Shown: in pieces, positions 1-64,000 of the stretch
Numbering within the stretch: position 1 is the stretch's first letter
Layout: each line of letters starts with the position of its first letter
Source: Arcicella aurantiaca
GTDB lineage: Bacteria; Bacteroidota; Bacteroidia; Cytophagales; Spirosomataceae
Direction: 5' to 3'
Assembly (NCBI RefSeq): GCF_003148625.1
Contig: NZ_QGGO01000001.1
Location: 124,001-188,000 of the forward strand
DNA: 64,000 nucleotides
Made by a program: the position numbers and the translations under genes
Notes under the pieces: generated by a model
Database searches by the model: none
What the model was told of the DNA's origin: nothing
The model's input: the letters and a program-made list of their open reading frames with translations, nothing else

Positions 1-1032
1 GTAGAAGCCGTTTTTACTCAAAATAATATTGCCATTTTCAACATCGGACAAGTAGTTGAAGGGGATTCGGTTACGGTTAAAAATAATGCTGATTCATTTA
101 CGTTCAATGTATCGGAATTAAGAGATACTTGGTATAAAACTTCATTCCTTTTAGATTCAAGACAATCGAAAAATGGAACTTCTTTGGAGCGTTATACCAA
201 CTACAAAAATCAACCATTGACTTATACTTTCCCTGCTCAATTTGACGGAAAGAAACCAGTGATTGATGCTTCAAAACCAAGACCAAAAGCGGCTATTATT
301 CGTGAAAAAGGTTCAAACTCAGAGCGTGAAATGGCAAATGCCATGTTCTTGGCAGGTTTTGATGTAAAAGACGTTCACATGACCGATTTAATTTCTGGTC
401 GTGAAACTTTGGAAGATATTCAGTTTATCGGTGCCGTTGGAGGTTTTTCAAATTCAGACGTTTTAGGTTCTGCCAAAGGTTGGGCAGGAGCGTTCTTGTA
501 CAACGAAAAAGCCAATACTGCTTTGAAAAACTTTTTCAAACGTGAAGACACGCTTTCGGTGGGTATTTGTAATGGTTGTCAGTTGTTGATGGAATTGGAA
601 TTGATTAATCCAGACCATGAAGTTCACGGAAAAATGCAGCACAACGTTTCGCATAAACACGAAAGTATTTTTACTTCGGTGAAAATTCAGCCAAATAATT
701 CGGTGATGCTTTCTACTTTGGAAGGAGCAACTTTGGGCGTTTGGGTGTCGCACGGAGAAGGAAAATTCAATTTGCCAGCTTCAGAAGACCAATATAATAT
801 CGTTGCAAAATATGGTTATGAAAGTTATCCTGCCAATCCAAATGGTTCAGATTATAACACGGCTATGATGTGTGATTCAACGGGAAGACACTTAGTAATG
901 ATGCCTCACATCGAGCGTTCAACTTTCCCTTGGAACTGGGCAAATTACCCAGGAAGAGGACAAAAAGACGAAGTTTCACCGTGGTTAGAAGCATTCGTGA
1001 ATGCTAAAAAATGGATTGACGCTCAGGCGTAA
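1..1032 (+). CDS. purL: Phosphoribosylformylglycinamidine synthase, C-terminal part (5'-truncated by window edge)
   Basis: Reading frame 1 is open from the first base, so this is the 3' end of a longer gene. PurL makes FGAM from FGAR, glutamine and ATP in purine synthesis. The visible part holds the tail of the synthetase region followed by the class I glutamine amidotransferase domain. GICNGCQ contains the nucleophilic Cys and PHIERSTFPWNW carries the His/Glu of the triad. The region beginning KAAIIREKGSNSE is typical for the start of the PurL glutaminase domain, so this is the large fused-type PurL rather than a separate PurQ. A strong hairpin lies about 110 bp downstream. Nothing is unusual in the visible portion. 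Confidence 0.95.
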   Translation, partial: VEAVFTQNNIAIFNIGQVVEGDSVTVKNNADSFTFNVSELRDTWYKTSFLLDSRQSKNGTSLERYTNYKNQPLTYTFPAQFDGKKPVIDASKPRPKAAIIREKGSNSEREMANAMFLAGFDVKDVHMTDLISGRETLEDIQFIGAVGGFSNSDVLGSAKGWAGAFLYNEKANTALKNFFKREDTLSVGICNGCQLLMELELINPDHEVHGKMQHNVSHKHESIFTSVKIQPNNSVMLSTLEGATLGVWVSHGEGKFNLPASEDQYNIVAKYGYESYPANPNGSDYNTAMMCDSTGRHLVMMPHIERSTFPWNWANYPGRGQKDEVSPWLEAFVNAKKWIDAQA

Positions 1033-1143
1033 TTAAGTACAAGGACGATTCAAGATTTACGATTTACGATTGCCATAAGTCTGATTATCAGCGATTTATG
1101 GAGTCTCAGGGTAGTGTTCTATTTTGTCCCATTGCTTATAAGC

Positions 1144-1179
1144 AAAACGGCACAAAAGATTTTTCTTTTGTGCCGTTTT
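1144..1179. terminator. Bidirectional intrinsic terminator between purL and the Rpn-like gene
   Basis: A perfect 15-bp stem (1144-1158 with 1165-1179) around a 6-nt loop is A-rich on the left and T-rich on the right. It can therefore end transcription from purL and from the convergent gene ending at 1224. Confidence 0.8.
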
Positions 1180-1223
1180 TTGTGAGTTGATAATATGATT
1201 AATCTATTTCGGATTTGCGAATA

Positions 1224-2096
1224 TTATTTTCCTATTTCGATTCGTATTTCTTCAATTTGTCTTAACGAAAGTCCAGTAATATCTGCAATAAATTGGTTGT
1301 CTGCCCCTTTAATAATTGCATTTTTAGCTATCTCTACATTCCTGTTTTGTCGGACAATGTCTTCTGCTTCTGATTTTAGAGAAAGAATCTCACTCGCTTT
1401 ATAATGCAAATAATCCAAATAACGATTATAACTAAACTGGTCGTCTTCTGGAAGTCGCATATAGTCCAAAACCTCACCAGCCTCTTTAAGTCCTTTTGCT
1501 TTAAACTCATCTTTCACTTCACTGTTTTTCAAGAAGTAAATCCATTCGTCTAAATTGTCTTTTGCGATGTCGTTAAACTTATTTACTTTGATAATATAAA
1601 ACTCAGGGAATATATCCGAAACTTTATCTTTTGAAAATGCTGTTTTTTGTTTGTCGGAAAGCGTTAATGTATCATTTTGATGAAGTCCGAAAAAATTTGT
1701 GCTACCCTTATAAACATAATCTTGTCCTTGACCAAGGTCAAAATAGACAATATTGATAGAAATTACCTTTTTAATTTCAGAGTAAGCTTGCCCCAATGAC
1801 AAGTTTTCTGTCAAGGCCTTTGAAGCTCCGTAAGCCATTCTGTGAAAAAAATCAATCTCGTAAGTGTTTTGAATCTCAACAACAATTAACTCATTTTTAG
1901 AGTTTTGTGTAAGAATATCCACCCGATTAAACTTGTCGTCTTCGGTGTCTTGATTACTCTCACTCTCCAATATTTTTTCAATACGAATATCTTCAAATAG
2001 TAATTCACTTAAAAAACCCTCTAAAACGCCAAAATTGGCTTTATTTCTCAAAAGTCTTTTAATTGCCCAGTCAAATCGAATTAATTTTTTGCCCAT
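1224..2096 (-). CDS. Rpn-family recombination-promoting nuclease / PD-(D/E)XK putative transposase
   Basis: This 290-aa protein looks like the PDDEXK nuclease family transposase group (Rpn/PF12784-like). The N-terminus (KLIRFDWAIKRLLRN) and the FHRMAYGASKAL segment are family hallmarks. The nuclease core is visible as Asp60 in RVDILTQ followed by Glu74-x-Gln76 in VVEIQN, i.e. D-x13-ExQ. The C-terminal ~70 residues are helical, with a segment (FIADITGLSLRQIEEI) that resembles a small helix-turn-helix tail often seen in these proteins. Rpn proteins of E. coli are DNA endonucleases that stimulate RecA-independent recombination; whether this copy is active is inferred from retained motifs. It stands alone between purL and a large gene-poor region, as expected for a mobile or domesticated singleton. 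Confidence 0.85.
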   Translation of the reverse strand: MGKKLIRFDWAIKRLLRNKANFGVLEGFLSELLFEDIRIEKILESESNQDTEDDKFNRVDILTQNSKNELIVVEIQNTYEIDFFHRMAYGASKALTENLSLGQAYSEIKKVISINIVYFDLGQGQDYVYKGSTNFFGLHQNDTLTLSDKQKTAFSKDKVSDIFPEFYIIKVNKFNDIAKDNLDEWIYFLKNSEVKDEFKAKGLKEAGEVLDYMRLPEDDQFSYNRYLDYLHYKASEILSLKSEAEDIVRQNRNVEIAKNAIIKGADNQFIADITGLSLRQIEEIRIEIGK

Positions 2097-2599
2097 TTTC
2101 TTTAATTGTCAATGCTGTAAATTTACGATTTTTATTTTAGTATTTCTTTTTTGTTCATAGTTGTTACGTTTCTTATGCACGATGGCTGGTTTGGTGACAT
2201 CTATGAGACGATAAAGAATATCTGTATAGTCTTACTCTATTTATTAATAGTAAATATCAATTTGAATTATATTTCATTGCGTATTAAGTTTGCCATCGAA
2301 AATCAATACAAACAATAAGCGATAATATATGATGCTAAAAAACAGATAACTCTCTCAGAATATTTTTTCAGAAGTAAAACTATATTCACTAACACTAATT
2401 AAAACAGCGTTGAAGTAAGTCGGGCAGGATTTATTTTGACGCTGTTGCTGTTTCCATTGCTCTATTAATTTGGTCATTCTATCGACACATATCGGTAAAA
2501 GCGTCATGTCATGATACAAAATTTGAGGAAAATATCGTAATTTGTTGTGATAAGAACTTTTCAAAAACACAACTAATTTTCACAACAAATAAAAAACGG
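2097..2599. other. Gene-poor 503-bp intergenic region
   Basis: No convincing intact gene is seen. The region carries the 5' sides of the Rpn-like gene (minus) and the TonB-dependent receptor (plus), so both promoters should lie here. One short minus-strand open frame at 2355-2570 may be a gene remnant and is listed separately. Confidence 0.6.
2355..2570 (-). pseudogene. Possible cytochrome P450 fragment (very tentative)
   Basis: A 71-codon open frame contains a segment around VDRMTKLIEQWK preceded by KLRYFPQ. By eye this resembles the helix B'-C stretch of P450s (family pattern: F-x-x-x-L-x-x-F-x-P, then a hydrophobic helix ending in LIEKW). No heme-binding Cys motif, ExxR or I-helix is present, and the downstream part does not continue the family. 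If real, it is a short decayed fragment and not a working gene. It could equally be chance. Confidence 0.2.
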
Positions 2600-5026
2600 A
2601 TGCTTAAAAATTTACGATTCGTCTTGCTTACTAACCTTTTAACTTATTGCTTGATTTTCATTGCTTTGACTGATGTTTCTGCCCAAAATAGAGAAATCAA
2701 ATTGCCAATGTTAGATGGTAAAGTAACAGACTCTAAAACTGGAGAACCTATTGTTGGAGCAACAATTTCATTAGATTTTAAAAAGACAGGAATTACTACC
2801 GACACCGCTGGCTATTACCAATTATTTTTGCCTAATGGCGAATATGTTATCAAAGTTAGTCATGTTGGTTATAAGCCTTTTAGAATAAAATTGTTCCTAA
2901 ATGCTGACAAAAAATTGGACGTAACTTTAGAAGACGTAACCAAAACTTTGGAAGAAGTCATTGTGTCAAGTCAGGCTACTCGGAAAGATATTCAAACGCC
3001 TTCTTTGGGTGTTACGCTTTTGAGTATTAAGGGAATTAAAAAATTGCCTGCCATGATGGGTGAAGTTGATGTAATTCGTTCGCTCCAAACACTTCCTGGA
3101 GTATCGTCTGTGGGTGAAGGCTCTAATGGAATTAACGTTCGTGGAGGTGCTATTGACCAAAATTTAATCTATATCGACGAAGCTCCAATTTTCAATCCAA
3201 CTCACCTTTTTGGCTTATTTTCGGTTTTTGCCTCTGATGCTATTCGTGAATTGGAATTGTACAAAGGAGGAGTCCCAGCCCGTTTTGGAGGACGTTCCGC
3301 TTCAATTTTAGATATTAAAATGACCGAACCCAATCTTGAAAAATTCAAGATGTCGGGGGGAATTGGTTTAGTGTCAAACCGTGCAATGGTTGAAGTGCCA
3401 ATTATCAAAGATAAATTATCTATTTTGGCAGCAGGGCGTCTATCTTATAATGACTTTTGGTTTAAACTATTGGGTACAGATAATATCAAAAATACCCGTG
3501 CGAATTTCTATGATTTAGCTACAAAAGTTTTTTATCGTCCTAATAAGAATAACACCATTTCGCTTTCTACTTATATTAGTCACGATTATTATCAGGTAGA
3601 TTCTTTGTTTAGTTTAGAAAATGTTATTGCCAAACAAACCCAATTTACTTACGGACATCTTAATTTTTCTGGACGTTGGAGTCATTATTTTAACACACGT
3701 TTAAGCATGGACGTTCTGGGAGTTGTGAGTAATTATAAAACACGTACTTATTCGCCAGATAGTGTAAATAGAATTGATTTGAATAATAATATCAATTACA
3801 AAAACTTGAAAATCAACTTTGATTTTAACCCCAACGATAATCATAAAATCAATTTTGGATTGTCTGGAGTTCGCTACGATATTGCACCGGGAATGTTAAA
3901 TAAAGATGTGAAATCAAGAGTGGCTACGGTAATTTTACCCGACGAACAGTCTATGGAATTGGCGGCTTTTATAGATGATGAATACAAAGTAAGCAAAAAA
4001 TTTACGATTCAAGCAGGGCTTAGATATGCTCTTTTCATGAATTTAGGTCCATATTCAATTAGAAAATATATTGATGGACAACCCCGAACGACAAATACTC
4101 AAATAGGTACGGAAGAAATTGGGAGTGGTTCGGTTGAAAAAAGTTATGGAGGTATTGAGCCAAGAATTGCCATGAAATATTCTATTGGGGAAAATTCGAC
4201 CATTAAATTAGGTTATAACAGAATGCAACAATTTATCCAATTGCTTTCTAATAATACAACTCCTTTGCCAACTGCTCGTTGGAAAACCTCCGACACTTAC
4301 ATAAAGCCTCAACGTAGTGATTTTATTTCTTTAGGATATTTTAAAAATATTAAGGAAAATGTCTATGAGTTATCTGCCGAAGGATATTACCGTGAAACCA
4401 ATAATGTGTTGGATTATATTTCTGGGGCAAATTTGCAGTTGAATAATGCCATTGAAACCCAAGTCGTTTCTGGGCAAGCCAAAGCTTATGGCTTAGAATT
4501 GATGCTTACCAAAAAACGTGGCGAAATGAGTGGCTGGATTAGCTATACCTACGCACGTTCATTACAACAAGTACGTGGAGATTTCCCCGAATTACAACAA
4601 ATTGCTCACGGAAATTGGTATCCGTCCAACTATGATAAACCGCATACCGTAAACGCAATGATAAATATTCAGCCAACAAAACACCATAGTTTTGCCTTTA
4701 CGTTTGCGTATAATACAGGGCGTCCGTTTTCATCTCCTTCTGGATTATTTCAGATTGATAATAAGAAATATCCAGTTTATGAAACTCGTAATAATGACCG
4801 AGTTTCGGATTATCACCGTCTGGATTTTTCTTGGACGATAACCAATCCAAGTTTGAAAGAAAGACGTTGGGAAGGTTCGTGGACTTTTACGGTTTATAAT
4901 ATTTACGGACGTAAAAATGCTTATTCTGTATTTTTCAAATCTGTACCAGCAGGCATACAGCCTTACGAACTGAGCGTTTTTGGAGCTCCATTGATTTCAT
5001 TAACATACAATTTTAAATTTTTATAG
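2600..5026 (+). CDS. TonB-dependent outer-membrane receptor with N-terminal carboxypeptidase-like domain
   Basis: This 808-aa protein has an N-terminal signal peptide (hydrophobic stretch ending near VSAQNR). A CarboxypepD_reg-like beta-sandwich at about residues 33-115 (GKVTDSKTGEPIVGATI) follows. A plug domain at about 135-230 contains GVSSVGEGSNGINVRGG and LIYIDEAPIFNPTHLFG, and a long beta-barrel runs to a C-terminal aromatic residue (YNFKFL), the Omp-targeting signal. It is shorter than SusC proteins (~1000 aa), lacks a SusD partner and matches the FecA-like/DUF4249-associated receptors of Bacteroidota. The downstream lipoprotein at 5151 is probably co-transcribed. The substrate is unknown; iron chelates or other scarce nutrients are the usual guess. 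Confidence 0.9.
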   Translation: MLKNLRFVLLTNLLTYCLIFIALTDVSAQNREIKLPMLDGKVTDSKTGEPIVGATISLDFKKTGITTDTAGYYQLFLPNGEYVIKVSHVGYKPFRIKLFLNADKKLDVTLEDVTKTLEEVIVSSQATRKDIQTPSLGVTLLSIKGIKKLPAMMGEVDVIRSLQTLPGVSSVGEGSNGINVRGGAIDQNLIYIDEAPIFNPTHLFGLFSVFASDAIRELELYKGGVPARFGGRSASILDIKMTEPNLEKFKMSGGIGLVSNRAMVEVPIIKDKLSILAAGRLSYNDFWFKLLGTDNIKNTRANFYDLATKVFYRPNKNNTISLSTYISHDYYQVDSLFSLENVIAKQTQFTYGHLNFSGRWSHYFNTRLSMDVLGVVSNYKTRTYSPDSVNRIDLNNNINYKNLKINFDFNPNDNHKINFGLSGVRYDIAPGMLNKDVKSRVATVILPDEQSMELAAFIDDEYKVSKKFTIQAGLRYALFMNLGPYSIRKYIDGQPRTTNTQIGTEEIGSGSVEKSYGGIEPRIAMKYSIGENSTIKLGYNRMQQFIQLLSNNTTPLPTARWKTSDTYIKPQRSDFISLGYFKNIKENVYELSAEGYYRETNNVLDYISGANLQLNNAIETQVVSGQAKAYGLELMLTKKRGEMSGWISYTYARSLQQVRGDFPELQQIAHGNWYPSNYDKPHTVNAMINIQPTKHHSFAFTFAYNTGRPFSSPSGLFQIDNKKYPVYETRNNDRVSDYHRLDFSWTITNPSLKERRWEGSWTFTVYNIYGRKNAYSVFFKSVPAGIQPYELSVFGAPLISLTYNFKFL

Positions 5027-5150
5027 AAGCTTAGTAGGGATTGGTTTTAGAGATTAGTGTTGTCATGAGCTTGATTATCAATAAATTATGATAGCGTTAG
5101 TCTCTGATTAATTACTAATGACCAATTTGCCATACACAGAAATTATTCTC

Positions 5151-6290
5151 ATGAAAAATAAATTTCCTATATATTTTATACTTTTATTGGTCTTAGCTGG
5201 CTCATGTATTACGCCAATTACAGATTTTACGCAGGTATCATCTCTGAGTTTTTTATCAGTTGAAGCATCATTAACTGACCAAGCGGGACCTCAAAAAGTA
5301 CGTTTGTATATGTCTTCCGAGAGATTGACAGGAGCATATTTTACCCCAATAAGCAAAGCTAAAGTGTATTTTTTAGATGAAAAAGGTGTGCGAGAAGACC
5401 TCACCGAATCAAGTTCATCTAAAGGAACATACGTTTCATCAACCACTTTTGCAGGACGTGTGGGCGGAAGTTATACGCTAAATATTGAAACTGCCGAAGG
5501 GAAAAAATATAAATCAGTGGCTGAAACAATGAAGGCCGCTCCAGAAATTGAAAACGTCATTACTCGTTTTGAAATTTTGGATAATTATGCCAAAGGCGAC
5601 CCTCGAAGAGCAGGATTTAATATTTATTTAGATTTTCAAGACCCCAATACTTTAGGCGATAATTATCAATGGTATTGGAAACATTATCAACGTGCTGATA
5701 TTTGTGAAACTTGTGTAGGTGGAAGTTATGATTTCTTCAAAAATACTTGTGTTATGCCACGTGTGCCAACTGATAAAACCTTGAACTATAAATGTGATGG
5801 AGATTGTTGGGATATTACTTTTTCGACAGACATTAATATTCTTTCAGATGCTTATTTGAATGGACAAAGAGTAACAGGAAAATTAGTGGCAAGACTTCCT
5901 TTTGATGGTATTTCGCCTTATTATTTACAGTTAGAACAAAGGTCAATTACTGCCAATTCTTATAATTATTATCAAGGACTTAAAACGCAAACTCAAAGCA
6001 ACGGAACATTATTTGACGTACCTGCCGAAACACGATTTAGTTATAATATCAAATCAACGACCAATCCAGAAGAGAAAATTTTAGGCGTTTTTGATGTGTT
6101 TGCAGTGCGTAGAAAAATCTTTTATATCGACCGTTCTTTGTCTAATACACAAGGAGAATTGCCAACTACCAAAAAACTTGAAGGAGATATTTATACTTGC
6201 CCAATTGGTTTAGCTAACTGTAAAGAACTGGTACAATGTTACGACGGTTTGTATAGAACGCCATTTAAACCCGCAGGCTGGAAAGAATAA
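5151..6290 (+). CDS. DUF4249-family outer-membrane-associated lipoprotein
   Basis: The start at 5151 (MKNKFPIYF) is preferred over an in-frame ATG at 5118, because it places a proper lipoprotein signal at the N-terminus: a hydrophobic core followed by the lipobox LAGSC. The mature ~360-aa protein has the DUF4249 layout: an Ig-like N-terminal part (VEASLTDQAGPQKVRLYMS), a GGSYTLNIET strand and a C-terminal region with several Cys pairs (CETCVGG, CDGDCW, CPIGLANC) that could form disulfides. DUF4249 proteins nearly always follow a TonB-dependent receptor, as here (124 bp apart), and are thought to act as its surface lipoprotein partner. The ligand cannot be told from sequence. Confidence 0.85.
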   Translation: MKNKFPIYFILLLVLAGSCITPITDFTQVSSLSFLSVEASLTDQAGPQKVRLYMSSERLTGAYFTPISKAKVYFLDEKGVREDLTESSSSKGTYVSSTTFAGRVGGSYTLNIETAEGKKYKSVAETMKAAPEIENVITRFEILDNYAKGDPRRAGFNIYLDFQDPNTLGDNYQWYWKHYQRADICETCVGGSYDFFKNTCVMPRVPTDKTLNYKCDGDCWDITFSTDINILSDAYLNGQRVTGKLVARLPFDGISPYYLQLEQRSITANSYNYYQGLKTQTQSNGTLFDVPAETRFSYNIKSTTNPEEKILGVFDVFAVRRKIFYIDRSLSNTQGELPTTKKLEGDIYTCPIGLANCKELVQCYDGLYRTPFKPAGWKE

Positions 6291-6291
6291 A

Positions 6292-6390
6292 TAGACTTCC
6301 TGCGAAAGTGTTTTATGCTTGAAAAATTTTCTCTATTTGTAGTTGAAAAGATGTTGTTTTACGACTTAAAACATTTTCGTAGGAAGTCTA
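6292..6390. repeat. MITE-like inverted repeat between DUF4249 gene and hemH
   Basis: A 24-bp left arm (6292-6315, TAGACTTCCTGCGAAAGTG...) pairs with 6367-6390 with two mismatches, separated by about 50 bp of AT-rich loop. The ends are TAGACTTCC/GGAAGTCTA. Its size and structure fit a small non-autonomous element, or a long hairpin terminator for the gene ending at 6290. Confidence 0.6.
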
Positions 6391-6466
6391 ATAAACAAAG
6401 TGACGTATTTTATGGTTAATTTTGAGTCTGAATAGACATAATAACCGTAAGTCTTATAAAAACATT

Positions 6467-7531
6467 ATGCAAACCATTGAACCACAAACATTGTCAGAGT
6501 CTCAACAAGAAAATAAATTTAAAACAGGTGTATTAATTGTCAATTTGGGTACTCCTGACTCTCCTAATACCCCCGATGTTCGTAAATATCTTCGTGAATT
6601 CTTGATGGATGGACGAGTGATTGATATTCCTGCTATTGGTAGATGGCCTTTAGTAAATTTGATTATTGCTCCATTTCGTTCTCCTAAATCGGCTAAAATT
6701 TATAAAGAATTATGGGAAGACAGAGGTTCACCGCTTAAATTTTACGGAGAAGATGTTGAGAAAATGCTTCAAGATAGATTAGGGGATGATTACGTCGTAA
6801 AATTAGCGATGCGTTATCAATCGCCAAGTATGGATGAAGGCTTAGAGCAATTCAGAAAATCAGGTTTTCAGAAAATTATTGTTGTGCCGTTCTTCCCTCA
6901 ATATGCTTCTGCAAGTACAGGTTCGGTGTTTGAAAAAACCATGAAAATAATGTCAGGTTGGCAAATTATTCCTGAAATAAAATTCACGAATACCTTTTTT
7001 GACCATCCTAAATTTATACAACATTTTGCCGATACCGCCCGAAAATATATGGCAGAAACCAACTTTGAACATTTCCTTTTTAGTTATCATGGATTGCCAG
7101 AAAGACAAATGACCAAAGGTGATTGTACTGGAAATACGTGTAAATTTGGCTCTTGTTGTGATACCCTTCATTCAATGAATCAATATTGTTACAGAGCTCA
7201 ATGTTTTGCTACAACACGCTTGATGGTGAAGGAGTTAGGTTTGAAAGAAGGCACATACACAACGTCGTTTCAGTCTCGTTTGGGCAGTGACCCTTGGATA
7301 AAACCATATACTGATGACGTAATAAAAGATTTGGCAAAAGCAGGTACAAAGAGTGTTTTGGCATTCTCACCAGCTTTTGTTTCTGATTGTTTAGAAACGA
7401 CCATTGAAGTAGGAGAGGAGTACAAAGAGATTTTTGAAGAACATGGCGGTGAACATTGGCAATTGGTAGAAAGCCTTAACAATTCACCACTTTGGGTAGA
7501 TTTATTAGAAGATTTAGTAAGAAAATCTTAA
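6467..7531 (+). CDS. hemH: Ferrochelatase
   Basis: HemH inserts Fe2+ into protoporphyrin IX (or coproporphyrin III in some lineages) as a late heme step. The ATG at 6467 (MQTIEPQTL) is preferred to an upstream TTG at 6422. Visible signatures are the N-terminal GVLIVNLGTPDSP, the Pro-rich FFPQYASASTGSV loop, the metal-binding His near residue 208 in FSYHGLPERQ, and the acidic CLETTIEVGEEYKE motif near the C-terminus. The region just after HGLPER holds a dense Cys set (GDCTGNTC, GSCCD, YCYRAQC), absent from E. coli-type enzymes, which could bind a metal or Fe-S centre. At ~354 aa it is close to normal length. It stands as a single gene with terminators downstream. Confidence 0.95.
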   Translation: MQTIEPQTLSESQQENKFKTGVLIVNLGTPDSPNTPDVRKYLREFLMDGRVIDIPAIGRWPLVNLIIAPFRSPKSAKIYKELWEDRGSPLKFYGEDVEKMLQDRLGDDYVVKLAMRYQSPSMDEGLEQFRKSGFQKIIVVPFFPQYASASTGSVFEKTMKIMSGWQIIPEIKFTNTFFDHPKFIQHFADTARKYMAETNFEHFLFSYHGLPERQMTKGDCTGNTCKFGSCCDTLHSMNQYCYRAQCFATTRLMVKELGLKEGTYTTSFQSRLGSDPWIKPYTDDVIKDLAKAGTKSVLAFSPAFVSDCLETTIEVGEEYKEIFEEHGGEHWQLVESLNNSPLWVDLLEDLVRKS

Positions 7532-7535
7532 TACC

Positions 7536-7561
7536 CCGACAGTGGCTTTTCGCCCTGTCGG
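7536..7561 (+). terminator. Probable hemH terminator
   Basis: A 7-bp stem CCGACAG/CTGTCGG just after the stop codon is followed by a T-rich stretch (GGTTTGTTTTATT). Confidence 0.5.
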
Positions 7562-7602
7562 CGGTTTGTTTTATTATTTGAGATGTATAAAATAAAAAGC
7601 AT

Positions 7603-7638
7603 AAAAATGGCACGAATTCAAAAGTTCGTGCCATTTTT
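7603..7638. terminator. Strong intrinsic terminator
   Basis: A perfect 14-bp stem (7603-7616 with 7625-7638; core ATGGCACGAA) with an 8-nt loop is flanked by A-run and T-run. It sits between hemH and the permease gene, backing up the weaker hairpin at 7536. Confidence 0.8.
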
Positions 7639-7701
7639 GTGTATTCAAATTATTTATAGAAAGAAATCAATCGACCAATAACAGATTTCCAATTACCGCT
7701 T

Positions 7702-8595
7702 ATGATTTACTTAGCTCTCAGTGTATTTTTCTCCGTTTTATTGCTCATCAATTTTCGTGTTCATCCACGTTTTGGAGTTAATACTTTTCAAGCAATTATT
7801 CTCAATTATCCTGTTTGCTTTTTGACAGGTTTAATTTTCTTACCAAGTACCCAACATTTTTCAGTTGATTTTGCACAGCCATCAACACTTTTCGCCATGT
7901 TATTGGGAGTTGGTTTTGTGGTAACTTTTTTATTATCAGGAGTTTCAACACAAAGAATGGGCATTACGGCTACGTCATTGGCAAATAATATTTCCTTGGT
8001 TATTCCTGTGATTTTTAGTTTGGTTGTATTAAAAACAAGTCAGAATTTTGATGGATTAAACTATTTGGGTTTAGTCTTAGCCATCGTTGCAGTTGTTTTG
8101 AGTACCTTAAAAAAAGAAGAAAATACAGAAAACCGTTCCGTAAAAACATCAGATTGGTTGTTGCCGATTGCCGTATTTACCATGTACGGAATTACCAATA
8201 CCACTTTCAATTTCTTGAATGCTAAATATGTAACTGCTTCTGGAAATACCATTCCGTTTACCTTAACTATTTTGATAGGTTCAATCGTTTTTGGAGGTAT
8301 TGTCTTGACTTTGAGAGTGATACAAGGGAAAGAAAAACTGGAATTAAAAAGTCTTTGGGCCGCATTTCCGTTAGGTATTCCTAATTTTTTATCTTTCTAT
8401 TTTTTATTGAAAGCCTTAGATGCTTTTCAGAATAATGGAGCATTTGTTTTGCCGATTTACAATATCAGCGTAATTCTAATTTCTGCTTTTATAGCCTTGA
8501 TTTTCTTCCAAGAAAAACTGTCAAATCTCAATAAAATTGGCTTGGCTTTAGCAGTTATCGCTATCGGATTGATTTCGTATCAAGGACTTGTGTAA
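7702..8595 (+). CDS. EamA/DMT-superfamily permease
   Basis: This 297-aa integral membrane protein has about ten hydrophobic segments arranged as two repeats, the usual size and layout of drug/metabolite transporter (EamA) proteins. A typical C-terminal half is visible (NNGAFVLPIYNISVILISAF then FFQEKLSNLNKIGLALAV, the Gln/Glu-rich loop before the last helix). It acts in the inner membrane as a solute exporter or antiporter. The substrate cannot be predicted from sequence, and neighbours give no clue because terminators separate it from hemH. Confidence 0.85.
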   Translation: MIYLALSVFFSVLLLINFRVHPRFGVNTFQAIILNYPVCFLTGLIFLPSTQHFSVDFAQPSTLFAMLLGVGFVVTFLLSGVSTQRMGITATSLANNISLVIPVIFSLVVLKTSQNFDGLNYLGLVLAIVAVVLSTLKKEENTENRSVKTSDWLLPIAVFTMYGITNTTFNFLNAKYVTASGNTIPFTLTILIGSIVFGGIVLTLRVIQGKEKLELKSLWAAFPLGIPNFLSFYFLLKALDAFQNNGAFVLPIYNISVILISAFIALIFFQEKLSNLNKIGLALAVIAIGLISYQGLV

Positions 8596-8597
8596 CA

Positions 8598-8613
8598 CGG
8601 ACAGCCTTGTCCG
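8598..8613. repeat. Short palindrome CGGACA-GCCT-TGTCCG, REP-like
   Basis: A 6-bp perfect stem follows a TGTAACA flank. The same flank begins the CAGAC...GTCTG palindromes at 18.3 and 61 kb. A degenerate relative lies at 58352-58400. It may be a sequence variant of the REP family, or simply a weak terminator for the permease gene. Confidence 0.4.
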
Positions 8614-8658
8614 AATTCTACTTCTATTTACTTCTAAATCAATACTCATAAAGGTGAA

Positions 8659-9063
8659 ATGTATTCTATAATCGTAGAAAGAGCTATCTCAAAATCATTT
8701 TTTACAGTAAAAAATACCGTTTTGGATATCCATAAATATGCTAAATGGTGGAAAGAATATAAGCCAACTATAAACACGGAAGGTGATATAATTGCTTTTT
8801 CCCCTGTGCCATTTTTTAGTATTGAGCTTGTCCTAATAGAACTAAAGGATAATTCTATAAAGTTTGAATACCGAAATGCTCCTTTTATTGGATTTGGTAC
8901 TTGGGAAATTTTGGAAATTAACCAAAACTGTACCTCAGTAAGCTATAAAATTGAAATAAAAGGTAAAAGCATATTTTTTGATAAGTTAATTCGGTCAGCA
9001 TTTTTTGTAAAAAAACACCAATTCGATATTTTTAAATTGATAAACAAACTTGAATACCTATGA
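8659..9063 (+). CDS. Small SRPBCC/START-like protein (inferred), partner of COQ4-like gene
   Basis: This 134-aa soluble protein is not confidently assignable. The pattern of an N-terminal strand (YSIIVERAISKSF), a short helix (NTVLDIHKYAKWWKEYKP), a string of beta strands (IIAFSPVPFFSIELVLIEL, IKFEYRNAPFIGFGTWEIL) and a long C-terminal helix (HQFDIFKLINKL) is that of the helix-grip SRPBCC fold. Such proteins bind hydrophobic ligands in a central cavity; COQ10 is one member. The stop overlaps the start of the next gene by 4 bp (ATGA), so the two are translationally coupled and probably work together. Fold assignment is inference only. Confidence 0.5.
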   Translation: MYSIIVERAISKSFFTVKNTVLDIHKYAKWWKEYKPTINTEGDIIAFSPVPFFSIELVLIELKDNSIKFEYRNAPFIGFGTWEILEINQNCTSVSYKIEIKGKSIFFDKLIRSAFFVKKHQFDIFKLINKLEYL

Positions 9064-9476
9064 AAATACTTGACGAATTAAAACATTTTTGGGAAGTTAA
9101 TAATTTGCCTATTGATGGAGGCGTAAAAGATAAATTCAATGAGGTTAGCATTGTAGGATTTTCTTTTAAATACCCCAATTTAGACGGAAAAGCCTTAATG
9201 TTACACGATTTGAATCACTTGATAACAGGATATAAAACCAACTGGACAGGTGAGTGTGAAGTTAGTGCTTGGGAGTTAGCCAGTGGAGGTAGAAAAGGGT
9301 ATGCGGCAACATGGATTTATCCGATAAGTCTTGTATTGATTGGTATGGTTATTTGTCCCTTCAAAACATATAAGGCTTTTATAAATGGTTTAGGAAAACG
9401 CAATAGCTTTATTATTTCCAATCAGACCAATATCTGGAAGCTAACCAAGACGGAATTGATAACATTGGTTGGGTAA
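9060..9476 (+). CDS. COQ4-like protein with intact HDxxHx11E motif
   Basis: In this 138-aa protein, residues 49-65 read HDLNHLITGYKTNWTGE: His49, Asp50, His53 and Glu65 match exactly the HDxxH-x11-E metal-binding signature of COQ4. The following AWELASG resembles the family's AFxLAQ. COQ4 acts in ubiquinone biosynthesis (removal of the ring C1 carboxyl) in mitochondria and Proteobacteria. Bacteroidota normally make menaquinone, so the role here is unclear; it may bind or process another lipid or quinone. Residues ~85-103 are hydrophobic (WIYPISLVLIGMVICPF) and may touch the membrane. It is translationally coupled to the SRPBCC-like gene upstream and ends 2 bp before a convergent gene. Confidence 0.7.
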   Translation: MKILDELKHFWEVNNLPIDGGVKDKFNEVSIVGFSFKYPNLDGKALMLHDLNHLITGYKTNWTGECEVSAWELASGGRKGYAATWIYPISLVLIGMVICPFKTYKAFINGLGKRNSFIISNQTNIWKLTKTELITLVG

Positions 9477-9478
9477 TT

Positions 9479-10042
9479 TTACCGCTTGCTGATATATTTA
9501 TTCCCTTTCAAATAAAACCGATAAGGCAAGTCAGCACCTTGCGTAATGCCGATTCTGGTAGTGGTAATGATTTCATTTTCAGGTATTTCAATTTTAGGGG
9601 GAATGATTTTTAAGTCATTCCCCAAAATACTCCAATTGTTCATACCTTTATGAATTGCCATTGCTTGCACTAATTTTCCCGGTCCCGAACATAGGTTTTT
9701 GACCACATCAGTTTTGCGTCTTTCTTTCATCAATTCTATTCCGTCCACAGGCTCTAAAGCACGAATTAAAACGGCTTCTCCAATGTCTTTTTGGTTAGTA
9801 GAAATATTGACGCAAAAGTGCATTCCATAAATTTGATAAACATAAATTGTTCCTGCTTCACCAAACATGGGAGCATTGCGTTCACTTTTTTTACGATACG
9901 CATGGCAGGCTGGGTCGTCTTGCAAATAAGCTTCTGTTTCTACAATAATTCCCGAAGTTATCCCTTCTTCGTTTTCGTGTATGAGCGTGTATCCCAATAA
10001 TTGCTTGGCAACCGAAAGCGTATCTAAATTGAGTAAATCCAT
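9479..10042 (-). CDS. DNA-3-methyladenine glycosylase, AAG/Mpg type
   Basis: This 187-aa protein is a base-excision repair enzyme removing alkylated purines. It belongs to the mammalian-type alkyladenine glycosylase family (COG2094), not the AlkA/TagA folds. VETEAY at residues 34-39 contains the catalytic Glu37 and the base-stacking Tyr39. The segments CHAYRKKSERNAPMFGEAG, YVYQIYGMHFCVN and LCSGPGKLVQAM are family hallmarks. The length is slightly short of the usual ~200 aa, but all core motifs are present. It lies 3 bp downstream of the cyclase-family gene on the same strand, so the three genes 10944-9479 probably form one operon. Confidence 0.9.
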   Translation of the reverse strand: MDLLNLDTLSVAKQLLGYTLIHENEEGITSGIIVETEAYLQDDPACHAYRKKSERNAPMFGEAGTIYVYQIYGMHFCVNISTNQKDIGEAVLIRALEPVDGIELMKERRKTDVVKNLCSGPGKLVQAMAIHKGMNNWSILGNDLKIIPPKIEIPENEIITTTRIGITQGADLPYRFYLKGNKYISKR

Positions 10043-10045
10043 ATT

Positions 10046-10705
10046 TTAATCTAAAACAGCATAAGCTCTAACTGGAAATGTTCCCATGCCTTTTACTTTT
10101 GGCGGAGTTGCCGAAAACTTAAAAGGAGTATTTGCTGGAATTTCTTTGAGATTGCAAAGATGCTCAACAATCAAAATTTCGTTTTTCAGTAAAATTGTAT
10201 GAACAGGACGAGATTTTCCTTCTACATCATCAATATTATGAGAATCAATGCCAACTAATTTTACCCCTTGTGACACCAAATATTCAGCAGCATCGGCAGT
10301 CAGAAATGGGTTATTGGAATAATACGCATCGGTTTTCCAATTTTCATCCCAATTGGTATTTACTAAAACGGCTTTATTTTTCAAATCAAGTCCTTCAAAA
10401 TATGATTTGTCAATCCGTAAAGTTTGACGATAAGGAATTTTAATCAACACCGCCTCTAACATAGCAGTTTGTTCAATCAGTATTTCGGATAAATCTTTTC
10501 CGTCTTCGTAACGGTGAAAAGGCGTATCGAGGTAAGTTCCTGTATTAGAAACCATTTCAATTTTTCCCATCTGAAAAGACGTACCTTCTTCATACCATTG
10601 TTTAGATTCTTCACGTGTCCAAAAATCACAAATTACAGGTGCGGGAAGTCCTTTGTAGGTAACAACTCCTTCTTCTATGGTATGGCTTAAATCTATAAAT
10701 TTCAT
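10046..10705 (-). CDS. Cyclase-family (kynurenine-formamidase-like) metal hydrolase
   Basis: This 219-aa protein is of the PF04199 cyclase family. It starts with the typical MKFIDLSHTIEEG and has NTGTYLDTPFHRYEDGKDL, the family's metal-site motif (consensus HxGTHxDxPxH). Here the first His is Asn (SNTGTY) and the second is Tyr, while Asp and the last His stay. VLVNTNWDENW and LVGIDSHNIDD match the later family motifs. The altered first two ligands suggest a variant metal site, so formamidase activity should not be assumed. The start codon overlaps the upstream small membrane gene by 4 bp (10702-10705). Confidence 0.8.
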   Translation of the reverse strand: MKFIDLSHTIEEGVVTYKGLPAPVICDFWTREESKQWYEEGTSFQMGKIEMVSNTGTYLDTPFHRYEDGKDLSEILIEQTAMLEAVLIKIPYRQTLRIDKSYFEGLDLKNKAVLVNTNWDENWKTDAYYSNNPFLTADAAEYLVSQGVKLVGIDSHNIDDVEGKSRPVHTILLKNEILIVEHLCNLKEIPANTPFKFSATPPKVKGMGTFPVRAYAVLD

Positions 10706-10944
10706 GATTTTTTATTTTTTAGTAAAGCAAAAACTGCAATAAAAACCCAAACAACATTGACCATTGCCGAGGGATAAGCCTTGTGATGAATGGTATTAAT
10801 GATAAAGAAAATACCTCCGATTAAGTTTGCCAATTGATATGCCGTAGAATTGGAAGAAATTTTATTAAGAGAATTTAAAGCAAATGCTCCGACGATGAGA
10901 ATTGAGGCTATCCAGCCTAAAATTTCGATAATAATTTCGTTCAT
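10702..10944 (-). CDS. CBU_0592-like small membrane protein
   Basis: This 80-aa protein has three hydrophobic helices. The pattern GWIASILIVGAFALNSL, then YQLANLIGGIFFIINTIHH, then AYPSAMVNVVWVFIAVFALL fits the CBU_0592 family of small inner-membrane proteins of unknown function. It is first in a probable operon with the cyclase-family hydrolase (4-bp overlap) and the glycosylase. Confidence 0.7.
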   Translation of the reverse strand: MNEIIIEILGWIASILIVGAFALNSLNKISSNSTAYQLANLIGGIFFIINTIHHKAYPSAMVNVVWVFIAVFALLKNKKS

Positions 10945-11077
10945 TTTTAAAAATTATAGTTTGTTATTTGAAGTTCAATTTTCTACATAACCATATTATG
11001 CAGGAAAACCATTTCCCAAATTAGCATATTTAGCGGTCATTCCCGACCTTTGCCCAAATTTTTAACAAACATAGACG

Positions 11078-11509
11078 ATGGCACAAGTAAAATCGGGCGA
11101 TAAAATTAACGTCCACTACACAGGCAAATTGACAGACGGAACACTTTTCGATAGCTCGGCAGGACGTGAGCCTTTAGAATTTGAAGTTGGTTCTGGAATG
11201 GTTATCAAAGGTTTTGATGAAGGTGTTACAGGTATGAGTGTGGGCGAGAAAAAAACGATTCATATTCCTGCTGCGGAGGCTTACGGAGAAGTTGACCAAA
11301 ATTATTTGGCAGTTTTTAACAAAGCTGAAATCCCTGCCGATATTCCTTACGAAGTTGGTATGCAATTAAATATGCACCAAGATGGTTCTGGTCAAGTAAT
11401 GCCAGTTACGGTTGTTGAGGTTACTGACACAACTATCACTTTAGATGCTAATCACCCTTTAGCAGGTAAAGATTTAATTTTCGATTTAGAATTAGTTTCT
11501 ATTGGGTAA
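11078..11509 (+). CDS. FKBP-type peptidyl-prolyl cis-trans isomerase, SlyD-like
   Basis: This 143-aa cytoplasmic protein begins [20 protein letters not shown] with [15 protein letters not shown], the classic FKBP core. [20 protein letters not shown] marks the insertion point of the flap (IF) domain, and AYGEVDQ and [20 protein letters not shown] complete the SlyD-like fold. The His-rich metal-binding tail of E. coli SlyD is absent. It acts as a folding catalyst/chaperone. It is a single gene followed by a large inverted repeat. Confidence 0.93.
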
Positions 11510-11521
11510 GTGGGGAGAGGA

Positions 11522-11630
11522 GTTGTGAATTGTGAATTATGAATTGTGAGTAATTAGTAATGAATTATGGAGTTATGAATTATGAAAAGGATAACCCACA
11601 ACTCACAATTCATAATTCACAATTCATAAC
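11522..11630. repeat. Long inverted repeat between slyD-like gene and ftsK
   Basis: 29-bp arms (11522-11550 and 11602-11630) differ at one position. Each arm is built of iterated GTGAATTATGAATT words. It sits between convergent genes and can form a long stem. Similar low-complexity inverted repeats occur at 31734 and 35880. Confidence 0.75.
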
Positions 11631-11642
11631 TCCATTTCCTTC

Positions 11643-14150
11643 TTAAAGTTCTTTCAGCAGTCGCTCCAAAGCATCTATATCTTTTACCAATACTTCACGA
11701 GCTTTTGAGCCTTCAAAAACACCTACAATTCCTGCTGCTTCCAATTGGTCAATTAATCGTCCTGCACGGTTATATCCTAATTTTAAACGTCTCTGAATCA
11801 ATGAAGTAGAGCCTTGTTGATGCGTTACAATCAAACGAGCTGCATCATCAAAGAATGGGTCACGGTTGCTGGCATCAAATTCAGCTTTATCATTTCCACC
11901 TTCATTATCTCCTTCAAATTCTGGCAACATATAGGCAGAATCATAACCTTGTTGATTTCCGATAAAATCACAAACGTCGTCCACTTCTGGCGTATCCACA
12001 AAAGCACATTGCAAACGAATAATATCAGAACCCGTAGAAAGTAACATATCTCCCATACCTACTAATTGTTCAGCTCCACCTGTATCTAAAATAGTTCGAG
12101 AGTCAATTTTTGACGTTACTTTAAACGACAAACGAGCAGGGAAGTTTGCTTTGATTGTACCCGTAATTACGTTTACCGAAGGACGTTGCGTTGCAATTAC
12201 TAAGTGAATACCAATGGCACGAGCCAACTGAGCCAAACGAGCAATTGGTTGTTCAACTTCTTTGCCAGCGGTCATCATTAAGTCTGCTAACTCGTCAATT
12301 ACTAAGACAATGTATGGCATAAAATAATGACCTTTTTCTGGATTTAATCTTCTATTGATAAACTTAACATTGTATTCCTTCAAATTTCTACAACCTGCAT
12401 CTTTCAATAAATTATAACGATTATCCATTTCGATACATAATGAATTGAGCGTATGCACAACTTTTTTAGTATCGGTAATAATGGCTTCGGCAGAATTTGG
12501 TAACATTGCCAAGAAGTGACGTTCTATTTTATTGAAAAGTGTTAATTCTACTTTTTTAGGGTCAACCAATACAAACTTTAATTGTGATGGATGTTTTTTG
12601 TACAATAACGAAGTCAAAATCATGTTTAAACCAACTGACTTTCCTTGTCCTGTTGCCCCCGCCATCAATAAGTGAGGCATTTTGGCAAGGTCGGTAACAA
12701 AGATTTCGTTGCTAATTGTCTTACCCAAAACAATTGGTAAATCAGCCGTTGATTTCTGGAATTTCTCTGAACCGATTACCATTTTTACAGGCACCATTTC
12801 TCGGTTTTTGTTCGGTACTTCAATACCGATTGTCCCTTTTCCCGGAATTGGAGCGATAATACGAATACCCAAAGCTGCTAAAGAAAGAGCAATATCATCT
12901 TCTAAATTCTTGATTTTTGAAATTCTAACTCCTGCATCTGGAATAATTTCATAAAGCGTAACTGTTGGTCCAATCGTGGCTTTAATGGAGGCAATACCTA
13001 TTCCGTAGTTACCCAAAGTCTCTACAATTTTATCAGAATTTGCTTTCAATTCTTCTTGCGAAACATTAGCTTTTCCAGTGTCATATTCCTTCATTAAATC
13101 TAAAGTCGGGAATTTGTAATGCGGTAAATCGAGCATTGGGTCATACAAACCAAACTTTTTCAATAACTCCTCATTAACAGCATCTTTTTCGTCTAATACG
13201 ATTGGCGTTTCTTCTTCATCTTCCGTAATTGATTCAGGAATATCCTCAGCGTTTTCAATCGTTAATGAAATTTCACCTTTTGGACTTTTAGTAGTTGGTG
13301 TTGTAACTACTGGCGGAAGGTATGGGCGAATATTCTCTTCATCGTGATTGTCAACATGGTCGATGGTTAAATCTTCTAATTCTTCCTCAACACTTGGAGA
13401 TGCTTGGAAATCTTGACGAACTCTTTGAATATTTTTGGCACTGGCAATGTCTTTTTCAACGGTTTCTTCTTGCTCTTCGTCTTCATCATCTGCTTCTTGC
13501 AAGACTGTCGAAGAACTTAATTTATCTGAAAGTTTGCTAACCGAGTCTATTCCATAATAATAAACGCAGAAAACAATCAGCACGAACATAATAACCAAAA
13601 TAGACGCCCAGCCAATAACACCGTATAAACTTTGATTGATAAAATAGCCAATTCCTCCGCAAACGTTACTTAGGGTTGCTTGTGCGTCGAGCATAAAAAC
13701 AAAGAACCCGAAGAAACAACTAAACCAAAACATATAAAATAAAGCTTGCCAAGTAAGGTTTTCTAAGGCAATCAGTTCTCTTTTGAAACTCATTTTGAAC
13801 CCTGAAACAAATAAAATTGGAATCAACAAAAATGCTGACCAACCAAACAATTCAAATATCAGTAAATGAGATAATTTTGCTCCGTACAAGCCAAATGGAT
13901 TAGCTGTCTTTTTGGGTTTTGGGGCATTAGCCAAAGCGGCGTCAATTTCACTTTGGTCAGTATTTCCTGTAAAAAGATGAGAGAAAAAAGAGATTAACAT
14001 AAATGCTGCTACGAGCATAAACAAAACCCCCACAATGAATTTGAATTGTTCATTTTGGGTTAAATTCTTAAAGTTAAAATCAAATGATAATTGTTTATTT
14101 GGTTTTCGTTCTTTAGGACGGTCTGCGATTTTGGAGATATTCTTTGCCAT
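11643..14150 (-). CDS. ftsK: DNA translocase FtsK
   Basis: This ~835-aa protein couples division to chromosome segregation, pumping DNA at the septum and activating XerCD at dif. The start at 14150 (MAKNISKIADRP) is chosen over an in-frame ATG at 14222, because the extra residues look like translated spacer. The N-terminal ~210 aa hold four membrane helices; an acidic linker (DDEDEEQEE) follows; the motor has Walker A GATGQGKS at about 498-505 and Walker B VLVIDELADLMM. The C-terminal winged-helix gamma domain is intact (LIQRRLKLGYNRAGRLIDQLE). The linker is short compared with E. coli FtsK, as usual for the SpoIIIE-like size class. In many Bacteroidota ftsK is next to lolA; here the LolA-like gene is 37 kb away. 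Confidence 0.95.
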   Translation of the reverse strand: MAKNISKIADRPKERKPNKQLSFDFNFKNLTQNEQFKFIVGVLFMLVAAFMLISFFSHLFTGNTDQSEIDAALANAPKPKKTANPFGLYGAKLSHLLIFELFGWSAFLLIPILFVSGFKMSFKRELIALENLTWQALFYMFWFSCFFGFFVFMLDAQATLSNVCGGIGYFINQSLYGVIGWASILVIMFVLIVFCVYYYGIDSVSKLSDKLSSSTVLQEADDEDEEQEETVEKDIASAKNIQRVRQDFQASPSVEEELEDLTIDHVDNHDEENIRPYLPPVVTTPTTKSPKGEISLTIENAEDIPESITEDEEETPIVLDEKDAVNEELLKKFGLYDPMLDLPHYKFPTLDLMKEYDTGKANVSQEELKANSDKIVETLGNYGIGIASIKATIGPTVTLYEIIPDAGVRISKIKNLEDDIALSLAALGIRIIAPIPGKGTIGIEVPNKNREMVPVKMVIGSEKFQKSTADLPIVLGKTISNEIFVTDLAKMPHLLMAGATGQGKSVGLNMILTSLLYKKHPSQLKFVLVDPKKVELTLFNKIERHFLAMLPNSAEAIITDTKKVVHTLNSLCIEMDNRYNLLKDAGCRNLKEYNVKFINRRLNPEKGHYFMPYIVLVIDELADLMMTAGKEVEQPIARLAQLARAIGIHLVIATQRPSVNVITGTIKANFPARLSFKVTSKIDSRTILDTGGAEQLVGMGDMLLSTGSDIIRLQCAFVDTPEVDDVCDFIGNQQGYDSAYMLPEFEGDNEGGNDKAEFDASNRDPFFDDAARLIVTHQQGSTSLIQRRLKLGYNRAGRLIDQLEAAGIVGVFEGSKAREVLVKDIDALERLLKEL

Positions 14151-14547
14151 AGTAAGGATGTTTGTTGATTGCAGATTTTTAGATTTTAATTTCAGATTTA
14201 AAACTTCCAAAATTGAAATCATTTCTCAATCATTCAATTAACCCAAAGTTCGTAAATTTGAGGGTGTTTTGCGAGATTTTTTTGAAAAAACTGTTATTTG
14301 GAGATTTTGTGGAGGAATTGTGTAGCTCTGAAAGGATGAATGGGGTTGTATTGGAAAACGTGCGACACAGTCGCCAAACCATTTAGGTACTGATTGCAGC
14401 GAGATATTGACGCTTATTTAACGTTGGCGAGGTTAAAATTTTCACTTACCCCAAGTTGTAACCGAAGTGAAACTTGCTGGACATGGAATGGTCTTGTTAA
14501 CCTTCCCGAAAGTTTTGAACTTTCGGGAAGGTCGTGCATCACAAAAA
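14151..14547. other. Intergenic region upstream of ftsK with hairpin at its end
   Basis: About 400 bp without a gene. It should hold the ftsK promoter. No repeat family member was recognised except the hairpin at 14500-14532. Confidence 0.5.
14500..14532 (-). terminator. Hairpin downstream of the FG-GAP gene
   Basis: A perfect 15-bp stem (ACCTTCCCGAAAGTT with its complement) has a 3-nt loop. It lies 16 bp past the stop of the minus-strand gene ending at 14548. There is no long T-run, so it may slow decay rather than terminate strongly. Confidence 0.5.
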
Positions 14548-16773
14548 TCATTTCCTCAAAACCACCTTTTCCGTTTGCTCAATTTTCCCATCTTTAGAGA
14601 TTTTTAAGATATAAATTCCTTCTGTTTGAGATGATAAATCTAATACCAAATCTTGATTAATCGTCTGATTTTTTTGCGATAAAATCTTTCTTCCTGTAAT
14701 ATCAAAAAGCTCGTAATCAGCTATGATTGGATTTTTGACATATAAATATCTATTAGTTGGGTTTGGGTAAACGATAAAATTCTTCGGTTCCTCGGTGGAG
14801 GTAATCAAGAATTTAGAAGTATTTTTTAACCATTTCAAACCACCTGTATTTGTACCAATCATCAAGTCTGGAATTAGGTCATTATTAAGGTCTGTAACGG
14901 CTACATTTAACATTCCGCCTAATGGTAATTGAGCATTTTTATTATTGAATTCGTCAAAAATAGAGGTGCTATCAGCTACAAATTTTGTTTGGTTCTGCTC
15001 GGTAATATTTTTATAGACTTTAATAAATCCGCTTCTATTTCCTGTGATTAATTCTTCTTTGCCATCACCGTTCAAATCTGCCGTAGCTAATGAAATATTC
15101 CCGATGGTATAATCGTCTATAATTCCGCCCAATTGGTCATTGTTAAGCGTATAAACTGGATTTTTTGCTGTTCCCGTATTTTTATAATATTCCAAACGAC
15201 CGCTTCCTTTGCCTAACAAAAGGTCTTTGAGTCCGTCTTTATTCAAATCAAAAAACAAGGGGAAATCCCCATTAGCAAGGTATTCGACAGACGGAATTGT
15301 TACGGCTTCTGCCAATCTTACATCAAAAGCTTTTCCTTTTGCAGCTCGGTTTGGAAAATACCGCATAGAAACTCCCACAAACGAGTTGGCAATAAAACCT
15401 AAATCATCAACGCCGTCAGCATTTAAGTCGGCTATAAAAGGTTTAATTTCAAATAATTGTTGATTTTTGGAAATACCCAAATAGTCATTATTTGTCAATT
15501 CAAAAGTATTATTTCCTTTATTTTCAAACAAAGAAATACTGGCTCTGTATCCTGTATCACCACGATTTCCTGAATTGCCAACCAATAAATCTTGGTCGCC
15601 ATCGCCATCAATATCTGCAAAAACGGGGGCGGAGTTTTCTCCTAAATCCACCATGCTATTTTGTAACATATTGGTCTGTACAAAGTTGAAATCGGGCTTA
15701 TCGTCTTTGCCAATATTCTTATAAAACCAAACTGAATTTTGGTAATCAACGGTTTGTAAAGCATTGTCCGAACCATTGGGAGACGTTATTAAATCTCTAA
15801 CTCCGTCAAAGTCCAAATCTTCATAATACATAGCGGGAAATACGGCGAAATCCACAGGTTTGGCATTGGGAAATTTGTAATTTGCTCCGCTAAATCTTGC
15901 TCTTGCAAGCGTACCTGTATTATTTAAAGAAGCCACATTGTTTTTAGTAACGTGTCCGAACAAAATGTCTTTTAAACCGTCACCATTCAAATCTAACAAC
16001 AGTAAAGAATTGCCTGAGTGTAAAATTTTTGCGTTTTTATCCGTTTGAAAAGGGTTATCTAAAGGCACAGGATTATCGCCACAAGGTTGATTGAAAACAA
16101 TATCATCAAAGTGTTCTTTGTAAAAACCTCCCCAACAATCTCCTACTCTTTTGAATTCTAAATTTTCAGCATTTTTATAATTTTCAACACTGAAATTTCT
16201 GTGAAACATCGTAAAATTTCCAGATACATCAAAAGCAACAATATCATCGTCGCCATCATTGTCAATATCTGTAATAGAAGGCATATCGGTAGAACTCAAA
16301 TAAAGATTTAATTTCCCAGAATATCCTGTGCTGAAAATTGGGTCTGCTGAGAGTTGAAAGCTCAAATTGTCGGTTGTGGTGTTTTTGTAGGCTTTTATTC
16401 CTCCGGGTGTATATGTGAAAATATCTTTTTTGCCATCTCGGTTATAATCTCGTAATAAAATCCAGTTGGAAATTTTAGGAAAAGCACTTTCATATTTAGG
16501 TTCATATTGCCAAAAATATTTGCCTGTATTGTCTTGTTTTGCCAAAAAAGTATAAAGTTTTTGAGCCGTTCTATCAAATACAACAAGGTCGTCTATGCCG
16601 TCTTTGTCTAATTTACAAGTAGAAAATTGTGGAGCATTGAAACCGCCAGCAAAGGAATTTGGCAAGGTTTTTCCATTTTGAACAATTTTCAAAGAATTAT
16701 CATATTTGAAGGTAAACTCTTGAGCAAAAGTTTGAGTCAAAATGAATAAAAAAGGTAAAAATTTATATGACAT
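14548..16773 (-). CDS. Secreted FG-GAP/VCBS repeat protein with type IX sorting domain
   Basis: The start at 16773 (MSYKFLPFLFILTQTFAQE) gives a clean signal peptide; the longer frame from 16839 adds unlikely charged residues. The ~740-aa protein contains many calcium-binding-like repeats of the D-x-D-x-D-G type (DIDNDGDDDIV, DLNGDGLKDILFG, DIDGDGDQDLLVG, DLNADGVDDLGF, DLNKDGLKDLLLG), which build a beta-propeller. The last ~80 residues (FIVYPNPTNRYLYV...KISKDGKIEQTEKVVLRK) are a Por-secretion-system C-terminal sorting domain. The protein is therefore predicted to be exported through the type IX system and displayed or released. Its ligand is unknown; such propellers often bind polysaccharide or surfaces. 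Confidence 0.9.
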   Translation of the reverse strand: MSYKFLPFLFILTQTFAQEFTFKYDNSLKIVQNGKTLPNSFAGGFNAPQFSTCKLDKDGIDDLVVFDRTAQKLYTFLAKQDNTGKYFWQYEPKYESAFPKISNWILLRDYNRDGKKDIFTYTPGGIKAYKNTTTDNLSFQLSADPIFSTGYSGKLNLYLSSTDMPSITDIDNDGDDDIVAFDVSGNFTMFHRNFSVENYKNAENLEFKRVGDCWGGFYKEHFDDIVFNQPCGDNPVPLDNPFQTDKNAKILHSGNSLLLLDLNGDGLKDILFGHVTKNNVASLNNTGTLARARFSGANYKFPNAKPVDFAVFPAMYYEDLDFDGVRDLITSPNGSDNALQTVDYQNSVWFYKNIGKDDKPDFNFVQTNMLQNSMVDLGENSAPVFADIDGDGDQDLLVGNSGNRGDTGYRASISLFENKGNNTFELTNNDYLGISKNQQLFEIKPFIADLNADGVDDLGFIANSFVGVSMRYFPNRAAKGKAFDVRLAEAVTIPSVEYLANGDFPLFFDLNKDGLKDLLLGKGSGRLEYYKNTGTAKNPVYTLNNDQLGGIIDDYTIGNISLATADLNGDGKEELITGNRSGFIKVYKNITEQNQTKFVADSTSIFDEFNNKNAQLPLGGMLNVAVTDLNNDLIPDLMIGTNTGGLKWLKNTSKFLITSTEEPKNFIVYPNPTNRYLYVKNPIIADYELFDITGRKILSQKNQTINQDLVLDLSSQTEGIYILKISKDGKIEQTEKVVLRK

Positions 16774-16944
16774 ATTCTGTTTGTTTATAGGAAAGGGTTT
16801 GCTGGGTTTGTTTATTTTTTTCAAAATCTCGACAACCAATTGCCGAAACGGAGTGACAATGTTTTAGCCAAATTTTCAACTTATCCAATTTTCAAATTAT
16901 CCAAACCCGTATCTTTACGACCGATTATATTTAAAACGAAAAAA

Positions 16945-18258
16945 ATGATGATTTCGCTTATTGATTTATACCAAAAATACAGAGAATGTTCTGGTGTTTC
17001 AACCGATACCCGCAAAATTGGCTCAGATTCAATGTTTTTTGCTTTGAAAGGTCCAAATTTTAATGCCAATGCTTTTGCACAACAGGCTCTCGAAAAAGGA
17101 GCGAGATATGCAGTAGTTGACGACCCAGCGGTAGTAACTGACGAGCGGTTTCTTTTGGTAGAAGATGGATTAAAAGCTTTGCAGGATTTAGCTAATTTTC
17201 ATAGAAAACAGTTTAATATTCCCTTTGTTGGACTTACGGGTTCTAATGGAAAAACGACTACCAAAGAGTTGATTAATAGTGTTTTAGCTACAAAATATAA
17301 CACTTATTGTACTGTTGGAAATCTCAATAATCACATCGGAGTTCCGCTTACCGTTTTGGCAATTGATGATTCGGTAGAAATTGCCATTATTGAAATGGGA
17401 GCGAACAAGCAAGGCGATATTAAGGAATTGGTAGAAATCTGTGAGCCAACGCATGGTTTTATTACCAATATCGGAAAAGCACATTTGGAAGGTTTTGGTG
17501 GGGTAGAAGGTGTAGCAAAAGGGAAAGGCGAATTATTCGATTGGTTGGCACAAAATCATCAGACGGTTTTTATTAATGTTGCTTCAGTGCCGACTTATGA
17601 AATGGCTCAGCAACGACAAGGTTTTAACGAAATCATTACTTATACTACTGATACAAACAGAAGATTCCCGACGGTAGTAACGATGCAGGAGGAAATTCCA
17701 TTGGTAACTTTTACCGAAAGAGAAGGTGGATATTTTGAGTCGCATCTTACAGGAGCTTACAATTTCCAAAATATTGCCGCTGCCATAAGAATTGGCGAAT
17801 ATTTTGGTATTGATACCAAAACGGCTTGTCAGGCTGCGGCTGATTATGTACCAAATAATAACCGTTCTCAGTTTGTTGAAAAAGGAACAAATATGGTTTT
17901 GATGGACGCATATAATGCCAATCCGTCGTCAATGTCGGCAGCTATTAAGAATTTTAACAACTTGAAAGCTGAGAAGAAAATGGTGATTTTGGGTGATATG
18001 TTTGAGTTGGGCGACGAAGCCGAAGCAGAACACAAAGCACTCGGAACACTTTTGGCAGAATGTAATTTCGATAATATCCTTTTGGTAGGTTCATTAATGG
18101 AAAATGCAGTGAATCAATTGCCAATGATGAAAGTGCTGTATTTCCCAGATAAATTTGGTTTACACACATGGTTGAAGGATTATCCGCAAACCAATACACA
18201 CGTACTTGTAAAAGGCTCTCGTGGAATGGGTTTAGAAAGCGTTTTGCAGTTTTTGTAA
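16945..18258 (+). CDS. murF: UDP-N-acetylmuramoyl-tripeptide--D-alanyl-D-alanine ligase
   Basis: MurF adds D-Ala-D-Ala to the UDP-MurNAc-tripeptide, the last cytoplasmic peptide step of peptidoglycan. The ATG at 16945 is chosen; an upstream TTG at 16840 would add about 35 residues of translated spacer. N-terminal YRECSGVSTDTRKIGSDSMF is the MurE/F substrate domain, GSNGKTTTKEL near residue 98 is the P-loop, NNHIGVPLTVL and IIEMGANKQGDI follow, and LMDAYNANPSSM with LGDMFELGDEA lie in the C-terminal domain. A promoter-like TATCTTTA at 16910-16917 (one mismatch to TAnnTTTG) precedes it. Immediately after the stop begins a REP array. Confidence 0.95.
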   Translation: MMISLIDLYQKYRECSGVSTDTRKIGSDSMFFALKGPNFNANAFAQQALEKGARYAVVDDPAVVTDERFLLVEDGLKALQDLANFHRKQFNIPFVGLTGSNGKTTTKELINSVLATKYNTYCTVGNLNNHIGVPLTVLAIDDSVEIAIIEMGANKQGDIKELVEICEPTHGFITNIGKAHLEGFGGVEGVAKGKGELFDWLAQNHQTVFINVASVPTYEMAQQRQGFNEIITYTTDTNRRFPTVVTMQEEIPLVTFTEREGGYFESHLTGAYNFQNIAAAIRIGEYFGIDTKTACQAAADYVPNNNRSQFVEKGTNMVLMDAYNANPSSMSAAIKNFNNLKAEKKMVILGDMFELGDEAEAEHKALGTLLAECNFDNILLVGSLMENAVNQLPMMKVLYFPDKFGLHTWLKDYPQTNTHVLVKGSRGMGLESVLQFL

Positions 18259-18260
18259 TG

Positions 18261-18450
18261 TAACACAGACTTCAGTCTGTATGTAGAAAGAATACTTACA
18301 GACTGAAGTCTGTATATACAAAGAATACTTACAGACTAAAGTCTGTATATAGAAAGAATACTTACAGACTTCAGTCTGTATGTAGAAAGAATACTTACAG
18401 ACTGAAGTCTGTATATAGAAAGAATACTTACAGACTAAAGTCTGTGTTAC
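18261..18450. repeat. REP array: six CAGAC-N4-GTCTG palindromes, exact 33-bp period
   Basis: Fourteen-base palindromes start at 18266, 18299, 18332, 18365, 18398 and 18431. The four central bases run TTCA, TGAA, TAAA, TTCA, TGAA, TAAA, so the array is two copies of a 99-bp three-unit block. Spacers are near-identical (TATRTASAAAGAATACTTA). The outer edges are inverted copies of GTAACA/TGTTAC. It fills most of the 334-bp gap between murF and the next gene. The same palindrome flanks the transposase gene at 61.2 kb. Not CRISPR: the unit is too short and the spacers are not unique. Confidence 0.9.
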
Positions 18451-18592
18451 ATAAATAGCCGTTTACTCATTTTCTATACCATTTACTCAATCAGTGATAA
18501 AGATTGCTAATAGTTAATATTACTTTTGGAAAGTATTACGTTAATGAGCGTAAAATTTTCCCTAATATAAATCATTACCACCCATCAAACTC

Positions 18593-19579
18593 ATGGATAA
18601 TTACTCATCTCAGAATTCCCCGCAAAAATCTGGAAATAACAATGCTCTCAAAGCAGGTTTAGTTGTGATGACCTTACTTTCTGGAGGTTTAGGTTATATG
18701 CTTTTTCAGTCGAAAGAAACTGTTAATAATCAGCAAGAAGTTATCAGTACAAAAGTGATGGAGTTAGCACAAACTCGCACAAAATTAGATTCAATTACAG
18801 TCCAATTAGATGCCCAAATTGCTGAAGTTCAAAAATTGGGTGGCGACGTTACCGAACTTCAAAAAGCAAAAGCAGAGTTAGAACAAGACAAAAAAGATTT
18901 ATCAAAACGTTCTTCGGCTGAAATATCAAGTGTGAAAGCTAAATATGAAGATAAAATCAAAAATTACGAATCTTTATTAGCTACCAAAGAACAAGAATTA
19001 GTAAAACTTCGTGAAGAAAATGGCGTCTTAGCTTCTGAAAATCAGAATCTTAATTCTGAAAACTCAACCCTTAAAACCGAGAAACAAGGTTTAGCTCAGA
19101 GTGTAGAGAAAGAGAAAGCTGAGAAAGAAGAAGTTACTTCTAAAAATAAAATTTTAGCGGAAAAAGTAACCAAAGCAGCAGCCTTAAAAGCTGAATACGT
19201 AAAGGTTATTGGAATCAACGAAAAAGGAAAAGAGTCGGAAGAGAAACGTTATAAAGCTAAAAAGTTAGCTAAAATTAAAATTGCTTTTCAGTTAGCTAAA
19301 AACGATGTAACTGAACAAGAACGTAAAACGGTTTTCATTCGTGTACTTGACCCAGATGGTTCAACCATCTTTGATTCGTCAACAGGTTCAGGAAACTTTA
19401 CTTTCAATGGTCAAGAATTAGCTTATACCACTCGTGGAGATTTGAATTATGATAACGAAAATCTTTATATCGAAATGGTTTACAGTCGTGGCGGAACACC
19501 ATACCGTGAAGGAAAATATACCGTAGAATTATACGCAGAAGGTTTCAAAATTGGAACGGGTGGATTTGAGGTAAAATAA
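18593..19579 (+). CDS. Membrane-anchored coiled-coil protein of unknown function
   Basis: The 328-aa protein has a disordered polar N-terminus, one membrane helix at about 24-43 (AGLVVMTLLSGGLGYMLF), a long heptad-rich coiled coil at about 45-200 (repeated KAELEQDKKDL / LRENGVLASENQNL patterns), and a C-terminal beta-rich domain at about 205-328 (KIKIAFQLAKNDV, KTVFIRVLDPDGSTIF). The C-terminal part would lie outside the cytoplasm if the helix is a signal anchor. No enzyme motif is seen. I recognise it only as a conserved Bacteroidota type. It is monocistronic, with a strong terminator 20 bp downstream. Confidence 0.7.
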   Translation: MDNYSSQNSPQKSGNNNALKAGLVVMTLLSGGLGYMLFQSKETVNNQQEVISTKVMELAQTRTKLDSITVQLDAQIAEVQKLGGDVTELQKAKAELEQDKKDLSKRSSAEISSVKAKYEDKIKNYESLLATKEQELVKLREENGVLASENQNLNSENSTLKTEKQGLAQSVEKEKAEKEEVTSKNKILAEKVTKAAALKAEYVKVIGINEKGKESEEKRYKAKKLAKIKIAFQLAKNDVTEQERKTVFIRVLDPDGSTIFDSSTGSGNFTFNGQELAYTTRGDLNYDNENLYIEMVYSRGGTPYREGKYTVELYAEGFKIGTGGFEVK

Positions 19580-19599
19580 GATTAATTTTAGTTTAGTAA

Positions 19600-19630
19600 G
19601 AATCGCCAACTTTTCAAAAGTTGGCGATTC
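19600..19630. terminator. Bidirectional terminator
   Basis: A 13-bp or longer perfect stem GAATCGCCAACTT/AAGTTGGCGATTC with a TTCAA loop and a trailing TTTTTT lies between convergent genes ending at 19579 and 19635. Confidence 0.85.
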
Positions 19631-19634
19631 TTTT

Positions 19635-20030
19635 TTAGCACCCACAAAAACCTTTAAAAGTATAAAAGTAGGCTTTCTTTTTCTGTACCAATTTCACTTT
19701 ATAAAGCTGATATTCCAGACAAGTATTAGGCTCTTTTCTGGTTGTAGTTTGCTTGATAAAAATTTTGGTACTGCCATTTTGATAAGTCACAGGATATTTT
19801 TGAGTGCCTTGGGTTACAAGAAAATTTTCATCTTTCCCTGATACATTGAACAAGGCAATATTTCTTCCCAAAGAATCTTCTTCTGATAAATTCCCAATAA
19901 TTTTATTGCCAGATTCTACATAACAACCCGCATGATTTTTTGGGTCGTGAAGAGGTTTGAACTTTGGCTTTTGAGCGTTTATATGAATAGCACTCAATAA
20001 TAGAGCAAAATTTATGACGATTAATTTCAT
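19635..20030 (-). CDS. Small secreted protein, unknown
   Basis: This 131-aa protein has a signal peptide (MKLIVINFALLLSAIHINAQ). The mature part has charged beta-type segments and three Cys, including a C-terminal FKGFCGC. No family recognised. The two terminal Cys plus Cys in NHAGCYVES or NTCLEYQ could make disulfides in the periplasm. It is a single gene. Confidence 0.6.
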   Translation of the reverse strand: MKLIVINFALLLSAIHINAQKPKFKPLHDPKNHAGCYVESGNKIIGNLSEEDSLGRNIALFNVSGKDENFLVTQGTQKYPVTYQNGSTKIFIKQTTTRKEPNTCLEYQLYKVKLVQKKKAYFYTFKGFCGC

Positions 20031-20375
20031 GACGTTTTCGAGTTAAATTTTTCGTAGAACAATTTATAACTAAATCCTTAAAAGTCCTTTTAATATTTAG
20101 TATGTGGCTCGCTATCATTATCAAAGGAGGGTTTTTGTAATGAAGAGAAATTTATTATCAAAGGACATGAGAACGGTGTTCCTTATATACTCTTTAATAA
20201 ATCTAAAAGGTAGATAAATAATCTTTGGAAATTAATTTTTACGATAAAATATCTAATTTTAATGATTTTGATGGAAAAACTAAAAACTTATTCTCAATCA
20301 TTTTTTAAATCAAAGATAAAGGCATTAATTTTGTATTATTCTAAGAAATAGCATTGTACAAAAATTATTATAAAA
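20031..20375. other. Intergenic region upstream of ahcY
   Basis: 345 bp between divergent genes. It holds a probable ahcY promoter at 20326. No riboswitch fold was recognised. A 25-codon frame at 20139 preceded by AAAGGAGG was noted but is not called as a gene. Confidence 0.5.
20326..20333 (+). promoter_or_regulatory. Probable -7 element of the ahcY promoter
   Basis: TAATTTTG matches the Bacteroidota TAnnTTTG consensus exactly and lies about 43 bp before the ahcY start. The -33 side (T-rich, around 20300) is weak. Confidence 0.5.
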
Positions 20376-21692
20376 ATGTCAACTGAAACGCAACAGTACG
20401 TTCCGTACAAAGTAAAAGACATCGCTCTTGCTGAGTGGGGTCGTAAAGAAATTCGTTTAGCAGAAGCTGAAATGCCAGGTTTGATGGCTCTTCGTGCTGA
20501 ATACGGTGCAGCACAACCATTGAAAGGTGCAAGAATCGCAGGGTGTCTTCACATGACAATCCAAACGGCTGTTTTAATTGAAACTTTAACTGCTTTAGGT
20601 GCTGACGTAACTTGGTCATCATGTAATATTTTCTCTACACAAGACCACGCTGCGGCTGCTATCGCTGCTGCGGGTATTCCTGTTTATGCTTGGAAAGGTA
20701 TGAATGAAGAAGAATTCAACTGGTGTATTGAACAAACTTTATTCTTTGGTGAAGAACGTACTCCATTAAACATGATTTTGGATGATGGTGGTGATTTAAC
20801 AAACATGGTATTTGATGAATATCCTGAGTTAATCGACGGTATCAAAGGGCTTTCTGAAGAAACTACTACGGGTGTTCACCGTTTGTATGAGCGTATGAAA
20901 AAAGGAACATTATATCTTCCTGCTATCAACGTTAATGACTCAGTAACGAAATCTAAATTTGATAATAAATACGGTTGTAAAGAATCATTAGTTGACTCAA
21001 TCCGTCGTGCTACTGACTTAATGTTAGCTGGTAAAGTGGCAGTTGTAGCAGGTTATGGTGACGTAGGAAAAGGTTCTGCTGAATCTTTACGTGGTGCAGG
21101 TTGCCGTGTTTTAGTAACTGAAATTGACCCAATTTGTGCTTTACAAGCAGCAATGGACGGTTTTGAAGTTGTGCCAATGAACGAAGCCGCTACTCGTGCA
21201 AATATTTTTGTAACGGCTACTGGTAACTTAAATATCATCCGTGAGCGTCATTTCAGATTGATGAAAGATAAGGCTGTTGTTTGTAACATTGGTCACTTTG
21301 ATAACGAAATCGACATGGCTTGGTTGAACGGAGCTTATGGTTCAACAAAAGAGCAAATCAAACCACAAGTAGATTTGTATAATATCGACGGAAAAGAAAT
21401 TATCATTTTGGCAGAAGGTCGTTTAGTAAACTTAGGTTGTGCTATGGGACACCCATCTTTTGTAATGTCTAACTCTTTCTGTAACCAAACTTTGGCTCAG
21501 TTAGAATTGTGGGTAAACACAGACAAATACGAGAAAAAATTATATATCCTTCCTAAGCATTTAGATGAGAAAGTTGCCTACTTGCACTTGGCTCATATTG
21601 GTGTACAGTTAGACAGATTAGAAACTGACCAAGCTGAATACATCGGAGTATCAGTAGATGGCCCTTACAAATCTGATTTGTATCGTTATTAG
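20376..21692 (+). CDS. ahcY: Adenosylhomocysteinase
   Basis: AhcY reversibly hydrolyses S-adenosylhomocysteine to adenosine and homocysteine, clearing the product of SAM-dependent methylation. All 438 residues align by eye with the family: [16 protein letters not shown] (substrate site), [23 protein letters not shown], the NAD-binding [19 protein letters not shown] starting near residue 224, [12 protein letters not shown], and the C-terminal KSDLYRY that completes the neighbouring subunit's NAD site. It is monocistronic between its own promoter and a strong terminator. Confidence 0.98.
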
Positions 21693-21713
21693 GATTTTGG
21701 TCTTTTGAGCATT

Positions 21714-21751
21714 AAAAACTCCCTGTCGGATTTATCTGGCAGGGAGTTTTT
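21714..21751 (+). terminator. ahcY terminator
   Basis: AAAAACTCCCTG pairs with CAGGGAGTTTTT (12 bp) around a 14-nt loop, ending in a T-run. Confidence 0.85.
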
Positions 21752-21799
21752 TGTGTTTACAGAAACAAATACCTATTTTTAAGCTTAAATTATACACAA

Positions 21800-22420
21800 A
21801 TGGTAGCTACTCGCTCACAAATACGAAAAAAACGACTTCCCGTTAAAGTGAAAGATATTCCATCATATCTTATCTACGAAGTGATGGATGGAAAACCTAT
21901 TTATTATGAAGGATTTAAAGAAGTTCTAACAAACCAAAAGACATTTGAAGAAATAATGGGAAGTAGCTTATTACAAAGTAGAATTATTGCGATTTTGATT
22001 CAATATTTTTCTAAACTTATATCGGATGAGTTTGAAATTTTTACCAATGAATTTGGAATTCATATTGACCATAATGATAATTTATGTGGAGATTTTGGTA
22101 TCTACCACATAAGTCAATTTGAAGGTGTTGGTATGAACAATAAATATACGACTATCCCGCCCAAAATAATGATTGAAATAGATACACAAGCTAACATGGA
22201 CTATATTACAGATAGCGATTATTTTCATAAGAAAACGCAAAAACTTCTTGATTTTGGGGTTGAAAAAGTAATTTGGTATTATACAAACTCTAAGAAAGTG
22301 ATGGTGGCAGAAAACAATAAATCTTGGACAATTGATAATTGGGATAAAACAATAGAAGTGATGCCAAACCTTAATCTTTGTTTGACTGATTTGATGTTGA
22401 AAAAAGGCATTTCTTTATAA
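21800..22420 (+). CDS. Uma2-family (DUF820) PD-(D/E)XK nuclease-like protein
   Basis: This 206-aa protein has the Uma2 layout: an N-terminal region (YLIYEVMDGKPIYYEGF), a helix SSLLQSRIIAILIQYF, an acidic catalytic strand LCGDFGIY (Asp), then PPKIMIEIDTQAN (Glu-x-Asp) and DYFHKKTQKLLDFGVEKVIWYY, the hallmark helix and strand of the fold. Uma2 proteins are widespread in cyanobacteria and Bacteroidota and are predicted restriction-like endonucleases; functions are largely unknown. It lies alone with no methylase or toxin-antitoxin partner visible. Confidence 0.75.
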   Translation: MVATRSQIRKKRLPVKVKDIPSYLIYEVMDGKPIYYEGFKEVLTNQKTFEEIMGSSLLQSRIIAILIQYFSKLISDEFEIFTNEFGIHIDHNDNLCGDFGIYHISQFEGVGMNNKYTTIPPKIMIEIDTQANMDYITDSDYFHKKTQKLLDFGVEKVIWYYTNSKKVMVAENNKSWTIDNWDKTIEVMPNLNLCLTDLMLKKGISL

Positions 22421-22435
22421 AACCCATTTTTCTTG

Positions 22436-22458
22436 AACTCCTACTAATGTGGGAGTTT
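22436..22458 (+). terminator. Terminator of the Uma2-like gene
   Basis: AACTCCTAC pairs with GTGGGAGTT (one G-U) around a 5-nt loop and is followed by TTT. Confidence 0.7.
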
Positions 22459-22486
22459 TTGCTTTTCAGCGATAATTATTCGTAAT

Positions 22487-23311
22487 TTGCACCCCAAACA
22501 TATAAAAACGACCTTGCCTACAAATAATTTACATATAGAACCAATTTTTAAAAGCGAAAATCCAAGATTTGATATTGAAAAACTCAATCAATACAGGCTT
22601 TCTTGTGAGGTTTCAGAATCATCTTTTTATTGTGAAGTTGTTGATTTAACTAACAATGAGGAGGTAATTGCTATTGAAAACTATCAATTCTCAGCAACAG
22701 AATCTGATATATCAATTTCCCATTTTTTACAGGCTATTTATGAAACGCATGATTTTTTGAAATCATTGAAATGGAAATCTGTTGAGATAATTATTGATAA
22801 TCAAGCATTTACATTAGTTCCAACAGATTTGTTCAGAAAGGAATATACCATTAGATACCTTCAATTGGCTAAAGGTTTACTAATTACGGATGAGGAGGAA
22901 GTAAATGCCTACACGCACGAAGATTTGGGAATTATTAACGTGTATAGTACAGACCGTGAGTTATACAATTGGTTTTCAGAAGTTTATCCATTAGTGGATA
23001 TTTCATACAAACACAAAACGAGCAAACTTATTGATTTTGCTGTTTTTTCAAGTAAAGCTCAAACTGCTTTTGTACATTTTGGGAATCAACATTTTACATT
23101 GGTGATTACGGTAAATGGCACCTTGAAATATTGTAATCGTTTTCTTTACAAAACTCCACAAGATTTGGTCTATTACGTTCTTTTTGCCATGAATGAATTA
23201 GAGATAGAACCAGATGAAATCTTCTTTCGACTTTACGGAAACATTAAAGAACAATCGGAAGATTTTAATTTACTGAATCAGTATTTACCAAATGTTAAAA
23301 TAGGTATATGA
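22487..23311 (+). CDS. DUF3822-family protein upstream of coaD
   Basis: This 274-aa protein of the Bacteroidota DUF3822 family has an ASKHA-like look (LSCEVSESSFYCEVVD, VEIIIDNQAFTLVPTDLF, TAFVHFGNQHFTLVITVNG). Function is unknown; its gene is often placed before coaD, as here with a 4-bp ATGA overlap. The start is uncertain: there is no ATG near the 5' end. TTG at 22487 is the longest choice and TTG at 22514 a good alternative. A promoter-like TAATTTGC at 22484-22491 would put the transcript start inside the longest version, favouring 22514. Confidence 0.75.
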   Translation: MHPKHIKTTLPTNNLHIEPIFKSENPRFDIEKLNQYRLSCEVSESSFYCEVVDLTNNEEVIAIENYQFSATESDISISHFLQAIYETHDFLKSLKWKSVEIIIDNQAFTLVPTDLFRKEYTIRYLQLAKGLLITDEEEVNAYTHEDLGIINVYSTDRELYNWFSEVYPLVDISYKHKTSKLIDFAVFSSKAQTAFVHFGNQHFTLVITVNGTLKYCNRFLYKTPQDLVYYVLFAMNELEIEPDEIFFRLYGNIKEQSEDFNLLNQYLPNVKIGI

Positions 23312-23763
23312 AAAAAGTTGGCTTTTTCCCAGGTTCTTTTGACCCTTTCACGAAGGGACACGAAGATATTGTTGTGCGTGCATTAACAATTTTTGATGAA
23401 ATTATCATCGGAATTGGGCATAACGCCAATAAAGCAAGGTATTTCCCAATCGAAAAAATGATTGCATGGATTGAACTTACCTTTGAAAATCAGCCTGTTA
23501 GTGTTGTTTCTTATAATGACTTAACTGCCAATGTCGCAAAAGATATGGGAGCTAATTTTTTGATAAGAGGACTTCGCAACACGACTGATTTTGAATATGA
23601 AAACTCAATTGCTCAGGTAAACAGATATTTGGTAGAAAATTTAGAAACCGTTTTCTTGATTACTTCCCCTCATTTAGCTCCTATTAGTTCAACAATCATT
23701 CGTGATTTGCACCGATACGGAACAAATGTCGATGAGTTTTTACCATATAATATTAATACTTAA
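23308..23763 (+). CDS. coaD: Phosphopantetheine adenylyltransferase
   Basis: CoaD transfers AMP to 4'-phosphopantetheine to give dephospho-CoA, the penultimate step of CoA synthesis. The 151-aa protein has GSFDPFTKGH at residues 9-18, where T-x-G-H is the nucleotidyltransferase signature. LIRGLRNTTDFEYE is the substrate loop and ISSTIIRDL the second ATP motif. It is translationally coupled to DUF3822 upstream. Its last 11 bp overlap the convergent MarR gene. Confidence 0.97.
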   Translation: MKKVGFFPGSFDPFTKGHEDIVVRALTIFDEIIIGIGHNANKARYFPIEKMIAWIELTFENQPVSVVSYNDLTANVAKDMGANFLIRGLRNTTDFEYENSIAQVNRYLVENLETVFLITSPHLAPISSTIIRDLHRYGTNVDEFLPYNINT

Positions 23764-24286
23764 ACTTCCCTTCAACTAAGTTTAAGTTTAAATAGCTGGA
23801 GTCAGACCCTATGCAGGGATTCTTTTCGTAATTATCTGATAATAAGGAAAGAATCTCTCTTAATTGCTCTAATTTTTCCGTTCCGATAATCTCATTGATT
23901 CGATTCTCAATAACTATCGAACATTCTTTCCAATCCAAAATACAATCCACTCCTTTATCGCTCAATTTTACAAGCACTGTACGGGCATCATTGGGGTCTT
24001 TTTCTGTTGTAATATAACCTTCGTCTTGTAATTCTTTTACCAATTTGCTCATGGCTTGCTTAGTAACTCCTGCCAAATTGGCAAGTGTATTAATGCTTGA
24101 CCCTTGTAAATCAATATGTATTAAGGCAACCATGTGTCCGACACGGAAATTTACATAACCTTTCGAACGCAAAAATTCCCCTGCTAATTCTCTAAAAAAA
24201 CGATGTGATTTAGTCAGTAATCGTCCTAATTGACGATGTTTATTCTCCTTGAATATATTTAACTGCTCTAATTTATGATTTGTCAT
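23753..24286 (-). CDS. MarR-family regulator of the divergent efflux operon
   Basis: This 177-aa winged-helix regulator shows INTLANLAGVTKQAMSKLVKEL as the recognition helix region and DEGYITTEKDPNDARTVLVKLSDKG as the wing with the family's DxRxxxV/L motif. It is divergent from an EmrA/EmrB/TolC-type operon, with a shared 196-bp promoter region containing palindromes, so it very likely represses that operon and itself until an inducing drug or phenolic binds. The 3' end overlaps coaD by 11 bp in the opposite direction. The protein is longer than average (~145 aa) because of a C-terminal tail. Confidence 0.9.
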   Translation of the reverse strand: MTNHKLEQLNIFKENKHRQLGRLLTKSHRFFRELAGEFLRSKGYVNFRVGHMVALIHIDLQGSSINTLANLAGVTKQAMSKLVKELQDEGYITTEKDPNDARTVLVKLSDKGVDCILDWKECSIVIENRINEIIGTEKLEQLREILSLLSDNYEKNPCIGSDSSYLNLNLVEGKFKY

Positions 24287-24331
24287 ACTGGATTTGGATT
24301 ATTTCCAAGAGTAAAGATGATATTTTCAAGA

Positions 24332-24422
24332 CAAAATTACAAATAATAAAAATAATTGTCAATATACTTGACTAATTTAGTAAACTTAGTTTACCTTTGT
24401 ATCGTCAATAAGGTTTACTAAA
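24332..24422. promoter_or_regulatory. Divergent promoters and MarR operator
   Basis: Rightward promoter: TTGAC at 24368 and a perfect -7 TACCTTTG at 24392-24399. Leftward promoter: -7 CAAAATTA (TAATTTTG on minus) at 24332-24339 with its TTGAC at 24358-24362. The two TTGAC boxes form the palindrome GTCAA-N5-TTGAC (24358-24372). A perfect 15-bp palindrome GTAAACTTAGTTTAC (24380-24394) sits between the rightward -33 and -7 and overlaps the latter. A copy of its half, GTTTACTAAA, recurs at 24413. A repressor there would block the efflux operon directly. Confidence 0.75.
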
Positions 24423-24482
24423 TGGTTTCTCTCCAAAACTACTTTCTAAATCAATCAAACAAACTCCAAATAAATAGATAAA

Positions 24483-25520
24483 ATGGAAAGTCAAAACTCA
24501 ATTAAAAAGTATATTCCTCGTATCATCATTTTCGCTATATTAGGTATTGGGGCATATTATGGATACTCAAAATACAAATATGCTATTTCTCACGAGGATA
24601 CTGATAATGCCCAAATTGAAACGTATTTCGTACCAGTTTTACCAAGAATGGCAGGTTATGTAAAAGCGATAAATGTGAAAGATTATGACCTTGTAAAAAA
24701 AGACCAAGTTTTAGCAGAAATTGATACAGACGAAGCTCAGTTAATTTTAGATGAATTAAATGCTGATTATGTGCAAGCTCAAACTGACGTAGAAAATGCA
24801 AAAGCTAATATTGGTAATCTTAATGTAACGGTGAAATCAGCGGAGGCAAATTTAAGAGCTAATTTTTTACGTAAAGAAAAAGCTAAAAAAGATGCCGACC
24901 GTGATGCCAATTTAGTGGCAGAAAATGCCATTACTCGCAAACAAGCAGATGACAGTAAAGCAAATTTTGAGATTTTAACGGCTCAATACGATGCTGGAAA
25001 AGAAGATATTTTAACGGCAAAATCTAAAATGCCAGTTTTACAAGCTGCTCTACACAAAGCAGAAGCGGTTTTGGGTGTGAAGAAAGTTAAAATTGAACAA
25101 CAAAAATTAAAACTTACTTATTCAAAAGTATATGCACCAACGTCTGGACGAATTGGTAAGAAAAACGTTGAAGCAGGACAATTTATTCAGGCTGGGCAAC
25201 CTTTAATGACCGTTGTTCAAGATGCTAATTTCTGGGTGGTTGCCAATTTTAAAGAAACGCAAGTGAGTAATTTAAAAATCGGTGCGGAAACCGAAATTAA
25301 ATTAGATGCTTATCCGAACAGAGTTTTAAAAGGAAAAATCATTTCAATTGCAGAGTCAACAGGTGCAAAAACTTCATTATTACCTCCTGACAATGCTTCT
25401 GGAAACTTTGTGAAAGTTACGCAACGTGTACCTGTGAAAATTGAAATTGAAGATTTTGAAAAAAATAAAGACATACTTCGTGCAGGACTTTCATTAGAGG
25501 TTTCAGTACCATTAAAATAA
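24483..25520 (+). CDS. HlyD/EmrA-family membrane fusion protein
   Basis: This 345-aa periplasmic adaptor has an N-terminal cytoplasmic tail and one membrane helix (IPRIIIFAILGIGAYYGYS). Then come the first lipoyl half (DTDNAQIETYFVPVLPRMAGYV, very close to EmrA's motif), an alpha-hairpin at about 85-200, the second lipoyl half (LTYSKVYAPTSGRIGKKNVEAGQFI) and a beta-barrel. It bridges the MFS pump encoded next to an outer-membrane channel. It is the first gene of a three-gene operon controlled by the divergent MarR regulator. Confidence 0.92.
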   Translation: MESQNSIKKYIPRIIIFAILGIGAYYGYSKYKYAISHEDTDNAQIETYFVPVLPRMAGYVKAINVKDYDLVKKDQVLAEIDTDEAQLILDELNADYVQAQTDVENAKANIGNLNVTVKSAEANLRANFLRKEKAKKDADRDANLVAENAITRKQADDSKANFEILTAQYDAGKEDILTAKSKMPVLQAALHKAEAVLGVKKVKIEQQKLKLTYSKVYAPTSGRIGKKNVEAGQFIQAGQPLMTVVQDANFWVVANFKETQVSNLKIGAETEIKLDAYPNRVLKGKIISIAESTGAKTSLLPPDNASGNFVKVTQRVPVKIEIEDFEKNKDILRAGLSLEVSVPLK

Positions 25521-25566
25521 GGTTTTTTTGAATTACCTATCATCAACATAAAATTTATATCTTAAA

Positions 25567-27150
25567 ATGGCTGCTAAAACAGGTCTTGCAAAATATGTTA
25601 TCGTCCTCACGACGGTTACGGCAGCAATTATGGAATTGCTCGATACCACCATCGTGAACGTCGCTTTGAACCAAATGGCTGGTTCGTTAGGTGCAACGAT
25701 TGAGGACATCGCTTGGGTGATTACATCTTATGCCATTGCAAACGTTATTATTATCCCAATGACAGGTTTTTTGGGAGAATATTTTGGTCGAAAAACCTAT
25801 TATTTGACCTCAATGGTCATATTTGGTGTGGCTTCTTATTTTTGTGGAGCATCGCACGGTTTATGGGAATTAGTTTTTTGGCGTTTTATTCAAGGAATTG
25901 GAGGAGGAGCTTTATTATCAACCTCTCAGTCGATTTTATTTGATGCCTTTGAACCGAAAGATAGAGGAATTGCCTCTGGATTATTTGGAATGGGAATTGT
26001 ACTTGGACCAACCTTAGGACCCGTTTTAGGAGGTTATATTCTTGATAAATACGATTGGTCGCAAATATTTTATGTAAATATTCCAATCTGTTTATTGGCA
26101 ACTTTATTAACGGTGCTTTTTATTGAAAGAAAGGAAGGAGAGGGAGAACGGAAAGATGAAATAAAAATTGACTATCTCGGTATTGGTTTGTTAACGGTTG
26201 GAATTGGTTCATTACAATTTGTTCTTGAAAAAGGAGAGTCTGAAGACTGGTTTGAATCTCGTATGATTGTTACTATTAGTTTGATGGCAATTGTTGGCTT
26301 AGTTGGTTTTGTGTGGCGAGAACTTACTACCGACCACCCAGCAGTAAATTTAGGCGTTTTCAAATACCGAATATTTGCCATTTCTACCATGTTTACTTTG
26401 GTGGCAGGGCTTGGCTTATTTACGTCATCATTCGTTTATCCTGTATTAGTGCAAAGAGTAAATGGATTTACGCCTTATGAAGCAGGTGCATCTCTAATTG
26501 CTCCGACTTTGGCAGCGGTATTTTTATTCCCAATTATCGGCAAACGTATGAGTTCGGGAGCTCCACCTTTGCCATATATGTTTGCAGGCATTTGTGTATT
26601 TATTTTCTTTGGCTTTTATAGCGGAACGGCTACGCCAGACATGGGGCGTTGGGATTTCTTCCCGATGCAAATTTGTAGAACAATTGGTATTTCGCTTTTG
26701 CAATTACCCCTTATCAATCAGGCAGTTGCGGGTTTAAAACCAAAAGAATATCCAGCAGGAATTGCTTTGTCAAATATGATTCGTCAGTTGGGAGGAGCTT
26801 TTGGAATTGCTTTAGCAAATAATTTCGCCACGAATAGAGCCGCTCAACATCGTTCGGATTTAATGGCGAATATGTCACCCGATAATCCACTTTTTACAGA
26901 ACGTGTTACGGGAATGGCAAATAATATGATTGCTAAAACAGGCGATATTTTCAACGCTACTTCAATGGCTTACAAACAGTTAGATTTAGCGGTTTCACGA
27001 CAAGCGTATTATTTGGCATATTTAGATACATTCAGACTTATTGGCATATTTTTTATCTGTATTTTGCCATTTTTGTATTTCCTCAGAACACCCAAAAAAT
27101 CTGCCGAAGAGGCTGCTGAAATGGCAAAAGCAACCGCTGAAAGTCATTAG
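25567..27150 (+). CDS. DHA2-family MFS multidrug pump (EmrB-type)
   Basis: This 527-aa inner-membrane protein has about 14 hydrophobic helices, the DHA2 class. Motif D1 appears as MELLDTTIVNVAL in helix 1, motif A as GFLGEYFGRK and motif C as GMGIVLGPTLGPVLGGYI. It exports hydrophobic compounds using the proton gradient, working with the adaptor upstream and the TolC-like channel downstream. Gaps within the operon are 46 and 51 bp. Confidence 0.93.
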   Translation: MAAKTGLAKYVIVLTTVTAAIMELLDTTIVNVALNQMAGSLGATIEDIAWVITSYAIANVIIIPMTGFLGEYFGRKTYYLTSMVIFGVASYFCGASHGLWELVFWRFIQGIGGGALLSTSQSILFDAFEPKDRGIASGLFGMGIVLGPTLGPVLGGYILDKYDWSQIFYVNIPICLLATLLTVLFIERKEGEGERKDEIKIDYLGIGLLTVGIGSLQFVLEKGESEDWFESRMIVTISLMAIVGLVGFVWRELTTDHPAVNLGVFKYRIFAISTMFTLVAGLGLFTSSFVYPVLVQRVNGFTPYEAGASLIAPTLAAVFLFPIIGKRMSSGAPPLPYMFAGICVFIFFGFYSGTATPDMGRWDFFPMQICRTIGISLLQLPLINQAVAGLKPKEYPAGIALSNMIRQLGGAFGIALANNFATNRAAQHRSDLMANMSPDNPLFTERVTGMANNMIAKTGDIFNATSMAYKQLDLAVSRQAYYLAYLDTFRLIGIFFICILPFLYFLRTPKKSAEEAAEMAKATAESH

Positions 27151-27201
27151 AATTTAAGCAAAAAAGCGATAATTGCTTTTCGCTCAATATAAATCAAAAT
27201 C

Positions 27202-28530
27202 ATGAAAAGAACATTAAAATATATAGTTGTTGCCGTTCTTTTAGGAATGTCAAATACTACGATTTTTGCCCAAGAAAAAACCAATGAAACCTTAAATCAG
27301 TTGGTTCGTTCTGCCATTGAATATGCTCCAAAAATCAAAGAGCAACAACAATTGGTGACGATGGGTGATTACAAAACTAAAATCCAAGAATCAGCCTTAA
27401 AACCACAAATTCAGTCTGAATTTGGCGTTACCAGAATTGACCCCGTTGCCAAAGCCAATTTTGCAGGAACTTCTATACAATTTCAACCAAACATGAATTA
27501 CAATGCCAATATTGGCGGTAATTACGTGATTTATGACTGGGGAAAACAATTTGTGAACATTGAGAAATCAAAACTTGAAACTGAGTTATCTAAAACAAAT
27601 GTGGAAGGTTTGAAGAATATTTATGCTTATCAAGTTGCTAATTTGTACTACGGAATTATTTATACCCAAAAGGCTATCGAAGTACAAAAAGAACAATTGA
27701 AATTGGTTGATGAAAACGGGAAAATAATCGGTAATCGTTTGAAACAAGGTGATGCTTTAGATTATGACCAAGTTGCTATTCAGGTTCGTTATAAAAATGC
27801 AGAATCTCGTTTGACAGATTTGCAAAGCCAATTGGAACGCCAAATTATTTATCTTTCTTCCTTAATTGGAAAAGATGCTCACGGTTTAATTCCTGCTGGT
27901 TCTGATTTTAATTTGGGGATTGCTGACCTTTCTGTGGAAGGTGCATTAACACAAGCCCAAACAAATAATTATGACCTTAAAGCGTTGAAAGATAAAGACC
28001 TAATTGCTGAACGTGATGTTAAATTGGCACAAATGGCAACTTTACCAAGTTTGGCTGCCAATGCCCAAGTTGGTATAAGAAACGGCTATTTACCAAGAAT
28101 AAATGGCGAAATGCCAGCTATTACTGATGATTTTAAATTTAACACTACCGTAGGGGTAAAATTGACGATACCTGTTTATTCAGGACATAGAGGTGCGTAT
28201 CAAACTGAAGTTGCCAAAATAAACCGTGAAATGTTGAAATATTCAGTTGATGCAACAAACCAAACGTTAAGACGTGATTTAGAAGCTGCTCAAAACGACT
28301 ATAATTCAGCAAAAAGTAAATTGGAGTTGTCAGAAAGAAATGTTTTTCAAGCACAATATGCACTCAAATTAGCCAATATTCGTTATCAAAATGGTGTATT
28401 AACCAATGTAGAGATTGAAGCGGCACAAACGGCTTTAAAAGATGCACAATTTGCACAATTGCAATACCAATATCAAATGGCTTTGGCAAAATTAGAAATG
28501 AATCGTCTTTCAGGCGTGAAATTTTGGTAG
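27202..28530 (+). CDS. TolC-family outer-membrane channel
   Basis: This 442-aa exported protein has a signal peptide ending near TTIFAQE and two outer-membrane-efflux repeats of long helices (LNQLVRSAIEYAPKIKEQQQLV; EGALTQAQTNNYDLKALKDKDLI) with beta segments between. The C-terminal half contains LANIRYQNGVLTNVEIEAAQTALKDAQ (split: NIRYQNGVLTNVEIEAAQ), typical of TolC. It completes a full EmrAB-TolC-style tripartite exporter. A long hairpin follows. Confidence 0.92.
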   Translation: MKRTLKYIVVAVLLGMSNTTIFAQEKTNETLNQLVRSAIEYAPKIKEQQQLVTMGDYKTKIQESALKPQIQSEFGVTRIDPVAKANFAGTSIQFQPNMNYNANIGGNYVIYDWGKQFVNIEKSKLETELSKTNVEGLKNIYAYQVANLYYGIIYTQKAIEVQKEQLKLVDENGKIIGNRLKQGDALDYDQVAIQVRYKNAESRLTDLQSQLERQIIYLSSLIGKDAHGLIPAGSDFNLGIADLSVEGALTQAQTNNYDLKALKDKDLIAERDVKLAQMATLPSLAANAQVGIRNGYLPRINGEMPAITDDFKFNTTVGVKLTIPVYSGHRGAYQTEVAKINREMLKYSVDATNQTLRRDLEAAQNDYNSAKSKLELSERNVFQAQYALKLANIRYQNGVLTNVEIEAAQTALKDAQFAQLQYQYQMALAKLEMNRLSGVKFW

Positions 28531-28554
28531 ATTAAAACAACCAATAACCTGTTT

Positions 28555-28594
28555 GCAAAAGCCGTAAGTACATATTCATGCTTACGGCTTTTGC
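28555..28594 (+). terminator. Hairpin ending the efflux operon
   Basis: GCAAAAGCCGTAAG pairs perfectly with CTTACGGCTTTTGC (14 bp) around a 12-nt loop. The T-run is within the stem rather than after it. Confidence 0.7.
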
Positions 28595-28612
28595 CATTTA
28601 TGAAATACCAAT

Positions 28613-29734
28613 ATGAAAAAACTATTACTTATTACTTTTTTAATGATAAGCTCAGTTCAGACTCAAGCATCTGATATTGAGGATTCTACACGATTTTCGA
28701 ACTCTAAGATTTATAAATTTTTCACTTCTCCCAAATACATTATTTCCCCTTTTGCCTTTTATATGCCCGAAACCAATTTAGTAATCGGAGCGGGAATTAA
28801 GCATTTTTATAATTTCGGAACTGAAAATGATAGTCTTACAAGGGTTTCCAATGTGGCGGCTTCCATTCAATATTCTTTAAATGGACAGTTTTTATTTAGA
28901 AGTCAATATCAAATTTTTACAAATCAAGAAAAATATTATATCACAGGATATTTAGGTTATAGCCGTTTCCCAATAAATTATTATGGTATTGGCAATACCA
29001 TAGAACTCAATAAAAATGAAGTAGTTTCCTTTGATTATTTACGGTTTGATAATTTGGTTTATCGAAAAGTTGGGCAAAATAGTTTTGCGGGTCTGGGCTG
29101 GCGTTATATGAATATGTTTAATGTCAACGTAAGAGAAAATGGGCTTTTAGAAACTCAAAAACCAGTAGGAATGTATGGTTCAGCAGTATCAGGAATTAAT
29201 ATTTCATATCTTTTTGATAATCGAGATAATATTCTTACGCCTTCAAAAGGTGCATTTGCCCAATTGGTTTACTCAATTCATAGTAAAGCCACTGCAAGTA
29301 CTCATGCTTTCAATCGTTGGCAATTTGATGCTCGTTATTATTTTAAGCCATTCAAGAAGCGAGAAGACGTTTTGGCATTTCAAGGTTATGGCTTTTTATC
29401 GGTCGGCGATGTCCCTTTCAATGAATTAGCCCAAATGGGGGGAGACATGATTATGAGAGGTTATTATCAAGGAAGTTACCGAGATAAAAATCTATTAGCC
29501 GCTCAGGCAGAATACCGTTTACAAGTGTTAAAAAGGTGGGGAGTTGTAGGTTTTGCGGGTGGCGGTTGCGTGCATGATGCGATGAGCAAGTTTGACGCAG
29601 TCAATATAAAACCAAGTTATGGAGGAGGTTTACGATTTAAGATTAATCGAAAAGAAAACGTAAATCTTAGAATGGATTATGGTTTTGGAAACGGTCAGCA
29701 AAATATCTATTTTTTTATTGCAGAGGCATTCTGA
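28613..29734 (+). CDS. Omp85/BamA-TamA-like outer-membrane barrel without POTRA domains
   Basis: This 373-aa protein has a signal peptide (ending near VQTQAS). The whole mature part resembles a bacterial surface antigen (D15) barrel: YLFDNRDNILTPSKGAFAQL, FQGYGFLSVGDVPFNELAQMGG, MRGYYQGSYRDKN (the R-G-Y motif of strand 6 loop) and VGFAGGG. There is no room for POTRA repeats before the barrel. Such stand-alone barrels are common in Bacteroidota; the role is unknown. It follows the efflux operon but a hairpin separates them. Confidence 0.8.
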   Translation: MKKLLLITFLMISSVQTQASDIEDSTRFSNSKIYKFFTSPKYIISPFAFYMPETNLVIGAGIKHFYNFGTENDSLTRVSNVAASIQYSLNGQFLFRSQYQIFTNQEKYYITGYLGYSRFPINYYGIGNTIELNKNEVVSFDYLRFDNLVYRKVGQNSFAGLGWRYMNMFNVNVRENGLLETQKPVGMYGSAVSGINISYLFDNRDNILTPSKGAFAQLVYSIHSKATASTHAFNRWQFDARYYFKPFKKREDVLAFQGYGFLSVGDVPFNELAQMGGDMIMRGYYQGSYRDKNLLAAQAEYRLQVLKRWGVVGFAGGGCVHDAMSKFDAVNIKPSYGGGLRFKINRKENVNLRMDYGFGNGQQNIYFFIAEAF

Positions 29735-29743
29735 TAAAACAAG

Positions 29744-29772
29744 AAAACCCGCCACCAACGATGACGGGTTTT
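29744..29772 (+). terminator. Terminator of the Omp85-like gene
   Basis: AAAACCCG pairs with CGGGTTTT around a 13-nt loop, followed by T. Confidence 0.65.
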
Positions 29773-29871
29773 TGCTTAATACCTAACCACTATTTAATAT
29801 TTTGATTTATTTTTCAATAAACATAATCAAATATAAAGTATAAAATCCTAAAAAGCAAGTAGTTAAGTGAA

Positions 29872-30984
29872 TTATAACCATTTCTTAACATCGCTTAAAG
29901 GCAAGCCCCAAGCGTCAGAAACACCTTTATAAACGACTTCTCCACTTACCACGTTTAATCCTTTTGCTAACTCTTCATTTTCACGGCAAGCCTTTTCCCA
30001 ACCTTTATTGGCTAATTGAATGGCATAAGGTAAGGTTGCGTTGGTTAACGCTAATGTTGATGTATAAGGCACTGCACCAGGCATATTAGCAACGCAATAA
30101 TGTACGATTCCGTCAATTTCAAAAGTTGGATTTTCGTGTGTTGTCGGCTTACAAGTTTCAATACAGCCACCTTGGTCAACGGCAACATCGACTAAAACAG
30201 TACCTGCACGCATTTCTTTCAACATTTCACGAGTAATCAAATGTGGTGCTTTTGCTCCGGGGATAAGAACAGCTCCGATAATCAAATCTGATAATTTAAT
30301 AGCCTCACGGATATTATATTCGTTAGACATTACGGTGTCAACATTGGCAGGCATAACGTCTTCCAGATAACGTAAACGAGGTAAACTTACGTCCATAATT
30401 GTTACGTTTGCTCCTAATCCAGCAGCCATTTTAGCTGATTGCGTTCCTACAATTCCACCTCCTAAAACTAATACATTGGCTGGCTTAACACCTGCAACAC
30501 CACCTAACAAAATTCCACGTCCGCCCATTGGTTTTTCCAAATATTTGGCACCTTCTTGAATCGCCATACGTCCTGCTACTTCCGACATTGGTACTAACAA
30601 TGGTAAACTTCTATCTGTTTTCTCAACGGTTTCATACGCCAAACAAATTGATTTACGCTCAATCATGGCGTGCGTCAATTCTTCTGAAGAAGCAAAGTGG
30701 AAATAAGTAAACAATAATTGATTTTCTTTGATAAGAGGATATTCAGAAGCAATTGGTTCTTTTACTTTGCAAATCATCTCTGCAATAGCATAAACTTCTT
30801 CAATGGTTGGTAAAATAGATGCTCCTGCTTTGATATATTCTTCATCTGAAAATCCACTACCTGCACCTGCTTGTGACTGGATATAAACAGTGTGTCCATT
30901 CTTTTTAAATTCGGCTACACCTGCTGGTGTCACAGCTACACGATTCTCATTGTTTTTGATTTCCTTTGGAACACCGATTATCAT
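29872..30984 (-). CDS. ald: Alanine dehydrogenase
   Basis: This 370-aa NAD-dependent enzyme interconverts L-alanine and pyruvate plus ammonia. GVPKEIKNNENRVAVTP includes Arg15. Lys75 in CKVKEP and His96 in FTYFHFASS match the catalytic residues of characterised Ald enzymes at the same numbers. VLGGGIVGTQSAKMAAGLGANV is the dinucleotide-binding loop (GxGxxG variant). An Lrp-type regulator is encoded divergently 278 bp away, a pairing known from other bacteria in which Lrp/AldR senses alanine. Confidence 0.96.
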   Translation of the reverse strand: MIIGVPKEIKNNENRVAVTPAGVAEFKKNGHTVYIQSQAGAGSGFSDEEYIKAGASILPTIEEVYAIAEMICKVKEPIASEYPLIKENQLLFTYFHFASSEELTHAMIERKSICLAYETVEKTDRSLPLLVPMSEVAGRMAIQEGAKYLEKPMGGRGILLGGVAGVKPANVLVLGGGIVGTQSAKMAAGLGANVTIMDVSLPRLRYLEDVMPANVDTVMSNEYNIREAIKLSDLIIGAVLIPGAKAPHLITREMLKEMRAGTVLVDVAVDQGGCIETCKPTTHENPTFEIDGIVHYCVANMPGAVPYTSTLALTNATLPYAIQLANKGWEKACRENEELAKGLNVVSGEVVYKGVSDAWGLPLSDVKKWL

Positions 30985-31000
30985 AATATTGGGATTTTAA

Positions 31001-31110
31001 CGGATTGAAGAGTTTAGGAGACTTTTGGAGTAACTGTATTCAACCAAATATAATGTGTAATCAAGCAAATTTTTCAAATAAACAATTAGCTCCTAAACTC
31101 TAAATCCTTG
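31001..31110. repeat. Inverted repeat in the ald-lrp intergenic region
   Basis: AGAGTTTAGGAG (31009-31020) is perfectly repeated in inverse at 31090-31101, with partial extension to about 20 bp. It lies between the divergent genes, and the ald promoter candidate lies inside the loop. It may be an intergenic repeat element, or distant operator half-sites for the Lrp regulator. Confidence 0.5.
31045..31078 (-). promoter_or_regulatory. Candidate ald promoter
   Basis: On the minus strand TATATTTG (31052-31045) is a perfect -7 match, with TTTG at 31078-31075 as -33, spaced 22 bp. It lies about 60 bp upstream of the ald start. Confidence 0.4.
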
Positions 31111-31221
31111 TCTGTAAATGAAGTGATGTACAAAATTAATCATACAGGAAATACTTTTGTAAAAAGTGAAATAATAAGAAAATTGATGATTTTTATGATT
31201 AGTTTAAAGAAAATATTTCTT

Positions 31222-31229
31222 TAAATTTG
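31222..31229 (+). promoter_or_regulatory. Candidate -7 element of the Lrp-type gene
   Basis: TAAATTTG matches TAnnTTTG exactly, 33 bp before the ATG at 31263. Confidence 0.4.
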
Positions 31230-31262
31230 TTTTTTAACAATTACTTAAAGTAAATTTTTCTT

Positions 31263-31721
31263 ATGACGATTGACAAGACCGATATTCGTATTTTACAACT
31301 CCTTCAAGAAAATGCACAATTTACCTTGAAAGAGATTTCTCAAAAAATTAATCTATCGATGACTCCCACACATGATAGAATTAAAAGATTGGAAAATGAA
31401 GGAGTAATTCAGAAATATGTTACAATCTTGAATAAGAAAATGATTGGAAACCCGCTGACTGTTTATTGTAGTATAAGTTTGGATAAACAACAGAAAAACC
31501 ACTTTGAGGAATTTGAAGAAGCAATCAAGCAGTTTCCTGAGGTGATAGAATGTAGCGTTATTTCGGGAAGTTTTGACTATATGATTAAGGTTATCGCCAA
31601 AGATATGGAGGCTTATAATGAATTTTATCAAAAGAAACTATCTGATTTACAGAGTGTTGCCCATATCAGTAGCTCGTTTGTGATGTCGGAAGTTAAAAAC
31701 ACAACGGTATTGCCTTTGTAA
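31263..31721 (+). CDS. Lrp/AsnC-family regulator
   Basis: This 152-aa protein has an N-terminal helix-turn-helix (DIRILQLLQENAQFTLKEIS, then LSMTPTHDRIKRLENEGVI) and a C-terminal RAM ligand domain (VIECSVISGSFDYMIKVIA, with the family's G-x-x-D-Y/F motif). By position it is the likely alanine-responsive regulator of the divergent ald gene. The direction of control cannot be told from sequence. Confidence 0.92.
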   Translation: MTIDKTDIRILQLLQENAQFTLKEISQKINLSMTPTHDRIKRLENEGVIQKYVTILNKKMIGNPLTVYCSISLDKQQKNHFEEFEEAIKQFPEVIECSVISGSFDYMIKVIAKDMEAYNEFYQKKLSDLQSVAHISSSFVMSEVKNTTVLPL

Positions 31722-31733
31722 TTGATAACTCAT

Positions 31734-31786
31734 AATTGACAATGGACAATTATGAATTATCAATTGTTCATTATCCATTGTCAATT
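31734..31786. repeat. Inverted repeat between convergent genes
   Basis: AATTGACAATGGACAAT (31734-31750) is repeated in inverse at 31770-31786 with one mismatch, around a 19-nt loop. It can act as a terminator-like hairpin for both convergent genes. It belongs to the same low-complexity style as 11522-11630. Confidence 0.6.
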
Positions 31787-32885
31787 AAAAAACTTTTCCG
31801 TGCGTAGCCTTAATAATTGCTCCAAGTGCAGGGCGAACAACTTTCAAAATTCCCCAAGCAATTTCTGAAATTACTTCATTACCAAATAATTGCTGAACTT
31901 TTCTGCCGACCCAAAGTCGTTGTGAAAAATGCTTTTGCCATTGTTTTTGATAATTGGTTTCAACCAAATTTCTATCATTAAAATTATCTAAAATGCTTTC
32001 AGACAACAACTTAGCTCCGTGAATGGCAATTGCCATACCATTTCCGCAAAGTGGCGTAATTAATCCTGCTGAATCGCCAACCATTAAAATATGGTTTTCA
32101 ATAGTTGTTTTGGGGACAAATGAAATTTCATTGATAACTTCTGGCTTTTCGTATAAGAATTCAGATTCTGTAAAAATTTTCTTCAAATGTGGGTTTTTCC
32201 AGAGAATATTTCTTTCCATTTCTAAGATTGTTCCATGCTTGCGAAGATTCTCACGAGTTGTCAAATAACACAAACAATATTTGTCCCCTTCAATGGCAGA
32301 AATACCACAATAACCATCTTTAAAATTGTGGAGAGCAATTAAATCTTTCGGAAAATCGGTTTTGATATGATATTTTACACCAATATAAGGGCTTCTTTTT
32401 GTGAAGAAATCTCTTTGTAAAGTGGCATCTAATTTGGTTCGTTTACCAAATGCTCCAATGACAAAACGGCTATTGAAAGTTTCAAAAGTTGTTTTTACGA
32501 TAAAGCTATCGTTTTGAAAATCAATACTTTCTACGGTATTTTCCAATAAGAACTCAACGCCAACGGATTTGGCTAATTCGTATAATTCAAAGTCAATTTG
32601 ATAACGGCTAATGCCAAAACCTCCTAAATCTAAATCTGTTTCTAATTTTCTTCCTGCGGGAGAGGTGAATAAGAACTTAGAAATTTCTTTAATGTCTAAG
32701 TTGTTGAAATTTAATCCGATAGATGTTAAAAACGGTCGAGTTTCATTAGAAATATATTCTCCACAGACCCGATGAAATGGATATTTTTTCTTCTCAATTA
32801 CCAAAACTTTTTTGCCAGCTTTCGATAAAAGAATACTGCTTATTAATCCTGCTAAACCTCCGCCTGTAATGATAATGTCATACAT
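31785..32885 (-). CDS. FAD-dependent oxidoreductase, geranylgeranyl-reductase/halogenase-like
   Basis: The start at 32885 (MYDIIITGGGLAG) is chosen; an ATG 27 bp earlier adds SDFENEQI with no domain support. The ~366-aa protein has the FAD-binding GGGLAGLISSILLSKAG with EKK at the end of strand 2, RVCGEYIS and the second FAD motif ILMVGDSAGLITPLCGNGMA. This is the pattern of the geranylgeranyl reductase / flavin halogenase superfamily. Members in Bacteroidota often modify lipids or pigments, but no pigment cluster is visible here. It is divergent from the DUF952 gene with only 47 bp between. Confidence 0.8.
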   Translation of the reverse strand: MYDIIITGGGLAGLISSILLSKAGKKVLVIEKKKYPFHRVCGEYISNETRPFLTSIGLNFNNLDIKEISKFLFTSPAGRKLETDLDLGGFGISRYQIDFELYELAKSVGVEFLLENTVESIDFQNDSFIVKTTFETFNSRFVIGAFGKRTKLDATLQRDFFTKRSPYIGVKYHIKTDFPKDLIALHNFKDGYCGISAIEGDKYCLCYLTTRENLRKHGTILEMERNILWKNPHLKKIFTESEFLYEKPEVINEISFVPKTTIENHILMVGDSAGLITPLCGNGMAIAIHGAKLLSESILDNFNDRNLVETNYQKQWQKHFSQRLWVGRKVQQLFGNEVISEIAWGILKVVRPALGAIIKATHGKVF

Positions 32886-32932
32886 AATTTGCTCATTTTC
32901 AAAATCTGACAATAATATCGTAAATTTAGGTC

Positions 32933-33271
32933 ATGGAAACAACAATTTATCATTTAGTAATACCCGAATGGTGGGAAACTTTTGCCGAAAAGGATTATTA
33001 CGAATCAGAAACACTTCACGAAGAAAAATTTATTCATTTATCAACTGCTGAACAAGTTAATGGCACTTTAAACAATTATTTTAAAGGTGTCGAACGCATT
33101 TTATTACTTCATGTTGATATCCAAAAACTAACTTCAGAATTGATTTTTGAAGATTTATTTGGCATTGGTATTCAATTCCCACATTTGTACGGACGTTTGA
33201 ATAAAGATGCAGTAATTGAAATACAGGAATTATTGGCGGATGCGGATGGTATTTTGAAGGTTAAATTTTGA
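32933..33271 (+). CDS. DUF952-family protein
   Basis: This 112-aa soluble protein has the DUF952 signature: TIYHLVIPEWWE at the start, FIHLSTAEQVNGTLNNYF, LLLHVDIQKL and FPHLYGRLN. The family has been linked to the ADP-ribosyltransferase-like fold, but function is unknown. Its promoter must lie in the 47-bp gap shared with the oxidoreductase. Confidence 0.85.
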   Translation: METTIYHLVIPEWWETFAEKDYYESETLHEEKFIHLSTAEQVNGTLNNYFKGVERILLLHVDIQKLTSELIFEDLFGIGIQFPHLYGRLNKDAVIEIQELLADADGILKVKF

Positions 33272-33379
33272 GTGAGTTTATCATTGTGAAAGTTCTTACA
33301 ATCAAACTTTATACCTCATTTTAATGTTTTAGAAATACAAAAACGATTCAGAAGAATCGTGATACATAAAAAAATATAG

Positions 33380-35863
33380 ATGCTTTACCCACAAAATATA
33401 GAACAAAAATTAGGTTTTGATAAAATCCGTGAGCGACTCAATGAATTGTGTGTCAGTACATTGGGGCGTTCCTTTGTTGAAAAAGTACGCTTCTCTGATA
33501 ATTACGACCAAATTCAAAAGATGATTCGTCAGGTAGATGAAATGAAGAGTATTCTTCAATTTGAACCACAGGCTTTTCCTTCTCAGAATTTTTTAGACGT
33601 CAATTATCAATTATCCAAAGCCTCAATTGAAGGGGCTTTTTTAACGGAAGAAGAGTTTTTTAACGTGAAACTTTCGCTTCGTACTATTCAAGAATGTTTA
33701 CGCTTTTTTGACAATAAAGAACCCGAAAGTTATCCAACTCTGCGGGAATTGGTTGGAAGTGCTTTTGCCGAAAGAGAGAAAAAGGACGAAGAAAAAACGA
33801 CTGTTCTGATTCAAAATCCAAAATTAGAAATACGTTCTTTATTGGATGCTTTTGATAAAATTATTGACGATAGAGGCAAATTGAAAGATAATGCCAGTGC
33901 TGAATTACAGGCAATTCGTAGAAGAATACAAGTACAAGAAGTTGATTTGCGGAAAAAATTAGACAGTATTTTGAGAAATGCACGCTCAAATGGCTGGATT
34001 TCAGACGACTTTTCACTGACTTTACGTGGAGGTAGAATGGTAATTCCCATCGCTGCCGAACATAAACGTAAAATTAAAGGCTTTGTACATGATGAATCTG
34101 ACACAGGAAAAACGGTTTTTCTTGAACCAACGGAAGTTTTAGAAGCTAATAACGAAATCCGAGAATTAGAGTCGGCAGAAAAGCGGGAAATTATTAGAAT
34201 TTTGATGGAATTAACCACCAAAATGCGTCCGCAAGTCCCTGTTTTACGCAAAGCCTATACCTTTTTAGGAATTGTAGATTTTATTCGTGCAAAAGCAAGA
34301 TTAGCAATTGAAGTAAATGGAATTGCTCCGTTAAGTATTAATAGTCAGATAGTTGATTGGAAAAATGCTGTTCATCCGCTTTTATATTTATCGTTCAAAA
34401 AACAAGGAAAATCGGTAAAGCCTTTAACGATAACCCTCAATGCTGAAAATAGAATTTTATTAGTTTCTGGTCCTAACGCAGGTGGAAAATCTGTCACTCT
34501 GAAAACACTTGGTTTACTCCAATTTATGTATCAATGCGGTTTGTTAGTGCCAATGGCAGAGCATTCTACCATCGGAATGTTCCGAAATGTTTTTATTGAT
34601 ATTGGTGACGAACAAAGTTTGGAAAATGACCTCAGTACCTATTCGTCTCACTTAACGAATATGAAGTATTTTTTGCTTAATTCTGACCGTAAAACCTTAT
34701 TCTTAATTGATGAATTTGGAACAGGAACAGAACCAACTTTAGGAGGTGCAATTGCTGAAAGTATTTTGGAAGACCTCAATAAATCAGGAGCTTACGGAGC
34801 AATCAATACGCACTATACCAATCTGAAAACCTTTGCCGATAAAACTAAAGGACTTATCAATGGGGCGATGCGTTATGATGCCGAGCATCTTGAACCATTG
34901 TATGAATTAGAGATTGGAAAACCGGGAAGTTCGTTTGCGATTGAAATCGCCTATAAAATTGGTTTGCCCAAAGCGATAATTGATAAATCAAAGCAACGAA
35001 TTGGTAATCAGCAAGTTAGTTTTGAGAAATTGATTAAAGAATTAGAAATTGAGAAGAAAGTTTTTGCTGATAAAAATGTAGAAAATGCTACCAAACAACG
35101 CAAACTTGACCAATTGTTAGAGCAATACGGTTCATTAAAAACGTATTTGGATAATGAGAAAAAGACGATTTTGAACACCGCAAAATTGCAAGCGAAAGAA
35201 TTGGTTAAAAATGCTAATCAGAAAATAGAAGCAACCATCAAGGAAATTCGTGAGCAAGGTGCAGAAAAACTTTCGACGAAGGAAATTAGACAAGATTTAC
35301 AAGATTTTCAAGATGGTTTGAAAATGGAAAAAGTAGTTGTCCAAGTCAAGCCAAAAGAAGAAAAAGAGCAAACAGAAAAAGATGTTGTAGAGGTAATTCA
35401 AGGAGAAATAACCGTTGGTTCTTTGGTAAGAATTAAAGGACAAGAAGCTTTAGGGGAAGTTTTAGGTTTGCGTGGAAAAGATGCCGAAGTTGCCATTGGA
35501 GATTTGAAAACGACCGTAAAATTGAACCGTTTAGAGAAAATTTCTCGGAAAGAATTTAAACAAAAAACAGGTTCAAAAACCAAAGTTGTAGGTTTAGACA
35601 TGAACGATAAAATGATGAATTTTTCGTTTAATTTAGACATCAGAGGCAAACGTGGAGAGGAAGCATTGGTGGAAGTTGACAGGTTTATGAATGACGCCAT
35701 TATGGTTGGTTATGATGAATTACGAATCGTTCATGGTAAAGGAGACGGTATTCTTAGAACCTTGATTCGTAACCATTTACGTGGTTATAAACAAGTTGCC
35801 AAAACCCAAGACGAACACGCAGATAGAGGCGGAGCAGGCGTTACGCTTGTGAGTATGAAATAA
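33380..35863 (+). CDS. mutS2: MutS2 family endonuclease/ATPase
   Basis: This 827-aa MutS paralog lacks the mismatch-recognition domain. MutS core and clamp helices run to about 330, Walker A GPNAGGKSVTLKT lies near 365 and Walker B TLFLIDEFGTGTEPT near 450. A coiled-coil/basic linker at ~520-650 follows, then a KOW-like segment (GSLVRIKGQEALGEVLGL) and a C-terminal Smr nuclease domain from ~750 (LDIRGKRGEEALVEV, LRIVHGKGDGILR). MutS2 proteins act on branched DNA to limit recombination and, in some species, rescue collided ribosomes. It is a single gene followed by a complex inverted repeat. Confidence 0.95.
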   Translation: MLYPQNIEQKLGFDKIRERLNELCVSTLGRSFVEKVRFSDNYDQIQKMIRQVDEMKSILQFEPQAFPSQNFLDVNYQLSKASIEGAFLTEEEFFNVKLSLRTIQECLRFFDNKEPESYPTLRELVGSAFAEREKKDEEKTTVLIQNPKLEIRSLLDAFDKIIDDRGKLKDNASAELQAIRRRIQVQEVDLRKKLDSILRNARSNGWISDDFSLTLRGGRMVIPIAAEHKRKIKGFVHDESDTGKTVFLEPTEVLEANNEIRELESAEKREIIRILMELTTKMRPQVPVLRKAYTFLGIVDFIRAKARLAIEVNGIAPLSINSQIVDWKNAVHPLLYLSFKKQGKSVKPLTITLNAENRILLVSGPNAGGKSVTLKTLGLLQFMYQCGLLVPMAEHSTIGMFRNVFIDIGDEQSLENDLSTYSSHLTNMKYFLLNSDRKTLFLIDEFGTGTEPTLGGAIAESILEDLNKSGAYGAINTHYTNLKTFADKTKGLINGAMRYDAEHLEPLYELEIGKPGSSFAIEIAYKIGLPKAIIDKSKQRIGNQQVSFEKLIKELEIEKKVFADKNVENATKQRKLDQLLEQYGSLKTYLDNEKKTILNTAKLQAKELVKNANQKIEATIKEIREQGAEKLSTKEIRQDLQDFQDGLKMEKVVVQVKPKEEKEQTEKDVVEVIQGEITVGSLVRIKGQEALGEVLGLRGKDAEVAIGDLKTTVKLNRLEKISRKEFKQKTGSKTKVVGLDMNDKMMNFSFNLDIRGKRGEEALVEVDRFMNDAIMVGYDELRIVHGKGDGILRTLIRNHLRGYKQVAKTQDEHADRGGAGVTLVSMK

Positions 35864-35879
35864 TTAAGAAAGAGGTAAT

Positions 35880-36015
35880 CAGTTATTGGGAATTAGTTAC
35901 TGGAAATTGGTTATTAGTTTATTTTCTGAGGAATCAACTAATAACCAATTCCCAATAACCAATATCCAGTAACTAATTCCCAATTTCCAATATCCAGTAA
36001 CCAATTCTCAATAAC
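35880..36015. repeat. Compound inverted repeat between mutS2 and the SNF2 gene
   Basis: Two nested pairings: ATTGGGAATTAGTTACTGG (35885-35903) with 35966-35984, and AATTGGTTATTAGTT (35905-35919) with 35936-35950. Further direct copies of CCAATAACC/CCAGTAACC words continue to about 36015. The whole can fold into a long stem with extra copies of one arm. Confidence 0.7.
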
Positions 36016-36025
36016 TCTTTAACCA

Positions 36026-39000
36026 ATGGAATATCAAGAATTATTAGCCAAATTAAACTCAAGCGAGCAACTTATTTTACAGTATTATTCAATGTTGGAT
36101 GAAAAACTCAATGCGGGAGAATTTGACAGTTTTTTAGCAAAAATGAACCTTACCAACGAAGGAAAGACCTTTAATGGGTCGCTTTGTACAAAACTAAGGC
36201 AGAAATATATTGACAATGGTATTTTAATTAAACAACCTGTTGTCAATTATTTGTTTTTCGTAGATGTTTCGTTTAAAGAATTTTTGGTTAAAAAAGCATC
36301 GGAAGAAGATTGGTTTGGAACGGCTTGCAGCAAAATAAAGTCGTCTTATCCAATCCAATTATGGGATTATAGTCGGTCTGAATATCGAAGAGCGAGAGAT
36401 TTTAGATTAGCCATTTACGGGCAGAATTTTGCTTATTTATTAGAAAAATTAGACCCAGAAGAAATAAATACAAGTTATAAGCATGTATTGGCAGTCGTTT
36501 TTAAATTTGGTTTGAGCTTAGAAAATCTTCGTATTTTCCCCAAAGAAGTTATTTATCAGGTATTAATAATGCTCGCTAATGATGCTATCATTCGAGGAGA
36601 TTCTGTAAAGATTTTTTTAGAGCATTGGCTTAATAATGGACTTCCCAAAAATGCCAGATATGTTGATTTTCAGTGTACAGAGTTGTTTTTACAAGGAAAT
36701 TTAAAAGAATCATTATCAGTCATTAAAGCTCAAAAAGAACTTAATTTTCGACTTTTGAGCCTCTGGGGGTTGATTGAAACCATGAATGGCGATTATCCAT
36801 CCGCTATTAAAATTTACGAAGAATCTTTAAAAGCATGGCGAAAAGAAACCAAGAAAAAGAAGGGATATTTTATTGAATGGTCGTTGTTGGGCTACGGTTT
36901 GGCACTTTATAAAACCAAAGAAAGTAGCTTTTTGAATTTTTATCAAGACTATGAAAAATATGCCTATAAAAACTTCGATATTCAGAATTATGTTCAGATT
37001 TTGGGTTCATTATACGCATTTGCAACCAATAATGATAACCGTGCCCAAAGCCTTCTACAAACAGAAAATATCAACACATTTTCTGTTTTTCAAACGTTTT
37101 GGTTGCTGGTTTTTTCTTCCAATATTCCCAAAGCCTCTTTTGCGGAAAACCTTGTTTTTAACTCTCTCCGCAATGCCGAAGAAAAAGATTTGAAACTTAT
37201 CGAAAGAGAAATTTTATTCAATATTTCTCGAAAAAAAGAATCTTCTTTTACCGTAAAACAAGCTGATAGATTAGAAAAACTCAATGAAGAAATTGGTAAT
37301 ATTCCAATGGGAGGAATTATTCCTGTGGTAGAAGATTGGGAACGTAGTTTGAGTATTTTAGCAGCTTTGGGCGAAGAGATTGAAGGGGCAAATTTATTAA
37401 CAAAAGTTGCCGAAGGAACGCAAAGATTGGCTTGGTTTATTGATTTTAATGCTCAAATCGTTCAACCAATTGAGCAAAAAATGAATAAAACGGGTTGGAC
37501 AGCAGGACGAAATATTGCTTTGAAAAGGTTGAAATCAGGAGAGTTAAAATACTTGACTTCTCAAGATGAAAAAGCCGTTCAAATTGGACTTATTGAAGAA
37601 ACACAAAGTGGTGGTTGGGGTTATTATGGTTCAACGACAAATTTTTATTTTGACTTTGAAAAAGCATTACCCATTTTGGTTGACCATCCACTTTTATTTT
37701 TGATGGCTCCGCCAAATTTGCCTGTAAGTTTAGTCAAAGGCGAACTTTCATTGCAAGTAAAACAAGATAAAAATGGACTGAAAGTAACCTTTGATGAGAC
37801 TTTCAATCAAGCTGGTTTAATGTTAATTAGAGAAACCGCTACTCGTTATAAAATCCTAACAATTACGCCTTTACACCTTAAAATTAAGCAAAGTTTTTCT
37901 GGAAAATCCTTGAATATTCCTGCTGCTGGCAAAGAGAGTTTACTCAAAGCTCTGAGTCCATTGGCAAAGAAAATGGCTATTCAAAATGACCTCGACGAGC
38001 AACTGACAGATTTGCCAAGCATTGAAGCTGACTCAAAAATATATGCTCTCATCACGCCAATCAATGAAGGTTTTCATCTTGAACTTTTTGTAAAGCCTTT
38101 TTCGTCAACTCCTCCGTATATGAAAGCGGGCAAAGGCTCAGAAAATTTAATGGGCATTATCAATGACGTCCGAACGCAGACGAAAAGAGACTTGAAAAAG
38201 GAAAAGAAAAATCTTAAAGAAGTTGAAGAAATGTGTCCGTATTTGGTGGCGACTGAAAACGAAAATCATGAATGGCTTTTGGATACGCCCGATGATTGTT
38301 TGCAGGTGATGATTGAATTAGAAAAGCCAAAACAACAAAATAAATTAGTGATTGAGTGGCCAAAAGGTCAAAAACTCAAATTGGTAGGAAATATCACCGC
38401 CGAAACGCTCAATATCAACATTACCAGTAAAAATAATTGGTTTGAAGTTTCGGGAGAAACGAAGGTTGATGACGGTTTGGTACTTTCTTTACGTGATATT
38501 TTACAAAAACTGAACGGACAAAGTAATTTCATAGAAATGTCTGATGGTCAGTTTGTTAGCATCACCGAAAAGCTCAGGAAACACTTGCAAATGATGCGTG
38601 CTGTTTTGGACGATAAACTGCGAGGCAATATTTTGGCATCGAGTGTTTTTGAAGATTTATCGGATGAAGTAAAGAATTTTAAGGCGGATAAAGCATGGAA
38701 AGAGAATCTTAAACGTTTAAAAGATGTACGGTCGATAAAAGCAGAAATTCCGAGTACCTTTCAAGCAGAATTACGTTCATACCAAGAAGAAGGCTATCAA
38801 TGGCTTTCGCAATTGTCAAATTGGGGCGTTGGGGCGTGCCTTGCTGATGATATGGGACTTGGAAAAACCATTCAAGCCCTTGCTTTATTGTTGCAACGTG
38901 CCGAAAAAGGACCTGCTTTAGTGGTTGCTCCTTTGAGTGTTTGTCGGAATTGGGAGAAAGAAGCTCGTCGTTTTGCTCCAACTTTAAACCTTTTGATTTT

Positions 39001-40147
39001 TGGAGGAACAAGCCTCGAACGCAAAGAATTATTAGAAAATGCCAAAGGATTTGACCTTGTAGTGGTGAGTTATGGATTGCTTCAAACAGAAGAAGAACTT
39101 TTCAAGCAAACTAAATTTGCCACCATTCTTTTGGACGAAGCCCAAGCCATTAAAAACCGAACAACTAAGCGTTCAAAAACGGTAATGGCATTGGACGGAG
39201 ATTTCAAAATTATTACCACTGGAACACCCGTAGAAAACCATTTAGGAGAATTATGGAATCTTTTCAATTTTATAAATCCCGGACTTTTGGGTTCTCATGA
39301 ACGTTTTAATGACCATTTTGCTATTCCCATTGAACGAAATCAGAGTTTGGAAAGACGTAGAGCCTTGCAAAAAATCATTCAACCGTTTATTCTGAGAAGA
39401 CGTAAAAATCAGGTTTTAGATGAACTTCCTGCCAAAACTGAAATCGTTTTAAATGTAGAAATGTCTCCCGAAGAACGCTCTTTCTATGAATCATTACGTT
39501 TAGATGCTCTTGAAAGAATTGCCTCAGATGCAGGGGAGATTCAAGATAAAAGATTTAAGATTTTAGCAGAATTGACCCGTTTAAGATTGGCTTGTTGTAA
39601 CCCCAAATTGGTTAATCCAGATATTCCGTTGAGTAGTTCAAAACTTGAATTATTTGGAGAAGTCATCGAAGAATTACTCGAAAATAAACACAAAGCCTTA
39701 GTTTTCAGTCAGTTTGTAAAACATTTGGCAATTGTAGAAGAATATTTAATTTCCAAAAATATTTCATATCAATATCTCGATGGTAGCACGCCAGCCACAA
39801 AAAGACAAGAACGAATAGATGAATTTCAGCGAGGAAAAGGCGATGTATTTTTGATAAGTTTGAAAGCGGGAGGAACAGGATTGAACCTCACCGCCGCAGA
39901 TTATGTCATTCACCTTGACCCTTGGTGGAACCCAGCAGTAGAAGACCAAGCTACCGACAGGGCTCACAGAATGGGGCAACAACGCCCAGTAACCGTTTAT
40001 CGTTTGGTAACAGAAGATACCGTAGAAGCAAAAATTTTGAAACTCCACGAAACAAAACGAGATTTAGCAGACGGACTTTTAGAAGGTTCAGAAGGCAGTG
40101 GTAAACTCTCAGCAGACCAATTAATGGATTTGATTAGAGGAATATAA
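36026..40147 (+). CDS. Very large SNF2-family DNA-dependent ATPase with helical N-terminus
   Basis: 1373 aa. The C-terminal ~450 residues are a complete SNF2 motor: YQWLSQLSNWGVGACLADDMG, motif I DDMGLGKT near 940, motif II DEAQ near 1037, motif III TGTPVEN, then GGTGLNLTAADYVIHLDPWW and DRAHRMGQ motif VI. The first ~430 residues look like an alpha-solenoid (TPR-like, e.g. AIKIYEESLKAWRKE); residues ~430-900 contain beta-rich segments of unknown fold. No SWIM zinc-ligand Cys/His cluster was recognised. Such helicases occur with defence islands but also alone; no nuclease or methylase neighbours are present. Possible roles are RNA-polymerase recycling (RapA-like), repair or defence. Confidence 0.85.
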   Translation: MEYQELLAKLNSSEQLILQYYSMLDEKLNAGEFDSFLAKMNLTNEGKTFNGSLCTKLRQKYIDNGILIKQPVVNYLFFVDVSFKEFLVKKASEEDWFGTACSKIKSSYPIQLWDYSRSEYRRARDFRLAIYGQNFAYLLEKLDPEEINTSYKHVLAVVFKFGLSLENLRIFPKEVIYQVLIMLANDAIIRGDSVKIFLEHWLNNGLPKNARYVDFQCTELFLQGNLKESLSVIKAQKELNFRLLSLWGLIETMNGDYPSAIKIYEESLKAWRKETKKKKGYFIEWSLLGYGLALYKTKESSFLNFYQDYEKYAYKNFDIQNYVQILGSLYAFATNNDNRAQSLLQTENINTFSVFQTFWLLVFSSNIPKASFAENLVFNSLRNAEEKDLKLIEREILFNISRKKESSFTVKQADRLEKLNEEIGNIPMGGIIPVVEDWERSLSILAALGEEIEGANLLTKVAEGTQRLAWFIDFNAQIVQPIEQKMNKTGWTAGRNIALKRLKSGELKYLTSQDEKAVQIGLIEETQSGGWGYYGSTTNFYFDFEKALPILVDHPLLFLMAPPNLPVSLVKGELSLQVKQDKNGLKVTFDETFNQAGLMLIRETATRYKILTITPLHLKIKQSFSGKSLNIPAAGKESLLKALSPLAKKMAIQNDLDEQLTDLPSIEADSKIYALITPINEGFHLELFVKPFSSTPPYMKAGKGSENLMGIINDVRTQTKRDLKKEKKNLKEVEEMCPYLVATENENHEWLLDTPDDCLQVMIELEKPKQQNKLVIEWPKGQKLKLVGNITAETLNINITSKNNWFEVSGETKVDDGLVLSLRDILQKLNGQSNFIEMSDGQFVSITEKLRKHLQMMRAVLDDKLRGNILASSVFEDLSDEVKNFKADKAWKENLKRLKDVRSIKAEIPSTFQAELRSYQEEGYQWLSQLSNWGVGACLADDMGLGKTIQALALLLQRAEKGPALVVAPLSVCRNWEKEARRFAPTLNLLIFGGTSLERKELLENAKGFDLVVVSYGLLQTEEELFKQTKFATILLDEAQAIKNRTTKRSKTVMALDGDFKIITTGTPVENHLGELWNLFNFINPGLLGSHERFNDHFAIPIERNQSLERRRALQKIIQPFILRRRKNQVLDELPAKTEIVLNVEMSPEERSFYESLRLDALERIASDAGEIQDKRFKILAELTRLRLACCNPKLVNPDIPLSSSKLELFGEVIEELLENKHKALVFSQFVKHLAIVEEYLISKNISYQYLDGSTPATKRQERIDEFQRGKGDVFLISLKAGGTGLNLTAADYVIHLDPWWNPAVEDQATDRAHRMGQQRPVTVYRLVTEDTVEAKILKLHETKRDLADGLLEGSEGSGKLSADQLMDLIRGI

Positions 40148-40154
40148 GATTTTT

Positions 40155-40214
40155 GTACCACAGACTTTAGTCTGTAAGTATGAATAATTATTTACAGGCT
40201 AAAGCCTGTGGTAC
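40155..40214. repeat. Inverted pair of diverged REP palindromes
   Basis: CAGACTTTAGTCTG (40161-40174) and CAGGCTAAAGCCTG (40195-40208) are enclosed by GTACCACAG / CTGTGGTAC. The second has paired A-to-G and T-to-C changes in its stem, i.e. compensatory changes that keep base pairing. It belongs to the family at 18.3 and 61 kb. It lies 8 bp after the SNF2 stop codon and before the next gene. Confidence 0.8.
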
Positions 40215-40238
40215 TTTATTGATTTCACAACATATAAA

Positions 40239-43200
40239 ATGTCTAACAAAAAACTTACTTTTTTACTCTTTTTATTCACTTTTAGCAAGATGCTTTATGC
40301 CCAAGATAACCCTCGGTATTTAGCATTTTCTTTAGTTAACCTCGACCATCGTAATCCACAAATCGTTGATATTCATAAAGCGGCAGATTTGGGAATGAAT
40401 GCCTTTATTGTGAGTATCAGAAAAGATGTAATTGTAGGGAAAAAAGTGAGTCAAATCAATCCTTGGCAACAATATGACGACCAAATTGCCACTGCTCGGA
40501 GTCGAGGAATGAAAATTTGTTTTAGAATTGTCTTTGCTACTTGGTGCAATAACAAAACCGTTGGCGAACCGCTTGATAATAACGTTGGTACGTGTACAGG
40601 TTTTGACGCTTCTGAAAGAATGTTGGGCATTGACCAAAAAGGAGCTTCAAGAGTACACCAACAATCATTTGGATATACAGGTTGCGACCAAATTGATGAC
40701 TGTGGACAAATGATGACTACCAGTTTATCTTCTTCCAAAACCGTTCAAGAAATGCAAGATTTTACCTTGCAGGTTTTACAACATTATAAAGCCGTAATTG
40801 ACGCAGGAGACGTTATTTACTGCTCGGCAGTTATTACACCAGAGCAAGAATTTGGCTATCCATTTGTGACAACCAAAGGATTAAACGGTGTTGTAAATTC
40901 CCTTTTTGATTATTCCCAATCTATGATAACGGGTTTTAGAGAATGGTTGAAGGTGAAATATAATAATGATTTTTCAAAGCTGAAATCTTCGTGGGGAAGT
41001 TACGGAAATGCTTATACAGGTTTCAATTCGGTAGAACCTCCAAAACCCGTTGGAGATTATAATTGGACTGTTTTTTTATTGGGAATAGCTGGTAATGATT
41101 GGTACGTTTATCGACACAAAATGCTAAAAGATTATTGTGCTGCTTTTACAAAAACGATTAAGAATTTTAATGCTAATTTAAAAGTAGTCAATGATTTTGG
41201 TTCTCTGAATGACCAGCCAACGGTTCAACGTGGCACATTTGCCTTTAAAGATATTGGCGAAGGTACAGACGGTGTAAAAATGAACAGTAGTCCTTATCAA
41301 GACCATCGTTTTATCATGGATGTGGCTCGTACCAACTTCAAAGATAAATGGATTATGATGGAGGTAGAATCGTTTAAAGACCGAACAGACCTTCAAGAAG
41401 CCCATTTTATAGAGGCTTTTACGCATGGAGCAAAATTAGTAGGAGCATTCGCTTTTGATGTACTAAATAATCAAGCACATCAAGATTTATTACGACGAAT
41501 GACTGACAAATTTATTAAAGGAAATCAGCAAGTTGAGAAAATCGAAACCTGTGGGACAACCATAACTTCAGTTTACGAATTGCTGGAAGACGGCGGTTGT
41601 TTGATGAATAAAGCTGCTCCAGATAAAGATTGTCGTTCGTACAAAGATTGGGTAAATCTAAGAAAAGCAAACGGCGATAAACCTGTAAGAATTATTTTAG
41701 ATGAAAGTTTTGTTACAGGGAAAATCTTAAAATTAAGTCCTTCAGATTTATCTTTTTGTGGTTCTATTCCAAATTTTAAAGAAGTTTATGCTACTGATTG
41801 CCAAAGAGTTGGTGTTAAACCAAGAGCAAATGAAAATCTCAAAGGCATGATAGAAAGTGTAGCTTGTGATAAAATTACAGGTTGGGCTATCAACACTAAA
41901 AACTTAGACGAAATTCAAGCGATTGATATTTATGTTGATAGTGTAAAAATTGGAACTACGCAAGCAAATATCGGAAACCGTGCAGATTTAGTAACCACGT
42001 TCAATAGTTCAAAAGCTAATTTTAGAGGTTTTAGTTTTGCTTTGCCCGATACAGCTTGGTATAAATCTGGACAAGCCAAAAGAATTTATGCCCGTTTTGC
42101 CAATACCAATACACTTTTGGAAGACAGTGGAGATTTAAAAGTATTAGCTTGTGAAGGTACAGGTTCGGGTACGTGTGGTGCAAAATATCGTTTGATTGTT
42201 TCGCCTGATTCCCTGACAAATGTTTTGGCGAAAGCAACAGAATATAAAATTGCAGTTTCTTCCAATACGAAATGGCAAATATCAAAAAGTGCTAATTGGT
42301 TGATAACCAGTGCTGATACAGGTAGTTTTAATGGGAATTTTACCTTGAAAGTTACTGTAAATGGTGATACAGGAACTCGTAGAGGAAAAGTTACATTGAC
42401 CGCAGGGAATTTAGTGAAAACTATAACCATTGCTCAAAAAGGTGTTGGTCAGCCTTATTTGACTGTTTCACCCGACTCAATTGTTACGATAACTTCTGTT
42501 GGAGCAGAATACAGAGTTGTAGTTAATTCAAATGTCAAAATTACCCTTACTAAAGATGCAAAATGGATAACTGCCGACCCCGAAGGCGAAGTTAGTAGTT
42601 CATTTGGATTAAGAATTGAACAAAATCCAGATACGGCTACTCGAAGAGGGAAAGTAATATTGACGGGTCAGGGTATCAGGAAAGTTTTTTATATCGTTCA
42701 AAAAGGAAAAGGACAGGCTTGCGTTGGTTGTAATGGAACAATTGATACTGATAAACCTTTCAATGACCCCAATGAAATAGCAGGTCAATTAGCACCTTCT
42801 ACTTTTAGAGGTTGGGTTGAATCTGCTTCATGTTGTAGCGTAAAAGGTTGGGCATTTGATTCTCAAAATTTTGATGATAATCTAATGGTCGATGTTTATT
42901 TGGATAAACAAAAAATTGGTACGACAATCGCTAATTTGGGGTATCGTACAGATTTAGCAAGTACCTACCAAAGTGATAAATTACTATATAAATCTTTTTG
43001 CTTTCCGATTCCTAAAAACACCTTAGACTCCTTCAAAAATGGGCTTAATAAGCAATTGTATGTACGTTTCGGCGGAACAATAACAAAATTATATTCATCA
43101 GAACAACGCTATTTAATTTGTAATCCAAATCAAGTTTGCCCGATTGGAGAGAATTGTGAGGAGAGAGGTTTTCAAGATTATTTAGAGGTCGTTTATCCTA

Positions 43201-43433
43201 ATCCAAGTAAGGATATTTTTAAATTATCGTTGTATTCGCTTAAAAATCAAGTTGCCACTTTAAAATTGGTAGATTCCGAAGGACGTTTATTGAAGAGTAT
43301 TAATTACAATGTAATCAATGGCATAAATAATCTTGAAATTGATGCTTCAGACCTTAAAAACGGCGTTTTATTGTTATCAATTAATTTAGAAAACGGTAAT
43401 CGTTTGTTTAAGCGATTGGTTAAAATTGAGTAA
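40239..43433 (+). CDS. Secreted multidomain glycosidase-like protein with BACON modules and type IX sorting domain
   Basis: 1064 aa. The signal peptide ends near MLYAQD. Residues ~25-430 look like a TIM-barrel glycoside-hydrolase relative (ADLGMNAFIVSIR, ARSRGMKICFRIVF); candidate acidic residues are Glu in TPEQEFGYP (~203-205) and Glu in WIMMEVESF (~375). A ~110-residue module at ~530-640 (KITGWAINTKNLDEIQAIDI) recurs at ~850-964 (SVKGWAFDSQNFDDNLMVDV). Between them are two BACON-like domains (~647-734, ~738-824; YRLIVSPDSL, YLTVSPDSI, each ending in VxIxQKG). Residues ~984-1064 (VVYPNPSKDIFKLSL) are the type IX sorting domain. Carbohydrate binding or cleavage at the cell surface is inferred. 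Confidence 0.8.
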   Translation: MSNKKLTFLLFLFTFSKMLYAQDNPRYLAFSLVNLDHRNPQIVDIHKAADLGMNAFIVSIRKDVIVGKKVSQINPWQQYDDQIATARSRGMKICFRIVFATWCNNKTVGEPLDNNVGTCTGFDASERMLGIDQKGASRVHQQSFGYTGCDQIDDCGQMMTTSLSSSKTVQEMQDFTLQVLQHYKAVIDAGDVIYCSAVITPEQEFGYPFVTTKGLNGVVNSLFDYSQSMITGFREWLKVKYNNDFSKLKSSWGSYGNAYTGFNSVEPPKPVGDYNWTVFLLGIAGNDWYVYRHKMLKDYCAAFTKTIKNFNANLKVVNDFGSLNDQPTVQRGTFAFKDIGEGTDGVKMNSSPYQDHRFIMDVARTNFKDKWIMMEVESFKDRTDLQEAHFIEAFTHGAKLVGAFAFDVLNNQAHQDLLRRMTDKFIKGNQQVEKIETCGTTITSVYELLEDGGCLMNKAAPDKDCRSYKDWVNLRKANGDKPVRIILDESFVTGKILKLSPSDLSFCGSIPNFKEVYATDCQRVGVKPRANENLKGMIESVACDKITGWAINTKNLDEIQAIDIYVDSVKIGTTQANIGNRADLVTTFNSSKANFRGFSFALPDTAWYKSGQAKRIYARFANTNTLLEDSGDLKVLACEGTGSGTCGAKYRLIVSPDSLTNVLAKATEYKIAVSSNTKWQISKSANWLITSADTGSFNGNFTLKVTVNGDTGTRRGKVTLTAGNLVKTITIAQKGVGQPYLTVSPDSIVTITSVGAEYRVVVNSNVKITLTKDAKWITADPEGEVSSSFGLRIEQNPDTATRRGKVILTGQGIRKVFYIVQKGKGQACVGCNGTIDTDKPFNDPNEIAGQLAPSTFRGWVESASCCSVKGWAFDSQNFDDNLMVDVYLDKQKIGTTIANLGYRTDLASTYQSDKLLYKSFCFPIPKNTLDSFKNGLNKQLYVRFGGTITKLYSSEQRYLICNPNQVCPIGENCEERGFQDYLEVVYPNPSKDIFKLSLYSLKNQVATLKLVDSEGRLLKSINYNVINGINNLEIDASDLKNGVLLLSINLENGNRLFKRLVKIE

Positions 43434-43437
43434 ATAA

Positions 43438-43504
43438 ATTGTAGTGGTGAATAGCATTCGCCATTGTTTGTGAATGGTTGACGAATGCTATTCGCTACTA
43501 CAAT
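43438..43504. repeat. Inverted repeat/hairpin between convergent genes
   Basis: A 23-bp arm (43438-43460) pairs with 43482-43504 at 21 positions (ATTGTAGT...GAATAGCATTCG). It reaches to the stop codon of the minus-strand gene and probably serves as a bidirectional terminator. The sequence looks like a member of a dispersed repeat. Confidence 0.65.
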
Positions 43505-44383
43505 TTACAACACGTTAGATGTTTGTTCTTTGATTTTCTCTAATTCGTCTTTCATATTTACGACAATTCTTTGGAGAATTACGTCATTTGCTTTTGAACC
43601 GATTGTGTTAATTTCACGACCGATTTCTTGAGAAAGGAAGTTTAATTTCTTTCCATTTCCATCTTTAAGGACTTCTTTAAAATAGTTTAAATGCGTTCTT
43701 AAACGTACTTTTTCTTCCGAAATATCGTATTTTTCAATGTAGTAAATTAATTCTTGTTCAAAGCGATTTTTGTCAAATTCTTCATCGCCCATCAATTCAC
43801 TTACTGATTTTCTCAAACGCTCACGTACCGCAGGAATACGATTTTTATCTTGAATTTCAACTTCGTTTAAAAGTTCACCGATACGGTCGATATATTCTAC
43901 AAATTTTGCAGAAACAATAGCACCTTCACGTAAACGAAATTTTGTACATTCGCCAATTGCCTGATTTACGGCTTTCAAAATTTGTTGCCATTCTGCTTCT
44001 GCTTGCTCTTCCGATGCTACTTCTGTATTGAAAGCATTGGGTAAAGTCATAGCAATTTTGAAAAGTTCAACACGGTCATCTGCCGAAAAATCTTCAGAAG
44101 ATTCTATCAAATCTTTCATATAAGCATTTACTAACGGACGGTTTATACTTGTGCCAGAGCTTGCAACGTCTGTATAGTTTGTGGTAAGGTTAAACTCAAT
44201 TTTACCACGTTCAAGAGCTTGCGTTAATAAATTTCTGATTTCTATTTCTCTGAAAGACAAGCTTTTAGGGATTCTACAATAAATATCAGTAAATTTTGAG
44301 TTTAGAGATTTTACTTCGGCGGTTACAGTTAAACTGCTCGATTCCGAAACAGCTTTACCAAAGCCTGTCATTGATTTTAACAT
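43505..44383 (-). CDS. YicC-family endoribonuclease
   Basis: ~292 aa from the ATG at 44383 (MLKSMTGFGKAV), the canonical YicC N-terminus; an upstream in-frame ATG at 44431 is unlikely. VKSLNSKFTDIYCRIP follows. The C-terminal DUF1732 part is intact (EELIYYIEKYDISEEKVRLRTHL split: ELIYYIEKYDISEEKVRL; NFLSQEIGREINTIGSKAND). YicC proteins are RNases acting on small RNAs and mRNA in E. coli. It is a single gene. Confidence 0.92.
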   Translation of the reverse strand: MLKSMTGFGKAVSESSSLTVTAEVKSLNSKFTDIYCRIPKSLSFREIEIRNLLTQALERGKIEFNLTTNYTDVASSGTSINRPLVNAYMKDLIESSEDFSADDRVELFKIAMTLPNAFNTEVASEEQAEAEWQQILKAVNQAIGECTKFRLREGAIVSAKFVEYIDRIGELLNEVEIQDKNRIPAVRERLRKSVSELMGDEEFDKNRFEQELIYYIEKYDISEEKVRLRTHLNYFKEVLKDGNGKKLNFLSQEIGREINTIGSKANDVILQRIVVNMKDELEKIKEQTSNVL

Positions 44384-44634
44384 TTGAAAATTGTTTTGAG
44401 TTGGGAGATTAGCGTTTGTTATAAAATACATATTTGCCTAATAACCTAACGTGAAAATTTGGAATGAAAAATCAATCTCATCATGGATTGATTTTGATGC
44501 AAGATACATAAAAAAGAGCTATAAAATTGAACTTGTAAATTCAAATGATAGCTCTTGAAATTTAATTAGAGAATAATTTTTCCTAAATGTGTTCGGTAAT
44601 AGAAAGAATTTGATACCGTTTATCGTTTCGCAAA

Positions 44635-45915
44635 TTATTGCTTATAAACCACACCGTCTTTCATCACGAAAGATACCTTTCTCATGACTTTAATGTCTTG
44701 TAATGGATTACCATCTGTGGCGATAATATCAGCAATTTTACCTGCTTCGATAGTTCCTGAGTCTTTTTGAGTTCCCATAATTTCGGCAGGAACAATTGTT
44801 GCGGCTTTAATGGCTTCAATAGCTGGCATTCCTGCTTCTACCATGTATTGAAATTCGTAAGCATTATATCCATGAATAGACACGCCAGAATCCGTCCCAA
44901 AAGCAATTTTTACACCTGCTTTGTATGCTTTTCCAAAAGTAGCTTGAATAAGTGGACCTGTTTCTAAGGCTTTTGGTACAACCAATGGATGATAATATCC
45001 CGGAACTTTTGCAGAATCAGCAACGGTTTTGCCTGCCAAAATAGTTGGAACGAGATATGTACCGTATTTTTTCATTAATTCAATGCCTTCATCGTCCAAA
45101 AACGTTCCGTGTTCAATCGTTGTAACTCCGCCTCTTACCGCACGTTTGATACCTTCTGTTCCGTGTGCGTGAGCGGCTACGTGGAAACCATAATCTTTGG
45201 CAGTTTCAACAATTGCTCTAACTTCATCTTCGGTAAATTGGGGAGCTTTACCACTTTTGGCAATACTTAAAACGCCACCAGTTGCCGTAATTTTAATACA
45301 ATCAACGCCATCTTTATAATGCTGACGAACTGCTTGGCGACATTGGTCAACGCCCTCTACTACGGCAGTTAAATATTGTGGGTCGAGTGTATATTTTTCC
45401 GAAAGTCCGTTTGAAGGGTCGCCATGTCCGCCCGTTGTAGCAATGGTTTTTCCCGAAGTAAATATTCTTGGTCCAATGACTGTTCCTTTATTGATAGCAT
45501 TTCTCAAAGCTACATTTACGCCCGAACCACCCAAATCTCTAACACTTGTAAAACCTGCCATTAGGGTATTTTTGGCGTATTTTGTAGCATCAAAAGCAAT
45601 GTCGGCAGCATTTAATTGATAACGTTTTATTTCGCCACCTTTGCTGGTTTCTTGCTCCAAATGCACGTGCATATCGGTCAATCCCGGCATCACGGTTTTG
45701 GTACTTAAATCAATCACTTTATCCGTTCCAGTTGGTGTGGTAAATCCTTTTTGAATAGCCGTAATTTTTTTACCTTCGACTACAATCGTCATTTTTGACT
45801 CGCCTTCATTTTTCACGGCATCAATTAATGTTCCGCAATGAATGAGTGTTTTTTGAGCATTCGCCACTGTTACCGAAAAGCACAGTCCAGCTAAAATTAG
45901 TAGTTGTTTTTTCAT
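44635..45915 (-). CDS. Exported amidohydrolase (imidazolonepropionase/prolidase-like)
   Basis: This 426-aa metal-dependent hydrolase has a signal peptide (LAGLCFSVTVANAQ). GLTDMHVHLEQE gives the HxH metal ligands, CIKITATGGVL the candidate carboxylated Lys, HVAAHAHGTEGIKRA and GVTTIEHGTFLD the two further His, and IAFGTDSG the catalytic Asp. This set marks the COG1228 group, which includes Xaa-Pro/Xaa-Arg dipeptidases. Periplasmic peptide or amide hydrolysis is inferred; the substrate is unknown. Confidence 0.9.
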   Translation of the reverse strand: MKKQLLILAGLCFSVTVANAQKTLIHCGTLIDAVKNEGESKMTIVVEGKKITAIQKGFTTPTGTDKVIDLSTKTVMPGLTDMHVHLEQETSKGGEIKRYQLNAADIAFDATKYAKNTLMAGFTSVRDLGGSGVNVALRNAINKGTVIGPRIFTSGKTIATTGGHGDPSNGLSEKYTLDPQYLTAVVEGVDQCRQAVRQHYKDGVDCIKITATGGVLSIAKSGKAPQFTEDEVRAIVETAKDYGFHVAAHAHGTEGIKRAVRGGVTTIEHGTFLDDEGIELMKKYGTYLVPTILAGKTVADSAKVPGYYHPLVVPKALETGPLIQATFGKAYKAGVKIAFGTDSGVSIHGYNAYEFQYMVEAGMPAIEAIKAATIVPAEIMGTQKDSGTIEAGKIADIIATDGNPLQDIKVMRKVSFVMKDGVVYKQ

Positions 45916-46138
45916 TTGTTGATTTTGATATGATTTGTTTAGATAAAAGTAAAAAAACTCAGCTAAAGTATTGCCCTTTCTTGTTAGATTTTAATTTTAA
46001 GTATTTGTTCTTTTTACTCACCTAAATATCCGTAACAGAAACATCTAACAGAAGATTTATTATTTTTAGAACTGATGGTATTAATTTTACGTACATTATC
46101 GAAAGTAGATTGACTACTTTAGCCTAAAACCATAAATC

Positions 46139-46924
46139 ATGAACGAAAATTCAGAGAAAATTAAAAAAGCGATTGAGCCTTACCGTCAACAAATTATCAA
46201 TCATAAAGTTTATTCAGTCATAAATGAACTTGACGATTTGAAAATTTTTATGCAGCATCACATTTTTGCCGTTTGGGATTTTATGTCGTTATTAAAATCG
46301 CTTCAAAATAATCTTACTTGTACAAGTGTACCTTGGTTTCCAAAAGGTTCTGCTGATACCCGTTATTTAATTAATGAAATTGTAGTAGGAGAGGAGTCGG
46401 ACGTGGATAGTTTTGGTAATAGAAAAAGCCACTTTGAATTGTATTTAGATGCTATGCACCAATGCGGAGCGGATACATCACAAATTGAAAAATTTGTAAA
46501 CGTTTTGCAAGAAAATGGAGATTTAAAGAAAGCATTTTTACTTTCAGAAACGCCAGAGTCAGCTCAAAAATTTGTTGATTTCACCTTTGAGATTATCGGT
46601 AGCAATAAAGACTATTTACAAGCGGCTATTTTTACTTTTGGACGTGAAGACTTAATCCCTAATATGTTTCATGCTATCATCAATGATATTCATGAAAGTT
46701 TGCCAGAAAGTATTTCAAATTTCAAGTATTATTTAGAAAGACACATCGAAGTTGATGGCGACCATCACAGTCATCTTGCTTTAGAAATGACAGCTAATTT
46801 ATGTGGCGATAATGAAGCATTTTGGCAAGAAGCAGAAGAAGCTACCATTCAGTCTTTACAAAAAAGAATTGAACTCTGGGACGGCGTTTATGATGCCATT
46901 ATCAGTCAAAAAGTTTTAGCTTAG
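46139..46924 (+). CDS. DUF3050-family, heme-oxygenase-like-fold protein
   Basis: This 261-aa, mostly helical cytoplasmic protein has DUF3050 features: FMQHHIFAVWDFMSLLKSLQ, VPWFPKGSADTRYLINEIV, GEESDVD and SHFELYLDAM. HH and E residues positioned as in the heme-oxygenase-like diiron/oxidase folds (EIVVGEE, HFELYLDAM, HIEVDGDHHS) suggest a metal site. The function of the family is not established. It is a single gene. Confidence 0.82.
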   Translation: MNENSEKIKKAIEPYRQQIINHKVYSVINELDDLKIFMQHHIFAVWDFMSLLKSLQNNLTCTSVPWFPKGSADTRYLINEIVVGEESDVDSFGNRKSHFELYLDAMHQCGADTSQIEKFVNVLQENGDLKKAFLLSETPESAQKFVDFTFEIIGSNKDYLQAAIFTFGREDLIPNMFHAIINDIHESLPESISNFKYYLERHIEVDGDHHSHLALEMTANLCGDNEAFWQEAEEATIQSLQKRIELWDGVYDAIISQKVLA

Positions 46925-46934
46925 AAAATAAAAA

Positions 46935-47083
46935 CGGAACTATCAACTATTTGTCGCAGACAAATTTAGACCACAGATTGAACTGATTTTACAAATAAAA
47001 TAAAGAAAAATCAGCGAAAATCAGTACAATCCGTTCAATCTGTGGTCTATCGTTTGTCTTGAGACTAACCATTTATAGTTCCG
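46935..47083. repeat. 149-bp imperfect inverted repeat (MITE-like)
   Basis: The outermost CGGAACTAT/ATAGTTCCG, then GACAAA/TTTGTC, then AGACCACAGATTGAAC with its complement at about 47032-47047 form a nested structure. The core resembles the dispersed ACCACAGATTGAACGGATT repeats seen in many bacterial genomes. It is directly followed by a terminator hairpin at 47084. Confidence 0.65.
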
Positions 47084-47125
47084 AATAAAAATACCTTTCC
47101 GAAACTTTGGAAAGGTATTTTTATT
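47084..47125. terminator. Strong bidirectional terminator
   Basis: A perfect 17-bp stem (47084-47100 with 47109-47125, core ATACCTTTCC) around an 8-nt loop lies between convergent genes. Confidence 0.85.
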
Positions 47126-47556
47126 TATTTACCTACAAAAATTACCCTATTTGCTTGTTTTAAGTAATATTTACTTCTTTTTGTCAAAATAATATTCCCT
47201 TTTTGCCAAGTTGGGAATTTTGTTTTTAATTTTTTCGATAATACCACACTTCCCGTCACACTTGGCATAAATATCTCCACTTGTTTTTTATCATCGCTAA
47301 AAATAACTGCCGCAAATGAAGTGTAAGAGTTTTTAGATTTTACCTCATTCAGTTGAATAGGTTGTTCAAAAGTTCTGATACAATCATTTTTTAACACTGA
47401 AAAAGTATAGCCTGCGGAGGGTTTACAGCCATGAACATCGGTATCTCCACCAACCATTGGCGGTAAAGTTTCAGAAGGATTTGGTTCTGTTTGTCCGAAT
47501 GATAAAGTTGAAAATGAAGCCAATAGAATACAAATTGAGAAGAGTTTCTGATACAT
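47125..47556 (-). CDS. Small secreted protein, unknown
   Basis: From the ATG at 47556 (MYQKLFSICILLASFSTLSFGQ, a good signal peptide) the protein has 143 aa; the start at 47589 would spoil the signal and overlap the previous gene. The mature part includes GCKPSAGYTFSVLKNDC with two Cys. An overall resemblance to the small protein at 19635-20030 (both secreted, ~110-residue mature part, KxxCxR-type motif) is faint. No family recognised. Confidence 0.55.
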   Translation of the reverse strand: MYQKLFSICILLASFSTLSFGQTEPNPSETLPPMVGGDTDVHGCKPSAGYTFSVLKNDCIRTFEQPIQLNEVKSKNSYTSFAAVIFSDDKKQVEIFMPSVTGSVVLSKKLKTKFPTWQKGNIILTKRSKYYLKQANRVIFVGK

Positions 47557-47576
47557 TTTAAGCGTGTTTTTGATAA

Positions 47577-48125
47577 TTATTTGACACAATATTCTAATTC
47601 GTCTTTATAAATATGAAGGATGTCCTCAATTTCGGTAGTGGATAAATCTGGACGATTGAACGGTGCAGGAAAATCTTCTATTGTCAATGATGTCTTATCA
47701 AATAAATGACCGAGTAAGTTTTCTGCTCCTGTGCGTGTACTGCTGGTTAAATACACTTTTTGGGGAAGAATTTTGAGAAAATTGCCAATTCTTAAAGCCG
47801 TATCAAACAAAGCTAATTCATTGATACCTTCTGTTTTAGCCCTTTTTGTAATCTCGAAAATATCATCAAAAGTTAACGCTTTCTCGATGTCACTTTCAAA
47901 AGATACTAAGCTTTTTGCAAAGGTGTCGAGTTCTGTACGTCCCACTCTTCTTTGATGAAAATGAATTTTATTGTTTTCATCAATAGCTTTTGCAGCAATA
48001 TCAATGGCATCAGTCAAACTATTTTGCCCGACACAAAACTCAATATGTTTATCTTCTCTTTTACGACTATTTGCTTTATAGTGTTTTATAATGCTGTCGA
48101 GTTTTTTTGTATTGTATATGGGCAT
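47577..48125 (-). CDS. Hypothetical protein, ~182 aa
   Basis: The start at 48125 (MPIYNTKKLDSII) is preferred to 48152. The protein is soluble and mixed helical. The segment ELALFDTALRIGNFLKILP followed by KVYLTSSTRTGAENLLG is distinctive and I believe it recurs in small proteins of unknown function in other bacteria, but I cannot name the family. It lies between a secreted-protein gene and the repeat-rich GxxExxY locus, so it may belong to the accessory segment. Confidence 0.55.
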   Translation of the reverse strand: MPIYNTKKLDSIIKHYKANSRKREDKHIEFCVGQNSLTDAIDIAAKAIDENNKIHFHQRRVGRTELDTFAKSLVSFESDIEKALTFDDIFEITKRAKTEGINELALFDTALRIGNFLKILPQKVYLTSSTRTGAENLLGHLFDKTSLTIEDFPAPFNRPDLSTTEIEDILHIYKDELEYCVK

Positions 48126-48154
48126 TTTTTTAAGGATAATTATAGTCTGCACTA

Positions 48155-48484
48155 AGATTTATATGATTTATTGATTTTACGATTTTGGTTTTCCTCCTAA
48201 AATACATTCATCCAATAAATCATGGTTCAGATGATTTTACGATTTTGTTTTTCTCCTAAAATACATTCATCTAATAAATCATGGTTCACACTAATTTCAT
48301 CTGCACTAAGATTTATATGATTTATTGATTTTATGATTTTTGTTTTCCTCCTACATCTAATAAGTCATGGTTCAGATGATTTTACGATTTTGTTTTCCTC
48401 CTAAAATTCATTCATCTAATAAATCATGGTTCAGATGATGTTAAAATACATTCATCTAATAAATCATGGTTCAGATGATTTTAT
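48155..48484. repeat. Irregular direct-repeat array downstream of the GxxExxY gene
   Basis: Five copies of a unit containing AATAAATCATGGTTCAGATG (cores near 48217, 48276, 48361, 48421, 48461) are interleaved with GATTTTACGATTTTG and TTTTCCTCCTAAAATACATTCATC segments. A 40-bp stretch beginning CTGCACTAAGATTTATATGA is present at about 48148 and again at 48302. Units are 40-60 bp with internal deletions. It fills the 332-bp gap up to the stop codon of the GxxExxY gene. Confidence 0.85.
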
Positions 48485-48889
48485 TCATTTTAAGCTACTT
48501 TTATAATCTGCATTATCAGGATGTTTTGTATTATAAATTCTCTTAAAAGTTAGACTTTTACTCCCAAAATTAATTAATAAACCGATGGGCAAATTGTACG
48601 CTTCCAAGTAATTAATAGCTTGTGCAAGGTGTAAATCATCTAAAAGTGAAATTGCTTTTAACTCAACCATAATATTATTTTCAACGAAGAAATCGACTCT
48701 TCTTGTACCAATGTCAACTCCTTCATAAAAAATAGTCATTTCCAATTCTCTGGCAAATCCTAAGCCTTGTCTTTCCATTTCAATTGACAATGCTCTTTGA
48801 TAAATAACCTCTTGAAATCCACTTCCAAGTGTAGAATGTACCTTCATGGCACAACCAATAATTTTGTGAGTTAAATTTTCGTGTTTCAT
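48485..48889 (-). CDS. GxxExxY-family PD-(D/E)XK protein
   Basis: This 134-aa protein has GFQEVIY at residues 24-30, matching G-x-x-E-x-x-Y (first residue Gly24, Glu27, Tyr30). The nuclease-like core follows: RRVDFFVE (Asp66), IMVELKAI (Glu76-x-Lys78) and HLAQAINYLEAYNLPIGLLINFGS. This is the PDDEXK_3 family (PF13366), of unknown function and widespread as isolated intergenic genes. The start and length are normal. It is bracketed on both sides by repeats sharing the word AATAAATCAT-R-GTTCAG, which suggests a repeat-nuclease unit. Confidence 0.88.
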   Translation of the reverse strand: MKHENLTHKIIGCAMKVHSTLGSGFQEVIYQRALSIEMERQGLGFARELEMTIFYEGVDIGTRRVDFFVENNIMVELKAISLLDDLHLAQAINYLEAYNLPIGLLINFGSKSLTFKRIYNTKHPDNADYKSSLK

Positions 48890-48914
48890 GTTTTTTTGTA
48901 GATTATTTTGTTTG

Positions 48915-49094
48915 AACTATGATTTTTAGGATTTAATTATTTCAAGAATTTTATCTAATTCTAAAATAATTAAATCTTAAAAATCATAGTTTATAAATTT
49001 TATCCAATCCTAAAATCTATCAATCCGATAAATGATATTTCAGAAATTTAGAGCAATCCTAAAATCTATTAATCCAATAAATCATAGTTCAGAA
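48915..49094. repeat. Long hairpin plus half-units upstream of the GxxExxY gene
   Basis: AACTATGATTTTTAGGATTT... (48915-48942, 28 bp) is repeated in inverse at 48964-48991 with one mismatch. Two direct half-units follow (AATCCTAAAATCTATYAATCC, then GATAAATGATATTTCAGA and AATAAATCATAGTTCAGA). The last abuts the next gene's stop codon. The AATAAATCAT...GTTCAG word is shared with the array on the other side of the GxxExxY gene. Confidence 0.85.
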
Positions 49095-51542
49095 TTACTT
49101 CTTCTTCACCTCAAAAAATACGGCTAATCCTAAAAGGCCAACCATTAAAATTGAAGCAATTAAATCTACTTTACCACCTTTTGCTACACTTTCAGGCTCA
49201 AATTTGAACTCAATTTTATGCTTTCCTGCGGGTACAACCATGCCTCTCAAAATATAATCAGCACGGAAATGAGGTTTGTAAACACCATCTACATAAGCCT
49301 TCCAATCAAGGTTTCCACGATAGAAAATCTCAGAGAAAACCGCTAATTGGTCTGATTTTGCATTACTTTCATACGTCATTACATTGAGTTTATAATCAGT
49401 CAATTTTATAGAGTTTGCCGTGCTGTCAAACGCAATTTTCAAACCTGCTAATTGGTCTTCATAACGTTTGTCAACTATGGCAGTTTGCTTCGGGTTAAAT
49501 TTATCCAAAGCCTTCATTTCAGCATCAGCATTTGGTACAATTTTAAATTCTTTCACAAACCAAGCATTTCCACAAGCATCAGGATTTTGTTGAACCATTG
49601 GTTGTCCGCCTTGTTGTTGGGCTGGCATTGTGAAATATTTGGTATTTAACATATTGAAAACCGCCATATTATTTTTTGAGAACTGATTTTCAATAATTTC
49701 TTGATAACGACGAAGTTTTGCACCATGATAACCACCTAAAGATTTGTGATAATATGAAGCAGTTGCATCATTTGAAAATCCTTGTGGAGAAGCTCCGTCC
49801 AAGACACGATAAATAGATTTGTCTTTCAAAATCTGTTCGTCGATAGGCGTAGGAGCAAATGTTTCTTCGGCTTCTGATTTTGAAACAAAGTTGTCATTGT
49901 TAAAATACCTTTTATCAACACCAAATAAATCGAAAACTACCAAAACAATTAAAATTGGATAAAAAACTACATCTTTGATTTTGTTTGAAACCCAAGCCCA
50001 AATCAAACCAGCGGCTAAAAGAATCAAAACTAAAGAACGAAAAGCATCAGAACGTAATAAAGATTCACGGTCAGAAGCAATAGCTCTAATGATATTTCCA
50101 TCGATTCCTTTATCGCCTGTAATTTGCATAGCAGCATCGTTTGCTCCTTTAAAACTGAAAAATAACGACGGCAATAAGGCAAATATTAATGAAAAACCTG
50201 CCGTTAAACCTAACGAGTAAATCAACGGTTTTTTGAGGTCGTTGAATGTTGTTTTTTGCTCTGAAATTTGTTTTAATGCTAAAATTCCTAAAGTTACCAT
50301 TGCTAAGTCAGCCAATGACAAAATCATCGTAACTGCTCTAAATTTGTTGAACATCGGGAAATAATCGAACATCAAATAATTCAACGTCGGGAAGTTTTTA
50401 CCCCAAGAAAGCATCGTGAAAATGATTGCAGAAGCCACAAGCCACCATTTTGTTCCGCCCTTTACTAAAAAAGCACCTAAAGCAAACAAGAAAATGATAA
50501 TTGCTCCCGCATACGCTGGACCACCTGTACTTGGTTGGTCGCCCCAATAAGCAGGACCATGTTCTGCAAATCCCATAGCACTTTCTTCTGGAATACCTGC
50601 TTCAACCATTACTTTTAAGGTTTCAGATTTCTTTCCACCTAAAGTTCCACCTGATGAACCACCGTAAAAATTAGGAATTAAAAGTGTTCCTGATTCTCCA
50701 ATTCCGTAACTCCAATTGTAGGCATAATCACGGTCTAAACCACCTTTCGACTGATTATTGCTTGTTAGTTCAGATTTTCCACGAATGGTTTCGGCAGAAT
50801 AAACGGCGTTATTCCACAAACGCATTGTATGGTTTCCTAAACCAATTAATGCTCCACCACCAAAAGCTAAAAGAGCAAATACTAAAGGCTTAAATTCGCC
50901 TGCTTTTATTTTTTCTATGATTTTTACTAATATATAACCTCCTAAGAATAACCCGAAATAATACGTTATTTGAACGTGATTGGCATATATTTCAAGACTC
51001 ATGAACAAAGCTGTTAGAGCAGCTCCGAGTATATATTTTCCTCTAAAACATAAAACTGCACCTGCCGCCACCATTGGAGCATAAGCCAAAGCTAATACTT
51101 TAGAAGTGTGTCCCGCAGGAATAATAACCATGTTCCAAGAGCAAAATGCGTAGGCGATAGCTCCTAAAATGGCTTGCCAAGTATTTGCTCCAAGGGTTAC
51201 TAACAAAATGTACATACCCAACATCATCAAGAAAATCATGTTGATTGGTGTAGGTAAAACTCCCATGATATTTCCCCCAATCATAGACCCAACACTATTT
51301 GGGTACGCTCCTTGAATCATAAATGAAGGCATACCGCCAAACATAGAGTTTGTCCACCAAGCGTATTCACCTGTTTGTTTGGTAAATTCTGCTGCCTCAT
51401 GCGCACCCGCCTGAGCCATCGTAATGTCGTGTTGTGAAAGTTGTTTACCTTGAAGTGCTGGTAATGCGTAAATTCCTGCCAATACTACAAAGACAATAAC
51501 GGCGTATAAATGTGGAAGGAATTTCTTAAATGAAAATTTCAT
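49095..51542 (-). CDS. YfhO-like polytopic membrane protein
   Basis: This 815-aa protein has 12 or more membrane helices over the first ~570 residues and a soluble C-terminal region. The segment FYRGNLDWKAYVDGVYKPHF and MVVPAGKHKIEFKFEP is the YfhO signature. N-terminal LQGKQLSQHDITMAQAG and the GAHEAAEF/MFGGMPSF stretch are typical of the Bacteroidota branch. YfhO-type proteins are linked to lipoteichoic acid glycosylation in Firmicutes; here a GT-C-like glycosyl-transfer role in the envelope is plausible but unproven. A perfect promoter -7 (TATCTTTG on minus, 51726-51719) lies far upstream, leaving a ~170-bp leader that contains an inverted repeat. Confidence 0.8.
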   Translation of the reverse strand: MKFSFKKFLPHLYAVIVFVVLAGIYALPALQGKQLSQHDITMAQAGAHEAAEFTKQTGEYAWWTNSMFGGMPSFMIQGAYPNSVGSMIGGNIMGVLPTPINMIFLMMLGMYILLVTLGANTWQAILGAIAYAFCSWNMVIIPAGHTSKVLALAYAPMVAAGAVLCFRGKYILGAALTALFMSLEIYANHVQITYYFGLFLGGYILVKIIEKIKAGEFKPLVFALLAFGGGALIGLGNHTMRLWNNAVYSAETIRGKSELTSNNQSKGGLDRDYAYNWSYGIGESGTLLIPNFYGGSSGGTLGGKKSETLKVMVEAGIPEESAMGFAEHGPAYWGDQPSTGGPAYAGAIIIFLFALGAFLVKGGTKWWLVASAIIFTMLSWGKNFPTLNYLMFDYFPMFNKFRAVTMILSLADLAMVTLGILALKQISEQKTTFNDLKKPLIYSLGLTAGFSLIFALLPSLFFSFKGANDAAMQITGDKGIDGNIIRAIASDRESLLRSDAFRSLVLILLAAGLIWAWVSNKIKDVVFYPILIVLVVFDLFGVDKRYFNNDNFVSKSEAEETFAPTPIDEQILKDKSIYRVLDGASPQGFSNDATASYYHKSLGGYHGAKLRRYQEIIENQFSKNNMAVFNMLNTKYFTMPAQQQGGQPMVQQNPDACGNAWFVKEFKIVPNADAEMKALDKFNPKQTAIVDKRYEDQLAGLKIAFDSTANSIKLTDYKLNVMTYESNAKSDQLAVFSEIFYRGNLDWKAYVDGVYKPHFRADYILRGMVVPAGKHKIEFKFEPESVAKGGKVDLIASILMVGLLGLAVFFEVKKK

Positions 51543-51563
51543 AAGGAGTTTTTTCAGTTTTTG

Positions 51564-51697
51564 GGTTTTAGGTTTTAGGATTTAGTAAAACGCTTTTGAC
51601 TAAAATGAAACCTTAACCAATGAAACAATAAGTGGTGTTGAAATAAGTTAGATTGCATTGTTGTAAGTTATTTACTCCAATCCTGAAACCTAAAGCC
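51564..51697. repeat. Inverted repeat upstream of the YfhO-like gene
   Basis: GGTTTTAGGTTTTAGGATT (51564-51582) pairs with 51679-51697 at 17 of 19 positions. It occupies the centre of the 325-bp intergenic region 51543-51867 and probably lies in the 5' leader of the YfhO-like gene. Confidence 0.6.
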
Positions 51698-51821
51698 TAA
51701 TATCTAACACCTATTTTGCAAAGATATATATTTACTCAGTCTTAATATTCATGTTTCGTGCCAATTTGAACCTTTTGATTATTTTAATGTTTTTATAACG
51801 ATTAATCAAACCATTTCTTAG

Positions 51822-51829
51822 TAACTTTG
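51822..51829 (+). promoter_or_regulatory. Candidate -7 element of the LolA-like gene
   Basis: TAACTTTG is a perfect TAnnTTTG match, 38 bp before the ATG at 51868. Confidence 0.45.
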
Positions 51830-51867
51830 TCTAATCAAAAAAGTACAAAATACATATTATATAAAAA

Positions 51868-52500
51868 ATGAAAAAATACATTCTTTTCTTTGCTTTTTGC
51901 CTGTCAATCAGTGTGTTTAGTGCATATTCTCAAGATTCTAAAGCTGGAGCAATCATTGATGCCATGCAGAAAAAGTACAAAACCATGAAGTCTTTTGGGG
52001 CAAGTTTTACCTATGGAGTTGATGGTTCATCGCAAGTTTTACAAGGAAATATTACAGTAAAAGGCTCAAAATATCGTTTAAAAACAGGCGGACAAGAAAT
52101 TTTTAATAATGGAAAAGAGGTTTCGACTTATATTAAAGAAACTAATGAAGTAAATATTTCTGATTATGAACCTTCTGAAAATGATTTGAATCCTGCTAAA
52201 GTTTATACTTTCGATAAAAAAGGATTTCGTTATGTGTTCGTTCAAGAAGTAACAGAGGGCGGAGAATCTTATGAAGTAATTGAACTTTCGCCTGAGAAAA
52301 AAGGAACGCAAGTTTCAAAAGTTAAAATCAAATTGAATAAGAAAGATAAATCTGTGAAAAGCTGGGTAATTACTGACAAAAACGGAAAACGTCAGACTTT
52401 CAAAGTGAATAAATTTACGCCAAATGTAGCCGTAGATGACAAATATTTCGCTTTCGATAAAAGTAAATATCCCGGAGTTGAAGTAAATGACCTTCGATAG
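51868..52500 (+). CDS. LolA-like outer-membrane lipoprotein carrier
   Basis: This 210-aa protein has a signal peptide ending near SAYSQD. The mature part fits the LolA half-barrel: AIIDAMQKKYKTMKSFGASF, LQGNITVKGSKYRLKTGGQE, TYIKETNEVNISDYEPSEND and VKSWVITDKNGKRQTFKVNKF. It would ferry lipoproteins through the periplasm. The gene is separate from ftsK in this genome. A terminator follows 23 bp after the stop. Confidence 0.85.
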   Translation: MKKYILFFAFCLSISVFSAYSQDSKAGAIIDAMQKKYKTMKSFGASFTYGVDGSSQVLQGNITVKGSKYRLKTGGQEIFNNGKEVSTYIKETNEVNISDYEPSENDLNPAKVYTFDKKGFRYVFVQEVTEGGESYEVIELSPEKKGTQVSKVKIKLNKKDKSVKSWVITDKNGKRQTFKVNKFTPNVAVDDKYFAFDKSKYPGVEVNDLR

Positions 52501-52523
52501 AGGAGAAAGTGTTAAAAGAGAAA

Positions 52524-52553
52524 GGGAGAAATGGGTTATAACCCGTTTCTCCC
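52524..52553 (+). terminator. Terminator of the LolA-like gene
   Basis: A 15-bp stem GGGAGAAATGGGTTA with complement (one G-U) is followed by TTTTTTC. It also serves the convergent gene ending at 52559. Confidence 0.85.
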
Positions 52554-52558
52554 TTTTT

Positions 52559-53356
52559 TCATTCCTTCTTTTCAGCTCTTAAATTAAAATCTCTCTCAAA
52601 ATTAGGACTTTCAGTCTTTCCCCATTTGTCCCAAAAAGTAAAGTATAGCCCAAAATTGTAACGATAAAATTTATGATGATGGCTATGATGTGTTGCTCCA
52701 ATGACGTGTTTGCCCAATAAATTCCCAAATAAGTTTCTCGGATAAATCTCAATATCAAGGTGGTTGATAGCTGCCGTGAGCGTCATAATCGTTAAGTGCG
52801 TCAGGACTGCGTATAGGTGCATTGGTACAATCATCACGATTACGGGCATGATGAGAGCTTCCAATAAACCCTCAATCGGATGAAATGAAAAGGCAGTCCA
52901 AGCGGAGGTGATTTTGCTATCATGGTGTACTTGATGCACGTATTTGTAAATTTTCGGATGGTGCATCAAACGGTGCAACCAATAATAATACGTCTCGTGA
53001 ATAAACATGGAAAGCAAAATGCTGACAGGAATCCACCAAATTGGATAATCCTTGATATTCAGATAGATAACGGTAAAACCCTTTTGCCAAGCAATGGCGG
53101 CTAATGCTCCAATGACCGAGAAAATTGCTGCCGTTAAAGTTGACCAATACACTTCCGTTTGGAATTGTTTGGGAGGATAAGCCTTTTTATTAATCTTGCG
53201 TTTTTCCCATTCTTTATGTTTCCAGATGTAGAAATAAACGTGAAAAAATCCACTCAAAAGAAAGTATCGAGACGTAACAATGACGAATATTAAAGCACAT
53301 AAAGAAATAAAAACCAAAGGTTTGGTAAAGTCTAAAGAAAAAAGAGATTCAATCAT
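52559..53356 (-). CDS. Sterol-desaturase/fatty-acid-hydroxylase family protein
   Basis: This 265-aa membrane diiron oxygenase has the three His boxes: HETYYYWLHRLMHH (His120, 128, 132, 133), HQVHHDS (His141, 144, 145) and HHSHHHKFYRYNFG near residue 230. Hydrophobic segments flank them. Relatives hydroxylate or desaturate lipids or carotenoids (e.g. CrtR/CrtZ-like). No sterol genes are visible, so a membrane-lipid or pigment substrate is more likely. It is a single gene. Confidence 0.88.
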   Translation of the reverse strand: MIESLFSLDFTKPLVFISLCALIFVIVTSRYFLLSGFFHVYFYIWKHKEWEKRKINKKAYPPKQFQTEVYWSTLTAAIFSVIGALAAIAWQKGFTVIYLNIKDYPIWWIPVSILLSMFIHETYYYWLHRLMHHPKIYKYVHQVHHDSKITSAWTAFSFHPIEGLLEALIMPVIVMIVPMHLYAVLTHLTIMTLTAAINHLDIEIYPRNLFGNLLGKHVIGATHHSHHHKFYRYNFGLYFTFWDKWGKTESPNFERDFNLRAEKKE

Positions 53357-53556
53357 TATCGTTTTAGGGGCAAAATTTTAGGGATAAATTTTCTTCGATT
53401 TGTTACTACCAGACACAACAAAGTAGCATTTCTATGGTAACTATTTGAGGACAGATAAAGTTAACGAAATTCTTGAAATATCATTAAATAGCAATTTGAG
53501 CGATTATTATACGTTACTAAGAGAGTAATTTACTTTTTAAACATCATTTTGCACGT

Positions 53557-54078
53557 ATGAAAAAATTATTAATTCCACTTATTTTCTTATCGCTTCCGTC
53601 ATTTTGTCAAGACAATAAAACGACAATGTTAAAGTATCCTAATTCAACAGGAGATATTGATTTTGATTCAACCTTAGATAAAAAAGACTTTAAATTATGT
53701 GGTCAAGGCTATGGTTATCAATATTTTAATGATAGCAAAGGTGTGTTGTATGAAGGCGAGAAAAAAGCTATCGAACAAAGTTTCAAAGAGAAGTATAAAT
53801 CACAAAATGCCTCAAAGCAAACAGGCTTAATCAGAATTCGCTTCATGGTTAATTGTAAAGGTGAGACGGATAGATTCAGATTAATTGGAATGGATGAAAA
53901 ATATCAAGAAAAAACTTTTGATAAGTCTATTACCGAACAATTATTAACCATTACAAAAGGATTGAAAGGTTGGAAAGCTAAAGCATTTCACTCTAAAACT
54001 GAAATGTTAGCTTACGATTTTTATCAATACCTAATCTTCAAAATTAAAGACGGACAGATAACCGAAATCTTACCATGA
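53557..54078 (+). CDS. Secreted protein, unknown, paired with TPR gene
   Basis: This 173-aa protein has a signal peptide (LIPLIFLSLPSFCQD). The mature part shows IRIRFMVNCKGETDRFRLIGMD, reminiscent of the TonB C-terminal domain pattern (vxvxFxVnxxGxvxxxxv), with a long helix before it. The resemblance is moderate. The 3' end overlaps the TPR gene by 4 bp, so the two are co-translated. Confidence 0.6.
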   Translation: MKKLLIPLIFLSLPSFCQDNKTTMLKYPNSTGDIDFDSTLDKKDFKLCGQGYGYQYFNDSKGVLYEGEKKAIEQSFKEKYKSQNASKQTGLIRIRFMVNCKGETDRFRLIGMDEKYQEKTFDKSITEQLLTITKGLKGWKAKAFHSKTEMLAYDFYQYLIFKIKDGQITEILP

Positions 54079-54872
54079 AAATTTTATTTTACTTCTTATT
54101 TCTCATCTCTTTTCATACTTACGCACAGCCCAATTGCAACGTATATCTGTATGCAGGAGATACGGCACAGTACAAAGCGTGTTTATTATCTGAACAAATT
54201 CATGAATATCAATTTCATAGAAAATTCCATGAAAAATTTGATGAAGCACTTAAAATCTGCCCAAATTTTGCTTACGCCTATCGTGAAAAATCAACCGCTT
54301 ATTTGAAAAGTGGTGATTTCATAACTTGGAAAAAATTGATTGATAAAGCCGTAGAATTAGAATGGCGAACCAATTTAGGATATAGAGGTTGGTGTCGATA
54401 CCAATTTTTCAGAGATTACGAAGGAGCAATCAAGGATATTGAAAGGTTGGATAGTTTAGCTAATTATGACATTGGATTCGGTCAAAATGGAGATTATCAT
54501 TTGAATATTGCCAAAGGAATTTGTTATAGTGCTATTGGGCAAAAACAAAAAGCTATTGAGATTTTTAAACAACAAATTAATACACCTAATTATGAAGTTG
54601 GTCTGTACGATTATTATCAAGTAGGGGTTACTTATTTTGAAATCAAAGATTTTCAAAATGCTTTAATTTGTTTTGAAAAGCAAGCTAAAATAAACCCATT
54701 GGCTGAAAATGAATATTATAAAGCCAAAATTTATAAAATTTTAAATAATCAAATTGAAGCAAATAAATATAAAGATTTAGCAGTCAAATTATATAAAGAC
54801 AGTAAAATCCTATTTGACCCTTATACTCATCATTTTAATAAAGTTTATATTGAAGAGATTGAAAGGTTATAA
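54075..54872 (+). CDS. Exported tetratricopeptide-repeat protein
   Basis: This 265-aa protein has a signal peptide ending at HTYAQP. TPR-like helix pairs run through the mature part (FDEALKICPNFAYAYREKST, AKGICYSAIGQKQKAIEIF, VGVTYFEIKDFQNALICFEK). It is a periplasmic protein-interaction scaffold. It overlaps the upstream secreted protein by 4 bp, suggesting a joint function. A perfect terminator begins at the stop codon. Confidence 0.75.
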   Translation: MKILFYFLFLISFHTYAQPNCNVYLYAGDTAQYKACLLSEQIHEYQFHRKFHEKFDEALKICPNFAYAYREKSTAYLKSGDFITWKKLIDKAVELEWRTNLGYRGWCRYQFFRDYEGAIKDIERLDSLANYDIGFGQNGDYHLNIAKGICYSAIGQKQKAIEIFKQQINTPNYEVGLYDYYQVGVTYFEIKDFQNALICFEKQAKINPLAENEYYKAKIYKILNNQIEANKYKDLAVKLYKDSKILFDPYTHHFNKVYIEEIERL

Positions 54873-54909
54873 AAAAAGCCTGCAAAATTAAATTTTGCAG
54901 GCTTTTTTT
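54871..54909. terminator. Bidirectional terminator
   Basis: AAAAAAAGCCTGCAAAATT and its complement form a near-continuous stem with flanking A and T runs, between the TPR gene and the convergent murA. Confidence 0.88.
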
Positions 54910-54928
54910 ATAACTTATATGAACGAAA

Positions 54929-56236
54929 TTACAATCTCACAATCTCCGCACCGATGGCATTCAAACGAGTATCAATATTTTGATAACCTCTATCAATTTG
55001 CTCGATGTTTTCAATAATTGATGTTCCTTTTGCTGACATTGCTGCAATTAATAAAGAAACCCCCGCACGAATATCTGGTGATGTCATTCGGATTCCTCTT
55101 AATTGTTGTTCACGATTTAATCCAACAACGGTTGCACGGTGTGGGTCGCAAAGAATAATTTGAGCTCCCATTTCAATCAATTTATCCACGAAGAATAAAC
55201 GACTTTCAAACATTTTTTGGTGAATCAATACCGTTCCTTTTGCTTGAATTGCCGTTACTAAAACGATACTCAATAAGTCAGGTGTAAATCCAGGCCAAGG
55301 ATGGTCAGAAACCGTTAGCATTGAACCGTCAATGAAAGTTTCGAGTTCGTAACGGTCTTGTGCGGGTACAAAAATATCGTCTCCTCTAATTTCCAATTTA
55401 ATACCTAATTTTTGGAAAGTTTGTGGAATAATTCCTAAATCTGGGATAGAGCAATTTTTGATGGTAATTTCAGACTGAGTCATGGCTGCCATTCCGATGA
55501 ATGAACCAATTTCAATCATATCTGGTAACATCGTGTGTTCCGTTCCAAAAAGTTCAGAAACACCTTCAATCGTCAATAAATTTGAACCTACGCCTGAGAT
55601 TTTTGCACCCATGCGGTTCAACATTTTACAAAGTTGTTGCAAATAAGGCTCGCAAGCAGCATTGTAAATAGTGGTTGTTCCTTCTGCTAAAACTGCCGCC
55701 ATCACGATGTTGGCAGTTCCTGTTACAGACGCTTCGTCCAACAACATATACGTTCCTTGCAAATGAGACGCATCAACTTCGTAAATTCCACCGTCTTCTT
55801 GCGAATAGTTGAATTTTGCCCCCAATTTCATGAATCCTAAAAAGTGCGTATCTAAACGACGACGACCGATTTTGTCTCCACCCGGTGAAGGAATTCTACC
55901 TTTTTTGAAGCGTGCCAACGTTGGTCCAAGTAACATTACTGAGCCACGTAAAGCAGCTGCTTTTTTCTTGTAAGTCTCTGAATTTAAGTAGTCTAAGTTT
56001 ACTTCTGAGGCATCAAATTTTACAGAAGATTCTCCCATACGTGTACAACGCACGCCCATATCACCCAAAAGGTCAATCAATTGATTTACGTCACGAATGT
56101 TTGGAATGTTGTGAATAGTTACGGGTTCTTTGGTTAAAACTACCGCACATAAGATTTGAAGTGCTTCGTTTTTTGCTCCTTGAGGAATAATTTCCCCTTT
56201 CATTTGGCGACCGCCAGTTACTTTAAATGATGCCAT
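54929..56236 (-). CDS. murA: UDP-N-acetylglucosamine 1-carboxyvinyltransferase, Asp-type active site
   Basis: MurA transfers enolpyruvate from PEP to UDP-GlcNAc, the first committed step of peptidoglycan synthesis. The 435-aa protein begins FKVTGGRQMKGEIIPQGAKN with the Lys-Asn substrate site. The active-site loop reads IPSPGGDKIGRRRLDTHF: position 121 is Asp where E. coli MurA has Cys115. Asp at this place is known from Mycobacterium and Chlamydia and makes the enzyme insensitive to fosfomycin. C-terminal DIRAGVSLLIAAMSAKG is intact. A DUF4290 gene lies 81 bp upstream on the same strand, the usual Bacteroidota arrangement. Confidence 0.96.
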   Translation of the reverse strand: MASFKVTGGRQMKGEIIPQGAKNEALQILCAVVLTKEPVTIHNIPNIRDVNQLIDLLGDMGVRCTRMGESSVKFDASEVNLDYLNSETYKKKAAALRGSVMLLGPTLARFKKGRIPSPGGDKIGRRRLDTHFLGFMKLGAKFNYSQEDGGIYEVDASHLQGTYMLLDEASVTGTANIVMAAVLAEGTTTIYNAACEPYLQQLCKMLNRMGAKISGVGSNLLTIEGVSELFGTEHTMLPDMIEIGSFIGMAAMTQSEITIKNCSIPDLGIIPQTFQKLGIKLEIRGDDIFVPAQDRYELETFIDGSMLTVSDHPWPGFTPDLLSIVLVTAIQAKGTVLIHQKMFESRLFFVDKLIEMGAQIILCDPHRATVVGLNREQQLRGIRMTSPDIRAGVSLLIAAMSAKGTSIIENIEQIDRGYQNIDTRLNAIGAEIVRL

Positions 56237-56317
56237 TTAGTTGTTTATCTTTATCAGTTATCTAAAAATGTCAGAGATGAATTTTTTAAATTATTCAATT
56301 TATACACGCTTTCGAAT

Positions 56318-57085
56318 CTATCTACGATTGCGATTATTATTATCGTTTCTACCGTTGTTATTATTATTTCGGTTGTCGTTTCTGCCGTTGTTATTATTAT
56401 TTCGGTTGTCGTTTCTACCGTTGTTATTATTTCGGTTGTCGTTTCTACCGCCGTTGTTATCGTTTCTACTTCCGAAATTCTGACGATTATTATTATTGTT
56501 ATTATTACGGTTATTATTGTCTGGTCGTCTTTCGTTGGTAGAGTTTGAACGATTATTGTTGTTTCTTAGATTTCCTAACGAAGAATTTCCAGAGATTGCC
56601 TGAACAATTTGCGATAATTTCCCTTCCGAAAGTTCAAGAATATGTCCCCAAATTACTTCGTCGTCAACAACTTCTCTATTCCAATTTTGATAAAAAGTTT
56701 TCATCAAACGAGCAATATGAGCTACCAAAATACGCTTTTCGTTGTCGTCTTGTTCGGCAATAGCACGTGAAATTAACAACTCCACATTGCGTCCATAATA
56801 ACGATATTTCAAGAAATTAGTGTTGTACGGAACAGTTTTCGGGAGCTTTCCAACAGCATCTGGAGCAGGAGGAGGAAATGGACTTTCTACATCTAATTTA
56901 AAATTTGACATGATAAATAAATCATCCCACAATTTATTAGAATAGTCTTGGCTATCACGCATATTTGGATGAACCTGACGCATCAGTTCAACCAATAAAT
57001 AAGCGTATTTTGTTCGTGTATTTTTATCTTGAACCGTAAGAATATGGTTCACTAATTTCTGGACGTTGGTTCCGTATTCCTTCAT
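56318..57085 (-). CDS. DUF4290-family protein with Asn-rich tail
   Basis: 255 aa. Residues 1-~175 are the conserved helical DUF4290 domain (YGTNVQKLVNHILTVQD, YAYLLVELMRQVHPNMRDSQ, YYGRNVELLISRAI). From ~175 the protein becomes a low-complexity tail of Asn, Arg, Asp and Gly built from an 11-residue unit (NDNRNNNNNGR). The tail is likely disordered and variable in length. The function is unknown; the link to murA is by conserved neighbourhood. Confidence 0.85.
   Translation of the reverse strand: MKEYGTNVQKLVNHILTVQDKNTRTKYAYLLVELMRQVHPNMRDSQDYSNKLWDDLFIMSNFKLDVESPFPPPAPDAVGKLPKTVPYNTNFLKYRYYGRNVELLISRAIAEQDDNEKRILVAHIARLMKTFYQNWNREVVDDEVIWGHILELSEGKLSQIVQAISGNSSLGNLRNNNNRSNSTNERRPDNNNRNNNNNNNRQNFGSRNDNNGGRNDNRNNNNGRNDNRNNNNNGRNDNRNNNNNGRNDNNNRNRR
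56325..56470. repeat. Coding tandem repeat of the Asn-rich tail
   Basis: About four copies of a 30-33-bp unit (plus strand CGTTGTTATTATTATTTCGG then TTGTCGTTTCTAC) encode the tail of the DUF4290 protein. Unit length differs by 3 bp between copies, so slippage keeps the frame. Confidence 0.8.
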
Positions 57086-57171
57086 GAGAATGTATATCTA
57101 TTCAACAAATGTTGTAAAAGTCGATGATTTTTCACGAAGATACAAAAATGAGAGGTAATTGAGAATAGATT

Positions 57172-57549
57172 TTAGAGAATAGATGAGATAATGTAACTAA
57201 AATGATTCCACAAAATGATGCCTGCTACTACTAAAGCTCCAAAAACGAATAATAGAACGGCTCCAGCAGCTACGTCTTTTGCTTTTTTTGCCAAAGGATG
57301 AAATGCTGGAGAAGCCAAATCTACTAATGCTTCAATGGCTGTATTCACTGCTTCTAAAGCTAAAACACCACTCATTGTCAAAATGATTGCTAACCATTCA
57401 GCCTCAGAAAAACCAATCAGAAAACCAGAAATTACGACTACAACAACTGCTAAAAGGTGAATTTTAGCATTATTTTCAGATTTGAAGAGTGTAATAATTC
57501 CTTCCCAAGCAAACGGAACACTTTTTAAGAATTTTTGAATGTTTATCAT
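57172..57549 (-). CDS. dgkA: Diacylglycerol/undecaprenol kinase family protein
   Basis: From the ATG at 57549 (MINIQKFLKSVPFAWEG) the protein has 125 aa, the usual DgkA size; the longer frame from 57633 merely translates an intergenic repeat (57578-57671). Three membrane helices and the signature LEAVNTAIEALVDL are present, with SENNAKIHL near the first helix. It phosphorylates diacylglycerol or undecaprenol at the inner membrane. Confidence 0.9.
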   Translation of the reverse strand: MINIQKFLKSVPFAWEGIITLFKSENNAKIHLLAVVVVVISGFLIGFSEAEWLAIILTMSGVLALEAVNTAIEALVDLASPAFHPLAKKAKDVAAGAVLLFVFGALVVAGIILWNHFSYIISSIL

Positions 57550-57577
57550 AATTTCAGTTTTATTAAGAGCAAATTTA

Positions 57578-57671
57578 GCCACGAAGTCACAAAGACACAA
57601 AGTTGAAAATGTCTTCGCTGTGAATGCTCTCAAAATATATCAATTTCTTAGCGTCTTTGTGCCTTCGTGGC
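57578..57671. repeat. Inverted repeat of the CCACGAAGGCACAAAGAC type
   Basis: GCCACGAAGTCACAAAGACA... (57578-57602) pairs with 57647-57671 at 21 of 25 positions. This word class is a dispersed repeat in many Bacteroidota genomes. It lies between two same-strand genes. Confidence 0.7.
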
Positions 57672-57677
57672 AAAACT

Positions 57678-58337
57678 TTATTCTTCCTTCAAATGAATCA
57701 AACTATAAAACATCCAATACGCTAAACCGATAAAAATTGAAAACTCAAAAGTCATTAAAATTGCCGTTGGATTTTTGATAGAATGAAAAATGTATTTCAT
57801 TAAAGTGAAGGGATGAAAAAAGAAATCCCAAGAATTAAAGCGTTCTACTCGCCCTAAAAATATCCCAAAGCCTGATAAAGCAATCGTTCCTAAAGTAAAT
57901 AAATTACTCCAATTGAGTGAAAAGACGTGCGTCCAAACCTTCTGAATCCAATAAAGCGATAATAAACCACAAGCCAAACTCACGAAAGCATACGTAAAAA
58001 TCATGATTTGATAGTGCCAATAAGTATTGCCCGAAAGCGACCGCAAATGCACCAAATCGGTAATAATATACGGTGAATTTGGGAAAAACAACAACCAAAG
58101 CAAACTCACCGAAAGCACTTCCCATTTTTGAAGGGCGTTAATTTTTACTTTGTTTTCAAGCCAAATGACTATGAAAATGGGAATCCAAGCTAAAAATAAA
58201 TTCCAGTTGATGCCCCAAAGTGCAAGATTATGCGTCAAAATGGTTTTTAAAATGAATAAACCAACGGCAGAAGCGGACATTAATCCGAGTGTAAAAATCA
58301 ATCTAAAACGATTGATAGGAATATTGAAAATTTTCAT
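57678..58337 (-). CDS. DUF1361-family membrane protein
   Basis: From the ATG at 58337 (MKIFNIPINRFRLIF) the protein has ~219 aa with six or seven membrane helices. LWLLFFPNSPYIITDLVHL is the DUF1361 hallmark. The function is unknown. The longer start at 58373 would translate part of a degenerate REP-like repeat at 58352-58400 and is rejected. Confidence 0.82.
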   Translation of the reverse strand: MKIFNIPINRFRLIFTLGLMSASAVGLFILKTILTHNLALWGINWNLFLAWIPIFIVIWLENKVKINALQKWEVLSVSLLWLLFFPNSPYIITDLVHLRSLSGNTYWHYQIMIFTYAFVSLACGLLSLYWIQKVWTHVFSLNWSNLFTLGTIALSGFGIFLGRVERFNSWDFFFHPFTLMKYIFHSIKNPTAILMTFEFSIFIGLAYWMFYSLIHLKEE

Positions 58338-58351
58338 AAGTTTTTTTGAAA

Positions 58352-58400
58352 AATGGACAGCTTGCCTTTTCAATGAAACGACAAGACTGCCCTGTGTTCG
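58352..58400. repeat. Degenerate REP-like pair related to 8598-8613
   Basis: GGACAGCTTGCC near 58355 and GACAAGACTGCCCTGTGTT near 58380 are inverted, imperfect copies of the TAACACGGACAGCCTTGTCC word found at 8592-8612. It lies in the short gap between two genes. Confidence 0.4.
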
Positions 58401-58402
58401 AA

Positions 58403-59803
58403 CTATTCTTCTCTATTGTTATAAGCACGATACCAGTCTATATTTCGGGTCAAGTACATGACGATTGCCAAAATAATTAATAGTCCGATACTTCCGAGCA
58501 ATAAAGAATAATCTTCCAACTGTAATAATGAATAGAAAAAGCCATAAAGCAACGCAAGTATTCCGTTGAATATCAGAGTGATACGAGTATTTTTGAAGAT
58601 GCTTTGCGTATAAAAAATTATGAGTGTGAGTATAACAACACAGCCTATTAAGTATGCTATATTGAACGATAAATGTTCTGAAATGGCAAGAAGTAATACG
58701 TAAAATAAGCTAATTGCAAAACCTACTAACAAGTATTGAATGGGGTGCAAACGTCTTTTATTGAGAATTTCTACGAAGAAAAACGCTATAAAAGTGATAA
58801 CAATAAACATCAAATTGTATTTAGTAGAACGAATTGTTTTTTGATACTCATCGACAGGTAAAAGTAATTTTACACCAAAAGAACTTGGCAATTCTGCCGC
58901 AACTTTTGTAGGGATTGCTTCTTGATTGGATGCTGAAATATTTTCTTGATAATTAGTACCAATAAAATTTCCAAGTCCTTGTTGCGGATAGTTTCGGTTG
59001 AGATGTAATTCATTCCAAACAGCTTTAAACCCTTTTTCTGTAACTTGACGGTCGTCTGGCAATGATGCTCCCACAAAACTTGGCGTTCCCCAAGACGATT
59101 CTATGGTCACTTTTGTTGTTTTTCCGAATGGTAAAAAGTCAATTTCCTTGCTTCCATTTAAGTTGATATGGGCATCAAAATTGATGGTTTCGGAATCTAA
59201 ATTGATGGGGCAACTTACGCCAGAGGCAAACAAATCTTTCGACTCAATTCCAGAGTTCATTTCTTTTGGTACTCCATTGATTTTCAAATTAATTGCCTCT
59301 TTGATTCCCTTCATATCCGTTAATCCAAAAGAGATAAACGCTTCTGAAAATAGAAATCTTTCTTTCGGAATTTTCAATAATTCAACGTTCGGTTTTTTGA
59401 AAAATCCTTCGATATGCAGTTGTGCATTATAAAGCATCACGACGTAAATACCTCGATACCGTTTTTCTGGAATCAGTTTGCCTGTAATATTAAGATTTTC
59501 GGGTAAAAAGTGGGCGTATTCTATCACTGTTGACTTTTTACCTTTATCATCTTCTTGGATTATGGTATAAGGAATGGTAATAACTGCCCCGCCAATAGTC
59601 TGATTACTTCCCCATTTTGAGGTTATTTCTTCCACCGCATTGTCACGAGTAGCTTGTCGTTCATGAATCAAACTTTCCAACATGGCAGAAGGAATTATTA
59701 ATATCAAAATCAGAATGAAAATGGTAATAAGTTTGAGCATAACCGAACTTTTTACCCAATTATTAAAGCGTTCAAAAAGCGATGTTTTTTCTGTTGATTC
59801 CAT
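58403..59803 (-). CDS. creD: Cell-envelope protein CreD
   Basis: This 466-aa inner-membrane protein has an N-terminal helix (LKLITIFILILILIIPSAML), a large extracytoplasmic domain (GGAVITIPYTI, FLPENLNITGKLIPEKRYRG, LPFGKTTKVTIESSWGTPSF) and several C-terminal helices (RRLHPIQYLLVGFAISLFYV; LLALSEHLSFNIAYLIGC-like). In Proteobacteria creD is controlled by the CreBC two-component system and affects envelope integrity and beta-lactam response. Here no CreBC is present; a winged-helix regulator and a small membrane protein precede it, forming a three-gene operon. Confidence 0.92.
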   Translation of the reverse strand: MESTEKTSLFERFNNWVKSSVMLKLITIFILILILIIPSAMLESLIHERQATRDNAVEEITSKWGSNQTIGGAVITIPYTIIQEDDKGKKSTVIEYAHFLPENLNITGKLIPEKRYRGIYVVMLYNAQLHIEGFFKKPNVELLKIPKERFLFSEAFISFGLTDMKGIKEAINLKINGVPKEMNSGIESKDLFASGVSCPINLDSETINFDAHINLNGSKEIDFLPFGKTTKVTIESSWGTPSFVGASLPDDRQVTEKGFKAVWNELHLNRNYPQQGLGNFIGTNYQENISASNQEAIPTKVAAELPSSFGVKLLLPVDEYQKTIRSTKYNLMFIVITFIAFFFVEILNKRRLHPIQYLLVGFAISLFYVLLLAISEHLSFNIAYLIGCVVILTLIIFYTQSIFKNTRITLIFNGILALLYGFFYSLLQLEDYSLLLGSIGLLIILAIVMYLTRNIDWYRAYNNREE

Positions 59804-59904
59804 GATTATGTTGGGGTTGGATTTTTATTTACAATTTTTATTTTACAAACTACTTTGTATTTCAAAGTTAATGTTTCTAAAAAAAGTCTTTAAAAGACTT
59901 GATT

Positions 59905-60201
59905 TTACATTCCTTTTATCAAAGCTTCTAAAGCATTCAAATGCTCTTGAAAGGCTTGTTTTCCTTCTGTTGTTGCTTGAAAAGACGTATTCGGTCGTTT
60001 GCCAATAAATGCCTTACGGATTTGTATGTATTTTTCTTTTTCTAATGCTGAAATATGAGATGATAAATTACCGTCTGTAAGGTCAAGCATTTCTTTTAAT
60101 TCGCCAAAATCTACCCAATCGTTCACCATGAGGATAGACATAATGCCCAACCGTACACGATTTTCGAAAGCTTTATTTATATCAGCGATTAAGTTTTTCA
60201 T
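59905..60201 (-). CDS. Winged-helix regulator (HTH_34/ArsR-like)
   Basis: This 98-aa protein consists almost only of a winged helix: NRVRLGIMSILMVNDWVDFG, LKEMLDLTDGNLSSHISALE (recognition helix), KEKYIQIRKAFIGKRPNTSF (wing). There are no metal-binding Cys of ArsR sensors. It is co-transcribed with the membrane protein upstream and creD downstream and probably controls this operon; the signal is unknown. Confidence 0.85.
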   Translation of the reverse strand: MKNLIADINKAFENRVRLGIMSILMVNDWVDFGELKEMLDLTDGNLSSHISALEKEKYIQIRKAFIGKRPNTSFQATTEGKQAFQEHLNALEALIKGM

Positions 60202-60249
60202 AACAAATTTTAAAAATTGAGTGATTTATCTAAATAGTTTTTTCGTAAA

Positions 60250-60861
60250 TCACCGCTCATATTTCTTGTACATCACAATTCCGTAAACAATGTGTAAAAC
60301 TCCAAAACCCAAAGCCCAGAAGAGTAATCCGATTCGCCATTCGTTCAAAAGTCCGCAAGCTAAGCCCAAAACAACTTCTATGTAACCTACATATTTAACA
60401 TCGTCGTAAGTGTATTTTGAGGCGTTTATTAAGGCTAAACCATAAAAAACTAAAGTTGCAGAGTCAATCAAATGCGGAGCTTGTTGTAATAAAATCAAGC
60501 AGAAAAAACCGCCTGCAATTAACGGAACGCCCATATTTACCAATAATCTTCTCGAAGTATTATCCCAAAGCTTTAATCCTTTCTTTTTGGCTTGTCGAGC
60601 AGTTAAATAAAATGCAAAAATAAGCGAAAACGTCAAAACCACGATGCCGTCAACTACAATGAAACGGAGCAAAGGAGTATTGTCTAATAGATTCAAATAC
60701 TCGCCTTCGTTATCTTCCAAAATACGATTATAGGCAATATAGGCACCTATTAAAGCAAATGTTCCTGCAAAAACGCCTGATAATCCACTCAATGAAATAA
60801 ATCGAGAAGAACGTTCCATCATCGAACGAATTTCTGTAAGGTCTTGGAGATGTTGTTTCAT
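60250..60861 (-). CDS. Membrane protein of the creD operon
   Basis: This 203-aa protein has about six membrane helices (LSGVFAGTFALIGAYIAYN; GIVVLTFSLIFAFYLTA; VYGIVMYKKYER at the end). No named family recognised, but the trio membrane protein, winged-helix regulator, CreD recurs in Bacteroidota. A promoter-like TTACTTTG (minus) lies ~30 bp upstream. Confidence 0.7.
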   Translation of the reverse strand: MKQHLQDLTEIRSMMERSSRFISLSGLSGVFAGTFALIGAYIAYNRILEDNEGEYLNLLDNTPLLRFIVVDGIVVLTFSLIFAFYLTARQAKKKGLKLWDNTSRRLLVNMGVPLIAGGFFCLILLQQAPHLIDSATLVFYGLALINASKYTYDDVKYVGYIEVVLGLACGLLNEWRIGLLFWALGFGVLHIVYGIVMYKKYER

Positions 60862-60950
60862 TTTGATTCAAATTACTTTGTGGTGCAAAGTAAATGTGTG
60901 AGTTTTTATTTTCCAAACTTTTATAGATTATTTATTTGGAAAATTAATGT

Positions 60951-61165
60951 AACACAGACTTCAGTCTGTAAGTATAAAATTGTTGATTGAAAATATTTCA
61001 TATATTTACTGTTACAGACTAAAGTCTGTGTTACATTTTACAGACTAAAGTCTGTGTTATATTTTACAGACTAAAGTCTGTGTTACATTTTACAGACTAA
61101 AGTCTGTGTTACATTTTACAGACTAAAGTCTGTGTTACATTTTACAGACTAAAGTCTGTGTTACA
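60951..61165. repeat. REP array: seven CAGAC-N4-GTCTG palindromes, six at exact 26-bp period
   Basis: Palindromes start at 60955 (TTCA centre), then 61015, 61041, 61067, 61093, 61119 and 61145 (all TAAA centre). The 26-bp unit is CAGACTAAAGTCTG plus TGTTACATTTTA (one unit has TGTTATATTTTA). The array ends 12 bp before the start codon of the transposase gene and must form much of its leader. It shares its palindrome with the arrays at 18.3 and 40.2 kb. Confidence 0.92.
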
Positions 61166-61176
61166 AATTCTACCAA

Positions 61177-61857
61177 ATGAAATTAATCAAAACTGTCTAC
61201 CGAAGAAATCTGCCCCATATCCAACCAATTGGTTCAACTTTCTTTATTACTTTTAATCTTCATGATGCAATTCCGGTACAGATTATTGTTGCTTTACAAC
61301 AGGAAAAACTTATCAAAATTGCTTATCTAAGAGATAATAGACCTCTAAATTTTTATGAGGAAATTATTAAAGAACACAAACGACATTTCTCGAGATTTGA
61401 TGCTATTTTGGATAATGCTATTCATGGTGAAAACTACTTAAAGAATAGAGAAGTTGCCCAAATAGTGATGGATAAAATAACCTTTTACGATGGAAAATAT
61501 TATGATTTGTTGGCAGTTTGCATTATGTCTAATCATGTACATTTATTGATAGATTTGTATGTGCAAATTGAGGATTTGCCAGCAAGTACAGAAATTACCT
61601 CTAATAATTATAAACCTTTGTCAGAGCTATTAAAGTTGATAAAAGGAAGTTCAGCTTATGAAGCGAATAAAATTATTAAGAGAAAAGGGAGATTTTGGCA
61701 AGTAGAGTCGTATGACCACTATGTTAGAAATGAAAAGGAACGGGATAATATCATCAGCTATATAGCAAATAATCCTGTCAAAGCTAACTTGGTAAATTTT
61801 TGGCAGGATTTTTCCTTTACTTACGTGAAAGATGTTTATCAATTAAATTTACCTTGA
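61177..61857 (+). CDS. REP-associated tyrosine (Y1/HUH) transposase
   Basis: 226 aa. IMSNHVHLLID carries the HUH metal-binding pair His120 and His122. The catalytic Tyr candidate is Tyr195 in NIISYIANNPVKANLV, the family's YIxxNPVKA motif. GRFWQVESYDHYVRNEKER upstream is also typical of RAYTs. There is no IS200/IS605 partner gene (tnpB) and no long ends. The gene is enclosed by CAGACTAAAGTCTG palindromes on both sides (array up to 61158; single copy at 61865), the natural substrates of this class. RAYTs nick and move REP elements. All key residues are kept, so activity is plausible. Confidence 0.92.
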   Translation: MKLIKTVYRRNLPHIQPIGSTFFITFNLHDAIPVQIIVALQQEKLIKIAYLRDNRPLNFYEEIIKEHKRHFSRFDAILDNAIHGENYLKNREVAQIVMDKITFYDGKYYDLLAVCIMSNHVHLLIDLYVQIEDLPASTEITSNNYKPLSELLKLIKGSSAYEANKIIKRKGRFWQVESYDHYVRNEKERDNIISYIANNPVKANLVNFWQDFSFTYVKDVYQLNLP

Positions 61858-61862
61858 TTATT

Positions 61863-61884
61863 TACAGACTAAAGTCTGTGTTAC
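61863..61884. repeat. Single REP palindrome 3' of the transposase gene
   Basis: CAGACTAAAGTCTG at 61865-61878 with TTA and TGTTAC flanks, identical to the 26-bp unit upstream. It lies 6 bp after the transposase stop and 12 bp before the next start. Confidence 0.9.
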
Positions 61885-61895
61885 TTCAATCCGCC

Positions 61896-63707
61896 ATGAA
61901 GAAATATTTAATCCTACTTTTATTTTGCCTACCATTTATGGGGCAAGGGCAAACTTATATTACTATTGCTCAAGCTCGAAAAGTTGCAGTTGGAAAAGCT
62001 GCTTATGTTATTGGACGAGTTACGGCTACCAATCAATTTGGCTCAATGGCTTATATTCAAGATGCTACTGGAGGAATTCCTGTTTTTAATACTGCCTTTG
62101 CCAATGGCGTTTCAATCGGAGATTCGGTGAAAGTTGCGGGATTAATTGCCTCTTTTAGTTCTCAAATTCAAATTGGAAGTACCTCAAGTATCGTTGATTA
62201 TACAAAAATTAATGTACCCGCAAAGGCTGTTACGCCAAAAGTTATTTCTATTACCGATGCCAAAAATTATGAAGGACAATTGGTGACGATTAAAGACCTT
62301 GATTTTGACGATAAGAAGTTTGTCTTGTTGCCCAATGCAAATTATGCAACTAAAAATGGGACAAATACGCTTGAAGTGAAAATTAATGCAACAACTAATC
62401 TTATCGGAAGAACAAAACCGCAAAGTGCCGTAACCATCACAGGTATTGTAGGTTTGAATAATACGACGTATCAATTGCAACCACGTTTTACTGATGATTT
62501 GCCAAATACCGAAGTTTACAAAAAGCCTCAAACGGGTTTAACGGCTGAAAAATCCTTTAAATTAGCTACTTGGAATACCAATTGGTTAGGAAATACCGCC
62601 AATGGACCAACGGGAGAATTGCTCCAACAGAAAAATTTTCAACAAGTTTTAGATTCTCTTAAAGCTGATATTTTTGTTTTGGAGGAGGTTTCGAATGTGA
62701 AGTTTTTTAAAGATTTTATTTCAAAATATACCAATTATAAAGGTTTTTGTTCTTCAGCGGTTTCGGCGGGAGGTGTGGCAGACGATGCACAACGAGTTTG
62801 TTTTGTCTATAAAAAAGGCGTAGTTGATTCTGTTTCGGCTCGTTCGTTATTGACAAAAGCGACTCCTCTGCCTAATTATCCAGATAATAAACCAAGCAAT
62901 TTTTGGTCTTCTGGACGCTTACCGTATTTGTTTGTGGCTGATGTTAATATTAATGGCGTGAAAAAACGATTGAACTTTGTTGGTATTCATGCAAGAACAA
63001 ATACAATTGGCACTACTGCAACAACTGCCGAAAAGGAGTTGCAATATGCTCAGAGAAAATACGATATTGGCGTACTGAAAGATACTTTAGACGCTCAATT
63101 TCCGACTGCCAACGTGATTTTGATTGGAGATTATAATGATGATGTCGATGAAACCGTCTCGGAAATTACTTCTACAAAAGAATCATCTTACAAGAAATTT
63201 ATTGACGATACAAAGAATTACCAAATAGTTACTAAGTCGCTGACAGATAATGGTGTAAGGAGTTATTTGTCGCAGAATAATGTGACAGACCATATCACCG
63301 TTTCTGACGAATTAGTGAATAATTACGTGGCAAATTCAGTCTCGACAGAGTTAGGATTTATGTATATTGCCAATTATTCAGCAACAACGTCAGACCATTT
63401 GCCTGTATATGCAACCTTTAATTTTGAAAGAGATAGAGTTTTGGGTTTTGAACCAAAATTTGAAGAGTTGGCGATGAATGTTTATCCAAATCCAACGAAA
63501 GGTAGTATAACTATTGAAGTAGAGGGCAATACTTTTGATTATTCTCTAATGAATTTTTCGGGAAATAATTTAATAGAAAGTTCTGGAAACTTTTCAGAAA
63601 TGAATCAGTCCATCAATGAAAAGTTGTCAATTTTACCTTTGGGAATGTATTTTTTGAGAATACAAGCAGGGGAGAAGCATGGGGTTTTGAAAATTGTCAA
63701 AGAATAA
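61896..63707 (+). CDS. Secreted endonuclease/exonuclease/phosphatase-family protein with DUF5689-like and type IX sorting domains
   Basis: From the ATG at 61896 (MKKYLILLLFCLPFMGQGQ) there is a clean signal peptide; the longer frame from 61800 overlaps the transposase and repeats. The ~603-aa protein has a DUF5689/OB-like N-terminal domain (~25-215: GRVTATNQFGSMAYIQDATG, GDSVKVAGLI), then an EEP nuclease/phosphatase domain (~225-510): TWNTNWLG, FVLEEVSNV (Glu), FVGIHARTN, ILIGDYNDDVDE and TSDHLPVYATF (Asp-His). A type IX sorting domain (MNVYPNPTKGSITIE...) ends it. It probably hydrolyses extracellular DNA or phosphodiesters. Confidence 0.88.
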   Translation: MKKYLILLLFCLPFMGQGQTYITIAQARKVAVGKAAYVIGRVTATNQFGSMAYIQDATGGIPVFNTAFANGVSIGDSVKVAGLIASFSSQIQIGSTSSIVDYTKINVPAKAVTPKVISITDAKNYEGQLVTIKDLDFDDKKFVLLPNANYATKNGTNTLEVKINATTNLIGRTKPQSAVTITGIVGLNNTTYQLQPRFTDDLPNTEVYKKPQTGLTAEKSFKLATWNTNWLGNTANGPTGELLQQKNFQQVLDSLKADIFVLEEVSNVKFFKDFISKYTNYKGFCSSAVSAGGVADDAQRVCFVYKKGVVDSVSARSLLTKATPLPNYPDNKPSNFWSSGRLPYLFVADVNINGVKKRLNFVGIHARTNTIGTTATTAEKELQYAQRKYDIGVLKDTLDAQFPTANVILIGDYNDDVDETVSEITSTKESSYKKFIDDTKNYQIVTKSLTDNGVRSYLSQNNVTDHITVSDELVNNYVANSVSTELGFMYIANYSATTSDHLPVYATFNFERDRVLGFEPKFEELAMNVYPNPTKGSITIEVEGNTFDYSLMNFSGNNLIESSGNFSEMNQSINEKLSILPLGMYFLRIQAGEKHGVLKIVKE

Positions 63708-64000
63708 CTATTCACATTTTCTACGAGTATCCGCAAGAGCAATGATTTTCCAACCTTTATCGGTTTTATAAAATTGAAAAGCGTCAACACCACAATGTTG
63801 GCGTTTTTCGTTTACGTACAATTCGTAAGGCGTCCAAGCGGTTGCCATTTGAGCATCTACTCTGATTTCATAGCTTAAAACTCTTTCTTCAATTTTTACA
63901 TTGGCGGGTAAACTGCCAATTTGTTTTACAAACCCATCAATTGAGTTTTCTGTGGTTAATTCCAAAGCACCCGTTTTGCGATTTGTTCCAATTGACTGCA
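63708..64000 (-). CDS. NTF2-like (DUF4440/SnoaL-type) protein, 5'-truncated by window edge
   Basis: The minus-strand frame is open from the window end to the stop at 63708, giving 97 or more residues; no start is inside. The visible C-terminal half (VKIEERVLSYEIRVDAQMATAWTPYELYVN, split: EERVLSYEIRVDAQMATAW; GVDAFQFYKTDKGWKIIALAD) is the strand pattern of nuclear-transport-factor-2-like proteins. Small-molecule binding or a minor enzyme role is typical. It starts directly at the end of the convergent nuclease gene (no gap). Confidence 0.8.
   Translation of the reverse strand, partial: QSIGTNRKTGALELTTENSIDGFVKQIGSLPANVKIEERVLSYEIRVDAQMATAWTPYELYVNEKRQHCGVDAFQFYKTDKGWKIIALADTRRKCE

Follow-up and report, generated by a model that had tools for sequence, protein, structure and literature searches.

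The locus at 60949-61884 of the window analysed here is very probably a REPtron, that is a RAYT (TnpA_REP) with its cognate REPs, 5'-GTAAC-ACAGACTTYAGTCTGT-3'. The window is a 64,000-nt stretch of the genome of Arcicella aurantiaca (GCF_003148625.1, contig NZ_QGGO01000001.1, positions 124,001-188,000 of the forward strand), and coordinates are window positions unless a contig piece is named. The RAYT-REP unit itself is of a known kind; its variant part is the GTAA foot, which lies outside the published rule. RAYTs are mostly single-copy, seemingly domesticated transposases that sustain populations of short repeats. By analogy with the TnpA_REP of Escherichia coli, we infer that the protein would bind the REP hairpin in single-stranded DNA, make use of its GTA-type foot, nick the DNA beside the hairpin and join the ends again. 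Such nicking and rejoining would allow REPINs, i.e., two REPs with their feet outward, to multiply in intergenic DNA. The features are as follows.

60949-60969, plus strand: REP at the left end of the unit, foot outward (GTAAC-ACAGACTTCAGTCTGT)
61014-61164, minus strand: six REPs in a direct array with a period of 26 bp, feet towards the gene (starts at 61014, 61040, 61066, 61092, 61118 and 61144)
61177-61857, plus strand: predicted RAYT (TnpA_REP) gene, 226 aa, with NHVH (119-122), WQ (174-175) and Y195 in SYIANNP
61864-61884, minus strand: REP at the right end of the unit, 6 bp past the stop codon
18260-18450, no strand assigned: further array built from the same stems with a period of 33 bp, its outermost feet pointing outward
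40155-40214, no strand assigned: further REPIN of the family, one arm with the exact core, the other degenerate

An earlier sequence-only reading had described six periodic 26-bp units and one more distant palindrome 5' of a Y1 transposase gene, with an identical palindrome 6 bp 3' of it, and this anatomy is confirmed. The six direct units begin at 61012 and are exactly spaced, the unit at 61040-61060 having one changed foot position, while the 3' palindrome has the sequence of the array and follows the TGA at 61855-61857. The distant palindrome at 60949-60969 is inverted relative to the array and, in the same strand sense, reads TTCA in its loop as compared to TTTA in the array, so it is similar to the array units and not identical to them. 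Repeat cores number 15 in the window, against a mean of 0.03 in shuffled sequences. In the other array of the window (18260-18450), the inner units are without the GTAAC foot and the two outermost have it. The divergent neighbour of the RAYT gene (60250-60861, minus strand) codes for a protein of 203 aa that has no Pfam match at 0.01, and its own neighbours code for a winged-helix regulator (59905-60201) and a CreD-like protein (58403-59803).

Judged by its motifs and profile matches, the gene product is a single-domain HUH/Y1 transposase of the RAYT kind, in agreement with the sequence-only reading. It matches Pfam Y1_Tnp with 27 bits, above the cut-off of 23, and its best PDB match is the TnpA_REP structure 4er8 (3e-07); it contains the HUH motif NHVH, a single Tyr motif, SYIANNP, and WQ. 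The curated NCBIfam model REP_Tyr_transpos gives it 67.8 bits, under the model cut-off of 80; on six other RAYTs, two of them from the same genome, this model gives 70.6 to 88.4 bits and three of the six pass. The motifs NHVH, WQ and YIANNP fit the pattern NH[IFV]H, WQ and YIxNNP of subclass 2.4 (RAYT group 4) and would tentatively place the protein there, and since the foot of its REPs is not GT[AG]G the locus is filed as a RAYT, its subclass remaining tentative. The outward-footed REPs at both ends of the unit would suit an IS200/IS605-like element, a single insertion sequence in which the gene travels with the palindromes at its ends. We consider such an element very improbable: the genome holds one copy of the gene, the next best protein being 45% identical, the IS200 transposase model gives only 14.1 bits against a cut-off of 55, and a remnant of the gene is found at the same locus in a relative (see below), as for a stably inherited gene.

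The core CAGACNNNNGTCTG is found 220 times in the 5.93-Mb genome, against 0 for the backward-read control pattern. The palindrome is therefore present elsewhere, and the genome-wide repeat family that had been proposed from the window alone is supported. Loops among the 220 cores are mainly TAAA/TTTA (133) and TGAA/TTCA (80), and aligned sites delimit the oriented REP given above, conservation dropping outside it. A census of about 418 kb of DNA around the listed sites, covering 100 of the 133 TAAA sites among the matches listed and allowing up to 4 mismatches in 21, yielded 229 oriented REPs in 103 clusters. The repeat family forms REPINs: inverted doublets with feet outward are the commonest arrangement (58 of 103 clusters), the reverse doublet was found 0 times, and 77 of the 80 multi-unit clusters start with a plus unit and end with a minus unit. 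The two arms of a doublet share their loop base in 43 of 58 cases (mean 32 expected, p 0.002), and six rare variants are common to both arms, versus 1.2 expected (p 0.001). Interiors range from 7 to 84 nt (n=58) with no set length; in the 51 interiors of 7-25 nt that were compared, whole-length likeness is slightly above that of shuffled sequences, one pair is prominent and the cores are unlike. Since the arms are 97.7% identical to the consensus and the interiors have almost no homology beyond chance, simple copying of whole REPINs followed by neutral decay fits poorly. The unlike interiors could result, for example, from frequent repair at the centres of the palindromes.

The clusters lie largely outside genes: 80 of the 102 that could be placed are outside ORFs of at least 150 aa, as compared to 17% of random points, and 22 are inside, as compared to 83%. 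Among the 80 intergenic clusters, 27 separate convergent and 43 codirectional neighbours. This distribution would suit terminators, and the palindromes might then be a terminator or protein-binding repeat unrelated to the gene, the RAYT lying among the copies by chance; one relative, G052, has the repeats and no RAYT match. Against this stand three lines of evidence: three RAYTs in one genome flanked by three distinct palindrome families, the enrichment of footed hairpins at RAYTs and the correlation between RAYT and REP similarity, all detailed below. Taken with these, a chance association is highly unlikely.

The genome encodes three RAYTs, the other two being 43 and 45% identical to that of the window. 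They adjoin palindromes of their own, GTAATACGGACAGC and GTAACCCGATGC, which have 45 (up to 2 mismatches) and 32 (up to 3 mismatches) genomic matches, and in both families the fourth foot base is also A or G. The second RAYT (C10; 2437-3489 of piece C10:10500-16500) has a 3' array of about eight units, mostly of 33-bp period, and the third (C15; 2408-3229 of piece C15:100300-106000) adjoins the third palindrome family with no array. A genome with three RAYT/REP pairs and feet mainly of the GTAA type is a convenient test case.

To these three loci were added the best 80 of 172 from a contig search and 29 from a family search, giving 112, reduced to 110 once identical DNA was dropped and to 108 once identical proteins were dropped. 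A GTA-footed hairpin lies within 300 bp of the RAYT at 82 of the 108 loci (upstream at 69, downstream at 67, on both sides at 54), and 26 loci are without one. Across the 110 loci, the density of footed hairpins is 4.15 per kb near RAYTs versus 0.139 per kb in DNA more than 1 kb away, a 30-fold difference. Among 168 control hairpins from that distant DNA, 32 carry a GTA foot by chance, and an isolated case is accordingly weak evidence. REP similarity correlates with the identity of the RAYTs over the 63 loci where both a complete ORF and an oriented REP are available (Mantel r 0.39, p <=0.0005). A strict search for REPs inside the RAYT gene found none here and none at any of these 63 loci.

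The distribution of the repeat among relatives also fits a population dependent on the RAYT gene. In the eight genomes of the genus, the footed repeat (up to 3 mismatches) occurs 252 times in A. aurantiaca, 55 times in G088, 33 times in G052 and 14 times in G065, with 0 in the four others, three of which (G036, G077 and G105) have other RAYTs. G088 retains the neighbour gene, 78% identical, and of the RAYT next to it just the end (71% identity over 52 residues, with one stop), along with a broken palindrome. The 33 repeats of G052 come without a RAYT match; a gene may have been missed, however, as the genomes of G088 and G052 are drafts with a completeness of 86 and 95%, respectively. The repeat is thus not equally common in relatives lacking the transposase, even though G052 keeps its copies; equal abundance in such relatives, like absence of the palindrome from the rest of the genome, had been named as contrary to the REP/RAYT reading. 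The view of the locus as founder of the family holds insofar as it carries the sole intact cognate RAYT found; that the family originated here and spread from it is what we infer rather than observe. More widely, a search of 200 genomes of the bacterial family gave protein matches (E <=0.001) in 85, many of these matches being weak, and the core CAGACTNNAGTCTG in 35, of which 23 contain one or two copies. Three genomes (G094, G102 and G139) have 5 to 8 cores each, which may count against the cognate-RAYT reading.

Other relatives show variations of the unit. A RAYT with 52% identity and what looks like an internal gap of some 31 residues is found in G088:C195 (L161, about 2715-3440), and the REP beside it has one different stem pair (CAGGCTTTAGCCTG). 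A distant RAYT (35% identical) in an Ignavibacteria MAG (L116, about 2230-3290) lies in arrays of a very similar repeat, GTAACACAGACTATCAGTCTGTG, a likeness that may reflect either convergence or transfer. The genus g13, in which six genomes have 11 to 30 cores apiece and only one of the six (G158) shows a weak RAYT match, was considered as a counterexample and rejected. Ten of its loci, from five of the six genomes (L163-L168 and L170-L173; the sixth genome, G197 with L169, and L174-L176 were left out), are flanked by CCC/GGG or the like and lack the GTAAC foot, and the g13 repeat is consequently another repeat. It has the same core and loop, mostly as CCCCAGACTTTAGTCTGGGG, and often lies near CCTAGGCTTTAGCCTAGG.

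Arrays are not peculiar to the RAYT locus. Clusters of at least three units make up 20 of the 103 in the 418-kb census of matches listed, with up to seven units counted, so the array beside the RAYT gene is one of several. In regular arrays the spacer and the period vary (about 26 to 38 bp) and it is mostly one arm that is multiplied. The array by the RAYT gene most likely arose through amplification of one arm of a REPIN in place, in the manner of other REPINs in the genome, rather than as a dedicated regulator. In the sequence-only reading, the hairpins had necessarily to be part of the mRNA leader, and repeat copy number might tune expression of the transposase. Transcription would then run through the array, making it the 5' leader of the RAYT mRNA, and expression would be set by how many hairpins it contains or by the protein binding to them. 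The last unit ends at 61164, 12 bp ahead of the ATG at 61177, the array RNA has a strong predicted fold (z -8.68), and at least four footed hairpins lie upstream of the gene at 7 of the 108 RAYT loci. The fold does not discriminate, since any such inverted-repeat array would fold strongly. At least four footed hairpins lie downstream at 6 of the 108 loci, the totals are 135 upstream and 135 downstream, the other two RAYTs of this genome have no upstream array (that of C10 is 3' and C15 has none), and arrays also occur away from RAYTs. Both parts of the proposal are left unsupported by these counts; leader regulation is possible for this gene, albeit unlikely, and is not supported as a general feature. 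The -7 promoter consensus of Bacteroidota is TAnnTTTG, and array units in 61032-61143 carry TACATTTT or TATATTTT, each one mismatch away; no promoter was established for the RAYT gene beyond such one-mismatch matches. In the open-licence literature, we found no report of control by arrays, or of other feet, for RAYTs or REPINs in Bacteroidetes.

The feature that sets this family apart is its foot. The fourth base in the 217 GTA-footed REPs of the family is A in 190, G in 22 and C in 5. The family hence departs from the GT[AG]G foot given for subclass 2.4 in the relevant part of Quentin et al. 2018 (PMC6006769), and its GTAG copies may be later mutations. The portion of that survey drawn on here describes an automatic, human-supervised REP search ruled by GTAG or GTGG (PMC6006769), and the published experiments and surveys, insofar as the portions drawn on here represent them, centre on these two feet (PMC6006769, PMC8266576). 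For our tally, a locus had to contain, within 400 bp, one hairpin at least twice and each time with an unchanged foot, which kept 50 of the 110 loci; L064 and L131 carry the same protein and were counted once, bringing 50 loci to 49 and GTAG from 17 to 16. In these 49 related loci the fourth base is G in 16, A in 14, C in 11 and T in 8, in a search that demanded GTA and was blind to GTGG. We tentatively suggest that the foot in this RAYT branch is GTA plus a free fourth base, varying between families and even between copies in one genome without a matching change in the protein, and that this base may be an evolving guide letter setting the site of cutting and insertion, GTAA then predicting TT or TA. 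The idea of a guide letter comes from one Marinomonas RAYT, in which a change of the fourth base moved the cleavage dinucleotide predictably, similar attempts in E. coli and Stenotrophomonas having failed (Corneloup et al. 2021, PMC8266576, in the portion drawn on here).

Our own comparisons on a guide role came out negative or were too small. No protein column tracked the fourth base over the 50 loci (best z 3.7 versus 4.26 for 95% of the null), a comparison of little power. CT or CA within 8 bp upstream of the outer copies is no commoner with GTAG (3 of 21) than with GTAA (40 of 150). TT or TA is present within 8 bp upstream at 166 of 180 outer ends, versus 142 of 180 at -30 to -23 in this AT-rich genome, which backs the guide reading weakly. 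A GTAC-footed family in G175 (6 cores) and a GTAG-footed one in G127 (25 cores, 15 loci read) are too small for a test of targets. Should the fourth base prove free, a large number of REP families will have escaped notice, and a natural series of feet is at hand to distinguish a DNA guide from a tag read by the protein.

The unit can be compared with three described systems, in each case with the portions of the source papers drawn on here. The REPINs of Pseudomonas fluorescens SBW25 (Bertels and Rainey 2011, PMC3116915) are likewise extragenic inverted REP doublets with linked RAYTs, and evenly spaced tandem REP arrays occur there too. The GI doublets of SBW25 have a fixed distance of 71 bp, whereas the interiors here have neither a set length nor a shared sequence (PMC3116915). 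With TnpA_REP subclass 2.4, or RAYT group 4 (PMC6006769), the protein shares NHVH, WQ and YIANNP; Bacteroidetes are among the hosts of this subclass, and REPs beside the gene and one family per RAYT are alike. The differences are the foot, GTAA here and GT[AG]G there, a basal stem, ACAG, less G+C-rich than the short-hairpin rule has it, and the in-gene REPs described there, which the strict search did not find here (PMC6006769). Finally, the TnpA_REPs of E. coli, Stenotrophomonas and Marinomonas (Corneloup et al. 2021, PMC8266576) also combine a Y1 protein with a hairpin carrying a 5' tetranucleotide. Counting from the conserved Trp, we would match the E. coli residues W94, Q95, H101 and R104 to W174, Q175, H181 and R184, and E100 to D180. 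The E. coli protein tolerated no change in GTAG in the experiments described in that portion (PMC8266576), whereas the foot of the Arcicella family is GTAA.
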